This document shows positions 1-64,000 of a stretch of DNA of 64,000 bases, piece by piece. The position numbers and the translations under genes are program-made. Each line of letters starts with the position of its first letter. The first letter of the stretch is position 1. Origin of the DNA: Lachnospiraceae bacterium (lineage in GTDB: Bacteria; Bacillota_A; Clostridia; Lachnospirales; Lachnospiraceae); the NCBI GenBank assembly GCA_009911175.1, contig QXWX01000016.1, positions 29,451 through 93,450 of the forward strand, read 5' to 3'. The notes below the pieces were generated by a model. That model had not been told where the DNA came from. It searched no databases and worked only from the letters and a program-made list of their open reading frames with translations.

Positions 1-682
1 CCGTTCCTGCATGGCCGGCAAAACCTTTGACCGTAATCGTAAGCCATGAAATTGCCACAATATTTTCAACAATTCCTATATCGATATTCTCCTTTTCCAG
101 AATCGGCCCCTGTTCATCATGCAATTCTAAAAATGCTAATATTTCATTTGCTTCCCTGTATGCAGGACATGTATCTTCTGGCAGGTACATCTGCCTGGCC
201 TCTCTTAATGTGATTCCGTCAGAATCCTTGATCCTATCTAATTCTTCCTCGCCAAATATTCCTGCAATATACTGACTGCCAAGCAACACTTGACCAAACC
301 GGGTTCCTTCTTCTTCCATGGTTCCAATAACTTCAAATGGATGCTTTAAAATAATTTTATCCTCTCTTAACATTCTGGCAGCCTCAAGGGCACAGATCAC
401 TCCGCTTATTCCATCATAAGCTCCCGCGCAGCGTACAGTATCCATATGAGACCCCGAAAGTATGGCTGGAAAATTCTTCTCTGAACCCTCTAATCTCCCA
501 TACACATTTCCCACACTATCCTCTCTTACACTTAACCCTATAGCCCGCATTGCATCTTTTAAATACTCTGTGCCCTGGCGATATGTTTGTGTAAAACCAA
601 TTCGAGTAGTTCCTGCTGTACAAGGTTCAGATATCTTTTTAAGCCATTCAATGTGTGATTGGATCCTCCTCATATCTGACAT
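1..682 (-). CDS. M20-family amidohydrolase (N-carbamoyl-amino-acid hydrolase / allantoate deiminase type), C-terminus beyond window
   Basis: The gene runs off the left edge, so only about the first 227 residues are seen. The protein has the metal-ligand signature SGSHMDTV followed by GAYDGISGV, then GTMEEEGTRFG and LELHDEQGPILE, the order found in zinc-dependent hydantoinase/carbamoylase amidases of the M20 family. Such enzymes remove the carbamoyl group from N-carbamoyl amino acids or ureido compounds in the cytoplasm. The ATG at 682 was chosen because a strong AAAGGAGG lies 9 bases upstream; an ATG at 686 is in another frame. The exact substrate (carbamoyl amino acid, allantoate, ureidoglycine) cannot be told from this part. 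Confidence 0.85.
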   Translation of the reverse strand, partial: MSDMRRIQSHIEWLKKISEPCTAGTTRIGFTQTYRQGTEYLKDAMRAIGLSVREDSVGNVYGRLEGSEKNFPAILSGSHMDTVRCAGAYDGISGVICALEAARMLREDKIILKHPFEVIGTMEEEGTRFGQVLLGSQYIAGIFGEEELDRIKDSDGITLREARQMYLPEDTCPAYREANEILAFLELHDEQGPILEKENIDIGIVENIVAISWLTITVKGFAGHAGT

Positions 683-741
683 ACATACTAACCTCCTTTA
701 TTCATATTTTTTGGAATACTATGCTTATAATATTTAGGTTC

Positions 742-769
742 ATTATATATGCCAAAAATGATAATGCAA
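742..769 (-). promoter_or_regulatory. Sigma-A-type promoter of the M20 amidohydrolase gene
   Basis: Read on the minus strand, TTGCAT (764-769) and TATAAT (742-747) are separated by 16 bases and lie about 60 bases upstream of the start codon at 682. A perfect 15-bp palindrome (777-791) sits 7 bp upstream of the -35 box and may be an operator. Confidence 0.6.
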
Positions 770-776
770 TCACAAA

Positions 777-791
777 GACGATATTATCGTC
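777..791. promoter_or_regulatory. 15-bp perfect palindrome, possible operator
   Basis: GACGATA-T-TATCGTC is a perfect dyad just upstream of the promoter of the M20 amidohydrolase gene. Its position suits a regulator-binding site, but no dedicated regulator gene is visible next to it. The rest of 683-997 is AT-rich and holds no convincing gene. Confidence 0.35.
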
Positions 792-944
792 AAATTTCAA
801 ATATTTGTAAAATATATATAAATATGTGAATTTATATTTATGAATTTTTAACAAAAACAGGACTCTGGTACTCAAGATATCAAAGGGCATAAAATTCATT
901 TATTGTGTAGATGCTGGCTGTACTCTTATAACATCCGCGCACAT

Positions 945-982
945 AAAAAGCCACAGACTTCTTTCTTTAGAAATCTGTGGCT
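945..982 (-). terminator. Rho-independent terminator of the AAA-ATPase gene
   Basis: AGCCACAGA (49-57 of the 900s) pairs with TCTGTGGCT (974-982), and on the minus strand the stem is followed by a run of five T. It lies 16 bases after the stop codon at 998. Confidence 0.8.
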
Positions 983-997
983 ATAAAATTTCTTCTT

Positions 998-2608
998 TTA
1001 ATTCAATCTTTCCACCTTACATGTATGTTCCTTCGTTTCCTTACCATACCCGATTCCCACTGCCAGGATCTGTCCGGTGTATTCCGGCAGTTCACCAAGT
1101 TTCCCTTGAAAACGCAGCACATACTCCTTTTCTTTAATCTGCCGGATTGCTTCTTCCGGTGTATGATCCACTTTAAGTTCCAGTATCATACAGTCCTGGT
1201 CCTTTTTTTTCGGATAAAAAATAAAATCCACAAATCCTTTTCCTGCCTTATCTTCCCGCTCAACCCTATATTTATCCCGTGCCGCAAGGTAAGCCAGGTT
1301 CACGACCGCAGACAATTCCGTTTCATTATTATAAGACAAAATCGGTGTTTCCGTGTTATGGGCATATTGCAAAATCAAAGACATGGTATCCGTATCTCCA
1401 TCCAACGTTGCTCTCAACATTTTTGAGGATATCTTTGCCAGACGGTGCACATATCCCAGCGATTCCCTATTCATAAGCATTTCTTCATACTTCATCATCA
1501 ATTCCTTATTCGGTATAAACACTTCTCCGTCTTCGTAAGTCAGTAACCCATAAACCACCATCGCTGAATAAATCTGGTCTTTTGTCTCCAATTCTGCTGC
1601 CGTTGCCGCATATTCCTGCATCCTTGCTTCCACATGTTCCCCTGAGACCATCAGCCCTATATCATCCCTAATATCCTCAATGTTATTCTTGATATAGTAA
1701 AATACGGAATCATATGTTCCTGAACCTGTCCAATAGCCTGCCAGTTGATTATTAGCCAGCGCAGTTACTACGGATCTGGGATTGTACAGACATTCTCCCA
1801 GGGCCGTATGGTAACCGTCATACCACTCTGCCAGTTCTCCTCTGGTAATACGTAGATTTTTCGTATGAGCCATATATCTTGTAAAAAGCATATCCACTTC
1901 CGCTTCTGAAAATCCAAAATATTCTCCAAAGCGAATCTTCGTTGCCATATCATATTCCAAAAACATATTCAGTTCCGATCCATCCGAATATTTTGCGATA
2001 GGAAGAATCCCTGTCATATATGCAAATTCCACATAGATTTTCCCTTTCAGCAAAGATTTCAGAAAAAGAAGAAAATCCATCTTATCTCCCTCTTTGACAA
2101 AGGGCATATGAAACAGCGCATCCCACTCATCGATCACAAAGAAGAATTTCTGTTCTGTTTCTTCAAATATCAAGGAAAACAGATCCCATATCGCTTTATC
2201 CTGATCCAGTCTTAGTTCCGGATATGCTTCCTTCAGATCCTGATAGATTCCTTCTTCTATTCTTGATATATAATTCTGATAGTTTTCACACCCCTTTGGG
2301 ATCTCACTAAAATCAATATAGATCAAATCATATCCATTCAAATATTTTAAATATTGTTTTGATTTCGCGATCTCCAACTGATCGAAAATCTCATGGCTGT
2401 CTTTTGCTTTTCCAAAAAAAGCTCCTATCATGTTTGCCATAACAGTTTTTCCAAAATGCCGCGGCCTTGTAATGCAAAAGAAGCGCTGTTCCCGTCCCAG
2501 CGCAGGTATCAATTCTTCCAACAGTGCAGATTTATCTACAAAATAAGGATCCATCGTAATCATTTTGTACTTATCATAAAGTGCTATACTGTTCAAATAC
2601 ATTGCCAT
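998..2608 (-). CDS. AAA-ATPase-like protein with C-terminal PD-(D/E)XK nuclease-like domain
   Basis: The 536-residue protein has the layout of the AAA-ATPase-like/PDDEXK_9 proteins common in gut anaerobes. The P-loop is RPRHFGKT (residues 48-55, with the RPR-x-FGK form typical of this group), and Walker B is FFFVIDEWD with D160-E161. Near residue 480 a DFIFYP...MILELK pattern resembles the D...ExK core of restriction-endonuclease-fold domains. There is no signal peptide or membrane segment. The biological role of the family is not established; defence or mobile-element association has been suggested by its scattered distribution. It stands alone with its own terminator. The ATG at 2608 has a weak AGAGGCG upstream; an ATG two codons later is equally possible. 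Confidence 0.8.
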   Translation of the reverse strand: MAMYLNSIALYDKYKMITMDPYFVDKSALLEELIPALGREQRFFCITRPRHFGKTVMANMIGAFFGKAKDSHEIFDQLEIAKSKQYLKYLNGYDLIYIDFSEIPKGCENYQNYISRIEEGIYQDLKEAYPELRLDQDKAIWDLFSLIFEETEQKFFFVIDEWDALFHMPFVKEGDKMDFLLFLKSLLKGKIYVEFAYMTGILPIAKYSDGSELNMFLEYDMATKIRFGEYFGFSEAEVDMLFTRYMAHTKNLRITRGELAEWYDGYHTALGECLYNPRSVVTALANNQLAGYWTGSGTYDSVFYYIKNNIEDIRDDIGLMVSGEHVEARMQEYAATAAELETKDQIYSAMVVYGLLTYEDGEVFIPNKELMMKYEEMLMNRESLGYVHRLAKISSKMLRATLDGDTDTMSLILQYAHNTETPILSYNNETELSAVVNLAYLAARDKYRVEREDKAGKGFVDFIFYPKKKDQDCMILELKVDHTPEEAIRQIKEKEYVLRFQGKLGELPEYTGQILAVGIGYGKETKEHTCKVERLN

Positions 2609-2759
2609 AATACGCCTCTTTTCTAAATCCTATATGCTTTCACTGTTTTACTCATTGTAACATACTCTTTTGCATCTGTCCTCTTATTTTCCCAGTTATA
2701 AATGAGAACTTTCAGATCATGAAAAATATCCGGTTGATAAACTTCCTTCCTACATTCTT

Positions 2760-4034
2760 TTATAATATAGCTGCCGTGACTATAAATCCAATAATGGATA
2801 GACCACAGGCGATCGCATTATAGGGAAGCTGGGAAAGCGCATGTTCCATACTATCAATACCTGCGCTTTGGGCCGCCAAAAGCGTTACGTCCGAATAGAA
2901 GCAGGCATGGCTTCCAAAGGTTCCTCCAGAGATCACTGCGGCCATGATCAATACAGGATTTGCGCCGATCACCGCCCCGAGTGGAAATACGATCGGAGTA
3001 ATAATAGAACTCATGCCCCAGTCAGAACCGGTAGAGAATGCCAGAACCGCTCCCAGCACAAATACCATTGCGGGAAATATGGATGGGAACAAAAAGGGTT
3101 CCGCCTTGGCGACAATGTACTCTGTCATTCCCATACTCCCACAAATATCTTTTAATACAAAAGTGACCACATTATTTACACCCATGAACCAGGAAATCAT
3201 ATTACTGAGCAGTGTGACCAGGAATAATCCTGCCGCTACTGAGATGATCAGTCCTGTAGTTGTGCCTGTCATAGCCTGGAACGCGTCTACGATACCGGAG
3301 CTTGTGGAAATTTCATCTATCGGAATACCTACGCCGATACCAAAGGAGCTGAACATATAGACTGCCGCGATCACCAGACCTCCTACCATAATTGCCTGTG
3401 GTATCTGCTTCTTCGGATTCTCCATACTGTCCGCAAATGTACAAACGACCTCAAATCCAAGAAAGTTGAACAGTACCACAGAGATAAAAGAAAGCTCTCC
3501 CAGGCTGTGCGGGAATAAGGAAGAGACTGTCATTGGATTGGCAAATCCTTTTGTCACGCCTGTATATAATCCGAAAATGCCAAGAGCAAGGGCAAGAGCA
3601 ATCTTTACAATCCCCCCAATATTCAAGATCCAGATATTCTCAGATACCGGCGAAGTACTGATCAGGGTAACCACCCAGATAAATACAAATACGCTGATCA
3701 GATATGGCACGGTACCAAGTTCTATGCCAAACATATAATTGATCAGTTCCGGCACCATTACCGCGAGCGAAGTCATCCAGATCTGGAAATTCACCCAGTA
3801 GTACCAGGCGGTTCTCGCACCCCAGCGGCGCCCAAGCGCCCGTTCCGCCCAATCGCACATACCACCTTCGCTTTCATAGGTCGTACCCAGTTCTGCCGCG
3901 ATCAATCCATAGGGCAGTAAAAATGTAAAGATCAAGACAATCCACCAAAAGAACTGGCTGTTTCCGATCGCCGCGACAGGCGCGGCCGCTTCTGCTACAA
4001 ACACAACGCAGATGACGGTCAGCATAAGCTCCAA
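2760..4034 (-). CDS. Chimeric permease: APC amino-acid permease N-terminal part joined to NhaC-type antiporter C-terminal part
   Basis: Residues 1 to about 285 read as an amino-acid/polyamine permease of the APC superfamily: VFVAEAAAPVAAIG in helix 1, EGGMCDWAERALG after helix 2, FNFLGFEVVCTFADSMENPKKQIPQA in the helix-6 region, and SNMISWFMGVNN. From about residue 290 on the text is that of the end of an NhaC-type Na+/H+ antiporter: LKDICGSMGMTEYIV, LAFSTGSDWGMSSIITPI, ISGGTFGSHACFYSDVTLLAA and SMEHALSQLPYNA. The reading frame is intact across the joint (near 3170). The start is uncertain: the TTG at 4034 has no clear ribosome-binding site, and the frame is open without ATG or GTG up to a stop at 4077-4079. 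It may be a functional fusion or a deletion relic of two transporter genes. Confidence 0.7.
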   Translation of the reverse strand: MELMLTVICVVFVAEAAAPVAAIGNSQFFWWIVLIFTFLLPYGLIAAELGTTYESEGGMCDWAERALGRRWGARTAWYYWVNFQIWMTSLAVMVPELINYMFGIELGTVPYLISVFVFIWVVTLISTSPVSENIWILNIGGIVKIALALALGIFGLYTGVTKGFANPMTVSSLFPHSLGELSFISVVLFNFLGFEVVCTFADSMENPKKQIPQAIMVGGLVIAAVYMFSSFGIGVGIPIDEISTSSGIVDAFQAMTGTTTGLIISVAAGLFLVTLLSNMISWFMGVNNVVTFVLKDICGSMGMTEYIVAKAEPFLFPSIFPAMVFVLGAVLAFSTGSDWGMSSIITPIVFPLGAVIGANPVLIMAAVISGGTFGSHACFYSDVTLLAAQSAGIDSMEHALSQLPYNAIACGLSIIGFIVTAAIL

Positions 4035-4236
4035 TATACTAATTTTTTTCCAACTGTACGGTTTTTTAAAGCCACTTTAAAGTTAATAGCAAATATGCAA
4101 AAACTATTTCTGACACTCCGCTTAAAATATCCTTTAATTTATAAGAATTGCGCCAGCAAAATAATATAACTTATATTCTTGACATTGAAATTACTTTAAA
4201 AACTAAACTATAGATAGGTCAAAGTACTATTACCCG

Positions 4237-4268
4237 AAAAAAGATGCCCCTCTATTGAAAGGACATCC
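4237..4268 (-). terminator. Terminator of the PilZ-like gene
   Basis: On the minus strand a GATGTCC / GGGGCATC stem is followed by six T (4237-4242). It lies 46 bases downstream of the stop of the PilZ-like gene. Confidence 0.65.
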
Positions 4269-4314
4269 CTTACTCCGAATTTCATTCCTCTATACCGCTT
4301 TTCTCTCCGGCGGT

Positions 4315-4917
4315 CTACCAAATCCTTCCGGACTGCCTCATATGAAGGTACCGCTTGATGTCCCTCTCCGCCCCCTTGGGATAATCCAAAAGCTGACAGC
4401 CATAGCCATATCTCCCGTCCCGGAATATCTCTTCCCGCAGGATGCTGACCCGCATCCGGTACTCCGTCTCTACAAAACAGTAAGAAAATTCAGCCATATC
4501 TCCGCACTGCTGTCTCGTCCAGGTGATAAAATAAATTCCGCCCTCACCAATATTTTGAATGACACCCGTATATTCTTCCTGATTCGAACCCGTAAACACC
4601 GTCTCCTTCTCCATGCCTGACCGCAGGCTCCTCCGCCCCTCTACGATCTCAGTCACTTCCAGGATCTCGCAGTCCGCAAGCCACGGCGCCTGTATGGACG
4701 CGTCATAGTTCCTCCTGACAGCAAGCCCGCAGTACGCCTTGACACACCCGATCTGGCTGTCAAAAAAATCAATCCGGATCTTTGCCGTATCGGACAACTC
4801 CTGCTCCCGGTTCAAAAGCAGTAAGATCTGTCCCCCGTCGCATTTTACCGGGATCCTTTTCTGATCCCCCTGGTCTGACTCATAGACAGCACAGACCGTA
4901 CAATGATTTAAAACCAT
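4315..4917 (-). CDS. PilZ-domain-like protein (possible c-di-GMP effector)
   Basis: A soluble 200-residue protein. The second half has RRSLR (the RxxxR arm of PilZ) followed about 30 residues later by IQNIGEGGIYF, which fits the (D/N)xSxxG turn of PilZ domains in loosened form, with the serine replaced by glycine. The N-terminal half resembles the YcgR-like extension seen on flagellar brake proteins, but no motif secures that. PilZ proteins bind cyclic di-GMP and adjust motility or surface polysaccharide. The start at 4917 is preferred over the ATG 48 bases upstream because AAAGGAGG lies 8 bases before it. No partner gene for c-di-GMP is visible in the window. Confidence 0.55.
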   Translation of the reverse strand: MVLNHCTVCAVYESDQGDQKRIPVKCDGGQILLLLNREQELSDTAKIRIDFFDSQIGCVKAYCGLAVRRNYDASIQAPWLADCEILEVTEIVEGRRSLRSGMEKETVFTGSNQEEYTGVIQNIGEGGIYFITWTRQQCGDMAEFSYCFVETEYRMRVSILREEIFRDGRYGYGCQLLDYPKGAERDIKRYLHMRQSGRIW

Positions 4918-4978
4918 CGGTTTTGCTCCTCCTTTTAACAGTAACATTATATCGAATCTTTCCACTCATTACAAGACG

Positions 4979-5019
4979 AAAAAGACACCAAAAATCCGAA
5001 CTGAATTTTTGATGTCTTT
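4979..5019 (-). terminator. Terminator of the 445-residue unknown gene
   Basis: The stem (4981-4995 with 5005-5019, loop CCGAACTGA) is followed on the minus strand by a T-rich tract. It is nearly identical, loop included, to the terminator at 9312-9353 behind the truncated copy of the same gene. Confidence 0.75.
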
Positions 5020-5029
5020 CTATTAAAAC

Positions 5030-6367
5030 TTATACTGATTTTAGTTTTTCGAAAACTCGGGCCAGTCTGCCGCTGCTCTCTTTTTGCTCTTCATAGTATG
5101 ACCTTGCTCTAAGTATGTCAGATGCCTGGATAGATGATCTTCCATCCAATAATGCCTGAATAAAATAGTCATACATCCGTTCTTCGTTCTGAAACCGACT
5201 CAAATAATTATTCCCGCTGTTCATCCATTGGGAAGAATATTCATTCGCAGCAATGATTACTTCGGTCGCCGGATCAACGTAACGTAAAAACTGATTTTCA
5301 ACATCCTTATGAGAAATCACATTCATGTCTGATAATTCTGCCAGCAGATTATAAAAATCACTTTTTGACATATTTTCTACATCATACTTTTCCCGCAGAT
5401 ATTGAATCTGATCCTCTGTAAGTTCGCTGGTGCCATCGGCATTCCAATTGATTTTCTTATCCAATTTGATGCCTAATATTTCCAGAAATGTTTTACTGAT
5501 GGATTCATAATCATCTTCTTCCGCAGATGGCGCTGCCTCTCCTTTTTCCTCTATCTTATTTTCCAATGGATGATTTCTGCTACGCGAAAAAAGTTCCTGT
5601 TCCAGATGCATCTCGAATAGTTCTTCGGAACATTTCCTTGCCATACCGGATATCATCCTCTCCCTGACAGCACTGGAATATAGTTCCAGATTTCTTTTAT
5701 TTTCTTCGGTAAAACCTTTAAGAATATCTGAATCCAATTTAAAACAGGTTCCAATCTGGTCCGCCCCAGTATGATTTTCCGTGAAACCAAGCACAAAATC
5801 CAAATCCTTTTTGTTCCACGCAGCCTCTTCCGATAAATGCAGCCTGTTACAGGACGCAAGCCTCTCCTGGGTTCTGGCGACATAATCAAACCGTTCATTG
5901 ATCCCCGGCTCTTTCCCATAAAGATTGTAGGTGCTGATCGAATAATGCTCTCCCGGCCTGAAATATGACAGCGCATCTATTTCGAGAGGTGTGGTATTAT
6001 AAGGATCAATCTGCTTCACGGCAATTTTTTCTTCAAACAGCTTTCCATGTTCATCTACACCTCTCGCAACCAATACCGGGTTCTCTTCTGTGGATTCGGC
6101 CGCATGGAAAAATCTGTATTCAATCCCTGGAGCCTTCCAGTGCCATCCAATCGCTTTTTCATCCTTGAGCGCATACTTACATGGTATTTTATCCACCTCG
6201 GCACAGGTTTCAAAATTTCCTCTCGATACCGTTTTAATATAGCGCTCCTCATTGGGCACTTTTGTCCCAAATCCGCCTTTCCCACTGTATTTCCTGTTGC
6301 TATTTGCTGTCTGATATTTGCGCTGTCCTGCTGTCAAAAGAGCATTCCCATAAGAAATGCCAATCAT
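5030..6367 (-). CDS. Unknown 445-residue protein (intact member of a locally duplicated family)
   Basis: I do not recognise this family. The protein is hydrophilic with no signal peptide or membrane segment. It starts with a Ser/Gly/Lys-rich stretch (residues 13-40), has a Tyr/Glu-rich middle and an acidic linker around residues 265-290 (EEDDYES), then a charged helical end. The segment from TEDQIQYLREKYDVENMSK to the C-terminus looks helical, with an alternation typical of EF-hand-less structural proteins. AAGGAGGGG lies upstream of the ATG at 6367. A truncated homologue with the same terminator lies at 9364-9664, so the gene was once duplicated. The neighbours are a BlaI/M56 regulatory pair and another unknown protein, which suggests but does not prove a common surface-stress function. 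Confidence 0.6.
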   Translation of the reverse strand: MIGISYGNALLTAGQRKYQTANSNRKYSGKGGFGTKVPNEERYIKTVSRGNFETCAEVDKIPCKYALKDEKAIGWHWKAPGIEYRFFHAAESTEENPVLVARGVDEHGKLFEEKIAVKQIDPYNTTPLEIDALSYFRPGEHYSISTYNLYGKEPGINERFDYVARTQERLASCNRLHLSEEAAWNKKDLDFVLGFTENHTGADQIGTCFKLDSDILKGFTEENKRNLELYSSAVRERMISGMARKCSEELFEMHLEQELFSRSRNHPLENKIEEKGEAAPSAEEDDYESISKTFLEILGIKLDKKINWNADGTSELTEDQIQYLREKYDVENMSKSDFYNLLAELSDMNVISHKDVENQFLRYVDPATEVIIAANEYSSQWMNSGNNYLSRFQNEERMYDYFIQALLDGRSSIQASDILRARSYYEEQKESSGRLARVFEKLKSV

Positions 6368-6517
6368 TATAACATCCCCTCCTTAACACACTTATAATGC
6401 ATAATCCAACCGGTCACATAAATAATTGTACCATATCATGTCAGAAAACCGGGAACATACTTCTTTAAAAATAGAACATGCGGTGATCGATCATTACTAT
6501 TCAAGTAAAATGTCGAT

Positions 6518-6592
6518 TTATTTTACACTCTCTTTCCCGCTCAAAAGAACTCCTTTAACCTGCAGTCCGGTAATTCTTTCTGATATTGTCAT
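6518..6592 (-). CDS. Possible 24-residue peptide or gene remnant
   Basis: An ATG at 6592 follows GAGGAG with a 9-base gap and opens a frame MTISERITGLQVKGVLLSGK... that stops after 24 residues. It lies between the unknown 445-residue gene and the M56 fragment, so it may be the head of a decayed gene rather than a real peptide. The rest of 6368-6654 shows nothing else. Confidence 0.25.
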   Translation of the reverse strand: MTISERITGLQVKGVLLSGKESVK

Positions 6593-6654
6593 GATTCATC
6601 ACTCCTCGCTTTTCAAACTTATCATTCACAATAATTTCTAACTGTATTATCATA

Positions 6655-6744
6655 TGAAACATACCTTTTCGCAATTGGAAATATGAGCAGATACAAGATA
6701 AAAATAACGCTTCCCGAAAGTGACATGATCAGCAAAAAATTTGT
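6655..6744 (-). pseudogene. Fragment of an M56 (BlaR1-like) peptidase gene, N-terminal ~30 codons
   Basis: Minus-strand codons here read TNFLLIMSLSGSVIFILYLL then IFPIAKRY, matching residues 3-30 of the intact M56 peptidase at 7884-9212 with high identity also at DNA level. There is no start codon, and the similarity stops after KRY. The fragment begins directly behind the stop codon of the 181-residue unknown gene. It is a leftover of a duplicated M56 gene. Confidence 0.8.
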
Positions 6745-6747
6745 ACT

Positions 6748-7293
6748 TTAATCAAGAGTATATTGTCTACGATAGGCATGACTATCACGATAGGTATCTG
6801 TATCCTTCCGTTTAAGTTCCTGAATTACCCGATTGAGTTCTACCTGTATATCTTTTTTCTGTTCTTCTGGTGCCGAATTCAATTTCTGTTCTAATTGTTG
6901 TTGCTGTTGTTTCAATTGTTTTATCTCCCTCTCAACAGCAGACAAATCTAAGGTTGTCACCACAACTATTGGCTTTTCACCACTCCCTTCATTATTTTTA
7001 TTATCTTCTTCACTTTTATCAACATTCTCTATATTATCAGATACATTAGAATCTTCGTCTTCGGGATGATTAAATCTGATCTGCAATACCCCGCTTCCAT
7101 CTTTTTTCAATTCATAAATTCCGGCTGAATCTTCACTATCTTGATATTCTATTATGTCGTATCGCTTCTGCATTTGTGACAAATCAGAAGCCTTTTCCTG
7201 CTGTGTTGTATTCTCTGCCACATCTTCTTTCTGAAAAACTTGCTTATATAAAACGTTATTTATTAATAGATTTTCTGTAATATTTCTGGTCAT
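6748..7293 (-). CDS. Unknown acidic, glutamine-rich coiled-coil protein (181 aa)
   Basis: I do not recognise this protein. It begins MTRNITENLLINNVLYKQ, has an acidic low-complexity stretch (EDEDSNVSDNIENVDKSEED, near residues 78-98), a short hydrophobic strand (KPIVVVTTLDL) and a polyglutamine coiled coil (EREIKQLKQQQQQLEQKL) that ends in a charged tail. No signal peptide is seen. The start at 7293 is preferred to the upstream ATG because AGGAG lies 8 bases before it. It is 200 bases downstream of blaI in the same direction and may be part of the same regulon. Confidence 0.55.
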   Translation of the reverse strand: MTRNITENLLINNVLYKQVFQKEDVAENTTQQEKASDLSQMQKRYDIIEYQDSEDSAGIYELKKDGSGVLQIRFNHPEDEDSNVSDNIENVDKSEEDNKNNEGSGEKPIVVVTTLDLSAVEREIKQLKQQQQQLEQKLNSAPEEQKKDIQVELNRVIQELKRKDTDTYRDSHAYRRQYTLD

Positions 7294-7493
7294 AATTATC
7301 ACTCCTAATTTTTCTATGCTTTTAAATAATATTATTAAGTTTACAAATAAAATCAAACTGTTCGTTTATTGCCACATTTTTTCATAGAAAACCTGAGTCT
7401 GCAACTCCATATGTCTTGTCTCGATTTTCTATAGCATATCTCATTCACATCACCCTCTTTCTTAATTTCCTCTCAAACTCTCTGCAAAATCTT

Positions 7494-7862
7494 TCATATC
7501 ATCCTTCTCAATTCCTCTGCCTCTTCCTCGGAGAGTTTTTTGTCGCCTATAAAGGCAGCAAATAGCCGGCTGATGGAATTGTCAAAGCATTCCTCTACCA
7601 AATGCCGCGTCCAGTTATGGATCAGCTCCTCCTTGCTACACAATGCATAATACATATAATGTGTAGAGCTCCGGTCTGTTCCTACCATTTTGATTTTTTG
7701 CAAATTGATCAAATACGTGTTTAAAGTTTGCGCTTTCCATGTTTTTTTCCATTCATTCTGTGCTACGTCCATGATCTCTTTAAAAGACATAGGTTCCCCC
7801 GTCCGCCACAGCAGCTCCATAATCAGCATTTCCGTATTAGACAATCCGTAATTTCTTCCCAT
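7494..7862 (-). CDS. BlaI/MecI/CopY-family transcriptional repressor
   Basis: A 122-residue winged-helix protein. LSNTEMLIMELLWRTGEPMSFKEIMD and WKAQTLNTYLINLQKIKMV are the helix-turn-helix and wing of BlaI-type penicillinase repressors, and the helical end FDNSISRLFAAF fits the dimerisation part. Such repressors are released when a partner M56 peptidase senses cell-wall damage. The gene lies 21 bases downstream of the M56 gene, the reverse of the common blaI-blaR1 order. GGAAAGGGGAAG precedes the ATG. No beta-lactamase gene is present, so the target is probably the operon itself or neighbouring unknown genes. Confidence 0.9.
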   Translation of the reverse strand: MGRNYGLSNTEMLIMELLWRTGEPMSFKEIMDVAQNEWKKTWKAQTLNTYLINLQKIKMVGTDRSSTHYMYYALCSKEELIHNWTRHLVEECFDNSISRLFAAFIGDKKLSEEEAEELRRMI

Positions 7863-7883
7863 ACGATCTTCCCCTTTCCTTCA

Positions 7884-9212
7884 TCAATGCGGACATTTTT
7901 CATACCATTTCAGCATAATTTCATCACCTGTTTTTACATAGCCGCAAGAAGTACACCTCTGCGCTTCATAAGTTGTCGCCGAACAGTCTCCGCTGCTGTT
8001 TTTACTATGGGATGTTGTTGTCCCAGCAGCATATTTGTGTTTGCAGGCGGCCCTTGTATAATTATTATCATCCTTGATCTCATAAACATTTCCGGCTTTG
8101 TCAGCAAAGAACTGCTCATATGGAAGTTCTTCAACCTCCAGCTTTAATTCCCCCACGGTAAACTGAAAGTCAAATCCCTGTTCAGAATAGCCATACCTCT
8201 GATCCGTTATATTCACCGGCGGATCATACGCACAGACTGTAAGCCCGCCCATTAGAGAGATCAATGCCGTCATCAGCGCAGACAAAATTCTTTTGTTTTT
8301 TCTAACTGTTTTCATTTCTACAATCCTCCTTTTGAAAGCTCTCTTACTATTTCCACCTAAAATTCCAACGGCAAACTCATTACTGGCCATACTTTTCTGT
8401 ACCGCAAGCTTCAGAAGCAATTCGCCATATGCTTTGCGCTCTTGTTCTTCTTTCCCTCTCAACACAATACTGTCACAATATATCTCACTGATATTTAAAA
8501 TCTCATTGTACAGGATATATGTAAACGGGTTGAACCAATGGACTGCTATAGCCGCCATACCTAAAAATCTTATAAGGACATCCCTATTCTTAATATGTAC
8601 CAGCTCATGCTTTAACACATCACGATATAAGTCCTGGTCAGCCTCATCCCGGTTCCATGGAGGTATTATGACCGTTGGGGAACAGATTCCCATCGTGATC
8701 GGGGCCTTACAGTATTCAGAGCATAAAAGCTTTACGTTCCTTCTGATGTCCAATTCATTTTTTATCGCATGAAACATATCCTGCTGCTCCTGCCCTACTG
8801 GTATATCTGAATAGTTCAGACATATTTTTCTCATTTTCCAATATCGAAGGGCATACCACGAAATAACCGCAAATGAGAGAACTCCCATACCCAGTATGAA
8901 TATGAGCATTTTTTCCAACCCTGATGATACATATAAGGAACCACCATCTGCATAAATTGCATAGCTTGTGTTCATAAGGCTGACCGGCCGGCTTAACAGA
9001 TTAACCGCCAGCGGACAGAAGCCAAATATCGAATCCCTGATTTCAGGTAAGACAGCCGGAAACGGAATCAGATAAAAAGCGAGCGCAATCTTTAAAATAC
9101 GATATCTCCATGCCAATGAAAAATACCTTTTCGCAATTGGAGATACGAGTAGATACAAGAGCAAAATAACACTTCCCGAAAGTGACATAATCAGCAAAAA
9201 ATTAGTTAGCAT
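7884..9212 (-). CDS. M56 family metallopeptidase (BlaR1/MecR1-like sensor) with a Cys/His-rich C-terminal tail
   Basis: The 442-residue membrane protein has hydrophobic segments near residues 5-22, 38-55 and 100-120, then the zinc site HELVH (residues 202-206) in KHELVHIKNRD and a downstream EIYCDSIVL region, as in BlaR1. A further membrane segment (RILSALMTALISLMGGLTV) precedes the extracellular part. Instead of the 250-residue penicillin-binding sensor of BlaR1, the tail is only about 100 residues and has CKHKY, GDCSATTYEAQRCTSCGYVKTG and KCPH, a Cys/His pattern like a small zinc or disulfide module known from other Clostridia exported proteins. So the signal is probably not a beta-lactam. 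It forms an operon with blaI. Confidence 0.85.
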   Translation of the reverse strand: MLTNFLLIMSLSGSVILLLYLLVSPIAKRYFSLAWRYRILKIALAFYLIPFPAVLPEIRDSIFGFCPLAVNLLSRPVSLMNTSYAIYADGGSLYVSSGLEKMLIFILGMGVLSFAVISWYALRYWKMRKICLNYSDIPVGQEQQDMFHAIKNELDIRRNVKLLCSEYCKAPITMGICSPTVIIPPWNRDEADQDLYRDVLKHELVHIKNRDVLIRFLGMAAIAVHWFNPFTYILYNEILNISEIYCDSIVLRGKEEQERKAYGELLLKLAVQKSMASNEFAVGILGGNSKRAFKRRIVEMKTVRKNKRILSALMTALISLMGGLTVCAYDPPVNITDQRYGYSEQGFDFQFTVGELKLEVEELPYEQFFADKAGNVYEIKDDNNYTRAACKHKYAAGTTTSHSKNSSGDCSATTYEAQRCTSCGYVKTGDEIMLKWYEKCPH

Positions 9213-9311
9213 TCCATCTCCTCTTTTTGTATTAAATATTCTTAGTATGAATTGTATATGAACACAAAAGAATAGTCAATACCATTTTTCAGAAAAATAA
9301 TATACAAGGCC

Positions 9312-9353
9312 AAAAAAGACGCCAAAAATCCGAACTGAATTTTTGGCGTCTTT
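9312..9353 (-). terminator. Terminator behind the truncated unknown gene
   Basis: The stem is 9315-9329 with 9339-9353, with a minus-strand T run. It shares the loop and nearly the whole stem with the terminator at 4979-5019, showing that the two loci were duplicated together with their terminators. Confidence 0.75.
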
Positions 9354-9363
9354 CTATTTGCGG

Positions 9364-9664
9364 TCAGGCTGATGCCTTAAATTTGCCAAAAACTCGGGCT
9401 AGTACAGCATTGCGTATATAATGGTGAATAATGCGCCTGATATTTTTGTCAGGACAAGGCGTAGGTTCCAATCCGATCCGCCCCGGCATGATTTTCCGTG
9501 AACCCGAGCACAAAATCCAAATCCTTTTTATTCCACGCAGCCTCTTCCGATAAATGCAGCCTGCTACAAGATGCAAGCCTCTCCTGGGTTCTGGCGACAT
9601 AATCAAACCGTTCATTGATTCCCGGCTCTTTCCCATTAAGATTGAATGTCAATGCATTTTTCAA
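9364..9664 (-). pseudogene. Truncated copy of the 445-residue unknown gene
   Basis: From 9645 down to about 9470 the minus strand encodes NGKEPGINERFDYVARTQER and onward through GFTENHAGADRIGTY, almost identical to residues 148-207 of the intact protein at 5030-6367. The frame then stops, and 80 bases later a second piece reads VLARVFGKFKAS, equal to the intact C-terminus (LARVFEKLKSV). The region between these pieces and everything before residue 146 is gone. It is an internally deleted, non-functional copy. A short open frame could still be translated from the ATG at 9664. Confidence 0.85.
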
Positions 9665-9700
9665 AAAAATAATAGGGGGATCTAATTCTATCCCCCTATT
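9663..9700 (-). terminator. Terminator of glgP
   Basis: A perfect 11-bp stem (9671-9681 with 9690-9700, AATAGGGGGAT) is followed on the minus strand by ATTTTTTTGA. It lies 108 bases after the glgP stop. Between them nothing else is visible. Confidence 0.8.
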
Positions 9701-9807
9701 GCAGACCTCTTACATAGCATTTTTTATTTTTGCCATTTACATGGCAGTCGTCATAATTTTTTGCAATCTTTTCTTATGGGCCGCAGCCGTTACAACAGGT
9801 ACCCTTG

Positions 9808-12060
9808 TCATCCCAGATGCCAGATATCCTCATTATACTCCGCGATCGTCCGGTCCGAAGAGAAGTATCCCGCCTCGCTGATATTGATCAGCGCCATCCT
9901 CGCCCATTTCTCCGGGTTCACGGCATAGTCCGTGACCGCCTGGTTTTTGCGCACAACATAAGCGTTAAAATCAGGGAATGTCTGGAACCAGTCTTTTCCA
10001 ACCAGTTCGTTTTTCAGGCTCTTAAGACTCCCCGCATCTCCTTCTGCCAACATCCGCTCTCCGTCGATAAAGTCTACCGCGCGCCGGAGATTGGGATCCG
10101 TCTCATACCATTCCCGTGCACAGTAATCCCCTTTCTCATAGAGCCGGATCACCTGCCTGCTGCTCTGCCCGAAGATATAGATGTTCTCTCCTCCCACACA
10201 GTCCGCGATCTCCACATTTGCCCCGTCCAGCGTTCCAAGCGTGACCGCTCCGTTCAGCATGAACTTCATGTTTCCGGTGCCGGACGCCTCCTTGGAAGCA
10301 AGGCTGATCTGCTCGGACAGGTCACAGGCCGGGATCATCTTTTCCGCGGCAGTCACATTATAGTTTTCGACCAGCACGATCTGGATCCACTTGGAAACCT
10401 CCGGATCCTTTTCGATCACCTTCGACAAGGTCAATAGCGCATGGATGATATTTTTCGCCGTAATGTAGGCCGGAGCCGCCTTTGCCCCGAACACAGCGGT
10501 GATCGGCGCCGCCGGAAGGTGTCCGCTCTTGATCTCAAAATACTGATGAATGAGATACAGCAGGTTCAGCTGCTGCCGCTTATACTCATGCAGGCGCTTG
10601 GACTGAATGGAAAAGATCGAATCCGGATTCAGCTTAACCCCCTGCTTTTTGTACAGCCAATCGGAGAGCTTCTTCTTATTGGAAGTCTTGATCTCCATCA
10701 GTTGCTTTAAGACTGCATGATCCTCCGCAAAGGAAGCCAGTTTTTTCAGCTCCGACGCGTTCTTCTTGAAGCCCGGCCCGATCAGGCTCTCGATATACGC
10801 TGCCAGCTCGTGGTTGCAGGAAAGGAGCCACCGCCGGAACGTGATCCCATTGGTCTTATTGTTAAATTTCTCCGGATAAAGCTGATAAAACTGGTTCAGC
10901 TCGCTTTCCTTCAGGATCTCCGTATGAAGGGCCGCCACACCGTTTGTACTGTGGGTAAAATGAATGTCCATATTCGCCATGTGGACCAGATGCCCCTTGT
11001 CAATGACCGCCAGATCTTCCCTGTCCGTTTTTTCCCTGACCGCTTCATCCAGCTTGCGGATCACGGGCATGAGCTGCGGAACCACCTCTTCCAGGTAGCT
11101 TTCGGGCCATTTCTCCAATGCTTCCGCCAGAATGGTATGATTCGTATACGCACAGGTTTTGGTCACGATCTCCGCCGCCTCTTCAAATTCGATCCCCTTT
11201 TCCTCAAGCAGCCGGATCAGCTCCGGGATCACCATGGACGGGTGGGTATCATTGATCTGGATGGCCGCGTAATCCGCAAGGTCGTGAAGTTTGCAGCCCC
11301 GCTCCTCGCATTCCTCCAGGATCATCTGCGCCCCGGCGCTGACCATCAGGTACTGCTGGTAGATACGCAGCTTGCGGCCTTCCTCATCACTGTCATCCGG
11401 GTACAAAAACAGGGTCAGGTTCTTGACGATCTCTGTCTTATCAAAACCGATCCCCTCCGAGATGATGCTCTCGTCCACCGTATCCAGGTCAAACAGATTC
11501 AGCTTATTGGTCCGTCCGTCGTAGCCGGTCACATCCAGCCGGTACAGACGCGCCTCATACTCCTTTCCGGCAAGGCTGACCGGGTAGGTCTTCCCGGTAT
11601 CTTCGGCCCACTGAGCGCCGTTCAGCCAGTAGTCCGGCGTCTCATTCTGAAAATGATTCCGGAAATTCTGATGGAACAGCCCGCAATGATAACGCAGCCC
11701 CACACCGTCCCCCGGCAGGTCCAGCGTTGCGAGAGAATCCAGGAAGCAGGCTGCCAGACGTCCCAGCCCCCCGTTTCCAAGACTGGGCTCCGGCTCGATC
11801 TCTTCCAGCTCTGCCAGAGATTTTCCGGATTCCTTCAAGAGCGCATCCACCTCATCATAGATCCCCAGATTGATCAGGTTATTGCTCAACAGCTTCCCGA
11901 TCAAAAATTCCGCGGATATATAATACAGCTTCCGGCCCCTGACTGCCTTCTCCTTCACTCTGCTCTCTTCCTTCACAATGGTCATCAGTGCTTTATAAAT
12001 TTCCTCATAACTGCTCTCTGCGATCGACTTTTTACAAATTGCTTCCAATCTTGTCTTCAT
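9808..12060 (-). CDS. glgP: Glycogen/maltodextrin phosphorylase
   Basis: A 750-residue alpha-glucan phosphorylase, which releases glucose-1-phosphate from glycogen or maltodextrin. It shows the family landmarks in order: EPEPSLGNGGLGRLAACFLDS near residue 85, the RWLLSCN region of the active site, KRLHEYKRQ, and the pyridoxal-phosphate site EASGTGNMKFMLNGA with the lysine near residue 597, then GTLDGANVEI. It is somewhat shorter than the E. coli enzymes (about 800 aa), as usual for Clostridia. AAAGGAG stands before the ATG. It is transcribed alone, divergent from an AraC regulator across a 208-bp gap that holds a long palindrome. Confidence 0.95.
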   Translation of the reverse strand: MKTRLEAICKKSIAESSYEEIYKALMTIVKEESRVKEKAVRGRKLYYISAEFLIGKLLSNNLINLGIYDEVDALLKESGKSLAELEEIEPEPSLGNGGLGRLAACFLDSLATLDLPGDGVGLRYHCGLFHQNFRNHFQNETPDYWLNGAQWAEDTGKTYPVSLAGKEYEARLYRLDVTGYDGRTNKLNLFDLDTVDESIISEGIGFDKTEIVKNLTLFLYPDDSDEEGRKLRIYQQYLMVSAGAQMILEECEERGCKLHDLADYAAIQINDTHPSMVIPELIRLLEEKGIEFEEAAEIVTKTCAYTNHTILAEALEKWPESYLEEVVPQLMPVIRKLDEAVREKTDREDLAVIDKGHLVHMANMDIHFTHSTNGVAALHTEILKESELNQFYQLYPEKFNNKTNGITFRRWLLSCNHELAAYIESLIGPGFKKNASELKKLASFAEDHAVLKQLMEIKTSNKKKLSDWLYKKQGVKLNPDSIFSIQSKRLHEYKRQQLNLLYLIHQYFEIKSGHLPAAPITAVFGAKAAPAYITAKNIIHALLTLSKVIEKDPEVSKWIQIVLVENYNVTAAEKMIPACDLSEQISLASKEASGTGNMKFMLNGAVTLGTLDGANVEIADCVGGENIYIFGQSSRQVIRLYEKGDYCAREWYETDPNLRRAVDFIDGERMLAEGDAGSLKSLKNELVGKDWFQTFPDFNAYVVRKNQAVTDYAVNPEKWARMALINISEAGYFSSDRTIAEYNEDIWHLG

Positions 12061-12151
12061 GGCTCAAAACTCCTTTCGCATATGAAATCATCTTTTTCAA
12101 CTCTCATGTATTGTCATCGGATCTTCCAGGCAAAATCTACAGCGGACTTTC

Positions 12152-12190
12152 GGAACTGCGCAAAAAGGCAAGTTATTTTTGCGCAGTTCC
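12152..12190. promoter_or_regulatory. Perfect 15-bp inverted repeat between glgP and the AraC gene
   Basis: GGAACTGCGCAAAAA (12152-12166) and its exact complement (12176-12190) are spaced by 9 bases. The place, between two divergent genes and 92 bases upstream of glgP, suits an operator for the AraC regulator or a leader hairpin for glgP. No adjoining T run supports a simple terminator reading. Confidence 0.5.
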
Positions 12191-12231
12191 TTAGCCTGTG
12201 ATTATTTTTTACCACATTCCGTCACAAAATA

Positions 12232-12260
12232 CTTGTACTTTTGACGCAACATATTATACA
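12232..12260 (+). promoter_or_regulatory. Candidate promoter of the AraC-family gene
   Basis: CTTGTA (12232-12237) and TATACA (12255-12260) are spaced by 17 bases. Transcription would start at about 12266, only a few bases before the ATG at 12269. Confidence 0.4.
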
Positions 12261-12268
12261 ATACGATC

Positions 12269-13162
12269 ATGAGTGATACATATTTCCCGATTCAAGACAA
12301 TTCCATAAACGGATATCATGAGACAAAAAAGCACACGGATTTTCTGTTCCCCTACAACGTCTATCCCTGTACGATCCCGGATGATTTTCCGTCCGTCCCG
12401 CTGCACTGGCAGGATACCATGGAGATCATCTACATCAAAAAAGGACGGGGCACGGCGCAGGCGGACCTGTCTGTTTTTGAAGTCCAGGCAGGTGATATTA
12501 TCCTTGCACCGCCCGGGCATCTCCACGGGTTAAGGCATCTGCACGGGTTTCGGATGGAATATGAAAATATTATTTTTGACATGACGTTTTTAGGAAGCGG
12601 CGTGATCGACCTGTGCAGCCAGAAATATCTGATCCCCCTGCTGAGAAATGAATTGCATCTGCCTCTGCGCATTACCCCGGCAGATGCCTGTTATGATAAG
12701 CTCTCCGCTTGTCTCGACAATGCCGACATGCTGTGCGGCCTCCGCCCGGTCGGCTATGAGCTGGAAGTTAAAGCGGATATGATGAAATTATTTTCCATTT
12801 TGCTGCGGATGGCAGCCCCGGCCGAGCAGGAGCATCCGCTCCCCGCCAATATCGACCGGCTCAAATCCATCCTTCATTTTATTGAAGAAAATTATCAGCG
12901 GCCCCTCACGGTGGAAGATGCCGCTGATGTATGCGGTTACAGCGCCAGCCACTTCATGCGCTGGTTCCGCCAGGTGACAGGGACCAGTTTTATCCGCTAT
13001 CTCAACCGGTTCCGCCTGGAAAAGGCTTTTCTGGAATTGAAGCATACGGATAAAACGGTATTGGAGATCTCCCAGGAGACCGGGTTTGACAATCTCTCCA
13101 ACTTCAACCGCCTGTTTAAAAAGCAGTTTCTCATGACGCCGAGGGAGCTGCGCTCAGTATAA
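12269..13162 (+). CDS. AraC-family transcriptional regulator with N-terminal cupin-like sensor domain
   Basis: 297 residues. The N-terminal half has the beta-rich HWQDTMEIIYIKKGRGTAQ...FEVQAGDIILAPPGHLHGL pattern of AraC-type sugar-binding cupin domains. The C-terminal 100 residues carry two helix-turn-helix motifs: PLTVEDAADVCGYSASHFMRWF and VLEISQETGFDNLSNFNRLFKK, ending in TPRELR. It is divergent from glgP, so it may regulate glycogen or maltodextrin use; that is inference from context. The ATG at 12269 has no Shine-Dalgarno sequence, and a good -10 box lies just 8 bases before it, so the mRNA may be leaderless. Confidence 0.9.
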   Translation: MSDTYFPIQDNSINGYHETKKHTDFLFPYNVYPCTIPDDFPSVPLHWQDTMEIIYIKKGRGTAQADLSVFEVQAGDIILAPPGHLHGLRHLHGFRMEYENIIFDMTFLGSGVIDLCSQKYLIPLLRNELHLPLRITPADACYDKLSACLDNADMLCGLRPVGYELEVKADMMKLFSILLRMAAPAEQEHPLPANIDRLKSILHFIEENYQRPLTVEDAADVCGYSASHFMRWFRQVTGTSFIRYLNRFRLEKAFLELKHTDKTVLEISQETGFDNLSNFNRLFKKQFLMTPRELRSV

Positions 13163-13164
13163 TG

Positions 13165-14202
13165 CTATGAAACCGCATCCCCCCGCTCTGTGACCAGCCG
13201 GTATCCCACCGACTCTACCCGGTGCGCCAGGCACTCCCTGCACTCTGCCGCTTCCTCTCCGGTACAGATCTTATTGTCGTACAGGTCATACTGCTTCCTG
13301 TTCTTTACCGGAGACAGATTAGGCATCACCACATTGGCTCCGGCCAGCAGCCCTTTTTCCCGGCCCCGGGGATCCAATGTTCCCAGCGCGGTGGTTGCGG
13401 GGAGCAGTACCTTCGGCAGCAGGATCCGGATCACCGACAATAAAAACAGCGTCAGATCCACGCTTCCCGCTTCCGCCTCCGCAAACGGTGTTTCATGATG
13501 CGGAATAAACGGTCCGATCCCCACCATCTCCGGCTGCAGCTCTTCCAGAAAGCACAGATCCTCTGCAAGCTCTGCACTGGTCTGTCCCGGAGAGCCTACC
13601 ATGAAACCGGCGCCCACCTGGTATCCCAGTGCTTTCAGATCCCTCAGACAGCGCTTCCGATTGGCAAGCGTCAGATTCTCCGGGTGCAGCTTCCGGTAGT
13701 GCGCTTCATCCGCCGTCTCATGCCGCAGCAGATAACGGTCCGCCCCCGCCTCCCGGAACCTCCGGTAGCTTTCAAAGGATCTTTCCCCGATGGACAGGGT
13801 CAGGGCGCAGTCCGGATAGCGTGTCTTGATCTCCCGGATGATCTCCGTCATCCTTTCATCTGTAAAAAAAGGATCCTCCCCGCCCTGAAGCACGAAGGTC
13901 CGGAATCCCAGCCCATATCCGTTTTCACAGCAGTCCAAGATCTCCTCCCGACTCAGACGATATCTTTTGGCATGCGGATTTTGGCACCGTATCCCGCAGT
14001 AATAGCAGTTATTTTTGCAATAATTGGTAAACTCGATCAGCCCTCTGGTAAAGACCTTATCTCCGTAATACAGCTTACGGAGCCGGACCGCTTCCCGCGA
14101 CAGCCTGGAGCGTACTTCCGGATCGCCGGACGCTTCCAGAAGCCGCGCGTACTCTTCCCTGGCCAGAGTGTGATCACGTATCAATTTTTCCGTCAGAATC
14201 AC
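13165..14202 (-). CDS. hydE: [FeFe]-hydrogenase H-cluster radical SAM maturase HydE
   Basis: The radical-SAM cluster motif is C62-KNN-C66-YY-C69, preceded by GLIEFTNYC, and later text (GIRCQNPHAKRYRLSREEI, LQGGEDPFFTDE, LRHETADEAHYRKLHP, GFMVGSPGQTSAELAEDL, PFIPHHETPF) matches HydE. The enzyme helps build the diiron subcluster of [FeFe]-hydrogenase together with HydF and HydG, neither of which is in this window. Start: the GTG at 14202 has AAAAGGAG 8 bases upstream and is preferred to a TTG at 14226. It is the last gene of a three-gene operon behind a phosphoesterase. Its end lies 2 bases from the convergent AraC gene. Confidence 0.95.
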   Translation of the reverse strand: MILTEKLIRDHTLAREEYARLLEASGDPEVRSRLSREAVRLRKLYYGDKVFTRGLIEFTNYCKNNCYYCGIRCQNPHAKRYRLSREEILDCCENGYGLGFRTFVLQGGEDPFFTDERMTEIIREIKTRYPDCALTLSIGERSFESYRRFREAGADRYLLRHETADEAHYRKLHPENLTLANRKRCLRDLKALGYQVGAGFMVGSPGQTSAELAEDLCFLEELQPEMVGIGPFIPHHETPFAEAEAGSVDLTLFLLSVIRILLPKVLLPATTALGTLDPRGREKGLLAGANVVMPNLSPVKNRKQYDLYDNKICTGEEAAECRECLAHRVESVGYRLVTERGDAVS

Positions 14203-14233
14203 GCGTTCTTCTCCTTTTTGTTTCAATCAGCGC

Positions 14234-14854
14234 TTAAAAAATATGTTCCTTCGGGTTTTCATCCTCAAATTCAAACACGCACCGCTCAAATGCATTGATC
14301 ACATGGGTATCCTGATATTTATCATACCGCTTATGGTTTCTTCCATAGGACATATGTACGTGCCCGTGGAGGAAAAATTTGGGACGGTATTTTTCAATCA
14401 ATGTCTTAAATACCTGAAAACCCTGATGCGGCAAATCCCGCCCATCATTTAACTGATAGGCGGGCGCGTGTGTGACCAGGATATCAAAGCCCCCATGACG
14501 AAACAGCTTGAACCACAGTTTTGCGGCTCTGCGCTTCATCTCCCGCTCCGTGTACTGATGCTGCCCGGAGCAATAGCGCATGGAGCCGCCCAGCCCGAGG
14601 ATCCGTACCCCTTCATGGACGTAGATCTGATCCTCAATGCAGATACAGCCCTCCGGCGGAATGCGTTCATATTTGCTGTCATGGTTCCCGTGTACATACA
14701 GAACCGGTACGGAAGAAAGAGTCACCAGGAAGGAAAGGTAATTCGGATCCAGATCCCCGCAGGAGATGATCAGGTCGATCCCGTCCAATTTTCCTTTTTC
14801 GTAAAAATCCCACAGATACTTGGACTCTTCATCCGCGATCGCCAGTATCTTCAT
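14234..14854 (-). CDS. Metallophosphoesterase (calcineurin-like)
   Basis: 206 residues with the metallophosphoesterase blocks IISCGDLD, VHGNHD, VTHAPAY and LHGHVH in the right order. The first block is MKILAIADEES, where the usual DxH is DEE, so one metal ligand is changed; this variant occurs in related Clostridia proteins as far as I recall. The substrate is unknown; the size suits a small cytosolic phosphodiesterase or phosphatase. It starts 7 bases after the BMP-protein gene and ends 31 bases before hydE, so the three are probably one transcript. Confidence 0.85.
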   Translation of the reverse strand: MKILAIADEESKYLWDFYEKGKLDGIDLIISCGDLDPNYLSFLVTLSSVPVLYVHGNHDSKYERIPPEGCICIEDQIYVHEGVRILGLGGSMRYCSGQHQYTEREMKRRAAKLWFKLFRHGGFDILVTHAPAYQLNDGRDLPHQGFQVFKTLIEKYRPKFFLHGHVHMSYGRNHKRYDKYQDTHVINAFERCVFEFEDENPKEHIF

Positions 14855-14861
14855 ACGTCAG

Positions 14862-16772
14862 TTAACCTTCCTTTTTCTGTACTCCCTGCTGCTCAATGAC
14901 AGGTTTTGCCTCTTCCTTCAGCTCTTCCTTTTTCGGAATGGAACCGATCACATTCTCTGCCAGCCAGTCCATGGTCATGATCTCCTCCGGCGCCAGGATC
15001 CGGTCCGGTTCTCCCTGCACGATCCCTGTCTGGGAATACAAAATACCGGAAAACGGGTTAAACAGATCGGAACTGATGGTCGCCCTCAGCAGTTCAACCA
15101 GGCGCTTTGTTCCAATCGGAAGGTTCTTGGAACAGATCACGTCGATCACCCCTGACGACATGCCCCACCAGTAGTTGATGGCCTTGGTAGACGCCGGGTT
15201 GTCGTCATATTTCCAGGTTCCGTCCATGATCGTCCGGATCAGCCTTTCGTAAAACTTGCCCCAGTGCCACAGCGGCATGGCAAGATTCCGCATCCAGCCT
15301 CCTTCCTGGTGGTAGAGTCCGTAGAACCGGGAAGCTTCTTCCGGGATTACCATATCCCGTCCGGATATACAGGAAGATCCGTTGCTCCTGATCTTTTCAT
15401 CAATGTCCACGTCCTTCAATGTGGACCATTCCAGAAATACCTCCGCCCGCGGGTTGATCATCTTTGCTCCCAGGGCAAACGCATTGATATTTGCAATGGA
15501 ACCGCAGATCGGATAATCCGCGATATAGGTCATACGGTTGTTTTCCGCCATCGCCCCGGCAATGGCCCCCATCAAAAACTTCGCCTCATGCATCCGTGAA
15601 TAGTATGTACGGATATACCGGTGAGATGTGTTCAAGGAGCAGTTCAGGATTCGGATCTCCGGATTGGCAATGGCTGCCTTTACGCTTGCCTGTACGAAGG
15701 ACGGCGTAGTCGTAAAAATCAGGTTGCAGCCTGAATCAATGGCCTCCGCCAGCAGAGCTTCGATATTTTCCAGGGTCGCATTCTCATAGCTGACCGTCTG
15801 CACCTCGTCCGAAAATGCCTGCTCCAGATGCAGCCGCCCCAGCTCATGGGCGTAGGCCCACGCCGAGGTTCCCGGTGTCTTTTCATAAATAAACGCAATC
15901 TTGAGCTTCGGCATACTCAGCGGCAGGAGGATGCTTAAGAGCGGCTTCTTTTCCTCATTGGGCTCCATCTTCAGGTCCACCACCTGCTCCTCCTGAAGAA
16001 GCTCAAATTCCTCCCAGCTCTTTGTCATCAATTCCTTCAATTCGCTGGTCGTCTTCTCGTCGATGTCCTCATATCCATATAATGTGATGAACGCCAGAAA
16101 CGCGTCTCCTGCGGTGATCCTCAGCTTGCTCCCGCCCTGCGTCTGGTATTCCCCGGAAAACCTGGAATAAATGGAGCTGAATTTCAGCAGCTCATCCTTC
16201 GTCCATTCTTCCTCCGGCTCTTTCCCGACAGCTTCCTGCAGCTTCGCGAATCTGCCCTCCTGGGAAAACCAGATATAGTTAATGGGCGCGCACCGGTAAA
16301 AATCCAGAAATTCATAATATATTTTATTTTCCTTTTCCTCTGTGCGCTTCGGAATGATCCGCGTGACGTTGCCCGGAATGGACACAACGCCGAAATATTT
16401 CATAACGCTGACCCGCTTATTTCCTTCCTCCACGTAGAACTTGTTCATATATTCATATGCCTTAATCGGCTCCCGGATTCCTTCCTCCACATGGCTGGTG
16501 CTTAAAGAAGCCCATTTCGAAGCAAACTCCGTGGTCTCACGCAGAATCGGCATAAAATTTCCCGCAAAGGAGTTGCTTCTTCCGACGGTTTTCGTCCCCA
16601 CGATCTGGTCTGCGGGAATCTGTACCAGCCCGAGGGGCATTTCCGAATAAGAGCCCTTCTCCGGCATAAAATCATCCAAAACCTGCAAAGTAGGCCTCAC
16701 GCCGCGGAGCATCCGCGACTGATAGTCCTTTTTTCCCAATCGATACGCCTTGCTGTAATCTTCACTTCCCAT
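14862..16772 (-). CDS. Cytosolic BMP-family (basic membrane protein-like) ligand-binding protein with ParB-like N-terminal stretch
   Basis: 636 residues, about twice the usual BMP/PnrA nucleoside-binding lipoprotein. There is no signal peptide or lipobox; it begins MGSEDYSKAYRLGKKDYQ. Around residues 120-160 FYVEEGNKRVSVMKYFG resembles the (E/D)GNxR signature of ParB/sulfiredoxin-fold domains. From about residue 285 it has KIAFIYEKTPGTSAWAYAHE, LIFTTTPSFVQASVKAA, MGAIAGAM and the IADYPICGSIANINAFALGA segment of the BMP domain. BMP proteins bind purine nucleosides outside the cell; here a cytosolic sensor role is inferred. GTAGGAGGG precedes the ATG. First gene of the operon with the phosphoesterase and hydE. 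Confidence 0.75.
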   Translation of the reverse strand: MGSEDYSKAYRLGKKDYQSRMLRGVRPTLQVLDDFMPEKGSYSEMPLGLVQIPADQIVGTKTVGRSNSFAGNFMPILRETTEFASKWASLSTSHVEEGIREPIKAYEYMNKFYVEEGNKRVSVMKYFGVVSIPGNVTRIIPKRTEEKENKIYYEFLDFYRCAPINYIWFSQEGRFAKLQEAVGKEPEEEWTKDELLKFSSIYSRFSGEYQTQGGSKLRITAGDAFLAFITLYGYEDIDEKTTSELKELMTKSWEEFELLQEEQVVDLKMEPNEEKKPLLSILLPLSMPKLKIAFIYEKTPGTSAWAYAHELGRLHLEQAFSDEVQTVSYENATLENIEALLAEAIDSGCNLIFTTTPSFVQASVKAAIANPEIRILNCSLNTSHRYIRTYYSRMHEAKFLMGAIAGAMAENNRMTYIADYPICGSIANINAFALGAKMINPRAEVFLEWSTLKDVDIDEKIRSNGSSCISGRDMVIPEEASRFYGLYHQEGGWMRNLAMPLWHWGKFYERLIRTIMDGTWKYDDNPASTKAINYWWGMSSGVIDVICSKNLPIGTKRLVELLRATISSDLFNPFSGILYSQTGIVQGEPDRILAPEEIMTMDWLAENVIGSIPKKEELKEEAKPVIEQQGVQKKEG

Positions 16773-16815
16773 AATGCCCTCCTACGCTTCCATTGAAAAG
16801 CTGCATCTTCATCAT

Positions 16816-16860
16816 GCTCCGGGCCGTCCGCCCAAGCGGACAGAAGGAGCCAGTTACTTT
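16816..16860 (-). promoter_or_regulatory. Leader hairpin upstream of the BMP-protein operon
   Basis: In the minus-strand leader GTCCGC and GCGGAC form a stem with a 4-base loop, enclosed by CTCC and GGAG. It lies about 60 bases before the start codon. It could be a simple processing hairpin or part of a regulatory leader; the rest of 16773-16998 shows nothing else. Confidence 0.3.
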
Positions 16861-16998
16861 CTTTTAAAATGAATCTTCCAAATATTCCCTTCTTTCCTCA
16901 ATCGAATCTGTATGTTATCACTTTGCTCCTGTTCTGTCAAGCAAAAGCCCGCATAAAAATTTGCTCTTTTTTCCGTACTTTTCCCGCACATGAAATTC

Positions 16999-18126
16999 TT
17001 ATGATAATTCTGACTTTTCCTGCGCTTCCGGCTCTCCTGTTACAGCCTTCTTACGCCGGTTTCTTCTTACCAGCAGGAGGATCCCCGCAAGCACCAGGCA
17101 TACGGCTGCTCCGATCCCGACTCCGATCAGAACCCTCTTCCCGCGCTGCTGCTGCCGCTTCTGTTCTGCTTCCCGCGCCTTCTTTTGGGCAGCCTCCTCC
17201 AGCTCCTTCTGCATTCTCAGCACTTCCTCATCGGATTCCGGATTCTGGAACAAGCTCAGATCCAGTTCATTCTCCATCAACATCCGGATCATATCCTGCC
17301 CCTCCTGATTGGGATGCAGCCCGTCAGACTGAGTCAGGTCCTCAATTCCCGAGTCAAAGAGATCCACCACATGATATCCATATTCTTCCGCATACTTCCA
17401 TATGATCTCATTCATTCCGGAGATCACACTCTCTACCACCGCGTTCAATGTACCAGGCAGCTCCCGCCCTTTCATCGGATTATAGATTGTCGTAACCGCA
17501 ATCTGGGCATCCTCTCTGCGGCACAGGGCAATCGTGTCCATGGCAAGTACCCATTGGTCCTCAAATGAGGAGTAATCCCAGCTTCCTATTGCCGAAGCAA
17601 TGTTCATCAGGAGAAGAGGATTTTCCGCAATCCCATCCTGCAGGGCTGCCAGAGCTTCATCCGCCGTGTAAAAACGAGTCTGATTGTTCAAGATCTCCCT
17701 GGACACCTTTTTAAATTCATTCATCAGGTCATTGGAGCCGATCGTCAGTGTGATCAGCTCCGCCTGCGAAAGCATCTGCTGAACATCCGTCTCCAGAAGC
17801 ATTGTCGAATTGAGCTTTTTTGCCGTCAGCCCGTTTTTCGTAAACCGGCTGATCCAGATCTCTCTCCCGCTGACGCTATGCAGATCACCTGCAATGAGGA
17901 TCGGGTAACTTGTAACTTCTGATTCACCTGTCCCATAGTATCCGTTCGGGATGCTGTCCCCCAGAGCGATATACCACACTGGGCCGTCCTTTTTTGCTCC
18001 TGTGCTCTGAATCTCCTCTTCTGCCGATGCATGCCCTCCAAAAAGCATGACACAGATCAGAAAAACCGCACTCATCCATATCCATTTTGCCCCGCGTACA
18101 TATCCAGGCAATTCTATACGCCTCAT
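16999..18126 (-). CDS. Exported, membrane-anchored SGNH/GDSL hydrolase
   Basis: 375 residues. A signal peptide (WIWMSAVFLICVMLFGGHASA) is followed by the GDSL block YIALGDSIPNGYY with the catalytic serine, a block-III TIGSNDLM, and the C-terminal DGLHPNQEG block with the catalytic Asp and His. Near the end a charged helical stretch (KELEEAAQKKAREAEQKRQQQ) leads to a single membrane helix (VLIGVGIGAAVCLVLAGILLLV) and a basic tail, so the enzyme is held on the outer face of the membrane. Such enzymes deacylate lipids or cell-wall glycans. The start at 18126 has AAGGATG upstream. Confidence 0.85.
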   Translation of the reverse strand: MRRIELPGYVRGAKWIWMSAVFLICVMLFGGHASAEEEIQSTGAKKDGPVWYIALGDSIPNGYYGTGESEVTSYPILIAGDLHSVSGREIWISRFTKNGLTAKKLNSTMLLETDVQQMLSQAELITLTIGSNDLMNEFKKVSREILNNQTRFYTADEALAALQDGIAENPLLLMNIASAIGSWDYSSFEDQWVLAMDTIALCRREDAQIAVTTIYNPMKGRELPGTLNAVVESVISGMNEIIWKYAEEYGYHVVDLFDSGIEDLTQSDGLHPNQEGQDMIRMLMENELDLSLFQNPESDEEVLRMQKELEEAAQKKAREAEQKRQQQRGKRVLIGVGIGAAVCLVLAGILLLVRRNRRKKAVTGEPEAQEKSELS

Positions 18127-18278
18127 GATTTCATCCTTCCTTTCCCTCAGTAACCTCTTTCCTATCGTAACACAACTCCCCCTTCTGTGTATACAATAAA
18201 TTATATCCAGTGGCTCTTCCTTTATAGCTAAAATAATACGCAAACGAGGAACTGCCCTGCTAGCTAAGGAAGAATAGA

Positions 18279-18308
18279 GTAATAAACCTCCCCCGTTTTT
18301 CATACATT
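18279..18308 (+). promoter_or_regulatory. Sigma-E-type promoter of spoIIID
   Basis: CATACATT (18301-18308) matches the sigma-E -10 consensus CATACANT exactly, and GTAATAAA (18279-18286) lies 14 bases upstream in the -35 place. SpoIIID is made in the mother cell under sigma-E in Bacillus, so the match is meaningful. Confidence 0.65.
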
Positions 18309-18337
18309 GTAAAAACAAGGTTTGCAGGGGGATTTTC

Positions 18338-18595
18338 TTGAAAGATTATATTGAAGAACGAGCCGTAGAAATCGCCAATTATATCATAGAAAGCAACTCC
18401 ACTGTACGGCAGACGGCAAAGAAGTTTGGGATCAGCAAAAGTACGGTACATAAAGATGTTACCGAGCGGCTCCTTCAGATCAATCCTGCACTCGCGGCGC
18501 AGACCCGCAGGGTGCTGGACACGAACAAATCCGAACGGCATATCCGGGGCGGACTTGCTACCAGAGAAAAATATCTGCACTTAGAACATCGGTAA
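18338..18595 (+). CDS. spoIIID: Sporulation transcriptional regulator SpoIIID
   Basis: 85 residues, the usual length. STVRQTAKKFGISKSTVHKDVTERL is the helix-turn-helix of SpoIIID, followed by INPALA and SERHIRGGLATREKY, the basic C-terminal helix that also touches DNA. It switches gene expression in the mother cell between the early and late stages of sporulation. The start is a TTG at 18338, with AGGGGGA 6 bases before it; B. subtilis spoIIID also uses a non-ATG start. Confidence 0.95.
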   Translation: MKDYIEERAVEIANYIIESNSTVRQTAKKFGISKSTVHKDVTERLLQINPALAAQTRRVLDTNKSERHIRGGLATREKYLHLEHR

Positions 18596-18600
18596 AATGA

Positions 18601-18637
18601 AAAGAGCGTGGAACTTCCTGTATGTTCTGCGCTCTTT
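18601..18637 (+). terminator. Terminator of spoIIID
   Basis: AAAGAGCG..GAAC pairs with GTTC..CGCTCTTT, six bases after the stop codon. The descending stem ends in TTTCTC rather than a long T run. Confidence 0.6.
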
Positions 18638-18778
18638 CTCATGGTATATGAATCAGTGCTGCCATAAAGCTTTCCGGCCGATCTGCCTGGTGACCGTCCA
18701 AAATCCATACGGCAGCCCTTCCATCCGTCCCTTCCCGCATCCTTTGTTCGCATTCAGGGACAGTCTCCCACCGTCTTC

Positions 18779-19456
18779 CTACTTCGACGGAATAAACCGC
18801 GCGATCTCTCCCGCCACATTGGAGATCGGCATGGTCTGCAGCCAGATATGCCCCGGGCCGTTGATAACCGTATTAAAGATCCCTTCTCCGCCGAATACCA
18901 TATTCTTCACACCCGGCACGGATCTGACATCTATGCCGCAGGTCGATTCCATCGCCGCAAGATATCCCGTATCCACCACGATCTGCTGCCCCGGCTCCAG
19001 GTCATACTCCACGATGTGCCCGTCAAATTCCAGAAATGCCGTTCCCTGCCCGGTCAGACGCTGCATAATAAAGCCTTCCCCGCCGAACAGTCCGGCTCCG
19101 AACTTCTTCTGAAAGAATACGGACAGGTCTACCCCTGCCTCCGATGCCAGGAATCCGGACTTCTGAACGACCAGTTCCCTGCCCGGTCCGATATCATAAG
19201 CCACGATCTTGCCCGGAAAGCTGGAGGCAAACGCAATCATTCCGGAACCGCCCATTGCCGTATACACATTCTGGAACAGGGCCTCTCCCGCAAACATCCT
19301 CCCGATTGCCTTTCCGATTCCTCCGTTGGATGTTGTCTCCATCTTCATATTCGGGGACATCCAGCTCATGGATCCTCTCTCCGTGATCATCCTCTCTCCG
19401 TTGTCCAGATAGCAGAGAACAACCGGAAGTGTCTCACCTTTAATCTCATAGCGCAT
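18779..19456 (-). CDS. AIM24/TIGR00266 family protein
   Basis: 225 residues of glycine-rich beta structure typical of the AIM24 family: GSMSWMSPNMKMETT near residue 28, GGSGMIAFASSFPGKIVAYDIG, GEGFIMQRLTGQGTAFLEFDG and GGEGIFNTVINGPGHIWLQTMP. The function in bacteria is not known; proteins of this family are often found near membrane or stress functions. No membrane segment is present. It stands alone, convergent to spoIIID. Confidence 0.9.
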   Translation of the reverse strand: MRYEIKGETLPVVLCYLDNGERMITERGSMSWMSPNMKMETTSNGGIGKAIGRMFAGEALFQNVYTAMGGSGMIAFASSFPGKIVAYDIGPGRELVVQKSGFLASEAGVDLSVFFQKKFGAGLFGGEGFIMQRLTGQGTAFLEFDGHIVEYDLEPGQQIVVDTGYLAAMESTCGIDVRSVPGVKNMVFGGEGIFNTVINGPGHIWLQTMPISNVAGEIARFIPSK

Positions 19457-19618
19457 AAACTACTCTCCTTCCCTCTTTTTTTCATTTTCTGGTAACGATG
19501 CAGAACGGCAGACCGCAGACCTGTCCGCTGCCGTTCTGAATCGTTCCATTTCTTGCTGCTCCTCCATTGTGCTCGCAATTGCCGGGAAAGTCAAGAAAAA
19601 GGCGGGGGATAAGTCAGT

Positions 19619-21871
19619 CTATTTTGTTGATTTCCCATCATTTTTCTGTTGATTCCGTGTTGAAAACTCCTCTGTCCGCTTCGGAAGCCGGATATTGACC
19701 TTAAACAGATCCGCCTCCGTTGTCACCTCCAACGTCCCGTAATGCAGCTCCGTAAAGCTCTTCGCAATCGCCAGCCCCAGGCCGGAACCTTCCGTATTTC
19801 TGGACGCGTCCCCGCGGACAAAACGGTCCGTGATCTCATTTGCGTCAAAATCCAGCTCCGCCGCAGACACATTTTTCATGGAGATCAAAACCTCATTCCC
19901 CTCATCCTTCACCTCAATATAAACTCTCGTATGGGGCATTGCGTACTTTGTGATATTCACGATCAGATTTTCAAAAATACGGTATGCCTTCTGGCTGTCC
20001 AGCAGCATCACAACCTTTTCCTCGGGCAGGCTCCACCGGATATCCAGACGCGCCTCCCGGATCCTGCTGTCATTTTCCAGGCCCACCTGCTTTAAAAGCT
20101 CTATCACATCCGCTCTCATAAAATTCATCGTCACATTCCGGCTGGTGGCTTTGCTGATCTCAAACAGATCCTCAATCAATCCCTTCAGCCGAAGGGATTT
20201 CTTCTCCAGCACTGCCAGATATTCCTTCCTCTTCTGCGGATCCTCCTCCTTTTTCAGCAGATCCACATAGGTTATGATCGCAGTCAGCGGTGTTTTCAGG
20301 TCATGGGAAACGTTGGTGATCAGCTCGGTCTTCATCCGTTCGCTCTTCACTTCCTCATCCACCGCTTTCTTGAATCCTCTCTGAATCTTCTGGATCTCCG
20401 TCTTCATTGGATTGAATACTCCCAGATCCCCTTCGATCGGAGCATCCAGGTTCCCCTCCGCAAGCAGGTTCATGGATGCCAGCAGCAGCCGATATTTCCA
20501 TTGGATATCGAAAAAATATCGGCGCAGGAACAAAAACAGAATCCCGGAATACAGCAGAAGCGCAAAAATCCCGTAAAACCAGAAGCAGCTGATCAATGTC
20601 AGGACAATGAAATTCGCAAGGACGATCTTAAAGATCACATGATTCGCCTGCTCCGTAATATCCACATGCAGAAAACCGTCGTAAATCCGTTTCTGGAGGC
20701 CGCGGATTCCCTTCCACATTCTCCTGAACAGCCCCGTAGCCTCTCCTGCGCCCTGCCGCACCTGCTCGCCAAGCTCATCCTTGCGTCCCTCCGCCCAATA
20801 AAGGATCCGCGCGGTCAGGGTACGCTCCTTCCAATACCTTCCCTTCATCGTAAATATCGCCCGCAGACAGGTCGTTCCCCAATAGGCCATTCCAAAGATA
20901 CAGAACCACATCAGCAGATTCAAGAGCTTTTCCACACCGTAATTCAGCTGCTCCGGGATCCCCATATCGCCTATAAAACCTGCCAGGCGATGGTTCAGTG
21001 TATTCCACACAACGGAAGCAAAGGATTGTTCCATGGAAACGGCAAATGCGCCCGCAAGCAATACCACCTCAAACGGCATTTTAAAAACCGGGAAGTTTCC
21101 CAAATCCCAATTCTTATTGCAGGGAATCAGAAGCGCGGCCGCCATGACCAGAAAGCATAAGCCCCATTCAAAGACCAGATAGGGCTTCATATTGGACAGG
21201 ATCTCCACATTGGCATTGTATACGCCGCCGGAAAAATAATTATTCTGCAGAAATCTCTGCAGATTCTGTTCCGTAAACGCATAAATGATCTTTACCGAAG
21301 AGGGATCCGTCAGAAAATACTGTATCCGCTCCCCTTTCACATAATCATAGGGCTCATCCAGGCAGTTAAATACTCCCTGCTCCAGACGGTACCGCTCATC
21401 CTCGTTTGCGCAGGTTCCATCCACTTCCACGGTATTGAGGTTTTCGTTCCGATCATACTCCAGCACGATTCGAAGCCCATAATCCGTATTCTGCTCCAGG
21501 AGCTTTTTCGTGTCAGCGGAACTGCTTCTGCCTAGCAGGCCTTTTTCCCCGTCCGCGTCCTCCGAATCCCCGGAAAATACTTCATAATCCATATATTTGC
21601 GCATCAGGAAAAAGTTGTCTCTCCCGAAACGCTGCATCACTTCATTCAGCTCCAGATTCTCATGCACTTCATTATACAGATAATACCCGCCGCGCAGCAG
21701 TTCATCCATAGAATCTTCCATGATGCCTGCCGCAAAGTCGCCTTTCAGCTCCGGTTCCATCAGATCCGCAAGCACCGGATAGGAGGATATCATGGCAAAT
21801 GAAGAAAATAAAAGTACGATTCCAGCCAACAGAATTCCAAATCTAGGACTGTTTTTCAATTTTATAGCCAA
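19619..21871 (-). CDS. Membrane sensor histidine kinase, large N-terminal sensor
   Basis: 750 residues. One membrane helix (GILLAGIVLLFSSFAMISSY) leads into an extracellular domain of about 200 residues, followed by several helices (LVFEWGLCFLVMAAALLIPC, VVLLAGAFAVSM, LMWFCIFGMAYWG, ILANFIVLTLISCFWFYGIFALLLYSG region). A HAMP-like linker precedes the H box NVSHDLKTPLTAI with the phospho-accepting histidine near residue 521, then FENLIVNITKYA (N box) and EGSGLGLAIAKSF (G box). The N box has N-I-T-K-Y, a usual variant. It overlaps the end of the response regulator gene by 29 bases, so the two are translationally coupled. Confidence 0.92.
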   Translation of the reverse strand: MAIKLKNSPRFGILLAGIVLLFSSFAMISSYPVLADLMEPELKGDFAAGIMEDSMDELLRGGYYLYNEVHENLELNEVMQRFGRDNFFLMRKYMDYEVFSGDSEDADGEKGLLGRSSSADTKKLLEQNTDYGLRIVLEYDRNENLNTVEVDGTCANEDERYRLEQGVFNCLDEPYDYVKGERIQYFLTDPSSVKIIYAFTEQNLQRFLQNNYFSGGVYNANVEILSNMKPYLVFEWGLCFLVMAAALLIPCNKNWDLGNFPVFKMPFEVVLLAGAFAVSMEQSFASVVWNTLNHRLAGFIGDMGIPEQLNYGVEKLLNLLMWFCIFGMAYWGTTCLRAIFTMKGRYWKERTLTARILYWAEGRKDELGEQVRQGAGEATGLFRRMWKGIRGLQKRIYDGFLHVDITEQANHVIFKIVLANFIVLTLISCFWFYGIFALLLYSGILFLFLRRYFFDIQWKYRLLLASMNLLAEGNLDAPIEGDLGVFNPMKTEIQKIQRGFKKAVDEEVKSERMKTELITNVSHDLKTPLTAIITYVDLLKKEEDPQKRKEYLAVLEKKSLRLKGLIEDLFEISKATSRNVTMNFMRADVIELLKQVGLENDSRIREARLDIRWSLPEEKVVMLLDSQKAYRIFENLIVNITKYAMPHTRVYIEVKDEGNEVLISMKNVSAAELDFDANEITDRFVRGDASRNTEGSGLGLAIAKSFTELHYGTLEVTTEADLFKVNIRLPKRTEEFSTRNQQKNDGKSTK

Positions 21872-22541
21872 CGCCCCACACCACCTTCAAATATTTTGGA
21901 TTTTTCGGGTCTACTTCGATTTTTTCACGGATATTGCGGACATGCACCATGATCGTATCTGTATTGATGGCCTTTTCCTGCCACACCCGCTCATAGATCT
22001 CTTCCGCGGAAAATACATGCCCCGGATTCTTTGTCAGGAGCAGAAGGATCTTATATTCGATCGGCGTCAGCTTCACCGGATTTCCGTCCATGGTTACCTC
22101 CACCGTATCCTCATTGATCTCCAGCCCGCCGATCACATGTACATTTTCCTTGGGTTCCAGCTTTTCCATAAATTTCCGGTAACGACGGAGCTGGGAGTTC
22201 ACCCTTGCCATCAGCTCCATCGGGGTAAACGGTTTCGTTACATAGTCGTCCGCCCCGATATTGAGCCCCATGACCTTATCCACTTCTTCTGATTTCGCCG
22301 AAAGCATGATCACCGGAAAATCGTACTTTTCCCGCAGCTTCATCGTCATACGGATTCCGTCCATCCGGGGCATCATAATGTCTACGATCGCCAGATGGAT
22401 CTCTTCTTTTTCCAGGACCTCCAGCCCTTCCACGCCGTCCGCCGCCTGAAAAACCTGGTATCCCTGACTCTGCAGATAGATCTGCACCCCTTCCCGAATC
22501 TCCTTGTCATCCTCTACTACCAACACATGATTAATCTCCAT
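21843..22541 (-). CDS. OmpR/PhoB-family response regulator
   Basis: 232 residues. The receiver has VLVVEDDKEIREG (acidic pair), IVDIMMPRMDG with the phospho-acceptor aspartate, VIMLSAKSEEVDKV and VTKPFTPMELMARV. The winged helix follows with LTPIEYKILLLLTKNPGHVFSAEEIYERVWQ and TIMVHVRNIREKIEVDPKNPKYLKVVWGVGYKIE. The start at 22541 is preferred over the ATG at 22595 because AGAGAGGA lies 8 bases before it. It is the partner of the overlapping kinase. Confidence 0.93.
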   Translation of the reverse strand: MEINHVLVVEDDKEIREGVQIYLQSQGYQVFQAADGVEGLEVLEKEEIHLAIVDIMMPRMDGIRMTMKLREKYDFPVIMLSAKSEEVDKVMGLNIGADDYVTKPFTPMELMARVNSQLRRYRKFMEKLEPKENVHVIGGLEINEDTVEVTMDGNPVKLTPIEYKILLLLTKNPGHVFSAEEIYERVWQEKAINTDTIMVHVRNIREKIEVDPKNPKYLKVVWGVGYKIEKQS

Positions 22542-22707
22542 CTCGCCCGTCCTCTCTGCTGTCATCTGTATTTTTTCACTGAACAGTTCCGTCAATAATA
22601 TTCTAAAATTTTATATAAGCCGGCAGAACTGTTTATCAAATTCACGCATCTGCCGATACCAGTATGATACGAATAAACTGCCGGATTGTCAAATCGTTCA
22701 ATCATTG

Positions 22708-23217
22708 TCACGACAGTACATTGATCGCCGCCTCCCCAAAGAAATACCCTGCCCCGATAAATACCAGGTTCCAGAGGAATACCCCCATAGCCGAGCTTAC
22801 CGTGTACACGCGGAAATCCATCCGCACCACTCCTGCCGGAATCGAGATCAGTGTACGAACCATGGGAAGCAGCTTGCTTACAAACACACCCGCGCCGCCC
22901 TTTTCCCGCAGCATTTTTATCTTGTCCTCGATCAGGGGCCGCTGCTTTGGAAATTTTTTGAAGTAGAATTCCAGCAGCTTCTGACCTCCCAGCCGCCCCA
23001 GAAAATACAGCACCCAGCTCCCGGCCAGTCCCGCGCCTACGGAGATCAGCAGTACAAGCGGAAAGCTGATCTCTCCCCTTGCCGCCCAGATTCCCGCCAG
23101 CGGCATGATCACCCCTGCCGGAAAGCCCGGAAGGTTCAGGTATTCCAGGAACACGATCACGAATATAAAAAACGCGCCGTACTGCAGAAAAAATTGTGTC
23201 AATGTCTGGATCGTCAT
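22708..23217 (-). CDS. DedA-family membrane protein
   Basis: 169 residues with the DedA/SNARE-associated layout: a re-entrant start (FFIFVIVFLEYLNLPGFPAGVIMPLAG), GAGLAGSWVLYFLGRLGG, FVSKLLPMVRTLISIPAGVVRM with the family arginine in the LPxxRT motif, and a final helix AMGVFLWNLVFIGAGYFFG. These proteins act in flipping or recycling of membrane phospholipids such as undecaprenyl phosphate or phosphatidylethanolamine. It is slightly short (usual 180-220) at the N-terminus. It is a single gene upstream of the response regulator in the same direction. Confidence 0.88.
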   Translation of the reverse strand: MTIQTLTQFFLQYGAFFIFVIVFLEYLNLPGFPAGVIMPLAGIWAARGEISFPLVLLISVGAGLAGSWVLYFLGRLGGQKLLEFYFKKFPKQRPLIEDKIKMLREKGGAGVFVSKLLPMVRTLISIPAGVVRMDFRVYTVSSAMGVFLWNLVFIGAGYFFGEAAINVLS

Positions 23218-23407
23218 AATGCCAGCCCCCTTTCTTTGATTATCCTTATTCTACCGGACATATCTAAAGCGGACTGTTAGAACAAACAAAAGAATTTCTT
23301 AAGAAAATTAAAGAAAAAGTGAATCTGCTTCGCGCTTCATATGAAGGTAATGCCTGTATATATTCCTCACCATTTATTAAAATTTTGTGTATTTTTTACA
23401 AACCACA

Positions 23408-23436
23408 TTGCCATCCGCAGAACTTTGATATATAAT
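23408..23436 (+). promoter_or_regulatory. Sigma-A promoter upstream of the cobalamin adenosyltransferase leader
   Basis: TTGCCA (23408-23413) and TATAAT (23431-23436) are spaced by 17 bases. The next gene starts at 23761, so the leader would be about 315 bases long. Confidence 0.65.
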
Positions 23437-23523
23437 ATATACATAAGTAACTGTTTCACTCTTTGATGAAATGGTTGCTTGTATATCAATTTTTAGAAAC
23501 TATATTATTACAAAAGGGGGACG

Positions 23524-23670
23524 ATGAATTATGAAAATTTTATGACCGTCACCAGCAGTCCGGCTGACAGGTCATGTTGGATACGACGGTATACCTTGTA
23601 TAAGGCCGAATGGCCAGAACGGGATACCTTTGTGTATACCTTGCGAGACGGCCGAATGGCCAGAATGTGA
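23524..23670 (+). CDS. Possible 48-residue leader peptide
   Basis: AAGGGGG (23514-23520) lies only 3 bases before an ATG that opens a 48-codon frame across the repeat region, giving MNYENFMTVTSSPADRSCW and so on. A second ATG 7 bases later gives a 4-residue peptide. The spacing is poor and the frame is shaped by the 45-bp repeats, so coding is doubtful; it may instead be a regulatory leader. Confidence 0.25.
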   Translation: MNYENFMTVTSSPADRSCWIRRYTLYKAEWPERDTFVYTLRDGRMARM

Positions 23671-23687
23671 TACCCTTTGGGTATACA
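23588..23687 (+). repeat. Two tandem 45-bp repeat units with nested palindromes in the leader
   Basis: TATACCTTG starts at 23590 and at 23635; GGCCGAATGGCCAGAA occurs at 23604-23619 and 23650-23665; GATACC occurs after each. Each unit contains the hairpin GGCC-GAAT-GGCC, and the second ends with GATACCC-TTT-GGGTAT. The array lies inside the long leader of the cobalamin adenosyltransferase gene. Confidence 0.75.
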
Positions 23688-23760
23688 ATACAAAACATAA
23701 AACAGACCGCTGTATGATGTGGTCTGCAATCATTATAAAGTACCATAAGGGGATATGGCT

Positions 23761-24285
23761 ATGAGCATCTATACCAAGAAGGGGGACAGCGGGAAGACTT
23801 CGCTGATGGACGGCATCAGCGTGTCCAAGTCCGATGACAGGATCGAACTTCTGGGCACCATTGATGAGCTGAACAGTTCCATTGGGCTGGCAAAGGTCAT
23901 TGCCGATCATCCGCTTTATGACGAACTTGCCAGAAGACAGCAGGAGCTGATGCAGATGATGTCAGGGATCGCCGATCCTCGCAATCCCGACCATCGTTTC
24001 AGTAAGGAAGAAACTCTGATTTTGGAAGAAGGCATTGATCATATGGAGAGCTTGTTTCCAAGAATCAAGGACTCTGTCCTGTACGGCGGCTGTGAACAGT
24101 CCGCACGCCTGGATATGGCACGCGCAGTCGCAAGACGGGCCGAACGGCGGTTCCGGAAGGCAGCCGTGAATTACGGAGCAGATCCGAAGGCAATGCAGTA
24201 TCTGAACCGTTTGTCTGATTACCTTTATGTAGCGGCACGCTATGCCGACTATCTGGTTTCCGCACAGGAGGCGCAGACCTCATGA
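23761..24285 (+). CDS. PduO-type ATP:cob(I)alamin adenosyltransferase
   Basis: 174 residues from the ATG at 23761 (AAGGGG is 8 bases upstream; an ATG at 23755 is too near). SIYTKKGDSGKTSLMDGISVSKSD is the ATP-binding N-terminus, GTIDELNSSIGLAK follows, and GGCEQSARLDMARAVARRAERR with its R..E pair and YLNRLSDYLYVAARYAD form the end of the PduO fold. It attaches the adenosyl group of ATP to reduced cobalamin, making coenzyme B12. The gene stands alone with a long structured leader, and none of the usual B12-riboswitch boxes was seen. Confidence 0.92.
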   Translation: MSIYTKKGDSGKTSLMDGISVSKSDDRIELLGTIDELNSSIGLAKVIADHPLYDELARRQQELMQMMSGIADPRNPDHRFSKEETLILEEGIDHMESLFPRIKDSVLYGGCEQSARLDMARAVARRAERRFRKAAVNYGADPKAMQYLNRLSDYLYVAARYADYLVSAQEAQTS

Positions 24286-24385
24286 CAGGAAAACCTGTGG
24301 AAAACCTGCTCCTGACAGCTTTTCTTCATACTATATAAAAAGGCTGTCATCGACGGTTTTCTACATACAAAAGCATGAATTTGAT

Positions 24386-24426
24386 AAAAAAAGCATCCCC
24401 GCGTCATTCACGGGAGATGCTTTTTT
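24386..24426. terminator. Bidirectional terminator between convergent genes
   Basis: AAAAAAGCATC pairs with GATGCTTTTTT around a short inner stem CCCG/CGGG, giving a T run on both strands. It serves the cobalamin adenosyltransferase (+) and the nucleotidyltransferase (-). Confidence 0.85.
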
Positions 24427-24449
24427 ATATCTCTTCTCTATGATAGATC

Positions 24450-25226
24450 TCATTTTTTCAATACGCTGTAGAAATACTGATTCAGCATTTCCCATGATTT
24501 CTTTTCTTCGTCCTTCAGCGCTGAAACATCCTCATCCATCCTGCTGATGCTTTGTTCTATATAGTCGATCAGTTTTTTATTTCTCTGTGCCTTGCCCAGC
24601 TCTGATGTAGCTCTCTTCTCTTGAAGAAGCTCTAATATGTAATCCTTCCATTGCTCATCCAGCTTCTGCTTCACCAGTTCTTCAAACAGCATGGGCGGCA
24701 TACTGCCCTCCTCCAGCAGCCAATTCGCCAGAAGCATCTGCCTGAGCAGGTAAAAATACTTGATCTGCCAGACTTCGTCATCCCGGAAATACGTCCGAAA
24801 GTCCAGAGATGCCGTGTGAAGATAATTGCGGGCACACTTCTTCACAGAGAAATATTCCGGCAGGATCTTCTGGAGCTCAAGCCCCTCCGGAGTAGACCGG
24901 TAAATCGTCGGCGACGCGAACCACTCATGCACCTCCGGCGTGGACCGGTATACGAGACGCAGGACCCTGCGCAGATCCCACCCTTCCATATCCAGGAGGT
25001 CGTCCTGCTGCGCGTCGATCGAGTCCCGGATCTCCTCCAGTCGTAGATATTCCTTCGGATCTCTTACATATATGAAACGCACATCATAATCACTGTTCGG
25101 GGAGGAAAATCCCCAGGCTCTGCTTCCGGCCTCTACAGCCCAGATGATCCTGACCTGCTCCCGCTGTTCTATTTCTTTTAATTTTGCCCGAATAATCGCA
25201 TCCACTTTCATTCCCTCGCATTTCAT
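24450..25226 (-). CDS. Predicted nucleotidyltransferase (RlaP/YcgL type)
   Basis: 258 residues. AVEAGSRAWGFSSPNSDYDVRFIYVR is the nucleotidyltransferase core: GSR..G then SDYDV with the metal-binding Asp pair. SPEVHEWFASP-like text and KKCARNYLHTASLDFRTYF follow as in the RlaP family (RNA-ligase-associated). The physiological substrate is unknown. Several starts are possible; the ATG at 25226 has AAGGA 7 bases upstream. No RNA ligase gene is near, so it is a solitary member. Confidence 0.8.
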   Translation of the reverse strand: MKCEGMKVDAIIRAKLKEIEQREQVRIIWAVEAGSRAWGFSSPNSDYDVRFIYVRDPKEYLRLEEIRDSIDAQQDDLLDMEGWDLRRVLRLVYRSTPEVHEWFASPTIYRSTPEGLELQKILPEYFSVKKCARNYLHTASLDFRTYFRDDEVWQIKYFYLLRQMLLANWLLEEGSMPPMLFEELVKQKLDEQWKDYILELLQEKRATSELGKAQRNKKLIDYIEQSISRMDEDVSALKDEEKKSWEMLNQYFYSVLKK

Positions 25227-25412
25227 ATTCTGTCCTTCTGTCATTCTAGTATATAGCAGGCAATTTCTAAATGCAATGCTTACATTTTTAAATTTCTGTA
25301 AATTAAAGTTACTGTGTTACTGTTCACACGGTGTCGCGCACTGCCGCACGTCATCCGGCCAATTCAGTGATGAGGCGGGCATCCGGCCAGTAAGTAGCAG
25401 TTGCCGGCATCT

Positions 25413-25937
25413 TTATTCCGCCAGAGTCTCCGGCTCCGGATATGCTCCACCGAAGGTCTCCACAGTCACTTTTTTCATTACCTGCGCTTCCAGAGGCCGG
25501 TCCTGATAATCCGTCGCGGTCTCCGCAATCCGATCGACCACGTCCATTCCCTCCGTCACTTTTCCAAATGCCGCATATGCCCCGTCCAGATGGGATGACT
25601 TCTTATGCATAATGAAAAACTGGGAGCCTGCGGAATCCGGATGCATGGCACGTGCCATGGACAGCACTCCCGCGTCATGCTCCAGAAGATTCTCAAATCC
25701 GTTCTGTGAAAACTCTCCCCGGATGCTGTAGCCGGGACCACCCATACCGGTTCCGTCCGGACATCCGCCCTGAATCATAAAGCCGCTGATCACGCGGTGA
25801 AAGATCAATCCGTCGTAATACCCTTTCTTTACAAGGGAAATAAAATTCCGAACCGTGTTGGCCGCAATCTCCGGATACAGCTCTGCTTTCATGATATCGC
25901 CGTTCTCCATCTCAAATGTAACAACTGGATTCGCCAT
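25413..25937 (-). CDS. Cyclophilin-type peptidyl-prolyl isomerase
   Basis: 174 residues with the cyclophilin core: FISLVKKGYYDGLIFHRVISGFMIQGGCPDGTG (active-site arginine in FHRV), GVLSMARAMHPDSAGSQFFIM and HLDGAYAAFGKVTEGMDVVD. No signal peptide, so cytosolic. It speeds cis-trans isomerisation of Xaa-Pro bonds during folding. It is a single gene, convergent with nothing and separated from msmX by a divergent promoter region. Confidence 0.95.
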   Translation of the reverse strand: MANPVVTFEMENGDIMKAELYPEIAANTVRNFISLVKKGYYDGLIFHRVISGFMIQGGCPDGTGMGGPGYSIRGEFSQNGFENLLEHDAGVLSMARAMHPDSAGSQFFIMHKKSSHLDGAYAAFGKVTEGMDVVDRIAETATDYQDRPLEAQVMKKVTVETFGGAYPEPETLAE

Positions 25938-26120
25938 AGTCTTGTCCTCTTTTCCTTTTTATGTTTTCTTTGATTTTTGCTGAACAGTCCGTACCTATTG
26001 TAACGAAAAATCTGCCCCGCGTCAATTTATGTTTTTCAAATAAAACAATCCGCCTCATGATTTTTGCCTGCTCTGGTTGAAATGTACATATCTTTTTCTT
26101 TTTTTTAGTTACTTGTTATA

Positions 26121-26149
26121 TTGCCTGTTTTTCCATTCTCCGATATACT
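26121..26149 (+). promoter_or_regulatory. Sigma-A promoter of msmX
   Basis: TTGCCT (26121-26126) and TATACT (26144-26149) are separated by 17 bases, 48 bases before the ATG. AAGGAGG precedes the start with good spacing. Confidence 0.65.
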
Positions 26150-26196
26150 AAGTCCAGAAACAAACGAAAAACATTTTCTTAAGGAGGCTATTTAAA

Positions 26197-27309
26197 ATGG
26201 CAAGTTTATCATTAAAGGGGATTCAGAAAATTTATCCTAACGGATTTCATGCAGTGCAGGATTTTAATCTTGAGATTGAAGATAAGGAATTTATCATCTT
26301 CGTAGGACCTTCAGGATGTGGAAAGTCTACCACACTTCGTATGGTAGCTGGTCTGGAAGATATCTCCGGCGGTACTCTTACGATCGACGGCAAGGTTATG
26401 AACGACGTTGAGCCGAAGGATCGTGATATCGCAATGGTATTCCAGAACTACGCTCTGTATCCGCATATGACAGTATATGACAACATGGCTTTCGGTCTGA
26501 AGCTTCGTAAAGTACCGAAGGATGAGATTGACAAGAAGGTTCGTGAAGCCGCAAGGATTCTTGACCTGGATAAGCTGCTTGACCGTAAGCCGAAGGCTCT
26601 TTCCGGTGGTCAGAGACAGCGTGTTGCCATGGGACGTGCCATTGTACGTAATCCTAAGGTATTCCTGATGGATGAGCCTCTTTCAAACCTGGATGCTAAG
26701 CTGAGAGTTCAGATGCGTATCGAGATCTCCAAGATCCATGAGAGCCTGGGCGCAACCATCATCTACGTAACGCATGACCAGACAGAGGCTATGACCCTTG
26801 GTACCAGGATTGTTGTTATGAAGGACGGTATCGTACAGCAGGTAGATACTCCTCAGAACCTTTACAATACACCTTGCAACCTGTTCGTAGCAGGCTTCAT
26901 CGGATCACCGCAGATGAACTTCCTGGATGCAGTTGTCAACATTTCCGGCAATGACGTTTCTCTGAAGGTCGGCGATTATGTATTGAAGGTACCGGAGAAT
27001 AAGAAGCAGGCTCTGATCAAGGGCAATTACAATGGAAAGACCGTTGTTCTTGGTATCCGTCCGGAGGATGTACATGATTCCGAAGAATTTATCGCTGCAA
27101 ATCCTGACAGTGTTGTGGAATCTACCGTTAAGGTTTATGAACTGCTCGGCGCAGAAGTATATCTGTATTTCGATGTAGCAGGAACTCAGATGACCGCGCG
27201 TGTTAACTCACGTACACCGCTGAGAACCGGCGACAAGGCTGTATTTGCACTGGAAATGGATCGGATCCATCTCTTTGACAAAGAAACAGAGTTGACTATT
27301 ACAAACTAG
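26197..27309 (+). CDS. msmX: MsmX/UgpC-type sugar ABC transporter ATPase
   Basis: 370 residues. Walker A GPSGCGKST, Q loop QNYALYPHM, signature LSGGQRQRVAMGRA, Walker B VFLMDEPLSNLDA and the H loop YVTHDQTEAM are all present, followed by a C-terminal TOBE-like regulatory region (GIRPEDV) as in MalK. Such ATPases often serve several carbohydrate importers encoded elsewhere; no permease or binding protein lies beside it. Codon choice is strongly biased (CGT, GAC, CTG), pointing to high expression. Confidence 0.92.
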   Translation: MASLSLKGIQKIYPNGFHAVQDFNLEIEDKEFIIFVGPSGCGKSTTLRMVAGLEDISGGTLTIDGKVMNDVEPKDRDIAMVFQNYALYPHMTVYDNMAFGLKLRKVPKDEIDKKVREAARILDLDKLLDRKPKALSGGQRQRVAMGRAIVRNPKVFLMDEPLSNLDAKLRVQMRIEISKIHESLGATIIYVTHDQTEAMTLGTRIVVMKDGIVQQVDTPQNLYNTPCNLFVAGFIGSPQMNFLDAVVNISGNDVSLKVGDYVLKVPENKKQALIKGNYNGKTVVLGIRPEDVHDSEEFIAANPDSVVESTVKVYELLGAEVYLYFDVAGTQMTARVNSRTPLRTGDKAVFALEMDRIHLFDKETELTITN

Positions 27310-27354
27310 TAGTTTAAAATAAGAATAGCAGCTTACGCTTCGGCGTGGCAAAAT

Positions 27355-27382
27355 AAAAGGCTGTACAGTGTACAGCCTTTTT
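27355..27382 (+). terminator. Terminator of msmX
   Basis: AAAAGGCTGTAC pairs with GTACAGCCTTTTT, with a 2-base loop and a closing T run, 45 bases after the stop. Confidence 0.85.
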
Positions 27383-27462
27383 CATATTACGAATTGTTCC
27401 CGGCAGGCCGCAGACCTGCCGCGCCGAACAGCTGCCCTATGACGAACTCACGGAGGAGGATC

Positions 27463-28380
27463 ATGGAATATACGACACAGCTGAACTCCGCTGTCAATGA
27501 ACTGCAGCGGATCACCGGTATCAGACTGGAAGTTTCGGCAGACTCCGCCCAGGATGAGGAACGTGCTTTAAAGCAGCTCCGATGCCTGTGCAATGCCTAC
27601 AAGGAAAAATTTAATAAAAATCATTTTCTGAAAAACCTCATGACCGGAAGTGTTTCTCCCGTAGAAGCAATGGAGGACGCGCTGCGTCTGCATATCGCTC
27701 CAGAGGAACCGCGTATCCTTTTTCTTCTGGAGAAGAAAGGTCCGCTGAATGATACGGTAAAGGAGATTCTGAAGAATCTGTTTCCTTCTCAGACTAAGGC
27801 GTATCTGATTCCCATGACAGAATGCGGCGTTGCCATACTCCGCCCGGTAAAAGCCGCGGAATCCGAACAGGAGATCTCACAGCTCGCCCACATGATCGTG
27901 GATACTCTGAACGCGGAAGCCCTGACTCAGGTGTGGGTGGCATACAGCGGCGTGATCGGCCATCTTACCGATCTTGCCGGTGCCTGGCAGGAAACCAGTC
28001 TGGCATTGAAGGTGGGAAAGCTTTTCTATTCAGAGCAGACCGTATTTCCCTATAATCGGCTGGGGATCGGAAGGCTGATCTACCGGCTTCCTGTTCCGAT
28101 CTGCGAGGGCTTTTTAAAAGAACTGTTTGGAAACGATATACCGGATTCCATGGATGAAGAAACTATGGCAACTATCAACCGCTTTCTTCATAATAATCTG
28201 AATATCGCGGAGACCTCACGTCAGCTCCATATGCACCGCAACACACTGATCTACCGTTTGGATCAGGTGGAAAAACGCACGGGACTGGATCTCCGCAGAT
28301 TTGAGGATGCCATGACCTTTAAGATTGCGTCCCTGGTGATGAATTATTTACAGACAGAAAGGAACTCAGAACATGAATGA
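27463..28380 (+). CDS. PucR/CdaR-family transcriptional regulator
   Basis: 305 residues. The C-terminal end has the PucR helix-turn-helix: FLHNNLNIAETSRQLHMHRNTLIYRLDQVEKRTGLDLR followed by FEDAMTFKIASLV. The N-terminal and central parts (LAGAWQETSLALKVGKLF) resemble the GGDEF-like middle domain of CdaR. Ligands for this group are often diacids or purine products, but nothing here tells which. GGAGGAGGATC stands before the ATG at 27463. Its last 8 bases overlap the next gene, so they are likely cotranslated. Confidence 0.88.
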   Translation: MEYTTQLNSAVNELQRITGIRLEVSADSAQDEERALKQLRCLCNAYKEKFNKNHFLKNLMTGSVSPVEAMEDALRLHIAPEEPRILFLLEKKGPLNDTVKEILKNLFPSQTKAYLIPMTECGVAILRPVKAAESEQEISQLAHMIVDTLNAEALTQVWVAYSGVIGHLTDLAGAWQETSLALKVGKLFYSEQTVFPYNRLGIGRLIYRLPVPICEGFLKELFGNDIPDSMDEETMATINRFLHNNLNIAETSRQLHMHRNTLIYRLDQVEKRTGLDLRRFEDAMTFKIASLVMNYLQTERNSEHE

Positions 28381-28873
28381 TGCTTTTTATGAACAACTTG
28401 TAACCAGGAAAACCAAGCCTCTGGATATATTGATCCGCATCCTGATCATTGTCTTCATTGCTGCGGTCGCAGTTGTAGGGACTTTGTTCATTGGTTTTCT
28501 CGCTTTTTTCATTGCCGTACTTCTGGCAATGGGCGCATACTATTTTATTTTCCCGCGTCTCAATGTCGAATATGAGTATACTCTTTTAAACTACGACATT
28601 GATGTTGCCGCCATTTTCAGCAAGGAAAAGCGGAAAAATATCACATCCTTTGATATCCGTCAGGCCGAGATCATTGCACCGAAGGGTTCTCCCAGACTGA
28701 ATTCTTATCACCCCAATAAGACTCAGGACTTCTCTTCCGGCAATGCGGACGCGAAGGTTTACGCAGTCATGATCCCGCTGGAACAGGGTGTCAGTTGTAT
28801 CTATATGGAACCGGATCGGAAGATGCTGAATCATATGAAATCCTGGACCGGGATGAAGCTCTACGAAGACTGA
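28373..28873 (+). CDS. Unknown membrane protein (DUF6106-like)
   Basis: 166 residues with two adjacent membrane helices (ILIRILIIVFIAAVAVVGTLFIGFLAFFIAVLLAMGAYYFIF, residues about 20-61) and a cytosolic beta-rich domain beginning NVEYEYTLLNYDIDVAAIFSKEKRKN. From memory, this layout fits the conserved Lachnospiraceae family named DUF6106; I could not search to confirm. It overlaps the regulator gene by 8 bases. Function unknown. Confidence 0.6.
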   Translation: MNDAFYEQLVTRKTKPLDILIRILIIVFIAAVAVVGTLFIGFLAFFIAVLLAMGAYYFIFPRLNVEYEYTLLNYDIDVAAIFSKEKRKNITSFDIRQAEIIAPKGSPRLNSYHPNKTQDFSSGNADAKVYAVMIPLEQGVSCIYMEPDRKMLNHMKSWTGMKLYED

Positions 28874-28889
28874 TCTGCAGTATGCAAAT

Positions 28890-28987
28890 GGGCGGCCGGA
28901 AAATCCTGTTTATCCGCAATCTATTGTTGTGAAATCTTACGGATCGCAGCAATGGATTGCAGATATACAGTCATTTTCCGGCCGCCC
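28890..28987. terminator. Large cruciform-like terminator between convergent genes
   Basis: GGGCGGCCGGAAAA (28890-28903) pairs with its complement at 28974-28987, and ATCCGCAATC..TTG pairs inside with CAATGGATTGCAGAT. It lies between the convergent DUF6106-like and sirtuin genes and can stop both, though neither side has a long T run. Confidence 0.6.
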
Positions 28988-29021
28988 TTTATATAGGTCA
29001 TATGCGGAAAACCTGACGCAG

Positions 29022-29753
29022 CTATTTTACTTCGATCCGGCTCATGATCTGCCCAATCGACGCAGAGATCGACAGGTCCGCCCTCACCGCGCGGCCTGTA
29101 TCAGATTTGTTGATGACCGCCAGATATTTTCCCCGGAAGTAATCAATAAATCCGGCTGCCGGATAAACGACCAGCGACGTTCCGCCGATGATCATCATAT
29201 CCGCATCCGTGATCGCGCGGATCGCTCCCTGTATCACCTGGGAATCCAGCCCTTCCTCATAAAGTACGACATCCGGCTTGACCAGTCCTCCGCACTTCTC
29301 GCATCTTGGAGCACCGTCTCCGTTTTTTACATATTCGGCATCATAAAACGTATGGCAATCCATACAGTAATTCCGCATAATACTTCCGTGCAGCTCGTAT
29401 ACCACTTTGCTGCCTGCCGCCTGATGCAGCCCGTCAATATTCTGTGTCACAACGGCGGAAAGCTTTCCGGCCTTTTCCAGCTCTGCCAGCTTTAAATGCG
29501 CCGGATTCGGCTTTGCATCCAATATCATCATTTTCTCTTTGTAAAATTCAAAAAAGGCATCCGTGTGGGCCATGAAAAAGCTGTGGCTCACGACCTGTTC
29601 CGGAGAATACTTATATGCCTGATGGTAAATGCCGTCAGCGCTCCGGAAATCCGGGATATTGCTCTCTGTCGATACTCCTGCGCCGCCAAAAAATACGATG
29701 CTTGAGCTTTCATCAATCATTTTCTGCAGCTGCTCTATTTCCTGATCATACAT
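29022..29753 (-). CDS. NAD-dependent protein deacylase (sirtuin, CobB/SrtN type)
   Basis: 243 residues. FFGGAGVSTESNIPDFR is the NAD-binding start, TQNIDGLHQAAGS contains the catalytic neighbourhood (QNID, then YELHGS with the active-site histidine), and C-MD-C...C-EK-C is the zinc knot. It removes acyl groups from lysines using NAD. The start at 29753 has GGGAGG 7 bases upstream; an ATG at 29759 overlaps the stop of the HD-protein gene. The two genes are therefore coupled. Confidence 0.93.
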   Translation of the reverse strand: MYDQEIEQLQKMIDESSSIVFFGGAGVSTESNIPDFRSADGIYHQAYKYSPEQVVSHSFFMAHTDAFFEFYKEKMMILDAKPNPAHLKLAELEKAGKLSAVVTQNIDGLHQAAGSKVVYELHGSIMRNYCMDCHTFYDAEYVKNGDGAPRCEKCGGLVKPDVVLYEEGLDSQVIQGAIRAITDADMMIIGGTSLVVYPAAGFIDYFRGKYLAVINKSDTGRAVRADLSISASIGQIMSRIEVK

Positions 29754-29755
29754 TT

Positions 29756-30373
29756 TCATTCCTCCCGGCAGTCCTCTTCCACATGTCCGCACTCGATATG
29801 CTTCTGAACGATCTCCTTCATACAATTCCATATAGTTTCCGAAGTTTCTTCAATCTTTTCATTCCTCTTATAGATCTGAGATTTTCTCACCTGATGCTCC
29901 TGCCAGCTGAGCCCGCCAGAAGCGTCATTCAAAAGGAGAGGCTGGAAGTTATCCAGCAGATGCGCGTACTTTCCTTCCGGAGACTCGTAGGCTTCAAATT
30001 CCTCCCAGAGCTCACGGAAATACTTCCCCTGGTCCTCCGGCAGAAGGCCGAAGATCCGGTCAGCCGCGGCCTCCTCCCGTGCCCGCTTTGTTTCTGCTCC
30101 CGCGTCATCATATGCATAGGTATCTCCTGCGTCGATCTCCACCAGATCATGGATCAGGACCATGAGCATGACCTTGCTGACATCCACCGGCTTCTCCGCA
30201 TATTCCTGGAGCAGATATGCCATCAATGCAATATGCCAGGAATGCTCTGCATCATTTTCCTTTCGTCCCGCGTCCGCCAGATAGGTCTGACGGAAGATAT
30301 TCTTCACCTTATCAATCTCTACAATAAAACGGATCTGCTTTTCCAGCCTTTCCAGCTGCTGATTTTTCTCCAT
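29756..30373 (-). CDS. HD-domain phosphohydrolase (YfbR/HDDC2-like)
   Basis: 205 residues. ENDAEHSWHIALM, VLIHDLVEIDAGDTYAYD and the spacing H..HD..D fit the HD-domain nucleotidases of the HDDC2/YfbR group, which cut 5'-deoxynucleoside monophosphates. The active-site residues (His in AEHSW, HD in LIHDLVE) are intact. The start at 30373 has AAGGAG upstream; longer starts run back into the terminator at 30462-30487 and are unlikely. It is cotranscribed with the sirtuin gene. Confidence 0.85.
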   Translation of the reverse strand: MEKNQQLERLEKQIRFIVEIDKVKNIFRQTYLADAGRKENDAEHSWHIALMAYLLQEYAEKPVDVSKVMLMVLIHDLVEIDAGDTYAYDDAGAETKRAREEAAADRIFGLLPEDQGKYFRELWEEFEAYESPEGKYAHLLDNFQPLLLNDASGGLSWQEHQVRKSQIYKRNEKIEETSETIWNCMKEIVQKHIECGHVEEDCREE

Positions 30374-30461
30374 CTCTCTCTCCTTCATATTCAAAAATAC
30401 TGACCGGTATGTAGCGTCCGGTCTCCTTAACGTACCCCCGAACATTTTTCCCTCTGTATAG

Positions 30462-30487
30462 AAAAAACAGGCCTTTTCAGCCTGTTC
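30462..30487 (-). terminator. Terminator of the Lys/Ala-rich protein gene
   Basis: A GAACAGGC / GCCTGTT stem is followed on the minus strand by six T. It lies between the Lys/Ala-rich protein gene and the HD-domain gene. Confidence 0.85.
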
Positions 30488-30496
30488 GCCCAATTG

Positions 30497-31072
30497 TTAC
30501 AGTTCTATCTTACCGCTTGTATCGTCATTTACTACATAGTAAGCAGCTGATTCCTCCGGCTTCAGATAGATCTTCACTTCCTTCATGTCACCGACCTTAT
30601 TCTTCAGAACCTTGGTCCATACTTCCTTGACCTTCTGGAAGATCTCTTTTTCAGTAAATTCCTTGCCGTCAAACTGAAGGAACATCTCGGTCTTCACTTC
30701 CGCCTTCGCAGAAGTCTTCTTTGCTGCCGTCTTCTTCTCCACAGTTTTCTTTGCTGCCGGTTTCTTCTCTGCCTTTGCAGGCTTTTCTTCTACAAGGACT
30801 CCTGCCTTGGTCTCAATTGCTTTTGTAGTATCTTTTTTTGTTCCGATTGCTTTTGGTACCGGCTTCGGCTCTGCTTTCTTCTTCTCCGATGTCTTTTCCG
30901 CTGCTGCCTTCTTCTCCGCTGTCTTCTTTTCCGTTGTCTTCTTTTCCGTTGTCTTCACCTCAGCCGCTTTCGCCTCTGATTTTTCTTCGGTTACTTCTGT
31001 TGCCTTTACTTCCTTTGCAGACGTACTTTCCGCTGCTTTTGTTGATTTAGTTGATTTTGTTCTCGATGCCAT
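30497..31072 (-). CDS. Lys/Ala-rich repeat protein with conserved C-terminal domain (DUF6465-like)
   Basis: 191 residues. Residues 1-130 are a histone-H1-like tail built of repeats such as TEKKTTEKKTAEKKAAAEK and KPAAKKTVEKKTAAKKT, very rich in Lys, Ala, Thr and Glu. The last 60 residues form a compact domain: MFLQFDGKEFTEKEIFQKVKEVW and EVKIYLKPEESAAYYVVND. I recall this domain as DUF6465 of Lachnospiraceae, without a known role. The tail could bind DNA or polyphosphate, as basic tails do, but Glu is also frequent. AGGAGGGAG precedes the ATG. Confidence 0.65.
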   Translation of the reverse strand: MASRTKSTKSTKAAESTSAKEVKATEVTEEKSEAKAAEVKTTEKKTTEKKTAEKKAAAEKTSEKKKAEPKPVPKAIGTKKDTTKAIETKAGVLVEEKPAKAEKKPAAKKTVEKKTAAKKTSAKAEVKTEMFLQFDGKEFTEKEIFQKVKEVWTKVLKNKVGDMKEVKIYLKPEESAAYYVVNDDTSGKIEL

Positions 31073-31196
31073 AATTGCTCCCTCCTAAAAACACTCAAGT
31101 ATCAACTTCCTTTATAACTGCTGCCACAAAGTCCGTTTGTCGCACTATTACGTTACTTTTAATATACTGAGTAGTAAAACACTCTATGACGGGTCT

Positions 31197-31225
31197 ATTA
31201 TACATCATTTTCTGTAAAAGGTCAA
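31197..31225 (-). promoter_or_regulatory. Sigma-A promoter of the Lys/Ala-rich protein gene
   Basis: On the minus strand TTGACC (31220-31225) and TATAAT (31197-31202) are spaced by 17 bases, giving a leader of about 115 bases. Confidence 0.7.
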
Positions 31226-31228
31226 ATC

Positions 31229-32098
31229 CTATGCCAAAATTATCTCATATGATTTTATAAAGACTTCATTTTTCGGCAGCCGAATGATTCCCGGCTTCTT
31301 TGAAATCTCCTCCGCAAAGCCAAAATTGTCGCATCTTCCTTCCCATGGTTCCAAGCAGACAAAGGGCGCGTCCTTGACCGACCAGATCCCGAAATTCGGA
31401 AATCCTTCACACCGCATGCCCACATAAGGTGTTCCATCCTTTCTGCACAGCCATACCTCTTCAAACTGTCCGCCGTCAAAGATCAGCGCATCCCTCAGGA
31501 ACATCTCCTCTGTGACCGGACACATCCCGTCTGTCAGCTCCAGTGTATACGTCTGATCCGGCACACCGGTTCCTGTATTCGGATCCACCAATATGTAAGT
31601 AAGAGATTCTTTTCCAGGAAATTTCAAAAGATAATCTTCCTTTTTTTCTCCCTTTTCAGCAAAACGGAAAGCCGGGTGCCCGCCGATGGTAAAGTACATG
31701 ATCTTTTCGGAACAGTTTTTCACCTTCCACTCCACCTTCAGATTCTTTCCTTTGAGAGTATAAGTGATGTACAATTCAAAATCATATGGATAAACCTTTT
31801 TCGTCTCCTCCGAAGAGGCCAGACGAAATGATGCCGCATCCGCAGAAGATGATACACAGGTAAATACGCTGTCCCTTGCAAATCCGTGCTGCACTGTAGG
31901 AAATTTATTTCCTTCGATCAGCACCTCGTTCCCATATGTTTTTCCGACATTCGGGAAAAGGACCGGAGAATGGCGCTTCCAAAAGGAAGGATTCCCTTCC
32001 CATAAAATATCTGTGTTCTTCTCTCTGTCAGAAATTCCTGTAACCTCTGCGCCAAGCTCCGCGATCTCTACGCTGAGGACTTCATTTTCCAATTTCAT
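31229..32098 (-). CDS. Aldose 1-epimerase family protein (LacX-like)
   Basis: 289 residues. The beta-sandwich galactose-mutarotase fold is indicated by AELGAEVTGI, DILWEGNPSFWKRHSPVLFPNVGK, VQHGFARDSVF with the catalytic His, TIGGHPAFRF with the second His, and CLEPWEGRCDN with the catalytic Glu. The family interconverts sugar anomers, and LacX members are of uncertain substrate. AAGGAGG lies 8 bases before the ATG at 32098. Confidence 0.9.
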   Translation of the reverse strand: MKLENEVLSVEIAELGAEVTGISDREKNTDILWEGNPSFWKRHSPVLFPNVGKTYGNEVLIEGNKFPTVQHGFARDSVFTCVSSSADAASFRLASSEETKKVYPYDFELYITYTLKGKNLKVEWKVKNCSEKIMYFTIGGHPAFRFAEKGEKKEDYLLKFPGKESLTYILVDPNTGTGVPDQTYTLELTDGMCPVTEEMFLRDALIFDGGQFEEVWLCRKDGTPYVGMRCEGFPNFGIWSVKDAPFVCLEPWEGRCDNFGFAEEISKKPGIIRLPKNEVFIKSYEIILA

Positions 32099-32174
32099 CG
32101 TCTTCTCCTCCTTTTCCCATGCCAGTGCATTCCTTTGAAAGCTTCCGCTGTATATCACGGTTTTGCCTGCGGCT

Positions 32175-33248
32175 TTATTCCTCCGAGTCTGCCTGTTCCA
32201 CCTGCACGCACTTGTCTACCAGATACTCCGCCACCTTTCTCTGGAGAATGGCCTTGCGAAGCAGGTCTTCTCCGACACGCTCCTTAAAAGCCTCCACATC
32301 ATCAGAGCCTGCCTCTTTTGCATATTCCTCGATCAGCTTCTCATATTCCGATTCGGAAGGCTCCAGCTTCTTTTCCTTTGCCAGAAGGCTGCATGCCAGA
32401 TTCGCCTTGACGATCGTCTCCGCAGACTCCCGGGCTTCCTTTTCAAACTCCTCGACCGTCTGCTTCATATATGTACTCAGGAATTCCTCAAATTCCAGGC
32501 CATATCCCTCCGCCAGCCTTTTATACGTATCCTCCGTCGTCTGATACTCCGCATCTACCTGGTCCTCCGGAAGCTTTTTCACCTCCGTCTCATCCAGCAT
32601 AGCCATCAGCGCATTACTCTCAAGAGTAGATTTCACCTGCAGCTCGCTGTTTTCCTGCAGCCGCTTCCGGATCTCCTCCTTATACTCCTCTACTGTCTTG
32701 GATTCTTCGCTGTGCTCCTTGACCCATTCGTCCGTCAGCTCCGGCGTGATCACTTCGTAGATCCCATTCAGTGTAACGTTAAAATTCGCAGGCTTATCTG
32801 CTACTTCCTCATTCCGGTAGTTTGCCGGAAACTTTACAGTAATATCAAAATTATCGCCCGGCTCGTGCCCCACGATCTGTTCTTCAAAACCCTTGTACTC
32901 TCCCTCAGCAGGCAGAAACTGTCCGGAGCCCAGGATCAGGGATGCGCCGACAGCGCTGCCTCCGTCGAATTCCTCTCCGAAGATGGTGCCCGTATAGTCA
33001 ATGTCAACGGTATCTCCGTCCTTGGCTGCCCGGCCCGTAATCTCCTTACGCTCCTGAGATGTAGCCAGCTGACTGCTGATCGAACTCTCAACTGACGAAT
33101 CCGACACCTCCGTATTCTCCAGCTTGGGAATCTCCAGTTTTTTGTACTTGTTTATCGTGATGTATTCATCCGATAATGTCGAGCCGCAGCCGGCCAAAGA
33201 CACAGCCAGCATACTGCTTACCAGCACTGCGATCCATTTTTTCTTCAT
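32175..33248 (-). CDS. Extracytoplasmic trigger-factor-like lipoprotein with FKBP domain
   Basis: 357 residues. A lipoprotein signal (VLVSSMLAVSLAGC, lipid on Cys21) is followed by a divergent N-terminal segment, an FKBP-type isomerase domain at about 75-165 (DTVDIDYTGTIFGEEFDGG, LGSGQFLPA, FEEQIVGHEPGDNFDITVKFP), and an all-helical C-terminal part like that of trigger factor. It therefore resembles cytosolic Tig moved outside the membrane, likely helping secreted proteins fold. It is read in the same direction as the epimerase gene, 76 bases upstream. Confidence 0.85.
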   Translation of the reverse strand: MKKKWIAVLVSSMLAVSLAGCGSTLSDEYITINKYKKLEIPKLENTEVSDSSVESSISSQLATSQERKEITGRAAKDGDTVDIDYTGTIFGEEFDGGSAVGASLILGSGQFLPAEGEYKGFEEQIVGHEPGDNFDITVKFPANYRNEEVADKPANFNVTLNGIYEVITPELTDEWVKEHSEESKTVEEYKEEIRKRLQENSELQVKSTLESNALMAMLDETEVKKLPEDQVDAEYQTTEDTYKRLAEGYGLEFEEFLSTYMKQTVEEFEKEARESAETIVKANLACSLLAKEKKLEPSESEYEKLIEEYAKEAGSDDVEAFKERVGEDLLRKAILQRKVAEYLVDKCVQVEQADSEE

Positions 33249-33398
33249 CTTTTCACCTCATAATTCTTTGCAAAAGCTTTTTCGGCAAATCGGTATGGTC
33301 TGCCGATTACTGTTCAAGTATACCATATTCCATGATTGAAAAAAAGTCATTTTTAGATTTAATTCCGGTATTCGCTTCCAATTTATAAATCCCGCGGC

Positions 33399-34874
33399 TT
33401 AAAGCAGGGGGGACAAAAGCCGGCTGAACTGTTCCTTCACCCGGATGATAAATCCTCTCTGGTCATAGACCTTCCTGGTAACATGAGTACATTTCGTCAT
33501 ATCCGTCTCAAAGATCCGCTCCAGACGCTGTACGGTGGGCTCACTGTAGATCACCGCATTGACTTCAAAGTTCAGTTCAAAGCTGCGGATATCCATGTTT
33601 GCCGTCCCGACACAGGCCACCATCCCGTCCACGCTCAGCGTCTTCGCATGGAGAAAACCGTTGTTGTAGACGTAGCATTTCGCTCCGGCCTGAACCAGCT
33701 CGCCCAGATAGGAATAGGTCGCCCAGTACACAAACGGATGGTCCGGTTTGCAGGGCACCATGATCCGTACATCAATCCCGGAACGGCTGGCGATCATCAG
33801 CGCATCCAGAATCGAGTCATCCGGGATCAGATATGGGGTCTGGATATAGACATGCTTTTTTGCACTGTGGATCAGCCTGAGATAATTGTCATGAATGGTC
33901 TTGGTCTTGGAGTCCGGTCCGCTGGAAATGATCTGCACCGGGTCGCGCCCCTTCCTGACATATGTGGGAATCTCAAACAGATTATCCTGCTGAAACAGAT
34001 TTTCCTTCGCGGCATAGTTCCAGTCCAGCACAAATCTGACCGCAAGCGAGGTTACTGCCGCCCCCTCAATACACAGATGAGTGTCCCTCCAATAGCCGAA
34101 TTTTTTATTCTTTCCCAGATATTCCCTGCCCACATTGAAGCCGCCCACAAAACCAATCCTGCCGTCAATGACGACGATCTTCCTGTGGTTCCGGTAATTC
34201 ATCCGAAGCTGGAACTGCCCCAGAAGTGCCGGAAAAAATTCCGCCACCTGGATTCCTTCGCGTTCCAGACGGTGCCAGTCCCGGTTATGCATCGTACGGC
34301 AGCCCATACTGTCAAAGAGAATCCTCACTTCCACTCCCTGCCTTGCCTTCTGGATCAGCACCGGCTCAATCTTCTGCCACAGCTCATCATTCCGGATGAT
34401 ATAATATTGAAGGTGTATATAACATTTTGCCTGCTTCATCTCATCGATCAATGCCCGGAACTTCTCTTTTCCGTCCGCATAGACGCGTACGTCGTTGTTG
34501 TCTGTCAGCACTGCCTGACCGGCTTCCAGATTATACAGGATCAGATCCTCAAAACGCCGCAGCTCCGGATTGGCCAGGCGAAGCCGCTTCCGGTAGATCC
34601 GTTCTTCCTGCCGGCGGACCGCGTACTTCAATTCCCCTTCAATCTCCTTTGCCTTGAACATCCGGCTCTTATGAAAATCCTGTCCGATCATAAGATACAT
34701 GACAAACCCGAGAATCGGGATAAAATATAAGATCAAAAGCCACGTCCACACCGTCTGCGGAGACCTTCGCTGAAAAAAAATGATCACCAGAGACAGTAAG
34801 ATATTGATGATCACCAGATGATCCATAATAAAATGATATGTGACCGCAGTCCCGTTCCAGATCGTTTCCGCCAT
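33399..34874 (-). CDS. cls: Cardiolipin synthase (phospholipase-D type)
   Basis: 491 residues. Two N-terminal membrane helices (LVIINILLSLVIIFFQ and VWTWLLILYFIPILGFVMYLMIG) precede two HKD motifs: NHRKIVVIDGRIGFVGGFN near residue 230 and HAKTLSVDGMVACVGTANMD near residue 410. It joins two phosphatidylglycerol molecules to make cardiolipin. The start at 34874 was chosen for GGAGG 8 bases upstream; a longer Cys-rich reading upstream is not supported. Confidence 0.94.
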   Translation of the reverse strand: MAETIWNGTAVTYHFIMDHLVIINILLSLVIIFFQRRSPQTVWTWLLILYFIPILGFVMYLMIGQDFHKSRMFKAKEIEGELKYAVRRQEERIYRKRLRLANPELRRFEDLILYNLEAGQAVLTDNNDVRVYADGKEKFRALIDEMKQAKCYIHLQYYIIRNDELWQKIEPVLIQKARQGVEVRILFDSMGCRTMHNRDWHRLEREGIQVAEFFPALLGQFQLRMNYRNHRKIVVIDGRIGFVGGFNVGREYLGKNKKFGYWRDTHLCIEGAAVTSLAVRFVLDWNYAAKENLFQQDNLFEIPTYVRKGRDPVQIISSGPDSKTKTIHDNYLRLIHSAKKHVYIQTPYLIPDDSILDALMIASRSGIDVRIMVPCKPDHPFVYWATYSYLGELVQAGAKCYVYNNGFLHAKTLSVDGMVACVGTANMDIRSFELNFEVNAVIYSEPTVQRLERIFETDMTKCTHVTRKVYDQRGFIIRVKEQFSRLLSPLL

Positions 34875-35104
34875 AAAAAAATCCTCCATCATTCGAAAGC
34901 AGCGATTGCCGGATGCCTTGCAGCAAGACGCAGGGCACCGTGAACAGTAACAAGAATACTTCTTAATGTATTGTTTGTCAAGTTTCTGTTCGTATTCACA
35001 CCGCCATGCGCAAAAAGTAAGCAGTTCGTCCAATGTCTGCTTGCACTTCACCGAAAACAATGTTACAATAGATTACGGAAAAAGAGTAAACAGGAGGATT
35101 TGCC

Positions 35105-35569
35105 GTGAGTACAGTAACGATCGTAATGCTGGTGATCTTAGCGATTTTAATCGCAGCATTTATTGCACTTTATTTTTTTGGAAAGAAGATGGAAAAAAAG
35201 CAGGCTGCGCAGAAGGAGCAGATGGATGCCATTGCGCAGACGGTTACCATGATGGTGATCGATAAGAAAAAAATGAAGCTGAAAGATGCCGGTTTCCCGG
35301 CTGTAGTTGTGGAGAATACCCCCAAGTACCTCCGGCGCTCCAAGGTTCCGGTCGTAAAGGCCAAGATCGGTCCGCAGATCATGTCTCTGATGTGCGACGC
35401 GCAGGTCTATCCGTTAATTCCGGTAGGCGGCAAGCCCATCAAGGCAGTCTTAAGCGGAATTTACATAACCAGTGTAAAGGGCATCCGCGGTTCCCTGGAG
35501 AAGCCGCAGCCCAAGAAAAAATTCATGGACCGTTTTAAAAAAGAAAAGAAGGATGACAAAAAGAAATAA
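35105..35569 (+). CDS. Unknown single-pass membrane protein with basic tail
   Basis: 154 residues. The start is a GTG at 35105 behind CAGGAGG. One N-terminal helix (VTIVMLVILAILIAAFIALYFFG) is followed by a cytosolic domain of about 100 residues (KLKDAGFPAVVVENTPKYLRRSKVPVVKAKIGPQIMSLMCD...YPLIPVGGKPIKAVLSGIYITSVKG) and a Lys-rich tail. I do not recognise it, but the compact domain looks conserved. Divergent from the cardiolipin synthase gene. Confidence 0.6.
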   Translation: MSTVTIVMLVILAILIAAFIALYFFGKKMEKKQAAQKEQMDAIAQTVTMMVIDKKKMKLKDAGFPAVVVENTPKYLRRSKVPVVKAKIGPQIMSLMCDAQVYPLIPVGGKPIKAVLSGIYITSVKGIRGSLEKPQPKKKFMDRFKKEKKDDKKK

Positions 35570-35580
35570 TCCGTCTGAAA

Positions 35581-35619
35581 AAAATCAGCACACATTCCCC
35601 AGGATGTGTGCTGATTTTT
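35581..35619. terminator. Bidirectional terminator
   Basis: AAAATCAGCACACAT pairs with ATGTGTGCTGATTTTT, loop of 8 bases. It serves the gene at 35105-35569 and touches the stop codon of the convergent DUF1934 gene. Confidence 0.9.
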
Positions 35620-36085
35620 ATGACAGATTCAAGGAAAAATCGCCGGCAGTTCTGGACATGATGTTCATTTTGATCGTGCAGTCCGCCATCGGTTCATGAT
35701 TGACATCCAGCTCGTAGTCCAGTGAAACATCAATCTTCTTGTCTGTCACCTTCACTTCCATATTCTTCGTATTGACGCCTACAAGCATCTGTCCGTACGG
35801 CGTCTGATAATAAGTAAGGTTCTTCTTGTTTTTTTCAAAAACCATATGTGAATTCGAAAGCCCCCGCTTAATGATCTCCAGGCTGTCATCCCCCGATATC
35901 TTGATCTGATTTTTGGTCACTCCGGGAGTCCCCTCCATCAGCTCATCATAGATCACATAGTGCTTTCCGTTCCGGCAGTAGTAGCTCGCCGGAGTCACCA
36001 CTTCAATCGGTTCATTCTCTTCCGTCAGATCGGACATTGCGTCCTGATGCAGACCTGAGATACTCACCAGCACATCTTTTGTCAT
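35618..36085 (-). CDS. DUF1934 (YwiB-like) protein
   Basis: 155 residues forming an eight-stranded-barrel-like pattern: VLVSISGLHQD, VVTPASYYCRNGKHYVIYDEL, TKNQIKISGDDSLEIIKRGLSNSHMVFEKNKKNLTYYQTPYG and SLDYELDVNHEPMADCTIKMNI. This family is widespread in Firmicutes and resembles calycin-like barrels, with no known function. GGAGG is found before the ATG at 36085. It lies 72 bases downstream of murI in the same direction, a pairing common in this family of organisms. Confidence 0.85.
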   Translation of the reverse strand: MTKDVLVSISGLHQDAMSDLTEENEPIEVVTPASYYCRNGKHYVIYDELMEGTPGVTKNQIKISGDDSLEIIKRGLSNSHMVFEKNKKNLTYYQTPYGQMLVGVNTKNMEVKVTDKKIDVSLDYELDVNHEPMADCTIKMNIMSRTAGDFSLNLS

Positions 36086-36157
36086 ACTCCATCCTCCATG
36101 TATTGCAGCCGTCTTACACTGTACGGACCGCACAGTGAATGCACAGTCCTGACATCC

Positions 36158-36979
36158 TTAATAGCTTTCTATATTCACCACATTCGTTTCCGGTACGTCG
36201 AAGGGCATCACCGTGTTGGCAAAATGCCGAAACTTCTCAGCCGTATCGCTGACGTAGAATTCATATCGGCTCCCCGGCGTCTCCCTGTCTCCATTGGCCA
36301 TATCCCGCTCCTCCAAGAGCGCTTTCAGATCCAGCGCCGTCTCATAGGCCGGATTGACGATCTGGATATCCTCGCCCATATAAACACGAATCCGGGAACG
36401 CAGAAGAGGATAATGGGTACATCCCAGGATCATGGCATCTATATCCGTAGCACGCAGGGATTCCAGATAATACTCAATGATCTCCCGGGTCACCTCATGC
36501 TCCTTGAAGCCTTCTTCCACCAGAGGAACAAACAGCGGGCATGCCTTTTCAATGACCTGGATCTGCGGGTCCATTCCCTGGATAACTTTTGTGTATACCC
36601 CGCTCCGGACCGTGGCATCCGTACCCACGACACCAATCTTCCGGTTCCGGGTCACCTTCACAGCGGCCCTCGCTCCGGGTGCTACCACTCCGAGGATCGG
36701 AATATCAAATTCATCCCGCACCGCCTCAAGCGCAAGAGCGCTGGCCGTATTGCAGGCAATGACGATCGCCTTGACCTGTTTGGTCTTCAGAAAACGGATG
36801 ATCTGTTCCGAAAAGCGGATCACTGTCTTTTGAGACTTGCTGCCGTAAGGTACCCGGGCAGTATCTCCAAAATATACAATATTTTCATTCGGGAGCTGCC
36901 GGATGATCTCACGCACTACGGTCAGGCCGCCTACTCCTGAATCAAATACACCGACCGGTGCCCCTTTTTTACACTCCAT
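36158..36979 (-). CDS. murI: Glutamate racemase
   Basis: 273 residues. GVFDSGVGGLTVVREI is the N-terminal signature, IACNTASALAL carries the first catalytic cysteine, and LGCTHYPLLR the second. It makes D-glutamate for peptidoglycan. No signal or membrane segment. Length is typical. Confidence 0.96.
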   Translation of the reverse strand: MECKKGAPVGVFDSGVGGLTVVREIIRQLPNENIVYFGDTARVPYGSKSQKTVIRFSEQIIRFLKTKQVKAIVIACNTASALALEAVRDEFDIPILGVVAPGARAAVKVTRNRKIGVVGTDATVRSGVYTKVIQGMDPQIQVIEKACPLFVPLVEEGFKEHEVTREIIEYYLESLRATDIDAMILGCTHYPLLRSRIRVYMGEDIQIVNPAYETALDLKALLEERDMANGDRETPGSRYEFYVSDTAEKFRHFANTVMPFDVPETNVVNIESY

Positions 36980-37020
36980 ACTGTTTTATCCCCTGGGTCT
37001 TTACTTTTTCGCAATAATAC

Positions 37021-37047
37021 AGAAAGCCTGCCACTGGCAGCCTTTCT
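37021..37047 (-). terminator. Hairpin terminator behind pfkA
   Basis: AGAAAGCCTGCC pairs with GGCAGCCTTTCT with two mismatched bases, 35 bases after the pfkA stop. The T-rich tail is weak. Confidence 0.45.
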
Positions 37048-37081
37048 GCACATGATGGTATCCGGTGCGGCAGCCTTTCGA

Positions 37082-38095
37082 TTACAGCGCCAGCACCTTG
37101 GAGATCTCATACTGATGATTGGAGATCTTCTTCTTCATGCTTAATGCCTCGTTGATATCGTAATCAACGAACTCGCCTTCCTTGTAGCCTACCACACGGT
37201 TATACTTGCCGGCCAGGAGCAGCTCCACTGCCATAGCCCCCATGGTAGACGCATAGACTCTGTCCTTGCAGGTCGGGCTTCCGCCGCGCTGCATGTGTCC
37301 CAGGATCGTCGCTCTGGTCTCGATTCCGGTCGCTTCCTCAATCCTCTTTGCCAGGTTGATCGTATCGCCTACACCTTCTGCATTGATGATGATGTAATTC
37401 TTCTTGCCGCGTCTCTTGTTCGCCATGATATCCTGGATCAGCGCCGCTTCATCGAAGTTCTCCTTCTCCTCGGGAAGCAGGATCCTCTCCGCGCCATTGG
37501 CAATACCGCACCAGAGAGCCAGATATCCCGCGTCACGTCCCATAACCTCGATGATACTGCACCGCTCATGGGATGTAGAAGTATCACGGACCTTATCAAT
37601 GGCTTCCATCGCCGTATTCACAGCCGTATCAAACCCGATGGTATACTCTGTGCATGCAATGTCCAGATCAATGGTTCCCGGAAGCCCAATGGTCTTCACC
37701 CCGTAATTGGCAAGCTTCTGCGCGCCCGCAAAAGAACCATCGCCGCCGATGACCACCAGCGCGTCAATACCGTATTTCTTACAAATCGCCGCTGCTTTCT
37801 GCTGTCCTTCCGTTGTACGCATGGATTTACAGCGCGCAGTCTGGAGAAGTGTTCCGCCCCGCTGAATGGTATCCGACACATCACGGGCGGACAGATCAAT
37901 AATCTCTTCCTTCAGAAGACCATGATATCCCTTGCGGATCCCGCGTACCTTTAAGCCGTGTGACAAAGCCGTCCTTACCACTGCGCGGATCGCAGCATTC
38001 ATTCCGGGAGCGTCGCCTCCGCTTGTCAGGACACCGACCGTACGGATCGTGTCTTCCATTTCATCCAATACCTGTTTGTTTTCCATTTCTCCCAT
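37082..38095 (-). CDS. pfkA: ATP-dependent 6-phosphofructokinase
   Basis: 337 residues. VGVLTSGGDAPGMNAAIRAVV is the nucleotide-binding start, VVIGGDGSFAGA holds the glycine that marks ATP rather than pyrophosphate use, and PGTIDLDIACTEYTIGFDTAVNT contains the catalytic Asp (TID). The usual TIDND is here TIDLD, with both aspartates kept. GRDAGYLAL and HMQRGGSPTCKDR follow. It commits fructose-6-phosphate to glycolysis. GAGGAGGAAG precedes the ATG. It lies downstream of dnaE, as in many Clostridia. Confidence 0.95.
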   Translation of the reverse strand: MGEMENKQVLDEMEDTIRTVGVLTSGGDAPGMNAAIRAVVRTALSHGLKVRGIRKGYHGLLKEEIIDLSARDVSDTIQRGGTLLQTARCKSMRTTEGQQKAAAICKKYGIDALVVIGGDGSFAGAQKLANYGVKTIGLPGTIDLDIACTEYTIGFDTAVNTAMEAIDKVRDTSTSHERCSIIEVMGRDAGYLALWCGIANGAERILLPEEKENFDEAALIQDIMANKRRGKKNYIIINAEGVGDTINLAKRIEEATGIETRATILGHMQRGGSPTCKDRVYASTMGAMAVELLLAGKYNRVVGYKEGEFVDYDINEALSMKKKISNHQYEISKVLAL

Positions 38096-38324
38096 GCTTC
38101 CTTCCTCCTCAGGTGTATTGAGCGCCAGAAAAATCTGCCGCTCAATATCATATAATTAAAAGTAAGTACCCTGCAAAAACTCTGCCGCCGGCAGAATTTC
38201 TGCAGCATCAGAATTTACCAGGCACATCTGTTCCCGGCTGCCTCCGCGCCTGAAACAAGGAACCAGGATTCAGGAATTACACCGCCTGATTTTGTACATT
38301 CTTCAATGATTTATTTTATACTAT

Positions 38325-41300
38325 TTATATACGGTTTTCAATAGTCTTTTCGACTACTTTTACCCGCTTTTCCCCAAACTGATTCATCAATCTGCTTAAT
38401 ACCTGAGGAGTGATCAGGATATTCCGGTTTCTGGGCAGTCTTTTTACCGCGCGCTCGGCCTGACAGTAGATCACCACCTCGTCTTCCCCGTCGGAATCCT
38501 TCAGATGTCCGAACAATGTCTGTTCCTGTTCCAGATAGTCCGCCTTGTCCGGAAACTGGATCCACAACTCCCGTTTTTTTCGGTCAAAGGGGATCACTTT
38601 CTCGCAGATCAGCTTACTTGGCCTCTCGTCTTCCTCGGACACTCTTCCTCGGATAAATACCTTCTGGTCCACCTCCAAAAGCTCCCGGTTCTTCTCATAG
38701 TCCCGCGGGAATACGACCACCTCCACGGTTCCCAGCAGGTCCTCAACGGTCACAAATGCCATCATCTGGTTTGTTCTCGTATATTTTACTGTTTTGTCCG
38801 TGATCAGTCCGCCTATGGTTTCCCTGGCTCCGTCGTGAACCTTGGAACGCCCTGTTTCCTCATCCGGCTGAAAATCCGGCGTGACGGCAGAAATATTTTT
38901 TCTCCATGCCGCTTCATAAGCATCCAGGGGATGTCCGCTGATGTAGATCCCCAGCACTTCCTTTTCAAATGCGAGCTGGTTCTCTCTCGTATATTCCCCC
39001 ACATCCGGCAGCCGGATCTCGAACTGGCTCTTTTCCTCCTCTTCCACCAGATCAAACAGAGTCATCTGCCCTGTCATGGCATACTTTTTTTCCTGGTTCA
39101 CATGATCCAGGATCTGCAGGTAAATACTCATAAACTGCTTCCTTGTTCCTCCCAGGCAGTCCAGCGCGCCGGACTTGATCAGGTTTTCGATCACCTTTTT
39201 ATTCAATGCTTCCTTAATAGACATCCGGTTAATAAAATCTTCCAGGTTTTTAAAGCTGCCAAATTCCTCCCTGTCCGATACGATAGCCTGGATCACCTGC
39301 TTCCCGATGCTTTTGATCGCCGCAAGTCCGTAACGGATCTGTCCGGAATCCACCGAAAAATCCGAATAGCCCCGGTTAATGTCCGGCGGAAGGATCTGGA
39401 TATCCATCCCCCGGCAGGCATATACATATTCCGCCACCTTGGACGGATTTTCAATGACGGAGGTCATCAGCGCCGCCATAAATTCCACCGGATAATAATA
39501 TTTTAAATATGCGGTCTGATAGGCCACCACCGCATAGGCGGCGGCATGGGACTTGTTGAACGCATATTTCGCAAAATCGATCATCTCGTCATAGATCTTA
39601 TTTGCAACCTTCTCGTCAATCCCGTTCTTAACACACCCCGGTACATTGGTCTCTTCATCGCCATAGACAAAGATCTGCCGCTCCTTGCGCATCACATCCC
39701 CTTTTTTCTTGGACATGGCCCGCCGCAGCAGATCGCTCCGCCCCATGGTGTAGCCAGCAAGATCCCGGACGATCTGCATGACCTGCTCCTGATAGACGAT
39801 GCAGCCATAGGTGGGCGACAGGATGGGCTCCAGCTGGGGGCAGTCATATACAATGGATCCCGCCCCGTTCTTCCCCTTGATATACTGGGGGATAAAATCC
39901 ATCGGCCCCGGACGGTACAGGGCGATCCCCGCAATGATATCTTCCAGGCTGTGAGGCTTTAATTCCTTCATGAAGCTTTTCATCCCCGGACTTTCAATCT
40001 GGAAGATCCCGTCTGTTTTTCCGGTTCCGATGTAGTCCAGCACGGCCTGGTCGTTATAATCAATGGCATTTAGATCCAGCTCCGGCGCTTTTTGCTTCAC
40101 CATCCGCACTGCGTTCTGAATCACGGTCAGGGTCCTCAATCCCAGGAAATCCATTTTTAAAAGCCCCAGCTCCTCCAGCGTGGTCATCGTGAACTGCGTC
40201 GTAATGGAACCATCCTGGGCCCGGGATAACGGAACATATTCATCCGCGGGCTCCTGGCTGATGACCACGCCGGCGGCATGCATGGAGCTGTGCCTGGGCA
40301 ATCCTTCCAGACGTTTGGACATGTCGATGACATTTTTCACCTGCTCATCCGTCTCATAGGCTTTTTTCAGCTCCGGGTTCATCTCCAGCGCCTTCGCGAT
40401 GGTAATGTTCAGCTCCTTCGGAATCATCTTCGCGATGGAGTCCACAAACGCGTAGGGCAGGTCCATGACCCGGCCCACATCCCGGATCACGCCCCGGGCC
40501 GCCAGCGTTCCGAAGGTCACGATCTGCACCACCCGGTCCTTGCCGTATTTGCGGACCACGTAATCAATGACCTCCTGCCTTCGTTCAAAGCAGAAGTCCA
40601 CGTCGATATCGGGCATGGACACACGCTCCGGATTGAGGAACCGCTCGAACAGAAGCTGATACCGCAGGGGATCGATATCAGTGATCCCCAGGCAGTAAGA
40701 CACGATGCTGCCCGCCGCGGAGCCTCTTCCCGGCCCGACAGCGATCCCGTGGTCCTTGGCATATTTGATAAAGTCCCACACGATCAGGAAATAATCCACA
40801 TACCCCATATTTTGGATCGTATCCAGCTCGTATTTCAGCCGTTCCCGATTCTCCTGAGCCTCTTCGCCGTAACGCTGATCCAGCCCTTCATAGCACAGTT
40901 TGTTCAGATATTCCCAGGAGGTCATCCCATCCGGCACGTCGTACTTAGGCAGCTTGGTCACGCCGAACTCAATCTCCACATGGCAGCGGTCAGCAATCTT
41001 CTGTGTATTCTCCACTGCCTGCCGCGCATAAGGAAACAGCGCTGTCATCTCTTCCTGAGATTTGACATAGTACTGCCCGCCTTCATAGCGCATCCGGTTC
41101 TCATCCGCCAGCTTTTTTCCCGTCTGGATACAGAGCAGGATGTCATGGGGCTTCTCGTCCTCCGCATAGGTGTAATGCACGTCATTGGTGGCCGCCAGCT
41201 CGATCCCCAGCTCCTCGGACATCTGCAGCAGACGCTGGTTCACAAGCTTCTGCTCCGGAATACCGTGGTCCTGCAGCTCCAGGAAATAATTGCCCTTCCC

Positions 41301-41798
41301 GAAAATGTCCTGATACTCCAGCGCTTGTTCCTTCGCGTCTTCGTACAGCCCCCGAACCAGGTATCGCTGCACCTCCCCGGCAAGGCAGGCGCTCAATGCA
41401 ATGATCCCCTCATGGTACTCCCGCAGAAGTTCCTTGTCCACACGAGGCTTATAATAATACCCGTCCACAAACCCTTTGGACACAATCTTCATCAGATTGG
41501 CATAGCCGGTATTATTCTCCGCCAAAAGGACCAGATGATAATAACGGTCATCCCCGCCCGTGATCTCCCTGTCGAACCTGGAGCCCGGCGCCACATAGAC
41601 CTCACATCCAAGGATGGGATTGATCCCTGCTTTTTTTGCTTCCCGGTAAAAGTCGATCACCCCGTACATGACTCCGTGGTCCGTGATCGCCGCGCTGTCC
41701 ATGCCCAGTTCCTTTACCCTTGCCACATATTCCGATATTTTGTTTGAACCATCCAGGAGACTATACTCCGTATGGACGTGTAAATGCACAAACCCCAT
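38325..41798 (-). CDS. dnaE: DNA polymerase III alpha subunit
   Basis: 1157 residues. The N-terminal PHP domain starts HLHVHTEYSLLDGSNKI. The polymerase palm has GRGSAAGSIVSYCLGIT and PDIDVDFCFERR with the catalytic aspartates, then VQIVTFGTLAARGVIRDVGR. The fingers and helix-hairpin part follows (SHAAAYAVVAYQTAYLKYYYPVEF, FKNLEDFI), and an OB-fold domain lies near the end (GGLITDKTVKYTRTNQMMAFVTVEDLLGTVEVVVFPRDY). Together with PolC it copies the chromosome. No intein or frameshift was seen. Confidence 0.97.
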   Translation of the reverse strand: MGFVHLHVHTEYSLLDGSNKISEYVARVKELGMDSAAITDHGVMYGVIDFYREAKKAGINPILGCEVYVAPGSRFDREITGGDDRYYHLVLLAENNTGYANLMKIVSKGFVDGYYYKPRVDKELLREYHEGIIALSACLAGEVQRYLVRGLYEDAKEQALEYQDIFGKGNYFLELQDHGIPEQKLVNQRLLQMSEELGIELAATNDVHYTYAEDEKPHDILLCIQTGKKLADENRMRYEGGQYYVKSQEEMTALFPYARQAVENTQKIADRCHVEIEFGVTKLPKYDVPDGMTSWEYLNKLCYEGLDQRYGEEAQENRERLKYELDTIQNMGYVDYFLIVWDFIKYAKDHGIAVGPGRGSAAGSIVSYCLGITDIDPLRYQLLFERFLNPERVSMPDIDVDFCFERRQEVIDYVVRKYGKDRVVQIVTFGTLAARGVIRDVGRVMDLPYAFVDSIAKMIPKELNITIAKALEMNPELKKAYETDEQVKNVIDMSKRLEGLPRHSSMHAAGVVISQEPADEYVPLSRAQDGSITTQFTMTTLEELGLLKMDFLGLRTLTVIQNAVRMVKQKAPELDLNAIDYNDQAVLDYIGTGKTDGIFQIESPGMKSFMKELKPHSLEDIIAGIALYRPGPMDFIPQYIKGKNGAGSIVYDCPQLEPILSPTYGCIVYQEQVMQIVRDLAGYTMGRSDLLRRAMSKKKGDVMRKERQIFVYGDEETNVPGCVKNGIDEKVANKIYDEMIDFAKYAFNKSHAAAYAVVAYQTAYLKYYYPVEFMAALMTSVIENPSKVAEYVYACRGMDIQILPPDINRGYSDFSVDSGQIRYGLAAIKSIGKQVIQAIVSDREEFGSFKNLEDFINRMSIKEALNKKVIENLIKSGALDCLGGTRKQFMSIYLQILDHVNQEKKYAMTGQMTLFDLVEEEEKSQFEIRLPDVGEYTRENQLAFEKEVLGIYISGHPLDAYEAAWRKNISAVTPDFQPDEETGRSKVHDGARETIGGLITDKTVKYTRTNQMMAFVTVEDLLGTVEVVVFPRDYEKNRELLEVDQKVFIRGRVSEEDERPSKLICEKVIPFDRKKRELWIQFPDKADYLEQEQTLFGHLKDSDGEDEVVIYCQAERAVKRLPRNRNILITPQVLSRLMNQFGEKRVKVVEKTIENRI

Positions 41799-41876
41799 GC
41801 TTCACCTCCCGCCCGCAGCCGCTTTTCTATTTCCGCCAAAAATGACTGCCGTTTTGTAAATATTTACTTCCTGTGT

Positions 41877-41908
41877 AAAAAAACAAGGTGGTTCCCACAA
41901 GAACCACC
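41877..41908 (-). terminator. Terminator of the 79-residue protein gene
   Basis: GGTGGTTC and GAACCACC pair with a 6-base loop, and the minus strand then reads TTG plus a T run (41877-41883). Confidence 0.85.
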
Positions 41909-41922
41909 CAGCCTGCTCCGTA

Positions 41923-42162
41923 TTAGTTGCTTCCGTTCATCATGAATCCGATCAGCCTGTCTGTATCTTCCTTTTCATAAGCAAGGATCTCCAGCTCCGG
42001 AATCTCACCATTGGAAAAGATATTCGCCATAGATACGTACTGGGAAAGCTTGGACTTCAGATTCAGTCTGTCCCCTTCTCCTGTCACCAGTTCTACCTTC
42101 CCCTTGCACTGATCAACCACCTTGAAAAATCCTTCTATGTCTGTAATATTCTGTACTTTCAT
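41923..42162 (-). CDS. Small conserved protein of unknown function (79 aa)
   Basis: MKVQNITDIEGFFKVVDQCKG and the following text suggest a small alpha/beta protein without membrane segment. It begins with a GGAGG-type site just before the ATG (AGGAGGTCTTTG). I recall similar small proteins in Lachnospiraceae without assigned role. Divergent from the DHH phosphoesterase gene across 327 bases that hold a promoter and a hairpin leader. Confidence 0.6.
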   Translation of the reverse strand: MKVQNITDIEGFFKVVDQCKGKVELVTGEGDRLNLKSKLSQYVSMANIFSNGEIPELEILAYEKEDTDRLIGFMMNGSN

Positions 42163-42315
42163 AATTCAAAGACCTCCTCAAAAAATATTATTTTCTGTTT
42201 CTAACTTTTTCTGAGTTACGCTATCATTATACATGATTTTCCAAAGAATGCAATCTTTTTTTATGTTTTGAAAATTCTTTCTGTCCTCATTTTTTGTCTT
42301 CTCTGCAATTTATGT

Positions 42316-42344
42316 TTGCTGAAAAACAAGGGATATGCTATAAT
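42316..42344 (+). promoter_or_regulatory. Sigma-A promoter of the DHH phosphoesterase gene
   Basis: TTGCTG (42316-42321) and TATAAT (42339-42344) with 17 bases between. The transcript would carry a 140-base leader. Confidence 0.7.
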
Positions 42345-42369
42345 AAGAATTACGCTGAGGCGCAAGCAG

Positions 42370-42398
42370 GTCATCAATTTCCTGCGGAAATTGGTGAC
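42370..42398 (+). promoter_or_regulatory. Leader hairpin upstream of the DHH phosphoesterase gene
   Basis: GTCATCAATTTCC pairs fully (one G-U) with GGAAATTGGTGAC around a TGC loop. It stands in the leader, 92 bases before the start codon. No known riboswitch pattern was recognised. Confidence 0.45.
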
Positions 42399-42489
42399 AA
42401 ATAATACTAACAGCAGCGGAAAACGGCATAAGTTTTTGTGTCTGATTTCAGAAATTTTATAAATTTAAAGATACAAGGAGGAGTTATTG

Positions 42490-43410
42490 ATGAGATTAGT
42501 AACACGTTCTGATTTTGACGGTCTTGCATGCGGCGCGCTGCTTCTGGAGGCAGGGATTATCGACAGCTGGAAATTTGCCCACCCCAAGGATATCCAGGAC
42601 GGCCTGTTGGAGATTGATGAGAATGACTGCCTTGCCAACGTACCATTTGTAGAGGGCTGCGGACTCTGGTTTGACCATCACTCCAGCGAGCACGAACGTC
42701 TGGAGCTGGAAGGCAAATATAAAGGAGAGAGCCGCATCTGCCCGTCCTGCGCGCGGATTATCTACGAATACTACGGTGGAAAGGAACAGTTCCCCCAGTT
42801 CGATGATCTGATGGAAGCAGTCGATAAGGTAGATTCCGGCAATCTGACCATTGATGAGGTCATGAACCCCACAGGTTGGATCCTGGTCGGCTTCTTGATG
42901 GATCCCCGGACCGGGCTGGGACGCTGGAGACAATTTTCTATTTCCAATTATCAGTTAATGGAAAAGCTGATGGAAGCCTGCCAGACCATGACTACCGAAG
43001 AGATCCTGGCCCTTCCGGATGTGCGGGAGCGGATCGAGATCTATAATGAGCAGACTGAAAAGTTCAAACAGATGGTGTCCGAGCATACAAGGGTGGACGG
43101 CAATCTGATCATCACCGATTTGAGACACGTGGACCCGATCTATACCGGCAATCGTTTTATGATCTACAGCATGTATCCGGAGCAGAACATCTCCGCATGG
43201 ATCGTCAGCGGCCGTGGCGGACAGGGCTGTTCCGCCGCAGTAGGCTACAGCATCCTGAACAAAACGTCGGATGTGAATGTCGGAAGCCTGATGCTGAAAT
43301 ATAACGGCGGCGGACACAAGAAGGTCGGCACCTGCCAGTTCAGCAACGAAACGATGGATACGGAGTTGCCCAAGATGCTGGAAGAGCTGAGCGCGCTGGC
43401 GAACAGATAG
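42490..43410 (+). CDS. DHH-family phosphoesterase
   Basis: 306 residues. VTRSDFDGLACGALLL gives the first metal motif, LWFDHHSSE is the DHH motif, and GGGHKKVGTCQF near the end is the DHHA1-type GGGH signature. Members hydrolyse exopolyphosphate, nano-RNAs or cyclic dinucleotides; this one lacks a CBS or membrane part and cannot be narrowed further. The ATG at 42490 has AAGGAGGAG upstream (a TTG codon precedes it). Confidence 0.88.
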   Translation: MRLVTRSDFDGLACGALLLEAGIIDSWKFAHPKDIQDGLLEIDENDCLANVPFVEGCGLWFDHHSSEHERLELEGKYKGESRICPSCARIIYEYYGGKEQFPQFDDLMEAVDKVDSGNLTIDEVMNPTGWILVGFLMDPRTGLGRWRQFSISNYQLMEKLMEACQTMTTEEILALPDVRERIEIYNEQTEKFKQMVSEHTRVDGNLIITDLRHVDPIYTGNRFMIYSMYPEQNISAWIVSGRGGQGCSAAVGYSILNKTSDVNVGSLMLKYNGGGHKKVGTCQFSNETMDTELPKMLEELSALANR

Positions 43411-43423
43411 AATCCATACATAC

Positions 43424-43456
43424 GAAAAGCTGCCTGAGGCAGCTTTTCTTTTTCTT
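43424..43456 (+). terminator. Terminator of the DHH phosphoesterase gene
   Basis: AAAAGCTGCC pairs with GGCAGCTTTT around a TGA loop and is followed by CTTTTTC. Confidence 0.85.
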
Positions 43457-43492
43457 AATATATATCCGCAAAGCGGCAGTTTATCTTCTTCC

Positions 43493-44740
43493 TTATACCA
43501 GGGACTGGTTCAGGTAAGCCTCCTGCTCCGCAGTCAGCGTGTCGATCTCCTTCCCCAGGAAACGGAGCTTTCTCACCGCAACGTCTTTATCGATCTCCTC
43601 CGGCACATCCACCAGCATCTCCGTCATTTCTTTTCCGTGCTCAACCAGATATTTTGCGGAAAGCGCCTGGATGGCAAAGCTCATATCCATGATCTCCGCC
43701 GGATGTCCGTCCCCTGCGGCCAGGTTCACAAGACGCCCTTCCGCCAGGACGAAGATCCACCGTCCGTTCGGCAGCCTGTATCCCTGGATGTTTTTCCGCA
43801 TTTCCTTCGATTCCGCTGCCATGGCACGCAGGCCCGCCATATTGATCTCGCAGTCAAAATGTCCTGCGTTGCAGAGGATCGCGCCCTCTTTCATTTCCAC
43901 AAAGTCCTCTTCATCAATGACCTTGTCGCAGCCGGTCACTGTCACAAAAAAGTCGCCCAGCTTCGCAGCCTCTTTCATCGGCATCACGTCAAATCCGTCC
44001 ATCACAGCTTCAATGCCCTTCACCGGATCAATCTCTGTCACGATGACCCTCGCGCCCAGGCCCTTTGCCCGCATGGCAACACCTTTTCCGCACCAGCCGT
44101 AGCCGGCTACCACCACGATCTTGCCTGCCACGATCAGGTTTGTAGTCCGCATGATACCGTCCCACACAGACTGCCCCGTGCCGTACCGGTTATCAAAGAA
44201 ATGCTTGCACTGCGCGTTATTTACCCGGATCATGGGGAATTTCAGATCGCCGGCTTTGTTCATCGCCTCCAGGCGGATGATGCCCGTTGTGGTCTCCTCA
44301 CAGCCTCCCAGGATGGCTGGGATCAGCTCCTGCATCTCTGTGTGGACCATATGCACCAGATCGCCGCCGTCGTCAATGATGATATTGGGTCCCGCGGAAA
44401 GCACCGCGCGGATGTGGGAATTGTACTCCTCCTCCGTCGCCCCGTACCATGCATGGACTTCCAGCCCCGCCTTCACCAGCGCGGCCGCCACATCATCCTG
44501 GGTGGAAAGCGGATTGGAACCCGTTACATACATCTCTGCCCCGCCTGCTGCCAGCACCTTGCACAGATAAGCCGTCTTTGCCTCCAAATGTACGGAAAGG
44601 GTGATCTTCTTCCCTATAAATGGTTTCGTCCGGCTGAACTCTTCTTCCAGCATGCGCAGCAGGTCACAGTTTCTCTTCACCCATTCGATTTTCTGTTCGC
44701 CTGACTCCGCCAGGCCGATGTCTCTGATTTCGCTACTCAT
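43493..44740 (-). CDS. ahcY: Adenosylhomocysteinase
   Basis: 415 residues. LSVHLEAKTAYLCKVLAAGGAEMYVTGSNPLSTQDDVAAAL is the N-terminal substrate domain; GYGWCGKGVAMRAKGLGARVIVTEIDP is the NAD-binding motif; NAGHFDCEI and AAGDGHPAEIMDMSFA are the other family blocks. It splits S-adenosylhomocysteine to adenosine and homocysteine. The ATG at 44740 follows AAGGAG with 9 bases of spacing. It stands alone behind a leader of about 200 bases with several strong hairpins. Confidence 0.95.
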   Translation of the reverse strand: MSSEIRDIGLAESGEQKIEWVKRNCDLLRMLEEEFSRTKPFIGKKITLSVHLEAKTAYLCKVLAAGGAEMYVTGSNPLSTQDDVAAALVKAGLEVHAWYGATEEEYNSHIRAVLSAGPNIIIDDGGDLVHMVHTEMQELIPAILGGCEETTTGIIRLEAMNKAGDLKFPMIRVNNAQCKHFFDNRYGTGQSVWDGIMRTTNLIVAGKIVVVAGYGWCGKGVAMRAKGLGARVIVTEIDPVKGIEAVMDGFDVMPMKEAAKLGDFFVTVTGCDKVIDEEDFVEMKEGAILCNAGHFDCEINMAGLRAMAAESKEMRKNIQGYRLPNGRWIFVLAEGRLVNLAAGDGHPAEIMDMSFAIQALSAKYLVEHGKEMTEMLVDVPEEIDKDVAVRKLRFLGKEIDTLTAEQEAYLNQSLV

Positions 44741-44757
44741 TTCTTCTCTCTCCTTCC

Positions 44758-44937
44758 GCCGCACATGCGGCACTTGTGATATCCAGCCGAATTTTTATTA
44801 ACGTGATGGTCGTCTGTCCTATCATCACTCTATACTGCCATTTTCACCTGCAGTATCCAACAGCAGCAAAATCCGGCCCATGGGAAGCCGCCTTACGGCA
44901 AGAGGCCGGATTCCAGTCCCGTTACGGAACCGGACTG
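44758..44937 (-). promoter_or_regulatory. Structured leader of ahcY (no known riboswitch class recognised)
   Basis: Three stems can be drawn on the minus-strand RNA. The first is CAGTCC with GGGACTG (44914-44937). The second is ATCCGGCC with GGCCGGAT (44871-44911), with an inner GCCG/CGGC hairpin and TTTT after it, like an attenuator. The third is GCCGCA/TGCGGC (44758-44771), two bases from the Shine-Dalgarno sequence. The known SAH and SAM riboswitch core motifs were looked for by eye and not found. Confidence 0.5.
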
Positions 44938-44950
44938 TAGCTTCATCATT

Positions 44951-44979
44951 ATATTATCCCACAAGCGCACGTTTGTCAA
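44951..44979 (-). promoter_or_regulatory. Sigma-A promoter of ahcY
   Basis: On the minus strand TTGACA (44974-44979) and TAATAT (44951-44956) are spaced by 17 bases; the leader then begins near 44944. Confidence 0.75.
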
Positions 44980-45028
44980 TCTGCAGGATTTCCTGCTTAC
45001 GGAAGTTTCCACAGAAGACGAGTGCATT

Positions 45029-47140
45029 TTATTTCTTCTCCGCCCACATACTTACAATATGATAGTATCCTCTGGAGGTGATCCGGTATACCAGCATGTA
45101 GAATACCGCAAATGCCAGATAACAGCAGACCGTAACGATCAGCAGCAGCTTCAGATTGGTCAGGCTGAACAGGATCAGCAGCTTATGGACCATCGGAAAC
45201 GCAAAAGCCAGATGGATTCCCGCCATGATCAGGGGAAGGAAGAACACCGTCAGCACCTGAGAATTGACGCTCCGCCGGATATCTGTTTCCGTCATGCCCA
45301 CCTTCTGCATGATCTCAAACCGGGCCTGATCCTCATAGCCTTCCGAGATCTGCTTATAATAAATGATCAGCACCGCGGCAAAGACGAACACCACACCCAG
45401 CAGGATTCCCAGGAAGAACAGGCTTCCGTACAGGCCGTAGAACGTCGCCCGTTCTTCTGCCGCGCACCGGCTGTATGCCAGGAAAGGAGAAGCTTCTTCT
45501 GCGCCGTCACTTTCCCCCGTACTGTCCGGCGTGTCCTGCTCTGCCTTCATCCGCGTCATTTCCTGCTCCAGCGCTGCCTGGACCCTGTCGTGGATCCGCA
45601 TCTGCATCTCATCCCCGCAGTCCAGGTCAAATCCATAATTCCAGTGGAGTCCCAGAATCGGATTTCCCCATTCATTCACAAGCCCTTCCAGCGGACGCGC
45701 CGCTTCCGCCAGATCCGGGACGAAGATAAACATGGATGGGATGATCTGCTCTGCATCCACACCGTTTTGTATAAACTCCGGAACTACCTTTTTAATCCGC
45801 ATCGCCTCTCCGTCATTGACTGTAATGGTATCCTTCTCATAGTCACGTTTCGTCGTATAGATGAGGACCTCTCCCGACGCCAGCGCTTCCTTCTGGTTCA
45901 TCATACGGTTATAATCCTCCAGCGGCACGAGAAATATCTGCCATGTATCGGCATAGTCGCTCACTTGAAGCACAGAGGTATTTTCATCATAGGTACGAAA
46001 CCGACCTTCCGCCAAGATACATGAAAAATCCACAAGCGGATAATCCAGCACATTCTCTGCGATCAGAGTCCCGTCCCCTTCTGCCGAAACGGCCTGCCCG
46101 GCAGCTTCCCGAACACGATCCGTCACCCCGGATTCCATGGCTTCCATACTTCGAAAGCTTGCATCGATCATGATATTTCTCGGATAGCGGTTTCGCAGAC
46201 TGTCCTCGGTCCCCGCATACAGGCACACGGTTCCCGAGAGCATCACCAGCACCATGGTACACAGGATGCAGATGGACGCCAGGCCCGCGCCGTTTCTCTT
46301 CATGCGGTAAACCATGGAGGAAATGGACACAAAATGGCTGGTCTTATAGTAGTAGCTTTTGTTCTTCTGCAAAATCCTGCAGATCGTCACAGAGCCTGCG
46401 ATAAACAGTAAATACGTCGCGACGATGACCATGATGACCGCCACGAAAAACCAGAGCAGCGCCTCGATCGGATTCTCAATGGTAACCGCCAGATAATAAG
46501 CCGCCGCCAGAATCACCAGGCCCGCCAGCGCCAGAAGCCAGTTTGCTTTGGGCGGTTTTTCCCCCGCATTCTCACTGCGCAGCAGCTCCATCGCGCTGGC
46601 TCCCCGGATCTGCCATAAGGTCTGGAGCAGGATCACCAGAAAAATGATGGAGAACCATTTTAACGTTTCCAAAATCGCCCCTGCTCCCAGCGAAAAGGAA
46701 AATTCCGCCTCGCCCTTCAGCAGATTGACCATTCCCAGCTCCGCGAACTTGGAAAATGTGATCCCGGCCAGCAGGCCGCCGCCCATAGAGATCATGGCGC
46801 TCATCACGCTTTCGCTCACCAATATCTTGGCCAGATTCCATTTCCCCATGCCCAGGATATTGTAAAGGCCAAATTCTTTTTTCCTCCTGCGGTTCAGGAA
46901 GGAATTGGTATAGAACAAAAACAGCAGTGAAAACGCAACGATCACATACATCCCGAATCCCAGCATGGACTGCATGACCTCCCCGCCCGGAACAGACTGC
47001 AGTGCGCTGCTGGTATTTAAAAACGCCACAACATAGTACATCATGACCATACCCATGGATGCCAGGATATAGGGAACATACAGGCGGCTGTTTTTCCGGA
47101 TTCCCATCCAGGCCAGTTTTGGATAAAACATACCTTTCAT
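45029..47140 (-). CDS. BceB-type ABC transporter permease
   Basis: 703 residues. Helix 1 is followed by the FtsX-type block LLFLFYTNSFLNRRRKKEFGLYNILGMGKWNL near residue 80-110, several helices up to residue 300, a large extracellular domain of about 200 residues (roughly 305-545) and a second FtsX-like block (ARFEIMQKVGMTETDIRRSVNSQ) with closing helices. This is the 10-helix BceB layout that detects and removes cell-wall-active peptides. The start codon ATGA overlaps the end of the ATPase gene. Confidence 0.9.
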   Translation of the reverse strand: MKGMFYPKLAWMGIRKNSRLYVPYILASMGMVMMYYVVAFLNTSSALQSVPGGEVMQSMLGFGMYVIVAFSLLFLFYTNSFLNRRRKKEFGLYNILGMGKWNLAKILVSESVMSAMISMGGGLLAGITFSKFAELGMVNLLKGEAEFSFSLGAGAILETLKWFSIIFLVILLQTLWQIRGASAMELLRSENAGEKPPKANWLLALAGLVILAAAYYLAVTIENPIEALLWFFVAVIMVIVATYLLFIAGSVTICRILQKNKSYYYKTSHFVSISSMVYRMKRNGAGLASICILCTMVLVMLSGTVCLYAGTEDSLRNRYPRNIMIDASFRSMEAMESGVTDRVREAAGQAVSAEGDGTLIAENVLDYPLVDFSCILAEGRFRTYDENTSVLQVSDYADTWQIFLVPLEDYNRMMNQKEALASGEVLIYTTKRDYEKDTITVNDGEAMRIKKVVPEFIQNGVDAEQIIPSMFIFVPDLAEAARPLEGLVNEWGNPILGLHWNYGFDLDCGDEMQMRIHDRVQAALEQEMTRMKAEQDTPDSTGESDGAEEASPFLAYSRCAAEERATFYGLYGSLFFLGILLGVVFVFAAVLIIYYKQISEGYEDQARFEIMQKVGMTETDIRRSVNSQVLTVFFLPLIMAGIHLAFAFPMVHKLLILFSLTNLKLLLIVTVCCYLAFAVFYMLVYRITSRGYYHIVSMWAEKK

Positions 47141-47913
47141 CGCCCCTCACCTCCCTGAAACTTTTTTGACGCCAGCGCGGTCAGTGTGTCAGAAATCTTC
47201 TGATAGAGCTGCTCATCTGTGCTGTTGCCCCGGTAGATCTGGTGGAATACCTCCCCGTCCTTGATAAACAATACTCTTCCCGCATGGCTAGCCGCCTTTA
47301 CGGAATGGGTCACCATAAGGATCGTCTGCCCGTTCCGGTTGATCTCGCTGAAGAGCTTGAGCAGTTCTTCCGTCGCGTTGGAGTCCAGCGCCCCGGTGGG
47401 CTCATCCGCCAGCACCAGTCTGGGATTGGTGATCAGCGCCCTTGCCACAGCCGCCCTCTGTTTCTGTCCGCCAGACACCTCATAGGGATATTTTTTCAAA
47501 ATGTCGGTAATCCCAAGCTGTACCGCGATAGGCGCAAGTCTCTCGCTCATCTCCGCATAATGCTTTCCCGACAGCACCAGAGGAAGATAGATGTTGTCCT
47601 CCAGTGAAAATGTATCCAGCAGGTTAAAGTCCTGAAATACAAATCCCAGGTTATCCCTGCGGAACGCGGCCACGGCGGACTCCCGGATCCGTGAAAAATC
47701 CCAGCCATCCAGCTTGACCACACCGCCGGTAGGCCGATCCAATGCCGCAAGGATATTCAAAAGGGTCGTCTTTCCGGAACCGCTTTCCCCCATGATCGCC
47801 ACATATTCGCCTTCCTCTACGCTGAAGGTCACCTTTTTCAAAGCTTCCACCTTGTTCCCGCCGAAACGGGTCGCATACACTTTTTTCAATCCATTGACTT
47901 CCAAGATACTCAT
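47137..47913 (-). CDS. BceA-type ABC transporter ATPase
   Basis: 258 residues. Walker A GESGSGKTT, FVFQDFNLLDTFSLEDNIYLPL, signature VSGGQKQRAAVARA, Walker B LVLADEPTGALDS and LMVTHSVKAASHAGRVLFIKDG match MacB/BceA ATPases. The ATG at 47913 follows GGAGGGATT. It pairs with the permease that begins 4 bases before its end. Confidence 0.93.
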   Translation of the reverse strand: MSILEVNGLKKVYATRFGGNKVEALKKVTFSVEEGEYVAIMGESGSGKTTLLNILAALDRPTGGVVKLDGWDFSRIRESAVAAFRRDNLGFVFQDFNLLDTFSLEDNIYLPLVLSGKHYAEMSERLAPIAVQLGITDILKKYPYEVSGGQKQRAAVARALITNPRLVLADEPTGALDSNATEELLKLFSEINRNGQTILMVTHSVKAASHAGRVLFIKDGEVFHQIYRGNSTDEQLYQKISDTLTALASKKFQGGEGR

Positions 47914-48022
47914 TGCAATCCCTCCATATTTTTCAATCCTGTCCCATAATCTCTCTGTACTCCGCCGAATATCCACCGGTTGCGGCAGATACGAAAGAGC
48001 TTTCGTGGAAACCGTTTTTTCT

Positions 48023-48051
48023 ATATCATTTGTTTCTCCATCATCATACAA
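48023..48051 (-). promoter_or_regulatory. Candidate promoter of the Bce ATPase/permease operon
   Basis: On the minus strand TTGTAT (48046-48051) and TGATAT (48023-48028) are spaced by 17 bases, directly after the terminator of the kinase gene. It is the place where a BceR-type regulator should act. Confidence 0.5.
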
Positions 48052-48096
48052 AAAAGAGAAATGTACTGCCATCGAATTGACTTACATTTCTCTTTG
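48051..48096 (-). terminator. Terminator of the two-component operon
   Basis: AAAGAGAAATGTA and TACATTTCTCTTT pair with an 18-base loop; on the minus strand the stem is followed by six T. It separates the kinase gene from the ABC genes. Confidence 0.8.
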
Positions 48097-48102
48097 TTCA
48101 TC

Positions 48103-49110
48103 TTACAGTTTTGTAAGATGCTTCCCAAACCGGATCCGGATGACGGTTCCATTTTCCAGGGACGAATTGGCTGTGATCGTATGTCCCAGATTGCTGCAGA
48201 TCCTGCGGCACAGGTAGAGGCCGATCCCGCTTGCCTTTTTATCGCTTCTTCCATTATATCCGGTATATCCCTTTTCGAAAATACGGGGAATATCCTCCGG
48301 CGCGATCCCGATCCCCGTATCCCGGATACACAGAACCGTGCTGTTTTCCTCTGTGTCCGGCTCATATTCCATCTCGATCGTGATCCGCCCGGATTCCGTG
48401 TATTTCAGCGCATTGGAGATCACCTGCTCCAGAACGAACTGGAGCCATTTTTCGTCCGTCACTGCTTTGGTATGTAAGGGACGGTAATCCAGCTGCAGCT
48501 TTTTCCGTATAAACTGTCCCGCAAATTTTTTCACAGCAGGCTTTACAATTTCATCCAGATCATACTCCTGAATCACATAATCTGTAAAATCAGAGTCCAG
48601 TCGGAGATACCCCAGCACCATATCTACATATTGTTCGATCCGCATCAGGTCCTCCAGAATCCTCCTTGCAAACTCCGAGTCCTGATTCTGCAGGTTCAGC
48701 CGCATGGATGCAATCGGAGTTTTGATCTGATGCACCCACACCGTATAATAATCAATCATATCCGAATAACGGAGGTTCATCTGCGTCTCCAACTCTTTCT
48801 GCTCCCCGCACAGCCGTTTGATGATCTGCTGATAGTCCCGTTCCTCCGCCGAAACCGGATCCGGGAAATCGTTCTGGAGCGCGGAAGGAAGTCTGCTGAG
48901 TTCTTCCAGCCTTTGGTGTCTCTGCCGTGCCCGGCGCATATCCCAAATCAGAAAAAGCAGCCCCAGCATTGTACACACGAATGCAGGATACAGAACCGCC
49001 CCGGCCGGAAGATGGTAAAGTAAAAATGCGCATAAAAACACAAGGCAGAATAAACAAAATACAAAAATCCCTTTTCTCCGCTGTCTGAAATATCCGATGA
49101 TAAAATTCAT
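48103..49110 (-). CDS. BceS-type intramembrane-sensing histidine kinase
   Basis: 335 residues. Two closely spaced membrane helices (GIFVFCLFCLVFLCAFLLY and GAVLYPAFVCTMLGLLFLIW) with almost no extracellular loop mark an intramembrane-sensing kinase. The H box is TVWVHQIKTPIASMRL, the N box VISNALKYT and the G box IRDTGIGIAPEDIPRIFEKGYTGYNGR. Such kinases sense peptide antibiotics through the BceAB transporter. The ATG at 49110 has AAAAGGAG upstream. Confidence 0.92.
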   Translation of the reverse strand: MNFIIGYFRQRRKGIFVFCLFCLVFLCAFLLYHLPAGAVLYPAFVCTMLGLLFLIWDMRRARQRHQRLEELSRLPSALQNDFPDPVSAEERDYQQIIKRLCGEQKELETQMNLRYSDMIDYYTVWVHQIKTPIASMRLNLQNQDSEFARRILEDLMRIEQYVDMVLGYLRLDSDFTDYVIQEYDLDEIVKPAVKKFAGQFIRKKLQLDYRPLHTKAVTDEKWLQFVLEQVISNALKYTESGRITIEMEYEPDTEENSTVLCIRDTGIGIAPEDIPRIFEKGYTGYNGRSDKKASGIGLYLCRRICSNLGHTITANSSLENGTVIRIRFGKHLTKL

Positions 49111-49171
49111 AAAACTCCTTTTCACTGGCACGACTCTGCTAAGGATCTACAGAAAATAGCCGATACAGTTC

Positions 49172-49849
49172 CTAATCAACCGTGATGATATATCCCACGC
49201 CCACTTTAGTCGTTATAAAGCCTTCCAGTCCGGCGCCGTCCAGCTTTTTCCGCAGCCGGTTCACATTGACGGTCAGTGTATTCTCATCCACAAAGCTGTC
49301 CGTCTCCCAGAGCCGTTCCATCAGCCGCTCCCTGCTGACTACCTTTCCTTTGTTCTCCATCAGCGCCAGAAGGATCCGGTACTCATTTTTCGAAAGGTTG
49401 ATCCTTTCCCCCTGGAAGACCAGTGTATTGTCGCCCAGATTCAGCAGAGCCCCCCGATGCTCCATCACCGGAACCGATCCCGCGAAATCATATGTCCTGC
49501 GGAGCAATGCCTGAATCTTGGCGATCAGAACACTGCCGTCAAAGGGCTTGACAATAAAATCGTCCGCCCCCATGTTCATCGCCATGACAATATTCATACT
49601 GTCCGATGCCGAAGAGATAAACATAACCGGTACGCTGGAAATCTTGCGGATCTCGCCGCACCAGTGGTACCCATTGAAAAAAGGCAGTCCAATATCCATC
49701 AGGACCAGATGCGGGGCATATTCCGCAAATGCTGTCATGATATTTCGAAAATCTCTGACGCATTCCGCCTCCAGCCCCCACAGTTCCGCCTGTTCTTTGA
49801 CTGCCTGCGCGATTCCTTCCTCATCTTCTACAATTAAAATCCGATACAC
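49172..49849 (-). CDS. BceR-type response regulator (OmpR family)
   Basis: 225 residues from the GTG at 49849 (AAAGG upstream; an ATG at 49867 is possible). YRILIVEDEEGIAQAV, LVLMDIGLPFFNG with the phospho-acceptor Asp, and IVKPFDGSVLIAKIQA form the receiver; the winged helix has LSKNEYRILLALMENKGKVVSRERLMERLW and TLTVNVNRLRKKLDGAGLEGFITTKVGVGYI. It is transcribed with the kinase gene, 61 bases away. Confidence 0.92.
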   Translation of the reverse strand: MYRILIVEDEEGIAQAVKEQAELWGLEAECVRDFRNIMTAFAEYAPHLVLMDIGLPFFNGYHWCGEIRKISSVPVMFISSASDSMNIVMAMNMGADDFIVKPFDGSVLIAKIQALLRRTYDFAGSVPVMEHRGALLNLGDNTLVFQGERINLSKNEYRILLALMENKGKVVSRERLMERLWETDSFVDENTLTVNVNRLRKKLDGAGLEGFITTKVGVGYIITVD

Positions 49850-50053
49850 CGTGATCCGCCTTTCCATATTTTATCAGACGAAGTCCGTCCCGAAAAGGAT
49901 ATGAGTTATGGGATTCCCTCCGGGTATGCCTTGTCAGACACGGCCCGCTTCTGAACCTCTGTCTGTTTTATATGGTAATGATATAGGAAATGCGGTCAAA
50001 AGTCAACGCTGCCGGATTTTTGTATTGATAGAAGCACCGCTGTCTTTGTGCAT

Positions 50054-50488
50054 TTATAAAAACTGCCGGATCTCCTCCACCAGTTTTTCCTCCAGCTTGA
50101 TCAGTCGTTTTGCGATGTCCTTCGATTTTTCATCCGCCGCCTCGTATTGATTAAGATACCTATTTAAAGTTTTGATTCCCATGTTGCAGCCATCGGTCAT
50201 CAGATCCGCAACCGTCTTGTCTGATTCATCCATGGCAAGCTTTGCGTTGGTCTTGATCCAGGACATTCCCTTTGCCATCGCGCCGGGTTCCTTCCCCTCA
50301 TCATGATACTTCTCCAGAAGCACCTGGATCTCCTCCTTCAATACTTCATGCTTTGCTTTACACTGCTCCAGATATTTTTTCAGATCTTCACTTTTTACGG
50401 ACTGCAGCGTCTCGTCAATGGATGCCACCCCCATCTTGATTCCCGCGTCACACTCTCTGAGCAGCTTTATTGTATCTTCTTCTATCAT
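50054..50488 (-). CDS. Four-helix-bundle protein (DUF2383/ferritin-like)
   Basis: 144 residues, nearly all helical: DTIKLLRECDAGIKMGVASIDETLQSVKSEDLKKYLEQCKAKHEVLKEEIQVLLEKY and a second long part with NRYLNQYEAADEKSKDIAKRLIKLEEKLVEEI. It resembles DUF2383-type bundles, which are related to ferritin-like folds, but a full di-iron ligand set is not evident. It stands 63 bases downstream of the CsoR gene in the same direction, so it may be under CsoR control. Confidence 0.65.
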   Translation of the reverse strand: MIEEDTIKLLRECDAGIKMGVASIDETLQSVKSEDLKKYLEQCKAKHEVLKEEIQVLLEKYHDEGKEPGAMAKGMSWIKTNAKLAMDESDKTVADLMTDGCNMGIKTLNRYLNQYEAADEKSKDIAKRLIKLEEKLVEEIRQFL

Positions 50489-50551
50489 AAAAACCAGCCT
50501 CCTTATCTTCCTGCATGAACAGTATGCCCGATTCGGCTGGTTTTCATTACG

Positions 50552-50968
50552 CTATTTTATAAACTTGTCGATCGCTTCGCTCAACTTTGTGATCGCATCC
50601 TGGTCGTTTTCTTCCACTGCTTCCACGATACAGTGATTCATATGATTTTTCAAAACGACTTTCCCTGTATTGTTGATCGCGGAACGGACTGCCGCCAACT
50701 GGATCAGGACCTCACTGCAGTCCGCATCCCGCTCCACCATACGCTTGACCGCTTCCAGATGGCCGATCGCCTTGGAAAGCCGGTTCAGTACCGCTTTCTT
50801 TTCCGCCTTGCTGTGAACATGCCTGTGCCCCTTCCCATGGCTGTGGGCGATGCCGTTTTCATGCATATGTATATGAAGCTCTTCGTCTAATTTATGTTCT
50901 TCTGTCAACTGCTCGGGAAATGTGTCCCCTCCCTCTACAGCCTTGGCGTTCTCCGCATCCACATTCAT
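50552..50968 (-). CDS. CsoR-family metal-sensing repressor with histidine-rich N-terminal extension
   Basis: 138 residues. The conserved core has C84, H109 and C113, with exactly the 25- and 4-residue spacing of the copper ligands of CsoR (C36/H61/C65 in the M. tuberculosis protein). The first 53 residues are an added tail with nine histidines (HIHMHENGIAHSHGKGHRHVH region, residues 25-52), not part of the usual ~90-residue family. AGAGGAC precedes the ATG at 50968. It may control itself and the four-helix protein gene. Confidence 0.9.
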   Translation of the reverse strand: MNVDAENAKAVEGGDTFPEQLTEEHKLDEELHIHMHENGIAHSHGKGHRHVHSKAEKKAVLNRLSKAIGHLEAVKRMVERDADCSEVLIQLAAVRSAINNTGKVVLKNHMNHCIVEAVEENDQDAITKLSEAIDKFIK

Positions 50969-51199
50969 AACTCTGTCCTCTGTTCTTTCTATATTTATTG
51001 TAGGAGATACCGCTGTTCTATACTGAGCGCCAGATAAATGGGCCGTGAGTATAAATGAAAACCTGCGTGACCTGTAACGATTATACTTCGCTTCCAAAAA
51101 ATCAGCAATATTAAAATAAAAAAATGCTTGCAAACCGACAAAATATATGCTATTATTCAAATTGTCGCTACGATGTCACTTGTCAAGGCGCATAATACT

Positions 51200-51271
51200 G
51201 GCTCCGTGGTCAAGCGGTTAAGACATCGCCCTTTCACGGCGGTAACACGGGTTCGATTCCCGTCGGAGTCA
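51200..51271 (+). tRNA. tRNA-Glu (TTC)
   Basis: The acceptor GGCTCCG pairs with CGGAGTC (one G-U), the anticodon loop is CTTTCAC, and the T loop is GGTTCGATTCC. The CCA end is not encoded. First of a cluster of six tRNA genes. Confidence 0.95.
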
Positions 51272-51353
51272 TCAGATCATCTTGTTTCTGTGTTCTATTT
51301 ACATAATATGATACGCAGAGTATGATCCGGTTTTTGCTTGTATGATATTATTT

Positions 51354-51426
51354 GCCGATGTGGCTCAATTGGCAGAGCAGCTGATTTGTAATCAGCAGGT
51401 TATCGGTTCGAGTCCGATCATCGGCT
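51354..51426 (+). tRNA. tRNA-Thr (TGT)
   Basis: The acceptor GCCGATG pairs with CATCGGC; the anticodon stem CTGAT/ATCAG encloses loop TTGTA with TGT; the T arm is ATCGGTTCGAGTCCGAT. Confidence 0.95.
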
Positions 51427-51450
51427 TTGTTCCTATAAGGGACATAATTT

Positions 51451-51524
51451 GGACCTTTAGCTCAGTTGGTCAGAGCAATCGGCTCATAACCGATCGGTCC
51501 TGGGTTCGAGTCCCCGAAGGTCCA
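51451..51524 (+). tRNA. tRNA-Met (CAT)
   Basis: The acceptor GGACCTT pairs with AAGGTCC; the anticodon loop is CTCATAA. The 5' end pairs as in an elongator tRNA, not an initiator. A tRNA-Ile with modified CAT (lysidine) cannot be excluded. Confidence 0.9.
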
Positions 51525-51621
51525 TTTTCATATAAAGTATTTGAATATTGACAAGATTCGATATTTTATATGTTGCACAGTACAGGATAATCTATTATAA
51601 TGTATTGTATCTTTTTCATAC

Positions 51622-51695
51622 GGCCCAGTGGCTCAGTTGGTTAGAGCGCCGCCCTGTCACGGCGGAGGTCGAGAGTTCGAGTCTCTTCTGGGTCG
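51622..51695 (+). tRNA. tRNA-Asp (GTC)
   Basis: The acceptor GGCCCAG pairs with CTGGGTC, discriminator G; the anticodon loop is CTGTCAC. Confidence 0.95.
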
Positions 51696-51751
51696 TTCAT
51701 CAGATAAGATTATTGTTATTTATATTTTATCTGATATTTTTAAAGGTTGAT

Positions 51752-51824
51752 GGGGTCTTAGCTCAGCTGGGAGAGCATCTGCCTTACAAGCAGAGGGTCA
51801 TAGGTTCGAGCCCTATAGGCCCCA
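51752..51824 (+). tRNA. tRNA-Val (TAC)
   Basis: The acceptor GGGGTCT pairs with AGGCCCC, discriminator A; the anticodon stem CTGCC/GGCAG-like with loop TTACAAG carries TAC. Confidence 0.95.
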
Positions 51825-51832
51825 TACCATAT

Positions 51833-51918
51833 GCCGCAGTGGCGGAACTGGCAGACGCCCGGGACTTAAAATCCCGTGGGTAGTGATACCCGTACCGGTT
51901 CGATTCCGGTCTGCGGCA
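51833..51918 (+). tRNA. tRNA-Leu (TAA)
   Basis: An 86-base tRNA with a long variable arm (GTGGGTAGTGATACCCGT), acceptor GCCGCAG with CTGCGGC, and anticodon TAA in CGGGACTTAAAATCCCG. Last of the cluster. Confidence 0.95.
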
Positions 51919-51924
51919 GTTCTC

Positions 51925-51969
51925 AAAAGTGGAGGAAGCGCTGTAAAATGGGCGCTTCCTCCACTTTTT
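51925..51969 (+). terminator. Terminator of the tRNA cluster
   Basis: AAAAGTGGAGGAAGCGC pairs with GCGCTTCCTCCACTTTTT, seven bases after tRNA-Leu, with a T run at the end. Confidence 0.95.
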
Positions 51970-52081
51970 CGTACTTTGTCGCTTGAACACCTTTGAACAC
52001 TTCGTCCCTTTCCTGCTGATACGGTTATGCTTTGATCCGATCTGCAGATAAAGTCTCTCATCATTGCAGTTTTTGTATATG

Positions 52082-52118
52082 AAAAACCCACGCAAACTCA
52101 TCATTTACGTGGGTTTTT
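52082..52118. terminator. Terminator of the FliD-C-like gene
   Basis: AAAAACCCACG pairs with CGTGGGTTTTT around a 15-base loop. A T run is present on both strands; the minus-strand gene ending at 52131 is the natural user. Confidence 0.85.
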
Positions 52119-52130
52119 GATTCCACATCC

Positions 52131-53042
52131 CTATACCAAAGTATTCAGAAGCATACCAACCGCATAATAATTGCTGAGGTTGTAAGCTCCGCTCTTTGCA
52201 AAGCTTGCAAAAGATGTAAAGTATGCGGACATAGAATCATCCGATGAGAGATCGGAGAAGTCAACACCTGCCGCGGAAGAATTCTTGTCCTTAGATGTCG
52301 AAGAAGATTGTGTCTTAGAACTCCCCACTACAGTGTCAATTGATGAATCCAGGATTGTGCTTGCTTTTGAACCGGTACGCTGCGCAATGCCATACTGGCC
52401 GCCCATCACGTCCTTTGCAAGATCATAGCCTCGATCCAGCGACTTCTTTAATTCGTCCTTATCCACCTGGAGCCTGCCGGTGGTACTGAGGCTCATTCCC
52501 AGTGCTTTTTTCATTGCATTTTCGGTCGGAAGGGATCTCTTCAGAGATTCCAGCTGACGCGCTGCGCCCGCACTGCGGTTTGAATTGCTCTCAAGGAAAG
52601 ATATTGTATTGTTGTACTTATCCGCGAAATCAGTGATTGCGGATATGATATCTTCCTGTGCCTTATCCACCTTTGCCTGCGCTGCTTTTCTCTCGTCCTC
52701 GGTTCCTGCTTTGGATAATGCCGAAACAGCACTCTCATACTTTGAGAACACATTGTCCTTGGCGCCAACCTGCAGCTTCTGAGAAGCGGACTCCAGATCC
52801 ATAAGGGACTGCTTATAATTCAGCAAAAATGAAGACGCGCTCGTAGCAGCGCTGCTGTTGCTGTAGCTGCTGGATGTCTTATTTGTGCTTGAAGTACTGC
52901 TGGAACTTGATGTCTTATCCGTACTCTCTGCAGGATCGTAACCAATCTGCTCCGACAAAGCTTCTGTCCGAGAGTTTGCATTGTCAACCCAGCCCTGATA
53001 GTTAAACATAGGACTATAACTGGATACTGAACCAACTGCCAT
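52131..53042 (-). CDS. Orphan FliD C-terminal-domain-like protein
   Basis: 303 residues. The start (MAVGSVSSYSPMFNYQGWVDN) is followed by a Ser/Thr-rich spacer (residues 43-72), a helical region, and residues 145-215 with FADKYNNTISFLES...RQLESLKRSL...ALGMSLSTTGRLQVDKDELKKSL, which strongly resembles the C-terminal half of flagellar cap/hook-associated protein FliD. A second low-complexity Ser/Lys stretch and a conserved end follow. No signal peptide is seen, so export would need a flagellum-like or other non-classical route. No other flagellar gene is in the window. Confidence 0.6.
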   Translation of the reverse strand: MAVGSVSSYSPMFNYQGWVDNANSRTEALSEQIGYDPAESTDKTSSSSSTSSTNKTSSSYSNSSAATSASSFLLNYKQSLMDLESASQKLQVGAKDNVFSKYESAVSALSKAGTEDERKAAQAKVDKAQEDIISAITDFADKYNNTISFLESNSNRSAGAARQLESLKRSLPTENAMKKALGMSLSTTGRLQVDKDELKKSLDRGYDLAKDVMGGQYGIAQRTGSKASTILDSSIDTVVGSSKTQSSSTSKDKNSSAAGVDFSDLSSDDSMSAYFTSFASFAKSGAYNLSNYYAVGMLLNTLV

Positions 53043-53241
53043 AATGTCATCTCCTTTCCGGTATGGTAAATACCTTTTTTGTTGAAAAGGCTGATGCCTT
53101 CTTATGATATTTCGGCATTTTTGTTCTGAATGATAATCAAAGAAAGGAAATCAAAGGAATTTTTTTATTCCCGCAGTCCCTGCTTCAAATGGTGCCTTGC
53201 CGAATATAAAAATGTAGATCATACTCAATCTCGTATCTCTG

Positions 53242-54141
53242 TCATTCCTGCCGTATAAATGCTCTTCGGAAATCAGAGATCGTCTTGTACCTTTTTGTCC
53301 TGTCAGGCTCAACAGCCTTTCGCACCGAGATATATAAGTCTCTGTCCAATGTCCAATTTTCTGCATCGCATGGCAGAAATCGATTTTCCGTATATCTCCT
53401 TTCAATTTCCTCCCGGGTATACTTTCCAAAGAAATCGAAGATCAGCGCCCCTAATGTAAATACATTGGTCGTCTCATCAATCACGGCCCCCAGGATATAC
53501 TCTTCCGGAGCTTTCAGTCTTTTTGTCCCCCAGTATGCCTCTCCCATATCATTGCGGGCAGGCTGCTTCCGGAACAGATCAATATCACAGATTGTCATCT
53601 TGTCTGTCTCAAAATCATAGATCAGACTCCCATCGTAAAAATCCACAGCCACATATTGGTTAGCCGCAACGGTTTCCAAAAAAGAGAAAAGGCATTCTAC
53701 CGCAGAAAGCTTCCGCTCGGACGGCAGGCCTTTGAACCTCTCCGCAGGGCTGGTCAGCCCCGGGTTCCTGCCGTATTTCTCAAAATTCCAGTAATCGAAC
53801 AGGCAGCCGCCCTCAGCCCATCGAAACACTACCGCATAATAGTCAGAAACCGGATAATGCTCGATCAGCTCTGCCAGGCTGGGATGCTTTAAGGTCTGAT
53901 ACAGGCCTGCGGCATTTTTCAGGATTTCCACCGACTCCTCCGGCGAGATTTCCGCATCCACAGTATCCACGCCTGCCACTTTGATGAAATACCTGTCATT
54001 TTCATCTTCCACACCAAAACAGATGCATCCTGAACCAGTCGCGTCAATCACAGAAAATACGGTTCCGTACTTTTTGATCCATGTGAGATCACGAGGTGTT
54101 CTGAGCCTGAATTTTACTTTGTCGATTTCTTGTATCACCAT
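53242..54141 (-). CDS. Serine/threonine protein kinase-like protein
   Basis: 299 residues. A protein-kinase fold is suggested by GSGCICFGVEDENDRYFIKVAG (VAIK-type lysine K54), a VAVDF catalytic-loop replacement of HRD with D167, CDIDLF with D186 in the DFG place, then WGTKRLKAPEEYILGAVIDETTNVFTLGALIFDFFG as in the APE region. The glycine of DFG and the histidine of HRD are changed, so activity may be low or atypical. It is cytosolic and lacks PASTA or membrane parts. AGGGGAGAG precedes the ATG. Confidence 0.75.
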   Translation of the reverse strand: MVIQEIDKVKFRLRTPRDLTWIKKYGTVFSVIDATGSGCICFGVEDENDRYFIKVAGVDTVDAEISPEESVEILKNAAGLYQTLKHPSLAELIEHYPVSDYYAVVFRWAEGGCLFDYWNFEKYGRNPGLTSPAERFKGLPSERKLSAVECLFSFLETVAANQYVAVDFYDGSLIYDFETDKMTICDIDLFRKQPARNDMGEAYWGTKRLKAPEEYILGAVIDETTNVFTLGALIFDFFGKYTREEIERRYTENRFLPCDAENWTLDRDLYISVRKAVEPDRTKRYKTISDFRRAFIRQE

Positions 54142-54296
54142 AAGTCTCTCCCCTGCAATCGGCAGGCCATGATGTATTCCTCTTCCTTTTCATCCACTGC
54201 TTCAAACCCGGCTTTTCTATACATTTTTACAGCATAATTTGCTTTCTGTACGGACAGGGATACCTGCTTATATCCTTTGTCCTTCAACAATCTCAT
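54135..54296 (-). pseudogene. GNAT acetyltransferase C-terminal fragment
   Basis: 53 codons read MRLLKDKGYKQVSLSVQK followed by ANYAVKMYRKAGFEAVDE and YIMACRL, the last third of a GNAT acetyltransferase (acetyl-CoA-proximal helix, then YRKAGF). The N-terminal two thirds are missing. The stop overlaps the start of the kinase gene. Confidence 0.75.
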
Positions 54297-54363
54297 AAAC
54301 CAGCTTCACATCATTTTCCAGGCAATTCATAGCGCAGATCTTCGACCGCAACCAAAAAAGAGC

Positions 54364-54448
54364 CAATCTCCTTGCTAACGCACTATAATGCACATATAAT
54401 CAATAATCGGCAGCGGCTAAAAGTCCTACCAGAGCAAAGGAGATTGAT
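54364..54448. repeat. Imperfect inverted repeat near a mobile-element remnant
   Basis: AATCTCCTTGCT (54365-54376) and AGCAAAGGAGATT (54433-54445) form an inverted pair with one extra base. It precedes a short open frame that may be the head of a transposase. Confidence 0.35.
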
Positions 54449-54451
54449 TCC

Positions 54452-54604
54452 ATGTACACTATGATAAAACAATATGCTGGCAAAATCAAGGGCACTTTAT
54501 GGAGAATACAGACATACAGGAATAAAAATCACTTTGCTTTGTCCCGGAGCAACAAAAACCGAATTTGCGCAAAAAGCCAATATAGAACAAATCTTGCTTT
54601 TTAA
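54452..54604 (+). pseudogene. Possible transposase N-terminal remnant
   Basis: An ATG behind AAGGAGATTGATTCC opens MYTMIKQYAGKIKGTLWR and ends after 50 residues. I have a weak memory of similar starts in transposases of gut Firmicutes. After the start the frame has no recognisable domain. Low certainty. Confidence 0.3.
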
Positions 54605-54633
54605 ATTTGCCGTGATGAAACCCGAACAAGTTG

Positions 54634-54819
54634 TTAAATGACAGAAAGGTCGAAGCTGAGATACTGACCTTTGTTCTCAATATTCATAACGGTACGGGAG
54701 TCACGGTCTACGAATTCCGCAACGTAGGCTTGTGTCCAGCCCTTTTCTTCTCTGGCTCGTTTGAGTGCCGTCCCGAGGACATGAAAGTCAAACCTTCTTT
54801 CATCTTGGTTCCTTCTCAT
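54634..54819 (-). pseudogene. Truncated XRE-family HTH regulator
   Basis: RREEKGWTQAYVAEFVDRDSRTVMNIENKGQYLSFDL-like text (ALKRAREEKGWTQAYVAE at residues 18-35) is the helix-turn-helix of Cro/CI proteins, but the frame stops after SFDLSVI, where such domains normally go on for another 15 or more residues. It looks like a regulator cut at its 3' end. Confidence 0.6.
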
Positions 54820-54939
54820 ATCACCCTATATCATTGTACATTTCATGTCAGATTATGAGGATGTAATGAAATTTGATGTAAAGTAGTATTTTATTTCCGT
54901 TATATTTTCTTGAACCTTGACAATACAAATATCCATTCA

Positions 54940-54968
54940 TTGACATTATTTTTTCTTTGTGTTATACT
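54940..54968 (+). promoter_or_regulatory. Sigma-A promoter of the GntR/ABC operon
   Basis: TTGACA (54940-54945) and TATACT (54963-54968) are spaced by 17 bases, a near-perfect promoter. It overlaps the 32-bp dyad. Confidence 0.85.
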
Positions 54969-54990
54969 GTTATGCATAACAGCATAACAC
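54959..54990. promoter_or_regulatory. 32-bp dyad, probable GntR operator
   Basis: GTGTTAT-AC-TGTTATG and CATAACA-GC-ATAACAC form a nested palindrome over the -10 box, with only one pair mismatched. GntR repressors of the YtrA type bind such dyads in front of their own operon. Confidence 0.75.
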
Positions 54991-55014
54991 TTAAAACACA
55001 CGGAGGATACAGCA

Positions 55015-55398
55015 ATGAAACTGATTATTTCAAATGTATCTGGCGTCCCCATATACGAGCAGATTAAACAGCAGATCAAGGCGGCTATTTTATCTGGCGA
55101 GCTTCAAGCCGAAGAAACTTTGCCCTCTCTTAGAACACTTGCCAAAGACTTAAAAATCAGTGTCTTAACAGTGACAAAGGCATACACAGAATTAGAACAA
55201 GAAGGCTTTGTTAAAAATGTGCAGGGACGCGGATGTTTCGTAATGGGGTCTGGTTCAGAGCTGATTAAGGAGCAGCTTATTTGCAAAGTAGAAAACAATC
55301 TTACCGAAGCAATAAAAGCAGCAAAAATAGCAAATCTATCCGCAGAGGAGTTACATCGCCTTTTGGACATTTTAACGGAGGTAGAAACAGATGACTAA
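55015..55398 (+). CDS. GntR-family (YtrA-type) transcriptional regulator
   Basis: 127 residues. GVPIYEQIKQQIKAAILSGELQAEETLPSLRTLAKDLKISVLTVTKAYTELEQEGFV is the GntR winged helix; there is only a short helical C-terminal dimerisation part, as in the YtrA subfamily. GGAGG lies before the ATG. It probably represses this transporter operon via the dyad over the promoter. Its end overlaps the ATPase start by 8 bases. Confidence 0.92.
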   Translation: MKLIISNVSGVPIYEQIKQQIKAAILSGELQAEETLPSLRTLAKDLKISVLTVTKAYTELEQEGFVKNVQGRGCFVMGSGSELIKEQLICKVENNLTEAIKAAKIANLSAEELHRLLDILTEVETDD

Positions 55399-56251
55399 TT
55401 ATTTAGAGGTAACGAACCTTTCAAAATCTTTTGATTCCTTTCAGCTTCACAATATCAGCTTTACTTTGCCAAAGGGCTATATTATGGGCTTGATCGGTCC
55501 GAATGGTTCTGGCAAAACGACGACAATCAAACTGATTTTGAATATGCTGGGGCGCACCGGCGGCACAGTCAAAGTGATGGGGCTGGATCATATCACAGAA
55601 GAACAAAAAGTAAAATCAGAGCTGGGCGTTGTTTTCGATACAAATTATTTCAGTGATGATTGGAAAGTGTCGCAGGTTGAAAAATCCATTTCGGTATTTT
55701 ATCCAAATTGGAGCAGGCAGAAATTTGCGGATATGTTGCGGAAATTTCACATTGCACCCACCAAAAAGGTAAAAGAGCTTTCCAAAGGTATGCAGATGAA
55801 GTTAATGCTTGCCTGTGCATTTTCATACGACGCTAAACTGCTGATTCTCGACGAGCCTACCAGTGGACTTGATCCGGTTTCCAGAGATGAACTTTTGAAA
55901 ATTCTTTCAGAGTATATTGAAGATGGCGAGCATAGTGTTTTGTTCTCCACCCATATCACAGGCGATTTGGAGCGCGCAGCCGATTATATTACCTACATCA
56001 GTTATGGCGAGCTGTTCTTTACTGGTAGCAAAGATGATTTTGTAGATATATTCCGCATTGTAAAAGGTGGAATCGAAGAACTGTCCGATGATCTGAAAAA
56101 TAAGGCGGCTGGTATTCGTACATTCCCTACGGGATTTGAAGCTCTGATGAAAACTGAAGATATTAGCGGTTTTTCAAACATGACCGTTGAGCCTGCCACT
56201 ATTGATGAAATTGTAGTATTTACAAGCAAGAAAGGTGACGATTATGAGTAA
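55391..56251 (+). CDS. ABC transporter ATPase (YtrB/BcrA-like)
   Basis: 286 residues. Walker A GPNGSGKTT, signature LSKGMQMKLMLACAF, Walker B LLILDEPTSGLDP and SVLFSTHITGDLERAADY are the ATPase features, with an extra C-terminal region of about 80 residues. The signature is LSKGM rather than LSGGQ, as in drug- and bacitracin-type ATPases. It serves the ABC-2 permease that follows. Confidence 0.9.
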   Translation: MTNYLEVTNLSKSFDSFQLHNISFTLPKGYIMGLIGPNGSGKTTTIKLILNMLGRTGGTVKVMGLDHITEEQKVKSELGVVFDTNYFSDDWKVSQVEKSISVFYPNWSRQKFADMLRKFHIAPTKKVKELSKGMQMKLMLACAFSYDAKLLILDEPTSGLDPVSRDELLKILSEYIEDGEHSVLFSTHITGDLERAADYITYISYGELFFTGSKDDFVDIFRIVKGGIEELSDDLKNKAAGIRTFPTGFEALMKTEDISGFSNMTVEPATIDEIVVFTSKKGDDYE

Positions 56252-56894
56252 TATTTTGAAATCCACAAAATTAGATATTGCATTGGTAAAACCATATTTT
56301 AAGACAATTTGCTTTACCCTGCTCCTGCCGATTGTGTTTGCTGCAATCAACCGTTCTTTGCTGACAGGGGTATCATTCGCTATGTGCTTTATTGCCATGA
56401 CAACGGGATATCCCTTTTCCATCACAGAAAAAAACAGCATGGATCGTCTGTTTGGTATTTTACCTGTTCGTAAAAGCGAGCTTGTAATCGGACGATATGT
56501 TTTCGTCCTTGCAATGGGGCTTCTTTCCCTGATTATTTCTTTGATTGTACAGCCGCTTGTCTTGAAAGTGCTGGGTGAAACAGTTGGTGTATTTGACATT
56601 GTGACTGCCGCTATTGCAGGAGTATTCTTATTTGCACTCTATACGGTGTTCCAGATTCCGGGATATTACAAGTACGGTTCAATCAAAGGCCGGGTATTTA
56701 TGTATATCCCAGTGGCCGGTTTTTTGGTGACTTTACTTCTTCTCTCTAAAATGCCGGCTATCGGAAACTCAATTATTTCAGTCATTGAATCTTCCCCGAT
56801 CCTTCTCGTTTTCCTTGCAGTTTTTGCTATTGTCGTGATGTATACGGTTTCCATCATCTTGTCCATTCGGATTATGAAGAAGAAAGAAATGTGA
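56244..56894 (+). CDS. ABC-2-type permease
   Basis: 216 residues, six membrane helices: e.g. FKTICFTLLLPIVFAAI, LTGVSFAMCFIAMTTGYPFS, VFVLAMGLLSLIISLIVQPLVL, DIVTAAIAGVFLFALYTVF, MYIPVAGFLVTLLLL and LLVFLAVFAIVVMYTVSIILS. It pairs with the preceding ATPase, whose end it overlaps by 8 bases. Substrate unknown. Confidence 0.8.
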   Translation: MSNILKSTKLDIALVKPYFKTICFTLLLPIVFAAINRSLLTGVSFAMCFIAMTTGYPFSITEKNSMDRLFGILPVRKSELVIGRYVFVLAMGLLSLIISLIVQPLVLKVLGETVGVFDIVTAAIAGVFLFALYTVFQIPGYYKYGSIKGRVFMYIPVAGFLVTLLLLSKMPAIGNSIISVIESSPILLVFLAVFAIVVMYTVSIILSIRIMKKKEM

Positions 56895-56903
56895 GGTGAT
56901 TGT

Positions 56904-57020
56904 ATGGATTTCACAATTTTAGCAGTTGTGCTTTTGATCGGTGTTGTTGTTCCTATCCGTAATAAACTCATACGGAAATATCGGGATAAAAAGAAACAAG
57001 AAAATAATAAGGATAAATAG
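56904..57020 (+). CDS. Small single-pass membrane peptide (38 aa)
   Basis: An ATG behind GAGGTGATTGT opens 38 codons: a hydrophobic N-terminus (FTILAVVLLIGVVVPI) and a strongly basic tail (RNKLIRKYRDKKKQENNK). Its place 9 bases after the ABC-2 permease suggests a small subunit or regulator of the transporter. Too short for automatic gene finders, but the ribosome-binding site and composition support it. Confidence 0.6.
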   Translation: MDFTILAVVLLIGVVVPIRNKLIRKYRDKKKQENNKDK

Positions 57021-57128
57021 AAATTTTTCCATCTGTACGGTTGGATGCTAATCCGCAGTCGCATTTTCATTGCAATAAATTGCATAAAAATGTGACTTCG
57101 GATTGCAACCGTACAGGTGGAAATATTT
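57021..57128. repeat. 108-bp near-perfect palindrome, likely inserted element
   Basis: The outer arms 57021-57043 and 57106-57128 match in about 21 of 23 positions, and the inner arms 57050-57067 and 57087-57104 match in 16 of 18, with a GCAAT/ATTGC end loop. It would form a long hairpin. The flanks are AAATTTTT (left) and AAATATTTTT (right). The second copy of the 107-bp repeat at 59629 has no palindrome at the same place. Confidence 0.75.
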
Positions 57129-57231
57129 TTGAAATGTCCGAGCTTTGTAACATTTCACCCCGATTTTCAATGAAATTTTTTGGCCGCTGTAACATTTCGC
57201 GGACATTTGGGTTTTACAATAGCCTTATCAA
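57125..57231 (+). repeat. 107-bp direct repeat, copy 1
   Basis: It is nearly identical to 59629-59735 (about five differences). Inside are AAATGTCCG (57132-57140) and CGGACATTT (57200-57208) as an inverted pair, and GTAACATTTC twice in direct order (57147-57156, 57189-57198). It lies just before the first FtsX permease. Confidence 0.85.
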
Positions 57232-57250
57232 ATATGGAGGTGATACAACT

Positions 57251-59626
57251 ATGACATGGCCTTTTGAAAACGATACAAGCGCCATTACAAAAAAGTTGGC
57301 AAAACGAAACTTAAAAGCAGATAAAAGCAGAAACATCCTCATTATCATTACGATTGCCTTAGCTGCCTGTTTGATAATGACAACGACCTTGTATTTTTTT
57401 GCTTCGCAGCGAAAATCATTAAATGATGCGGCTGGGCGTTATCAGGCAATTATCAATGAAGTCGATAATGATACCATTACGAAATTAGTAAATGACGATA
57501 GGATTCAAGTGGGTGTAAGTCATTTATTGGGTTTAGTATCTTATGGGGACTACAAATTAACCGTTCGTTCAATGGACGAAACGCTGATGAAATTAGCAAA
57601 ATATCCTGATTTAGAGGGAGAATTGCCCAAATCTACAAATGAAATTGCTATCACAAAGGCGTTTCTTGACAGAGCTGGATTGTCCAAATCCATAGGCGAT
57701 ACGATATCGTTAAATCTGGGAGATGGAGAAAAAGATTATACCTTATGTGGTATTTTGCCTGTCGAAAATTCAAATTATTCCGTATTCGTGTCACCGTCCT
57801 ATATTGAAAACAAGATCAGCGAACCGGCATACTCCGCTTATATCCGTTTGAATGAATCTGATGGTTGGTCTAAGGCCGCTATACAAGCTGAATTATCAAC
57901 ATTGTGCAGAGAATTGGAAATACAGCCGGAGCAAATGCAGTTTTCAACATATTATTTTTCTCTCATTGAACAGAGAAGCAGTCAATATATCGCTGTAATA
58001 GCATTTATCAGTATTATTATCGCTTTGTCTTGTACCCTTGTTATTTACAGTCTGTTCTATGTGTCCATAGCCAGAAAAACAAAAGAATATGGGAAACTGC
58101 GGACAATAGGGGCAACTGGAAAACAGATGAAAAAAATCGTTTTTAGAGAGGGATTCCATCTTTACAGAATTGGTATTCCGATTGGAATATTAGCCGGTGC
58201 AATAGCGGGGTATGTCCTTGTCCCACAAGGCTGGAACACTTTAATGATATTTGTAATTGCCGCTGTCACAGCTCTGTTTGTGTATCTATGCGTTATGATT
58301 GCTGTAATGAAGCCAGCCAAAACTGCTGCTCATGTTACGCCTATTGAAGCAGTCCGTTATGTGGCGGGCAATAATGATGTAATGTCCAACAGTACAAAAG
58401 TGTTACATCGTTCTCTATCCGCGAAAAATTTAGCTTTCCTTAATTTTGCAAGGAACAGAAAGAAAACCGCTTTAACGCTCCTGTCGTTAGGGGTATGTGG
58501 AATTATGCTGATGGCAAGCTCTGCATATTTTAATTCCATTGATCCTTTAGCGATGGCGCGCAGGAGTTTTCCTTACGGAGAAATTCGCCTTGAATTAGGC
58601 GATTACGGGCCGCAGGCACATAACAGCGAACAATATTCAGAACTCCAAAAATCGAATCTGCTCACAGAAGATTTTAGAGAATCCATTTTGGACATAGATG
58701 GTGTGGAAGAAATAAAAGAATACCAAGGCACCGTTTTGAATGTTTGTATGCCAACGGGAGATATTGAACCGATTGTTTCAGACGCATATATGCCAAGCTC
58801 TCAAAAATTACTTGAAGAATATTTGATTGATGGTACAGCAGATTTGCAAGCACTACTCAATAATAATGGCATTATTATTGAAAATGGCCCACAGTGGAAA
58901 GAAACTTTTGGGTGGGATGCAGCGATTGGGGACGAACTTCTGATTGAAGTTGGCGGACAAACATTGGAAGTAAAAGTAATGGGAATTGTGGACGCTAATA
59001 TCCCGTATGGCGGATATGATACGCTATTTATTCCTTTAGAAATGCTGTCAAAAATCGTTCCTGTTGAAAACCTCGATTATCAATTTATTGTAGATACAGA
59101 TGACAGTAAATGGGCAGCTGCAAAAGATGAAATCCAAAAGATAATTCCACCGACTTCCAGCCTCTATGTTAGTACCTTGAATGATTGGGTAGAGGCATAC
59201 AACGAAAAACTATGGAATTATCGTATGCCAGTTTACATTTTTGTTATGTTTATCGGGGTTTTTGGCATTATCAATCTGCTAAACACACTGATAACAAACA
59301 TCTTGACACGGAAGCGAGAATTGGGTGTTTTGCAAGCGGTTGGTTTGAGCAGTAAACAGCTTTCAAAAATGTTATTGATAGAGGGCTTGTTCTATACATT
59401 AGGGGTGCTGCTTCTTTCCATATCATGCGGAACTCTTATCGGGTATCTTCTCTGCGCCGTCTTTAGTGCAATGAGTATTTTTGGAAACGTAAGCTATCAT
59501 TTTCCGACAGTTGAAATGTTCAGTTATTTTATACTTATGCTTGCCGTCCAAATTCTTTTCTCGTATTTGGCAATTCGGCAGATAAAAAAACAATCTCTGG
59601 TAGATCAAATACGGGAATTATCATAG
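57251..59626 (+). CDS. FtsX-type ABC transporter permease 1 (MacB-like)
   Basis: 791 residues. The cytosolic start MTWPFENDTSAITKKLAK is shared with the two other large permeases. A first helix (NILIIITIALAACLIMTTTLYFF) leads to an extracellular domain of about 200 residues; helices and the FtsX block follow (IARKTKEYGKLRTIGATGKQMKKIV), then a second copy of this plan with a further extracellular part and a final FtsX block (LTRKRELGVLQAVGLSSKQLSKM). GGAGGTGAT precedes the ATG. Such two-repeat permeases work with a MacB-type ATPase, here the gene that follows. Confidence 0.88.
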   Translation: MTWPFENDTSAITKKLAKRNLKADKSRNILIIITIALAACLIMTTTLYFFASQRKSLNDAAGRYQAIINEVDNDTITKLVNDDRIQVGVSHLLGLVSYGDYKLTVRSMDETLMKLAKYPDLEGELPKSTNEIAITKAFLDRAGLSKSIGDTISLNLGDGEKDYTLCGILPVENSNYSVFVSPSYIENKISEPAYSAYIRLNESDGWSKAAIQAELSTLCRELEIQPEQMQFSTYYFSLIEQRSSQYIAVIAFISIIIALSCTLVIYSLFYVSIARKTKEYGKLRTIGATGKQMKKIVFREGFHLYRIGIPIGILAGAIAGYVLVPQGWNTLMIFVIAAVTALFVYLCVMIAVMKPAKTAAHVTPIEAVRYVAGNNDVMSNSTKVLHRSLSAKNLAFLNFARNRKKTALTLLSLGVCGIMLMASSAYFNSIDPLAMARRSFPYGEIRLELGDYGPQAHNSEQYSELQKSNLLTEDFRESILDIDGVEEIKEYQGTVLNVCMPTGDIEPIVSDAYMPSSQKLLEEYLIDGTADLQALLNNNGIIIENGPQWKETFGWDAAIGDELLIEVGGQTLEVKVMGIVDANIPYGGYDTLFIPLEMLSKIVPVENLDYQFIVDTDDSKWAAAKDEIQKIIPPTSSLYVSTLNDWVEAYNEKLWNYRMPVYIFVMFIGVFGIINLLNTLITNILTRKRELGVLQAVGLSSKQLSKMLLIEGLFYTLGVLLLSISCGTLIGYLLCAVFSAMSIFGNVSYHFPTVEMFSYFILMLAVQILFSYLAIRQIKKQSLVDQIRELS

Positions 59627-59628
59627 AA

Positions 59629-59735
59629 ATTTTTGAAATGTCCGAGCGTTGTAACATTTCACCCCGATTTTCAATGAATTTTTTGGGCCGCTGTAACATT
59701 TCGCGGACATTTGGGTTTTACAATACCCTTATCAA
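59629..59735 (+). repeat. 107-bp direct repeat, copy 2
   Basis: This begins two bases after the stop codon of permease 1. Its left flank is TAGAAATTTTT directly followed by GAAATGTCC, without the palindrome that separates these in copy 1. Confidence 0.85.
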
Positions 59736-59766
59736 CAGGCAGAAAGCCTTGAAAGGAGTTTTGAAT

Positions 59767-60432
59767 ATGAGCATTTTACAGACGATTGACCTAAAAAAGC
59801 ATTACGGTGCAGAGCCGAACATTACCCGCGCCCTTGACGGCGTGAACTTCTCCGTAGACGAGGGCGAATTTGTGGCCGTTGTGGGAACCTCCGGCAGCGG
59901 CAAGTCTACCCTGCTTCACATGATGGGCGGGCTGGACACTCCCACCAGCGGAACCGTGATTGTCCGAGGCGAAGAACTGGCAAAGAAGAACGACGAACAG
60001 CTCACCATCTTCCGCCGCCGCAACATCGGCTTTATCTTCCAGAACTATAACCTTGTTCCCATCCTGAATGTGTATGAGAACATCGTCCTGCCGGTGGAAT
60101 TGGACGGGGACACGGTGGATCAGAAGTTTTTGGACGAGATCGTTCACCTGCTGGGGCTGGAAGATAAACTGAAAAATATGCCGAACAATCTCTCCGGCGG
60201 CCAGCAGCAGCGTGTGGCGATTGCCCGCGCCCTGATTACCAAACCGGCTATCGTGCTGGCCGACGAGCCGACCGGCAACCTTGACAGCAAGACCAGCGCC
60301 GAGGTGCTGGGGCTTATCAAACGCACCAGCGCGGAGTTCCGGCAAACTGTCGTAATGATTACCCACAACAATGACATTGCCCGCCTTGCAGATCGGATTA
60401 TCCGCATTGAGGATGGCAAGATTGTGGAATAA
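59767..60432 (+). CDS. MacB-type ABC transporter ATPase
   Basis: 221 residues. Walker A GTSGSGKST, FIFQNYNLVPILNVYENIVLPV, signature LSGGQQQRVAIARA, Walker B IVLADEPTGNLDS and VMITHNNDIARLADRIIRIEDG are all intact. GAAAGGAG precedes the ATG. The codon use (CTG, GCC, ACC, GGC) and G+C are higher than in the genes on both sides, as if from another source. It is the only ATPase for three FtsX permeases. Confidence 0.93.
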   Translation: MSILQTIDLKKHYGAEPNITRALDGVNFSVDEGEFVAVVGTSGSGKSTLLHMMGGLDTPTSGTVIVRGEELAKKNDEQLTIFRRRNIGFIFQNYNLVPILNVYENIVLPVELDGDTVDQKFLDEIVHLLGLEDKLKNMPNNLSGGQQQRVAIARALITKPAIVLADEPTGNLDSKTSAEVLGLIKRTSAEFRQTVVMITHNNDIARLADRIIRIEDGKIVE

Positions 60433-60479
60433 GGAGGTGGCAGGCTATGACATGGCCTTTTGAAAATGATACCAGCGCC
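60423..60479 (+). repeat. Direct repeat unit A: ATPase 3' end plus permease start
   Basis: ATTGTGGAATAA, the ribosome-binding site GGAGGTGGCAGGC and ATGACATGGCCTTTTGA with following codons are repeated at 62827-62882 with one difference within about 50 bases. Confidence 0.9.
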
Positions 60480-62819
60480 ATTACAAAGAAGCTGGCAAAG
60501 AAAAGTTTACAAAGCGAGAAGCGCCGGAATCTGATGGTGGTGATCGCCGTTGCGCTGGCGGCGTTTCTGATCTGTTTTACGGGAATTGTGTCTACTTCTC
60601 TGATACAAATGCAGCGCAATCAGGTTGTCGATACTTATGAGGCGGTTTGGATGGGCGTAGAGGAAAACGACATTGAAACCCTGAAAGGACTGCCGGAGTT
60701 TGAGCGCGTAGGCGGCTACTATATGCTCGGTGAGGAACTTTCGGAACAGGGCTATCATGCGTCCTATGTGTATTCTGACGCGCAAATGATGGAGATTACC
60801 AAGGCGCAAATGGAGTTATTAGAGGGCCGGGTTCCTGAAAAAGCAAATGAAGTTGTTGTAAGCGAATACTTTCTTTCCACCTATGGAAACAATGCCAGAA
60901 TTGGGGACACTGTGACTTTAGATACAGAGAGTTTTCATGGCGATTATGTCGTTACCGGCATTATGGAAAGCGTAAATGAAAAAGAAGCGAATGCCTGTGC
61001 TATCATTATCTCTAAAGCTGCCCTGACAGAATGGAATGGGTTTGACCCGGCTGGGTATCGTGCCTATGTCCATTTCAAAAACAGCGAGCAGTTGGGCGAA
61101 GAACTGATGACCTCTTATTGCAGGGAGATTGCGGAGGAATATCAGCTTCCTATGCCCAAAATGAACAGCAAGTATTTTGTCTATGCTTCTAAATCCTTTG
61201 ATTTTGCACTGATGGCTGGCGTGACTGCCATTGCCCTGATCGGCGGCTACATTGTGATCCAGAGTATCTTCCGTATCTCCATCAATGACAAAATCCAGAG
61301 CTACGGACAGCTTCGGACGATTGGTGCGACGCCAAAACAAATCAAGCGGATTGTAAAACAGGAGGGACACAAACTCGGCAGTATCGGGATTTTGATTGGC
61401 ACAGTGCTAGGCGTATGCGGCGGTTTTCTCCTGTTTTCCAAGGGATTTAACGTTGTTTCCTATGTGGCAATGGTTATTTTGACACTCATAAGCAGTTGGA
61501 TCATGGTATCCGTTTCCATCCGTAAGCCGGTAAAAATTGCGGCAGGGATTTCCCCGATTGAAGCTGTCCGTTTCACCTCGGTACAAAAGAACATCCGCAG
61601 CCGGAAAAAGAACATCAAGCTCAATCCGGTTTCAATGGGAATTACGAATTTTAAGAGTGACCGAAAAAAGACAATCAGTATTATTGCGTCATTAAGCTTA
61701 GGTGGAATTATTCTGCTTGTGGTATCCTCCCTCGTTTTGCTGCGCTCCCCAGAGGCGCTTGCAAGACAGGTTTTCCCGGACGGTGACTATAAAATTTATT
61801 TGCTTTCTGAGTTGACAGAACAAGAAGTTATGGCGGCGGGAAATCCACTAAATGAAGAACTAAAGCAGGAAATTTTGTCTATTGATGGTGTAACCGATGT
61901 GATTGCAAAAAGGCAAAGCCTTCATGTAAATTATCGTTCCAACGGAATTGAGGGTGGTGGTATGTGTGATATACTGACTGAAAAAAACTATTCTGCGGTT
62001 GAAGCTGCATTGATAGATGGAACTATGCCACCGGATGCGCGCAGCATCATAATTGATTCGCATACAAGTAACCGTGATAATATAGGAGCAGGAGAAACAG
62101 TTGAACTTATCTCCGGGAAATCAACCCTTCCTGTTACGATATCCGGGGTATTTGACGGCGGCAGCATACCAACTAATGGACATGGAGCACTCCACCTTGA
62201 CGGTCCGCTTGAATATGCACCGGAAGCATTATTCCATGAATTGCATCCAGAAATAACCTCGTTTGATTATTCATGGAGCATTGTAAGCGATCCGAAAAAA
62301 GCGGACCATGTAGAGTCTGAATTGAAAAATATTGTAGCCAGCCATAGTAATATTGCCCTAGACGAAATCAATACAGCGATTGAATATGAAAAAATGTCAA
62401 ATTCTCTTGCGTTTGGCAGTATGGAGGTACTTTCATGGATGGTATTCCTCTTTGGCGTTATCAACCTTATCAATACGACCCTCTCTAACCAGATAGCCCG
62501 AAAGCGGGAAAACAGTATTCTGCGCTCCATCGGCCTGACACAAAAACAGCTGTGTAAAATGAACATCTGCGAGGGATTGTGCTATGCGCTCTTTGCAACA
62601 TTGGCGACGCTGATCGTTGGGCTTCCGGCTTCCATCTTTGCTTGCAGAAAAATGAGCATAGGTGCTTTTGCGGGAAATGTAGTACCTTACAAATTCCCTG
62701 TTTTGGAAATGGGTCTGTTCATTCTGGTATTGTTCGGAATGGAGCTGATCTTGTCTGTTTGGACAATCCGCAGACAGAAAAAACAATCCCTGATTGAACA
62801 AATGCGGGCGATGGAATAG
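60447..62819 (+). CDS. FtsX-type ABC transporter permease 2
   Basis: 790 residues, start MTWPFENDTSAITKKLAKKS as in permease 1. The same two-repeat plan: helix 1 (LMVVIAVALAAFLICFTGIVSTSL), extracellular domain, FtsX block NDKIQSYGQLRTIGATPKQIKRIV near residue 285, second half with KRENSILRSIGLTQKQLCKMNI and closing helices. GGAGGTGGC precedes the ATG, 14 bases after the ATPase stop. The first 90 codons are GC-rich like the ATPase; the rest is more AT-rich. Confidence 0.88.
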   Translation: MTWPFENDTSAITKKLAKKSLQSEKRRNLMVVIAVALAAFLICFTGIVSTSLIQMQRNQVVDTYEAVWMGVEENDIETLKGLPEFERVGGYYMLGEELSEQGYHASYVYSDAQMMEITKAQMELLEGRVPEKANEVVVSEYFLSTYGNNARIGDTVTLDTESFHGDYVVTGIMESVNEKEANACAIIISKAALTEWNGFDPAGYRAYVHFKNSEQLGEELMTSYCREIAEEYQLPMPKMNSKYFVYASKSFDFALMAGVTAIALIGGYIVIQSIFRISINDKIQSYGQLRTIGATPKQIKRIVKQEGHKLGSIGILIGTVLGVCGGFLLFSKGFNVVSYVAMVILTLISSWIMVSVSIRKPVKIAAGISPIEAVRFTSVQKNIRSRKKNIKLNPVSMGITNFKSDRKKTISIIASLSLGGIILLVVSSLVLLRSPEALARQVFPDGDYKIYLLSELTEQEVMAAGNPLNEELKQEILSIDGVTDVIAKRQSLHVNYRSNGIEGGGMCDILTEKNYSAVEAALIDGTMPPDARSIIIDSHTSNRDNIGAGETVELISGKSTLPVTISGVFDGGSIPTNGHGALHLDGPLEYAPEALFHELHPEITSFDYSWSIVSDPKKADHVESELKNIVASHSNIALDEINTAIEYEKMSNSLAFGSMEVLSWMVFLFGVINLINTTLSNQIARKRENSILRSIGLTQKQLCKMNICEGLCYALFATLATLIVGLPASIFACRKMSIGAFAGNVVPYKFPVLEMGLFILVLFGMELILSVWTIRRQKKQSLIEQMRAME

Positions 62820-62851
62820 GAACAAATTGTGGAATAAGGAGGTGGCAGGCT

Positions 62852-64000
62852 ATGACATGGCCTTTTGAGAATGATACCAGCGGCATAGTAAAGCGCATAT
62901 CAAACCGCAGTATATCGGCGAATCGAAAAAGAAATATCTTTATTGTTTTGACGATTGCGCTTGCCAGCGCATTGCTGTCTGCTATTGTCCTCTATGGCTT
63001 TGGGGTTATGCAGGAAACGCAGAACCGCAACCAAAAAACAGCGCAGATTATGTATCATGCGATTTCTGAACAACAGGGTCAGGAACTATACAAGCAAGAA
63101 GAAATTGCATGGGTTGGGGAATTTTTTAACGCATTTTCTGAACAGGTAAACCATTCAACCGTTAATTTTACTTATGCAAATGCAGATATGCTAACATCCC
63201 AAAGTATGACCTATTCGGGAGATTTACCAGCTTCTGAGGATGAAATTGTAATACAGGAATCTTTTTTGGATAGTTTGGGTTATTCAAGTGAATTGGGACA
63301 GACAATTCGAATCCCCTTTTCTGACGGCACTGCCCATGATTTCAAATTGACGGGAATCTTAAATGTGAAAACCGGCGATATTGGACGCTATACAGCCATT
63401 ATATCGAAAGAATTAGTAAGACAGCAGTATGGCGACGAGGGCATGATTGATTTTTACATTGGGCTGAAAGGCGCTCAAAATATGAGCGTGGAAGAAGCCG
63501 CCAACTATGCAAATACTCTGGCACGGCAATTAGAAATTTCCGATGATAATGTGATTGTCCGTTCCACTTATTTCAACTTAAAGGACGAACATCGTGGAAG
63601 TGATATGCTGTTCTACTTCTTGATCGGTTTTATAACTTTCATTGGTTCCGGCATTGTAATCTATTCGATTTTTTATATTTCAGTAGCAGGCAGTATCCGT
63701 AACTATGGACAGCTTCGCACAATTGGAACAACAAAACGGCAGATCAAAAAGATGGTTTACCGCGAGGGAAAATTACTTGCTGCCATTGCTATCCCGATTG
63801 GTCTGGCTATTGGAAATGTGATTGGGTATTTTCTGGTTCCTGCCGGTTGGTACTGGCTGACTGCTTTATGTGTGATGGTCGGGGTTGGCCTATTTGCATT
63901 TATTATTGTGATGATTGCTATTCATACTCCTGTAAAAAGAGCTGCGGCAGTATCTCCGCTGGAAGCATTGCGATATTCCGATTATCAGGGGAAAATGAAA
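62852..64000 (+). CDS. FtsX-type ABC transporter permease 3, C-terminus beyond window
   Basis: 383 codons are seen, starting MTWPFENDTSGIVKRISNRS. Helix 1 is IFIVLTIALASALLSAIVLYGFG; the extracellular part and FtsX block (AGSIRNYGQLRTIGTTKRQIKKMVYREG) follow; the frame is open to the last base. The upstream 40 bases, including the last codons of the ATPase gene (ATTGTGGAATAA), are copied from 60423-60470, so the gene was placed here by recombination at the 5' end of permease 2. Confidence 0.88.
   Translation, partial: MTWPFENDTSGIVKRISNRSISANRKRNIFIVLTIALASALLSAIVLYGFGVMQETQNRNQKTAQIMYHAISEQQGQELYKQEEIAWVGEFFNAFSEQVNHSTVNFTYANADMLTSQSMTYSGDLPASEDEIVIQESFLDSLGYSSELGQTIRIPFSDGTAHDFKLTGILNVKTGDIGRYTAIISKELVRQQYGDEGMIDFYIGLKGAQNMSVEEAANYANTLARQLEISDDNVIVRSTYFNLKDEHRGSDMLFYFLIGFITFIGSGIVIYSIFYISVAGSIRNYGQLRTIGTTKRQIKKMVYREGKLLAAIAIPIGLAIGNVIGYFLVPAGWYWLTALCVMVGVGLFAFIIVMIAIHTPVKRAAAVSPLEALRYSDYQGKMK

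Follow-up and report, generated by a model that had tools for sequence, protein, structure and literature searches.

An in-frame joint between aguD-like and nhaC-like genes in a Lachnospiraceae contig is most likely the relic of a deletion in an agmatine operon

Does an open reading frame (ORF) that begins as an amino-acid permease and ends as a sodium/proton antiporter encode a new type of transporter, or is it what a deletion between neighbouring genes has left behind? The question is raised by a chimeric ORF at positions 2760 to 4034 on the minus strand of the window, by which we mean the whole stretch of 64,000 nucleotides of Lachnospiraceae DNA that was analysed. As delimited by the ORF list and by Pfam searches of the whole protein and of its halves, it has 424 codons when read from a TTG codon at 4034 (421 from an ATG codon at 4025), and its product is the same protein as P0001 in our protein search. 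An earlier note, made from the letters alone, had placed motifs of the APC superfamily up to about residue 285 and NhaC motifs from about residue 291 in one intact frame, and had offered both answers to the question. The ORF indeed has no internal stop, and it reads as an APC permease through residue 288 and as an NhaC-type antiporter from residue 290.

This division holds when the two parts are searched separately with Pfam, as the earlier note had proposed. On the whole protein, AA_permease_2 matches residues 10-291 (E 8e-31) and Na_H_antiporter matches residues 212-420 (E 3.7e-10), the latter starting so early that its outer edge intrudes into the APC part. Searched by themselves, residues 1-285 show no match to an antiporter profile, and residues 286-424 match Na_H_antiporter with E 2.1e-14 over profile positions 174-301 of 303. 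The permease match ends at profile position 300 of 427, and with helices 9-12 absent the second half of the APC fold is incomplete. AguD, the agmatine:putrescine antiporter of the agmatine deiminase operon, belongs to the APC family, whose members of solved structure include AdiC and GadC, and these two are the best PDB sequence matches. The AguD name of this half rests on operon context, since no NCBIfam antiporter model reaches its cut-off either on the AguD half of the chimera or on intact AguD: the best models on the left half are of the GadC kind and the tyrosine-tyramine antiporter kind, and those on the right half are Tet(35), ArcD, and NhaC, all far under their curated cut-offs.

Comparison with intact relatives gives the extent of each part. 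The aguD-derived part (positions 3171 to 4050, minus strand), traced by tblastn, blastn, and protein identity to the full-length AguD P0006, represents about the first two thirds of that gene. Residues 1-288 align throughout with intact AguD at 57-82% identity, and by tblastn the intact AguD of locus L013 matches at 57% over window positions 4049-3171. The nhaC-derived part (positions 2763 to 3170, minus strand), traced by Pfam and protein identity, holds the last 133-136 of about 451-455 residues; where a full-length NhaC has some 450 residues, here the protein is present only from residue 317 of 451 (in P0122) onward. It is 85-86% identical to the nhaC products encoded near agu genes in genomes G001, G004, G005, and G008, and 88% identical to that of locus L082. 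The Pfam split together with the DNA and protein matches of these relatives bears out the in-frame merger of two unrelated transporter families.

The joint itself lies at 3165 to 3171 (minus strand), within the codons for N288-V289-V290, as judged from the codons of relatives and the ends of blastn matches. DNA matches to intact relatives run down to 3171 for aguD and up to 3169 for nhaC, one aguD relative (L057) matches down to 3166, and the protein matches by tblastn switch at 3171/3170. The codons across the joint are AAT AAT GTG GTC ACT TTT, at a place that corresponds to ..GVNN(V/T/A).. in intact AguD and, in intact NhaC, to ..MLLVTFVLKD... The two folds had been supposed to merge in a loop. 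The shared sequence stops at residue 297 of 451 in P0006, and the AlphaFold2 model of this intact AguD puts the joint instead near the end of transmembrane helix 8 (residues 271-304), so that helices 9-12 are lost.

The other end of the ORF is damaged as well, since homology to aguD extends beyond any start codon. By tblastn and blastn it continues 15-16 bases upstream of the first possible start, to 4049-4050, and between the upstream stop and TTG 4034 there is no in-frame start codon, though intact AguD starts there. TTG 4034 or ATG 4025 could serve as the start of a protein 9 or 12 residues short. Between the damaged 5' end and the edge of collinearity with the nearest genome, G001, lies a stretch from 4051 to 4236 (minus strand), where the match to contig C33 of G001 stops at 4237. 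Promoter-like sites numbered 7, against 4.4 (sd 2.4) in shuffles, and terminator-like sites 2, against 1.6 (sd 1.2).

The intact genes were found together in relatives. The genus of the window is apparently Schaedlerella, and of 12 genus genomes compared, four (G001, G004, G005, and G008) carry an intact aguD and an intact nhaC near each other on one contig and one strand, in the order aguD-aguA-aguB-(arcC)-nhaC. Between the two points that are joined in the window there are 4236 bases in G001, 5051 in G004, 5014 in G005, and 5034 in G008. The intervening genes of G008 pass the NCBIfam cut-offs for agmatine deiminase, putrescine carbamoyltransferase, and carbamate kinase, and those of the other three genomes were assigned to families by similarity. 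In G001 (L015 / L085) no carbamate kinase match lies between aguB and nhaC, and one is present in the other three. Divergently upstream, G008 has a gene with a LuxR-type DNA-binding domain, which has relatives in G001, G004, and G005. More widely, aguD is present in 73 of 74 loci from named genomes, and in every one of these 73 the same strand carries, no more than 8 kb away, one or more of aguA (in 69), aguB (in 69), and arcC (in 51). An NhaC-like match follows aguD within 8 kb in five of the 73; four are the genus genomes named above, and in the fifth the identity is below 28%. A pair consisting of nhaC followed by a kinase-like gene (named by eye) was seen at L013-L016, L082, and L096-L100, with and without agu genes nearby, and as it also stands at loci without agu genes, this pair may predate the linkage to agu.

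In the window, by contrast with this layout, only the two ends of the arrangement are present. In tblastn searches of the 64 kb, aguA, aguB, arcC, and aguR all went without a credible match (lowest E 0.013), and thus the agmatine deiminase operon, with aguA, aguB, and carbamate kinase genes beside aguD, is not found within it. A deletion of 4.2-5.1 kb from the intact layout yields the ORF, and of the two answers that the earlier note had offered, the relic of a deletion between neighbours is therefore the better supported, given four genus genomes with both full genes on one strand and the agmatine genes between them. The companion expectation, that close relatives would have two full genes at this very place, was borne out in part: both genes are present in the four genomes, but they lie elsewhere in the genome, and at the place in G001 that corresponds to the window neither is present.

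We propose, with high confidence, that the fused gene is a decaying and most likely non-functional relic of a deletion from an agmatine operon. An ancestral operon aguD-aguA-aguB-(arcC)-nhaC would have lost about 5 kb by one deletion with one edge where helix 8 of AguD ends and the other near nhaC codon 317. Gone with it would be the final third of aguD and the initial 70% of nhaC, together with the agmatine deiminase and putrescine carbamoyltransferase genes and any carbamate kinase gene between them, while the reading frame would have been kept by chance. A product without AguD helices 9-12 and most of NhaC would most likely transport nothing. The ORF would now be drifting, its usual start codon gone and residues that are invariant in intact relatives varying between its alleles. 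The joint, the gene order of the intact relatives, the lack of a credible match to the other agu genes in the window, and the variation at conserved sites are observed; the deletion as the mechanism, its size, and the loss of function are inferred. With the AguD half at only 57% identity to AguD of the four genus genomes that have the intact order, and with the block from 1 to 4236 absent from this place in the nearest genome, G001, the agu cluster of the window probably came from another lineage, before or after the deletion; the closest AguD among the matches listed is at 82% and the closest NhaC at 90%.

An alternative, which we regard as unlikely, is that the fusion arose by recombination or insertion, an nhaC fragment having been brought beside a truncated aguD, rather than by a simple deletion within an operon. 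The surroundings lend it something. G001 matches the window at 95-100% over most of positions 4237-30000, and contig C33 of G001 matches at 99% only down to 4237, beyond which G001 continues with sigma-factor-like, ABC-type, and AddAB-like genes (named by eye from translations). Because the match ends there, the block from 1 to 4236 is lineage-specific at that place. The agu operon of G001 lies elsewhere, and both halves of the chimera are distant from it: the AguD half has 57% identity with its counterparts in G001, G004, G005, and G008, whereas the AguD proteins of G001, G004, and G005 are 93-98% identical to that of G008. In two genus genomes, G002 and G003, the carbamate kinase gene is followed by genes other than nhaC, and in G012 the contig stops at that point. 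Set against this, the same strand and the same gene order in four genus genomes mean that one deletion is sufficient.

Other places in the window also stand out in these comparisons. At about 6562/6563 and about 7345 it has 834 and 2243 bases fewer than G001:C33, with flanks 97-100% identical, and each missing segment takes in a single long ORF of G001, wholly or for the most part. Positions 9399-9465 hold a dispersed repeat of about 67 bases; G001 has at least 18 copies of it at 92-97%, and close to many of these lies an inverted partner. An AAA-ATPase_like / PDDEXK_9 gene at 998-2608 recurs many times in the genus genomes, in part or in full, at about 65-80%.

We also considered that selection might maintain the fusion as a working membrane protein with a new role in transport or regulation, an explanation that is compatible with an origin by deletion and that we consider very unlikely. 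How widespread the fused form is bears directly on it. The protein search scored 7996 candidates and gave 3043 matches, and among the best 120, which were examined, both halves occur in one protein in five near-identical clusters, P0001-P0005. Behind these stand 20, 2, 2, 13, and 14 contigs, 51 in total and not necessarily all independent. The next match is P0006, a full-length AguD (82% over 70% of the query), and the C-terminal part alone finds full-length NhaC of 451-455 residues at 85-90% for the best (best 120 of 759 matches), so that the closest intact progenitors among the matches listed are at 82% (AguD) and 90% (NhaC). No fused form was seen among the whole genomes of 41 relatives, 397 family members, and 12 genus members, sets that overlap; for the family and the genus members the E limit was 1e-50. 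A degenerate pattern for the joint gave no match in named-genome contigs and none in viral contigs; this search takes exact matches only and may leave out records very near the window. In these searches the fused form is thus not widespread, and the suggestion of a new transporter type finds no backing in its distribution, as it was seen in a single near-identical set. In favor of function, none of the five alleles (419-421 residues), with the contigs behind them, has a broken frame, but broken alleles would be missing from a protein database.

The five alleles show how the sequence has changed. In the AguD half 11 of 285 sites vary, and six of these sites belong to the 77 columns that show no variation across 112 rows of intact AguD (from 114 matches, P0007-P0120, two dropped by length). 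In two intact control pairs, S13-S16 (16 differences) and S17-S19 (22), chosen from ten pairs counted, none of 38 differences falls on an invariant column (Fisher 3e-5 against 6/11). Nine of the ten pairs have no difference at such columns and the most distant, S16-S17, has 2 of 80; the pairs share sequences, and L94-L95 is not independent, as L095 is P0112, one of the 112 rows. Compared with random placement over 77 of 285 columns, six of 11 gives p 0.08, with no sign of avoidance. Four of the 45 differences between P0001 and P0006 are at invariant columns, P0006 itself departing at 2 of 77, and P0003-P0005 have a 2-residue deletion. These differences, like the usual start position without a start codon, speak against a selected protein. 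Other measures are neutral or lean the other way. The relative rate of the AguD half is not significantly raised (P0001 against P0006 with three outgroups: 12/9, 15/16, and 14/10), so most of its divergence need not postdate the fusion. Of the 120 columns that 97% of intact rows conserve, 11-14 are changed in the chimera alleles, 10 in P0006, and as many as 17 in individual intact rows, which places the chimera within the intact range. The NhaC half varies at 1 of 133 sites, on an invariant column, which is not significantly less than 11 of 285 (p 0.11); for its dN/dS, from which the L053 row, one codon out of register, was left out, synonymous sites are saturated in the window pairs, so that the ratio is uninformative. 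The case for decay therefore rests on differences between alleles, which postdate the fusion and fall at few sites.

Structural modeling also counts against a functional chimera. With the same 27 rows, AlphaFold2 gave the chimera a mean pLDDT of 55.3 and a pTM of 0.56, against 85.0 and 0.85 for the intact control P0006, and nearly all residues from 290 on are below 50; fewer rows covered the NhaC half than the AguD half, and the low score is no proof of misfolding. A Foldseek search with this poor model returned APC transporters including AdiC and GadC, with rmsd 5.6-15.0 in the ten best rows, and was given no weight. A fusion that is both expressed and retained, serving one lineage related to Schaedlerella as a new membrane protein in which some eight APC helices precede an NhaC tail, is if anything slightly less probable still; were it so, the nearly invariant NhaC tail would be the selected part. 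An assembly chimera, for which nothing speaks apart from the odd structure, can be set aside with near certainty, because both halves are joined in all the contigs of the five clusters and P0004 is recorded from three sources.

A deletion from an agmatine operon is thus our preferred reading of the fused gene, and the window may not be the only such case. In G009, of the same genus (L108, G009:C11, about 4088-6043), pieces of aguD, aguA, aguB, and arcC stand in order, each with missing parts, and in aguB and arcC the matched pieces flanking about 200 missing residues touch, as after internal deletions. The probable scar in the window and G009 are two signs of loss of the agmatine deiminase operon in the genus, and these sequences suggest that deletions have eliminated the operon on two or more occasions. 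Such losses bear on which strains can convert agmatine to putrescine. The chimera is ordinary as biology and is useful as a warning for annotation, in that an open frame left after a deletion can be entered by automatic annotation as a 421-residue transporter with domains of two families (P0001).

Compared with AguD, the chimera shares residues 1-288 but is short of 9 residues (from TTG) or 12 (from ATG) at its beginning and ends before the final third with helices 9-12. Compared with the NhaC-type Na+/H+ antiporter family (PF03553), it is 85-90% identical over residues 290-424 but is without the first 70%. Fusion pseudogenes can remain when a deletion takes out the DNA between two neighbours, and the chimera is likewise an in-frame joint of what were probably neighbouring genes; it differs in that the parts come from unrelated transporter families and in that the frame is still open. 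Enterococcus faecalis has an aguBDAC operon with a divergent aguR (PMC3796520). With that arrangement the genus genomes share the gene set and a divergent upstream gene with a LuxR-type domain (tested in G008), whereas four of them have the order aguD-aguA-aguB-(arcC)-nhaC, of which the window keeps just the two ends.
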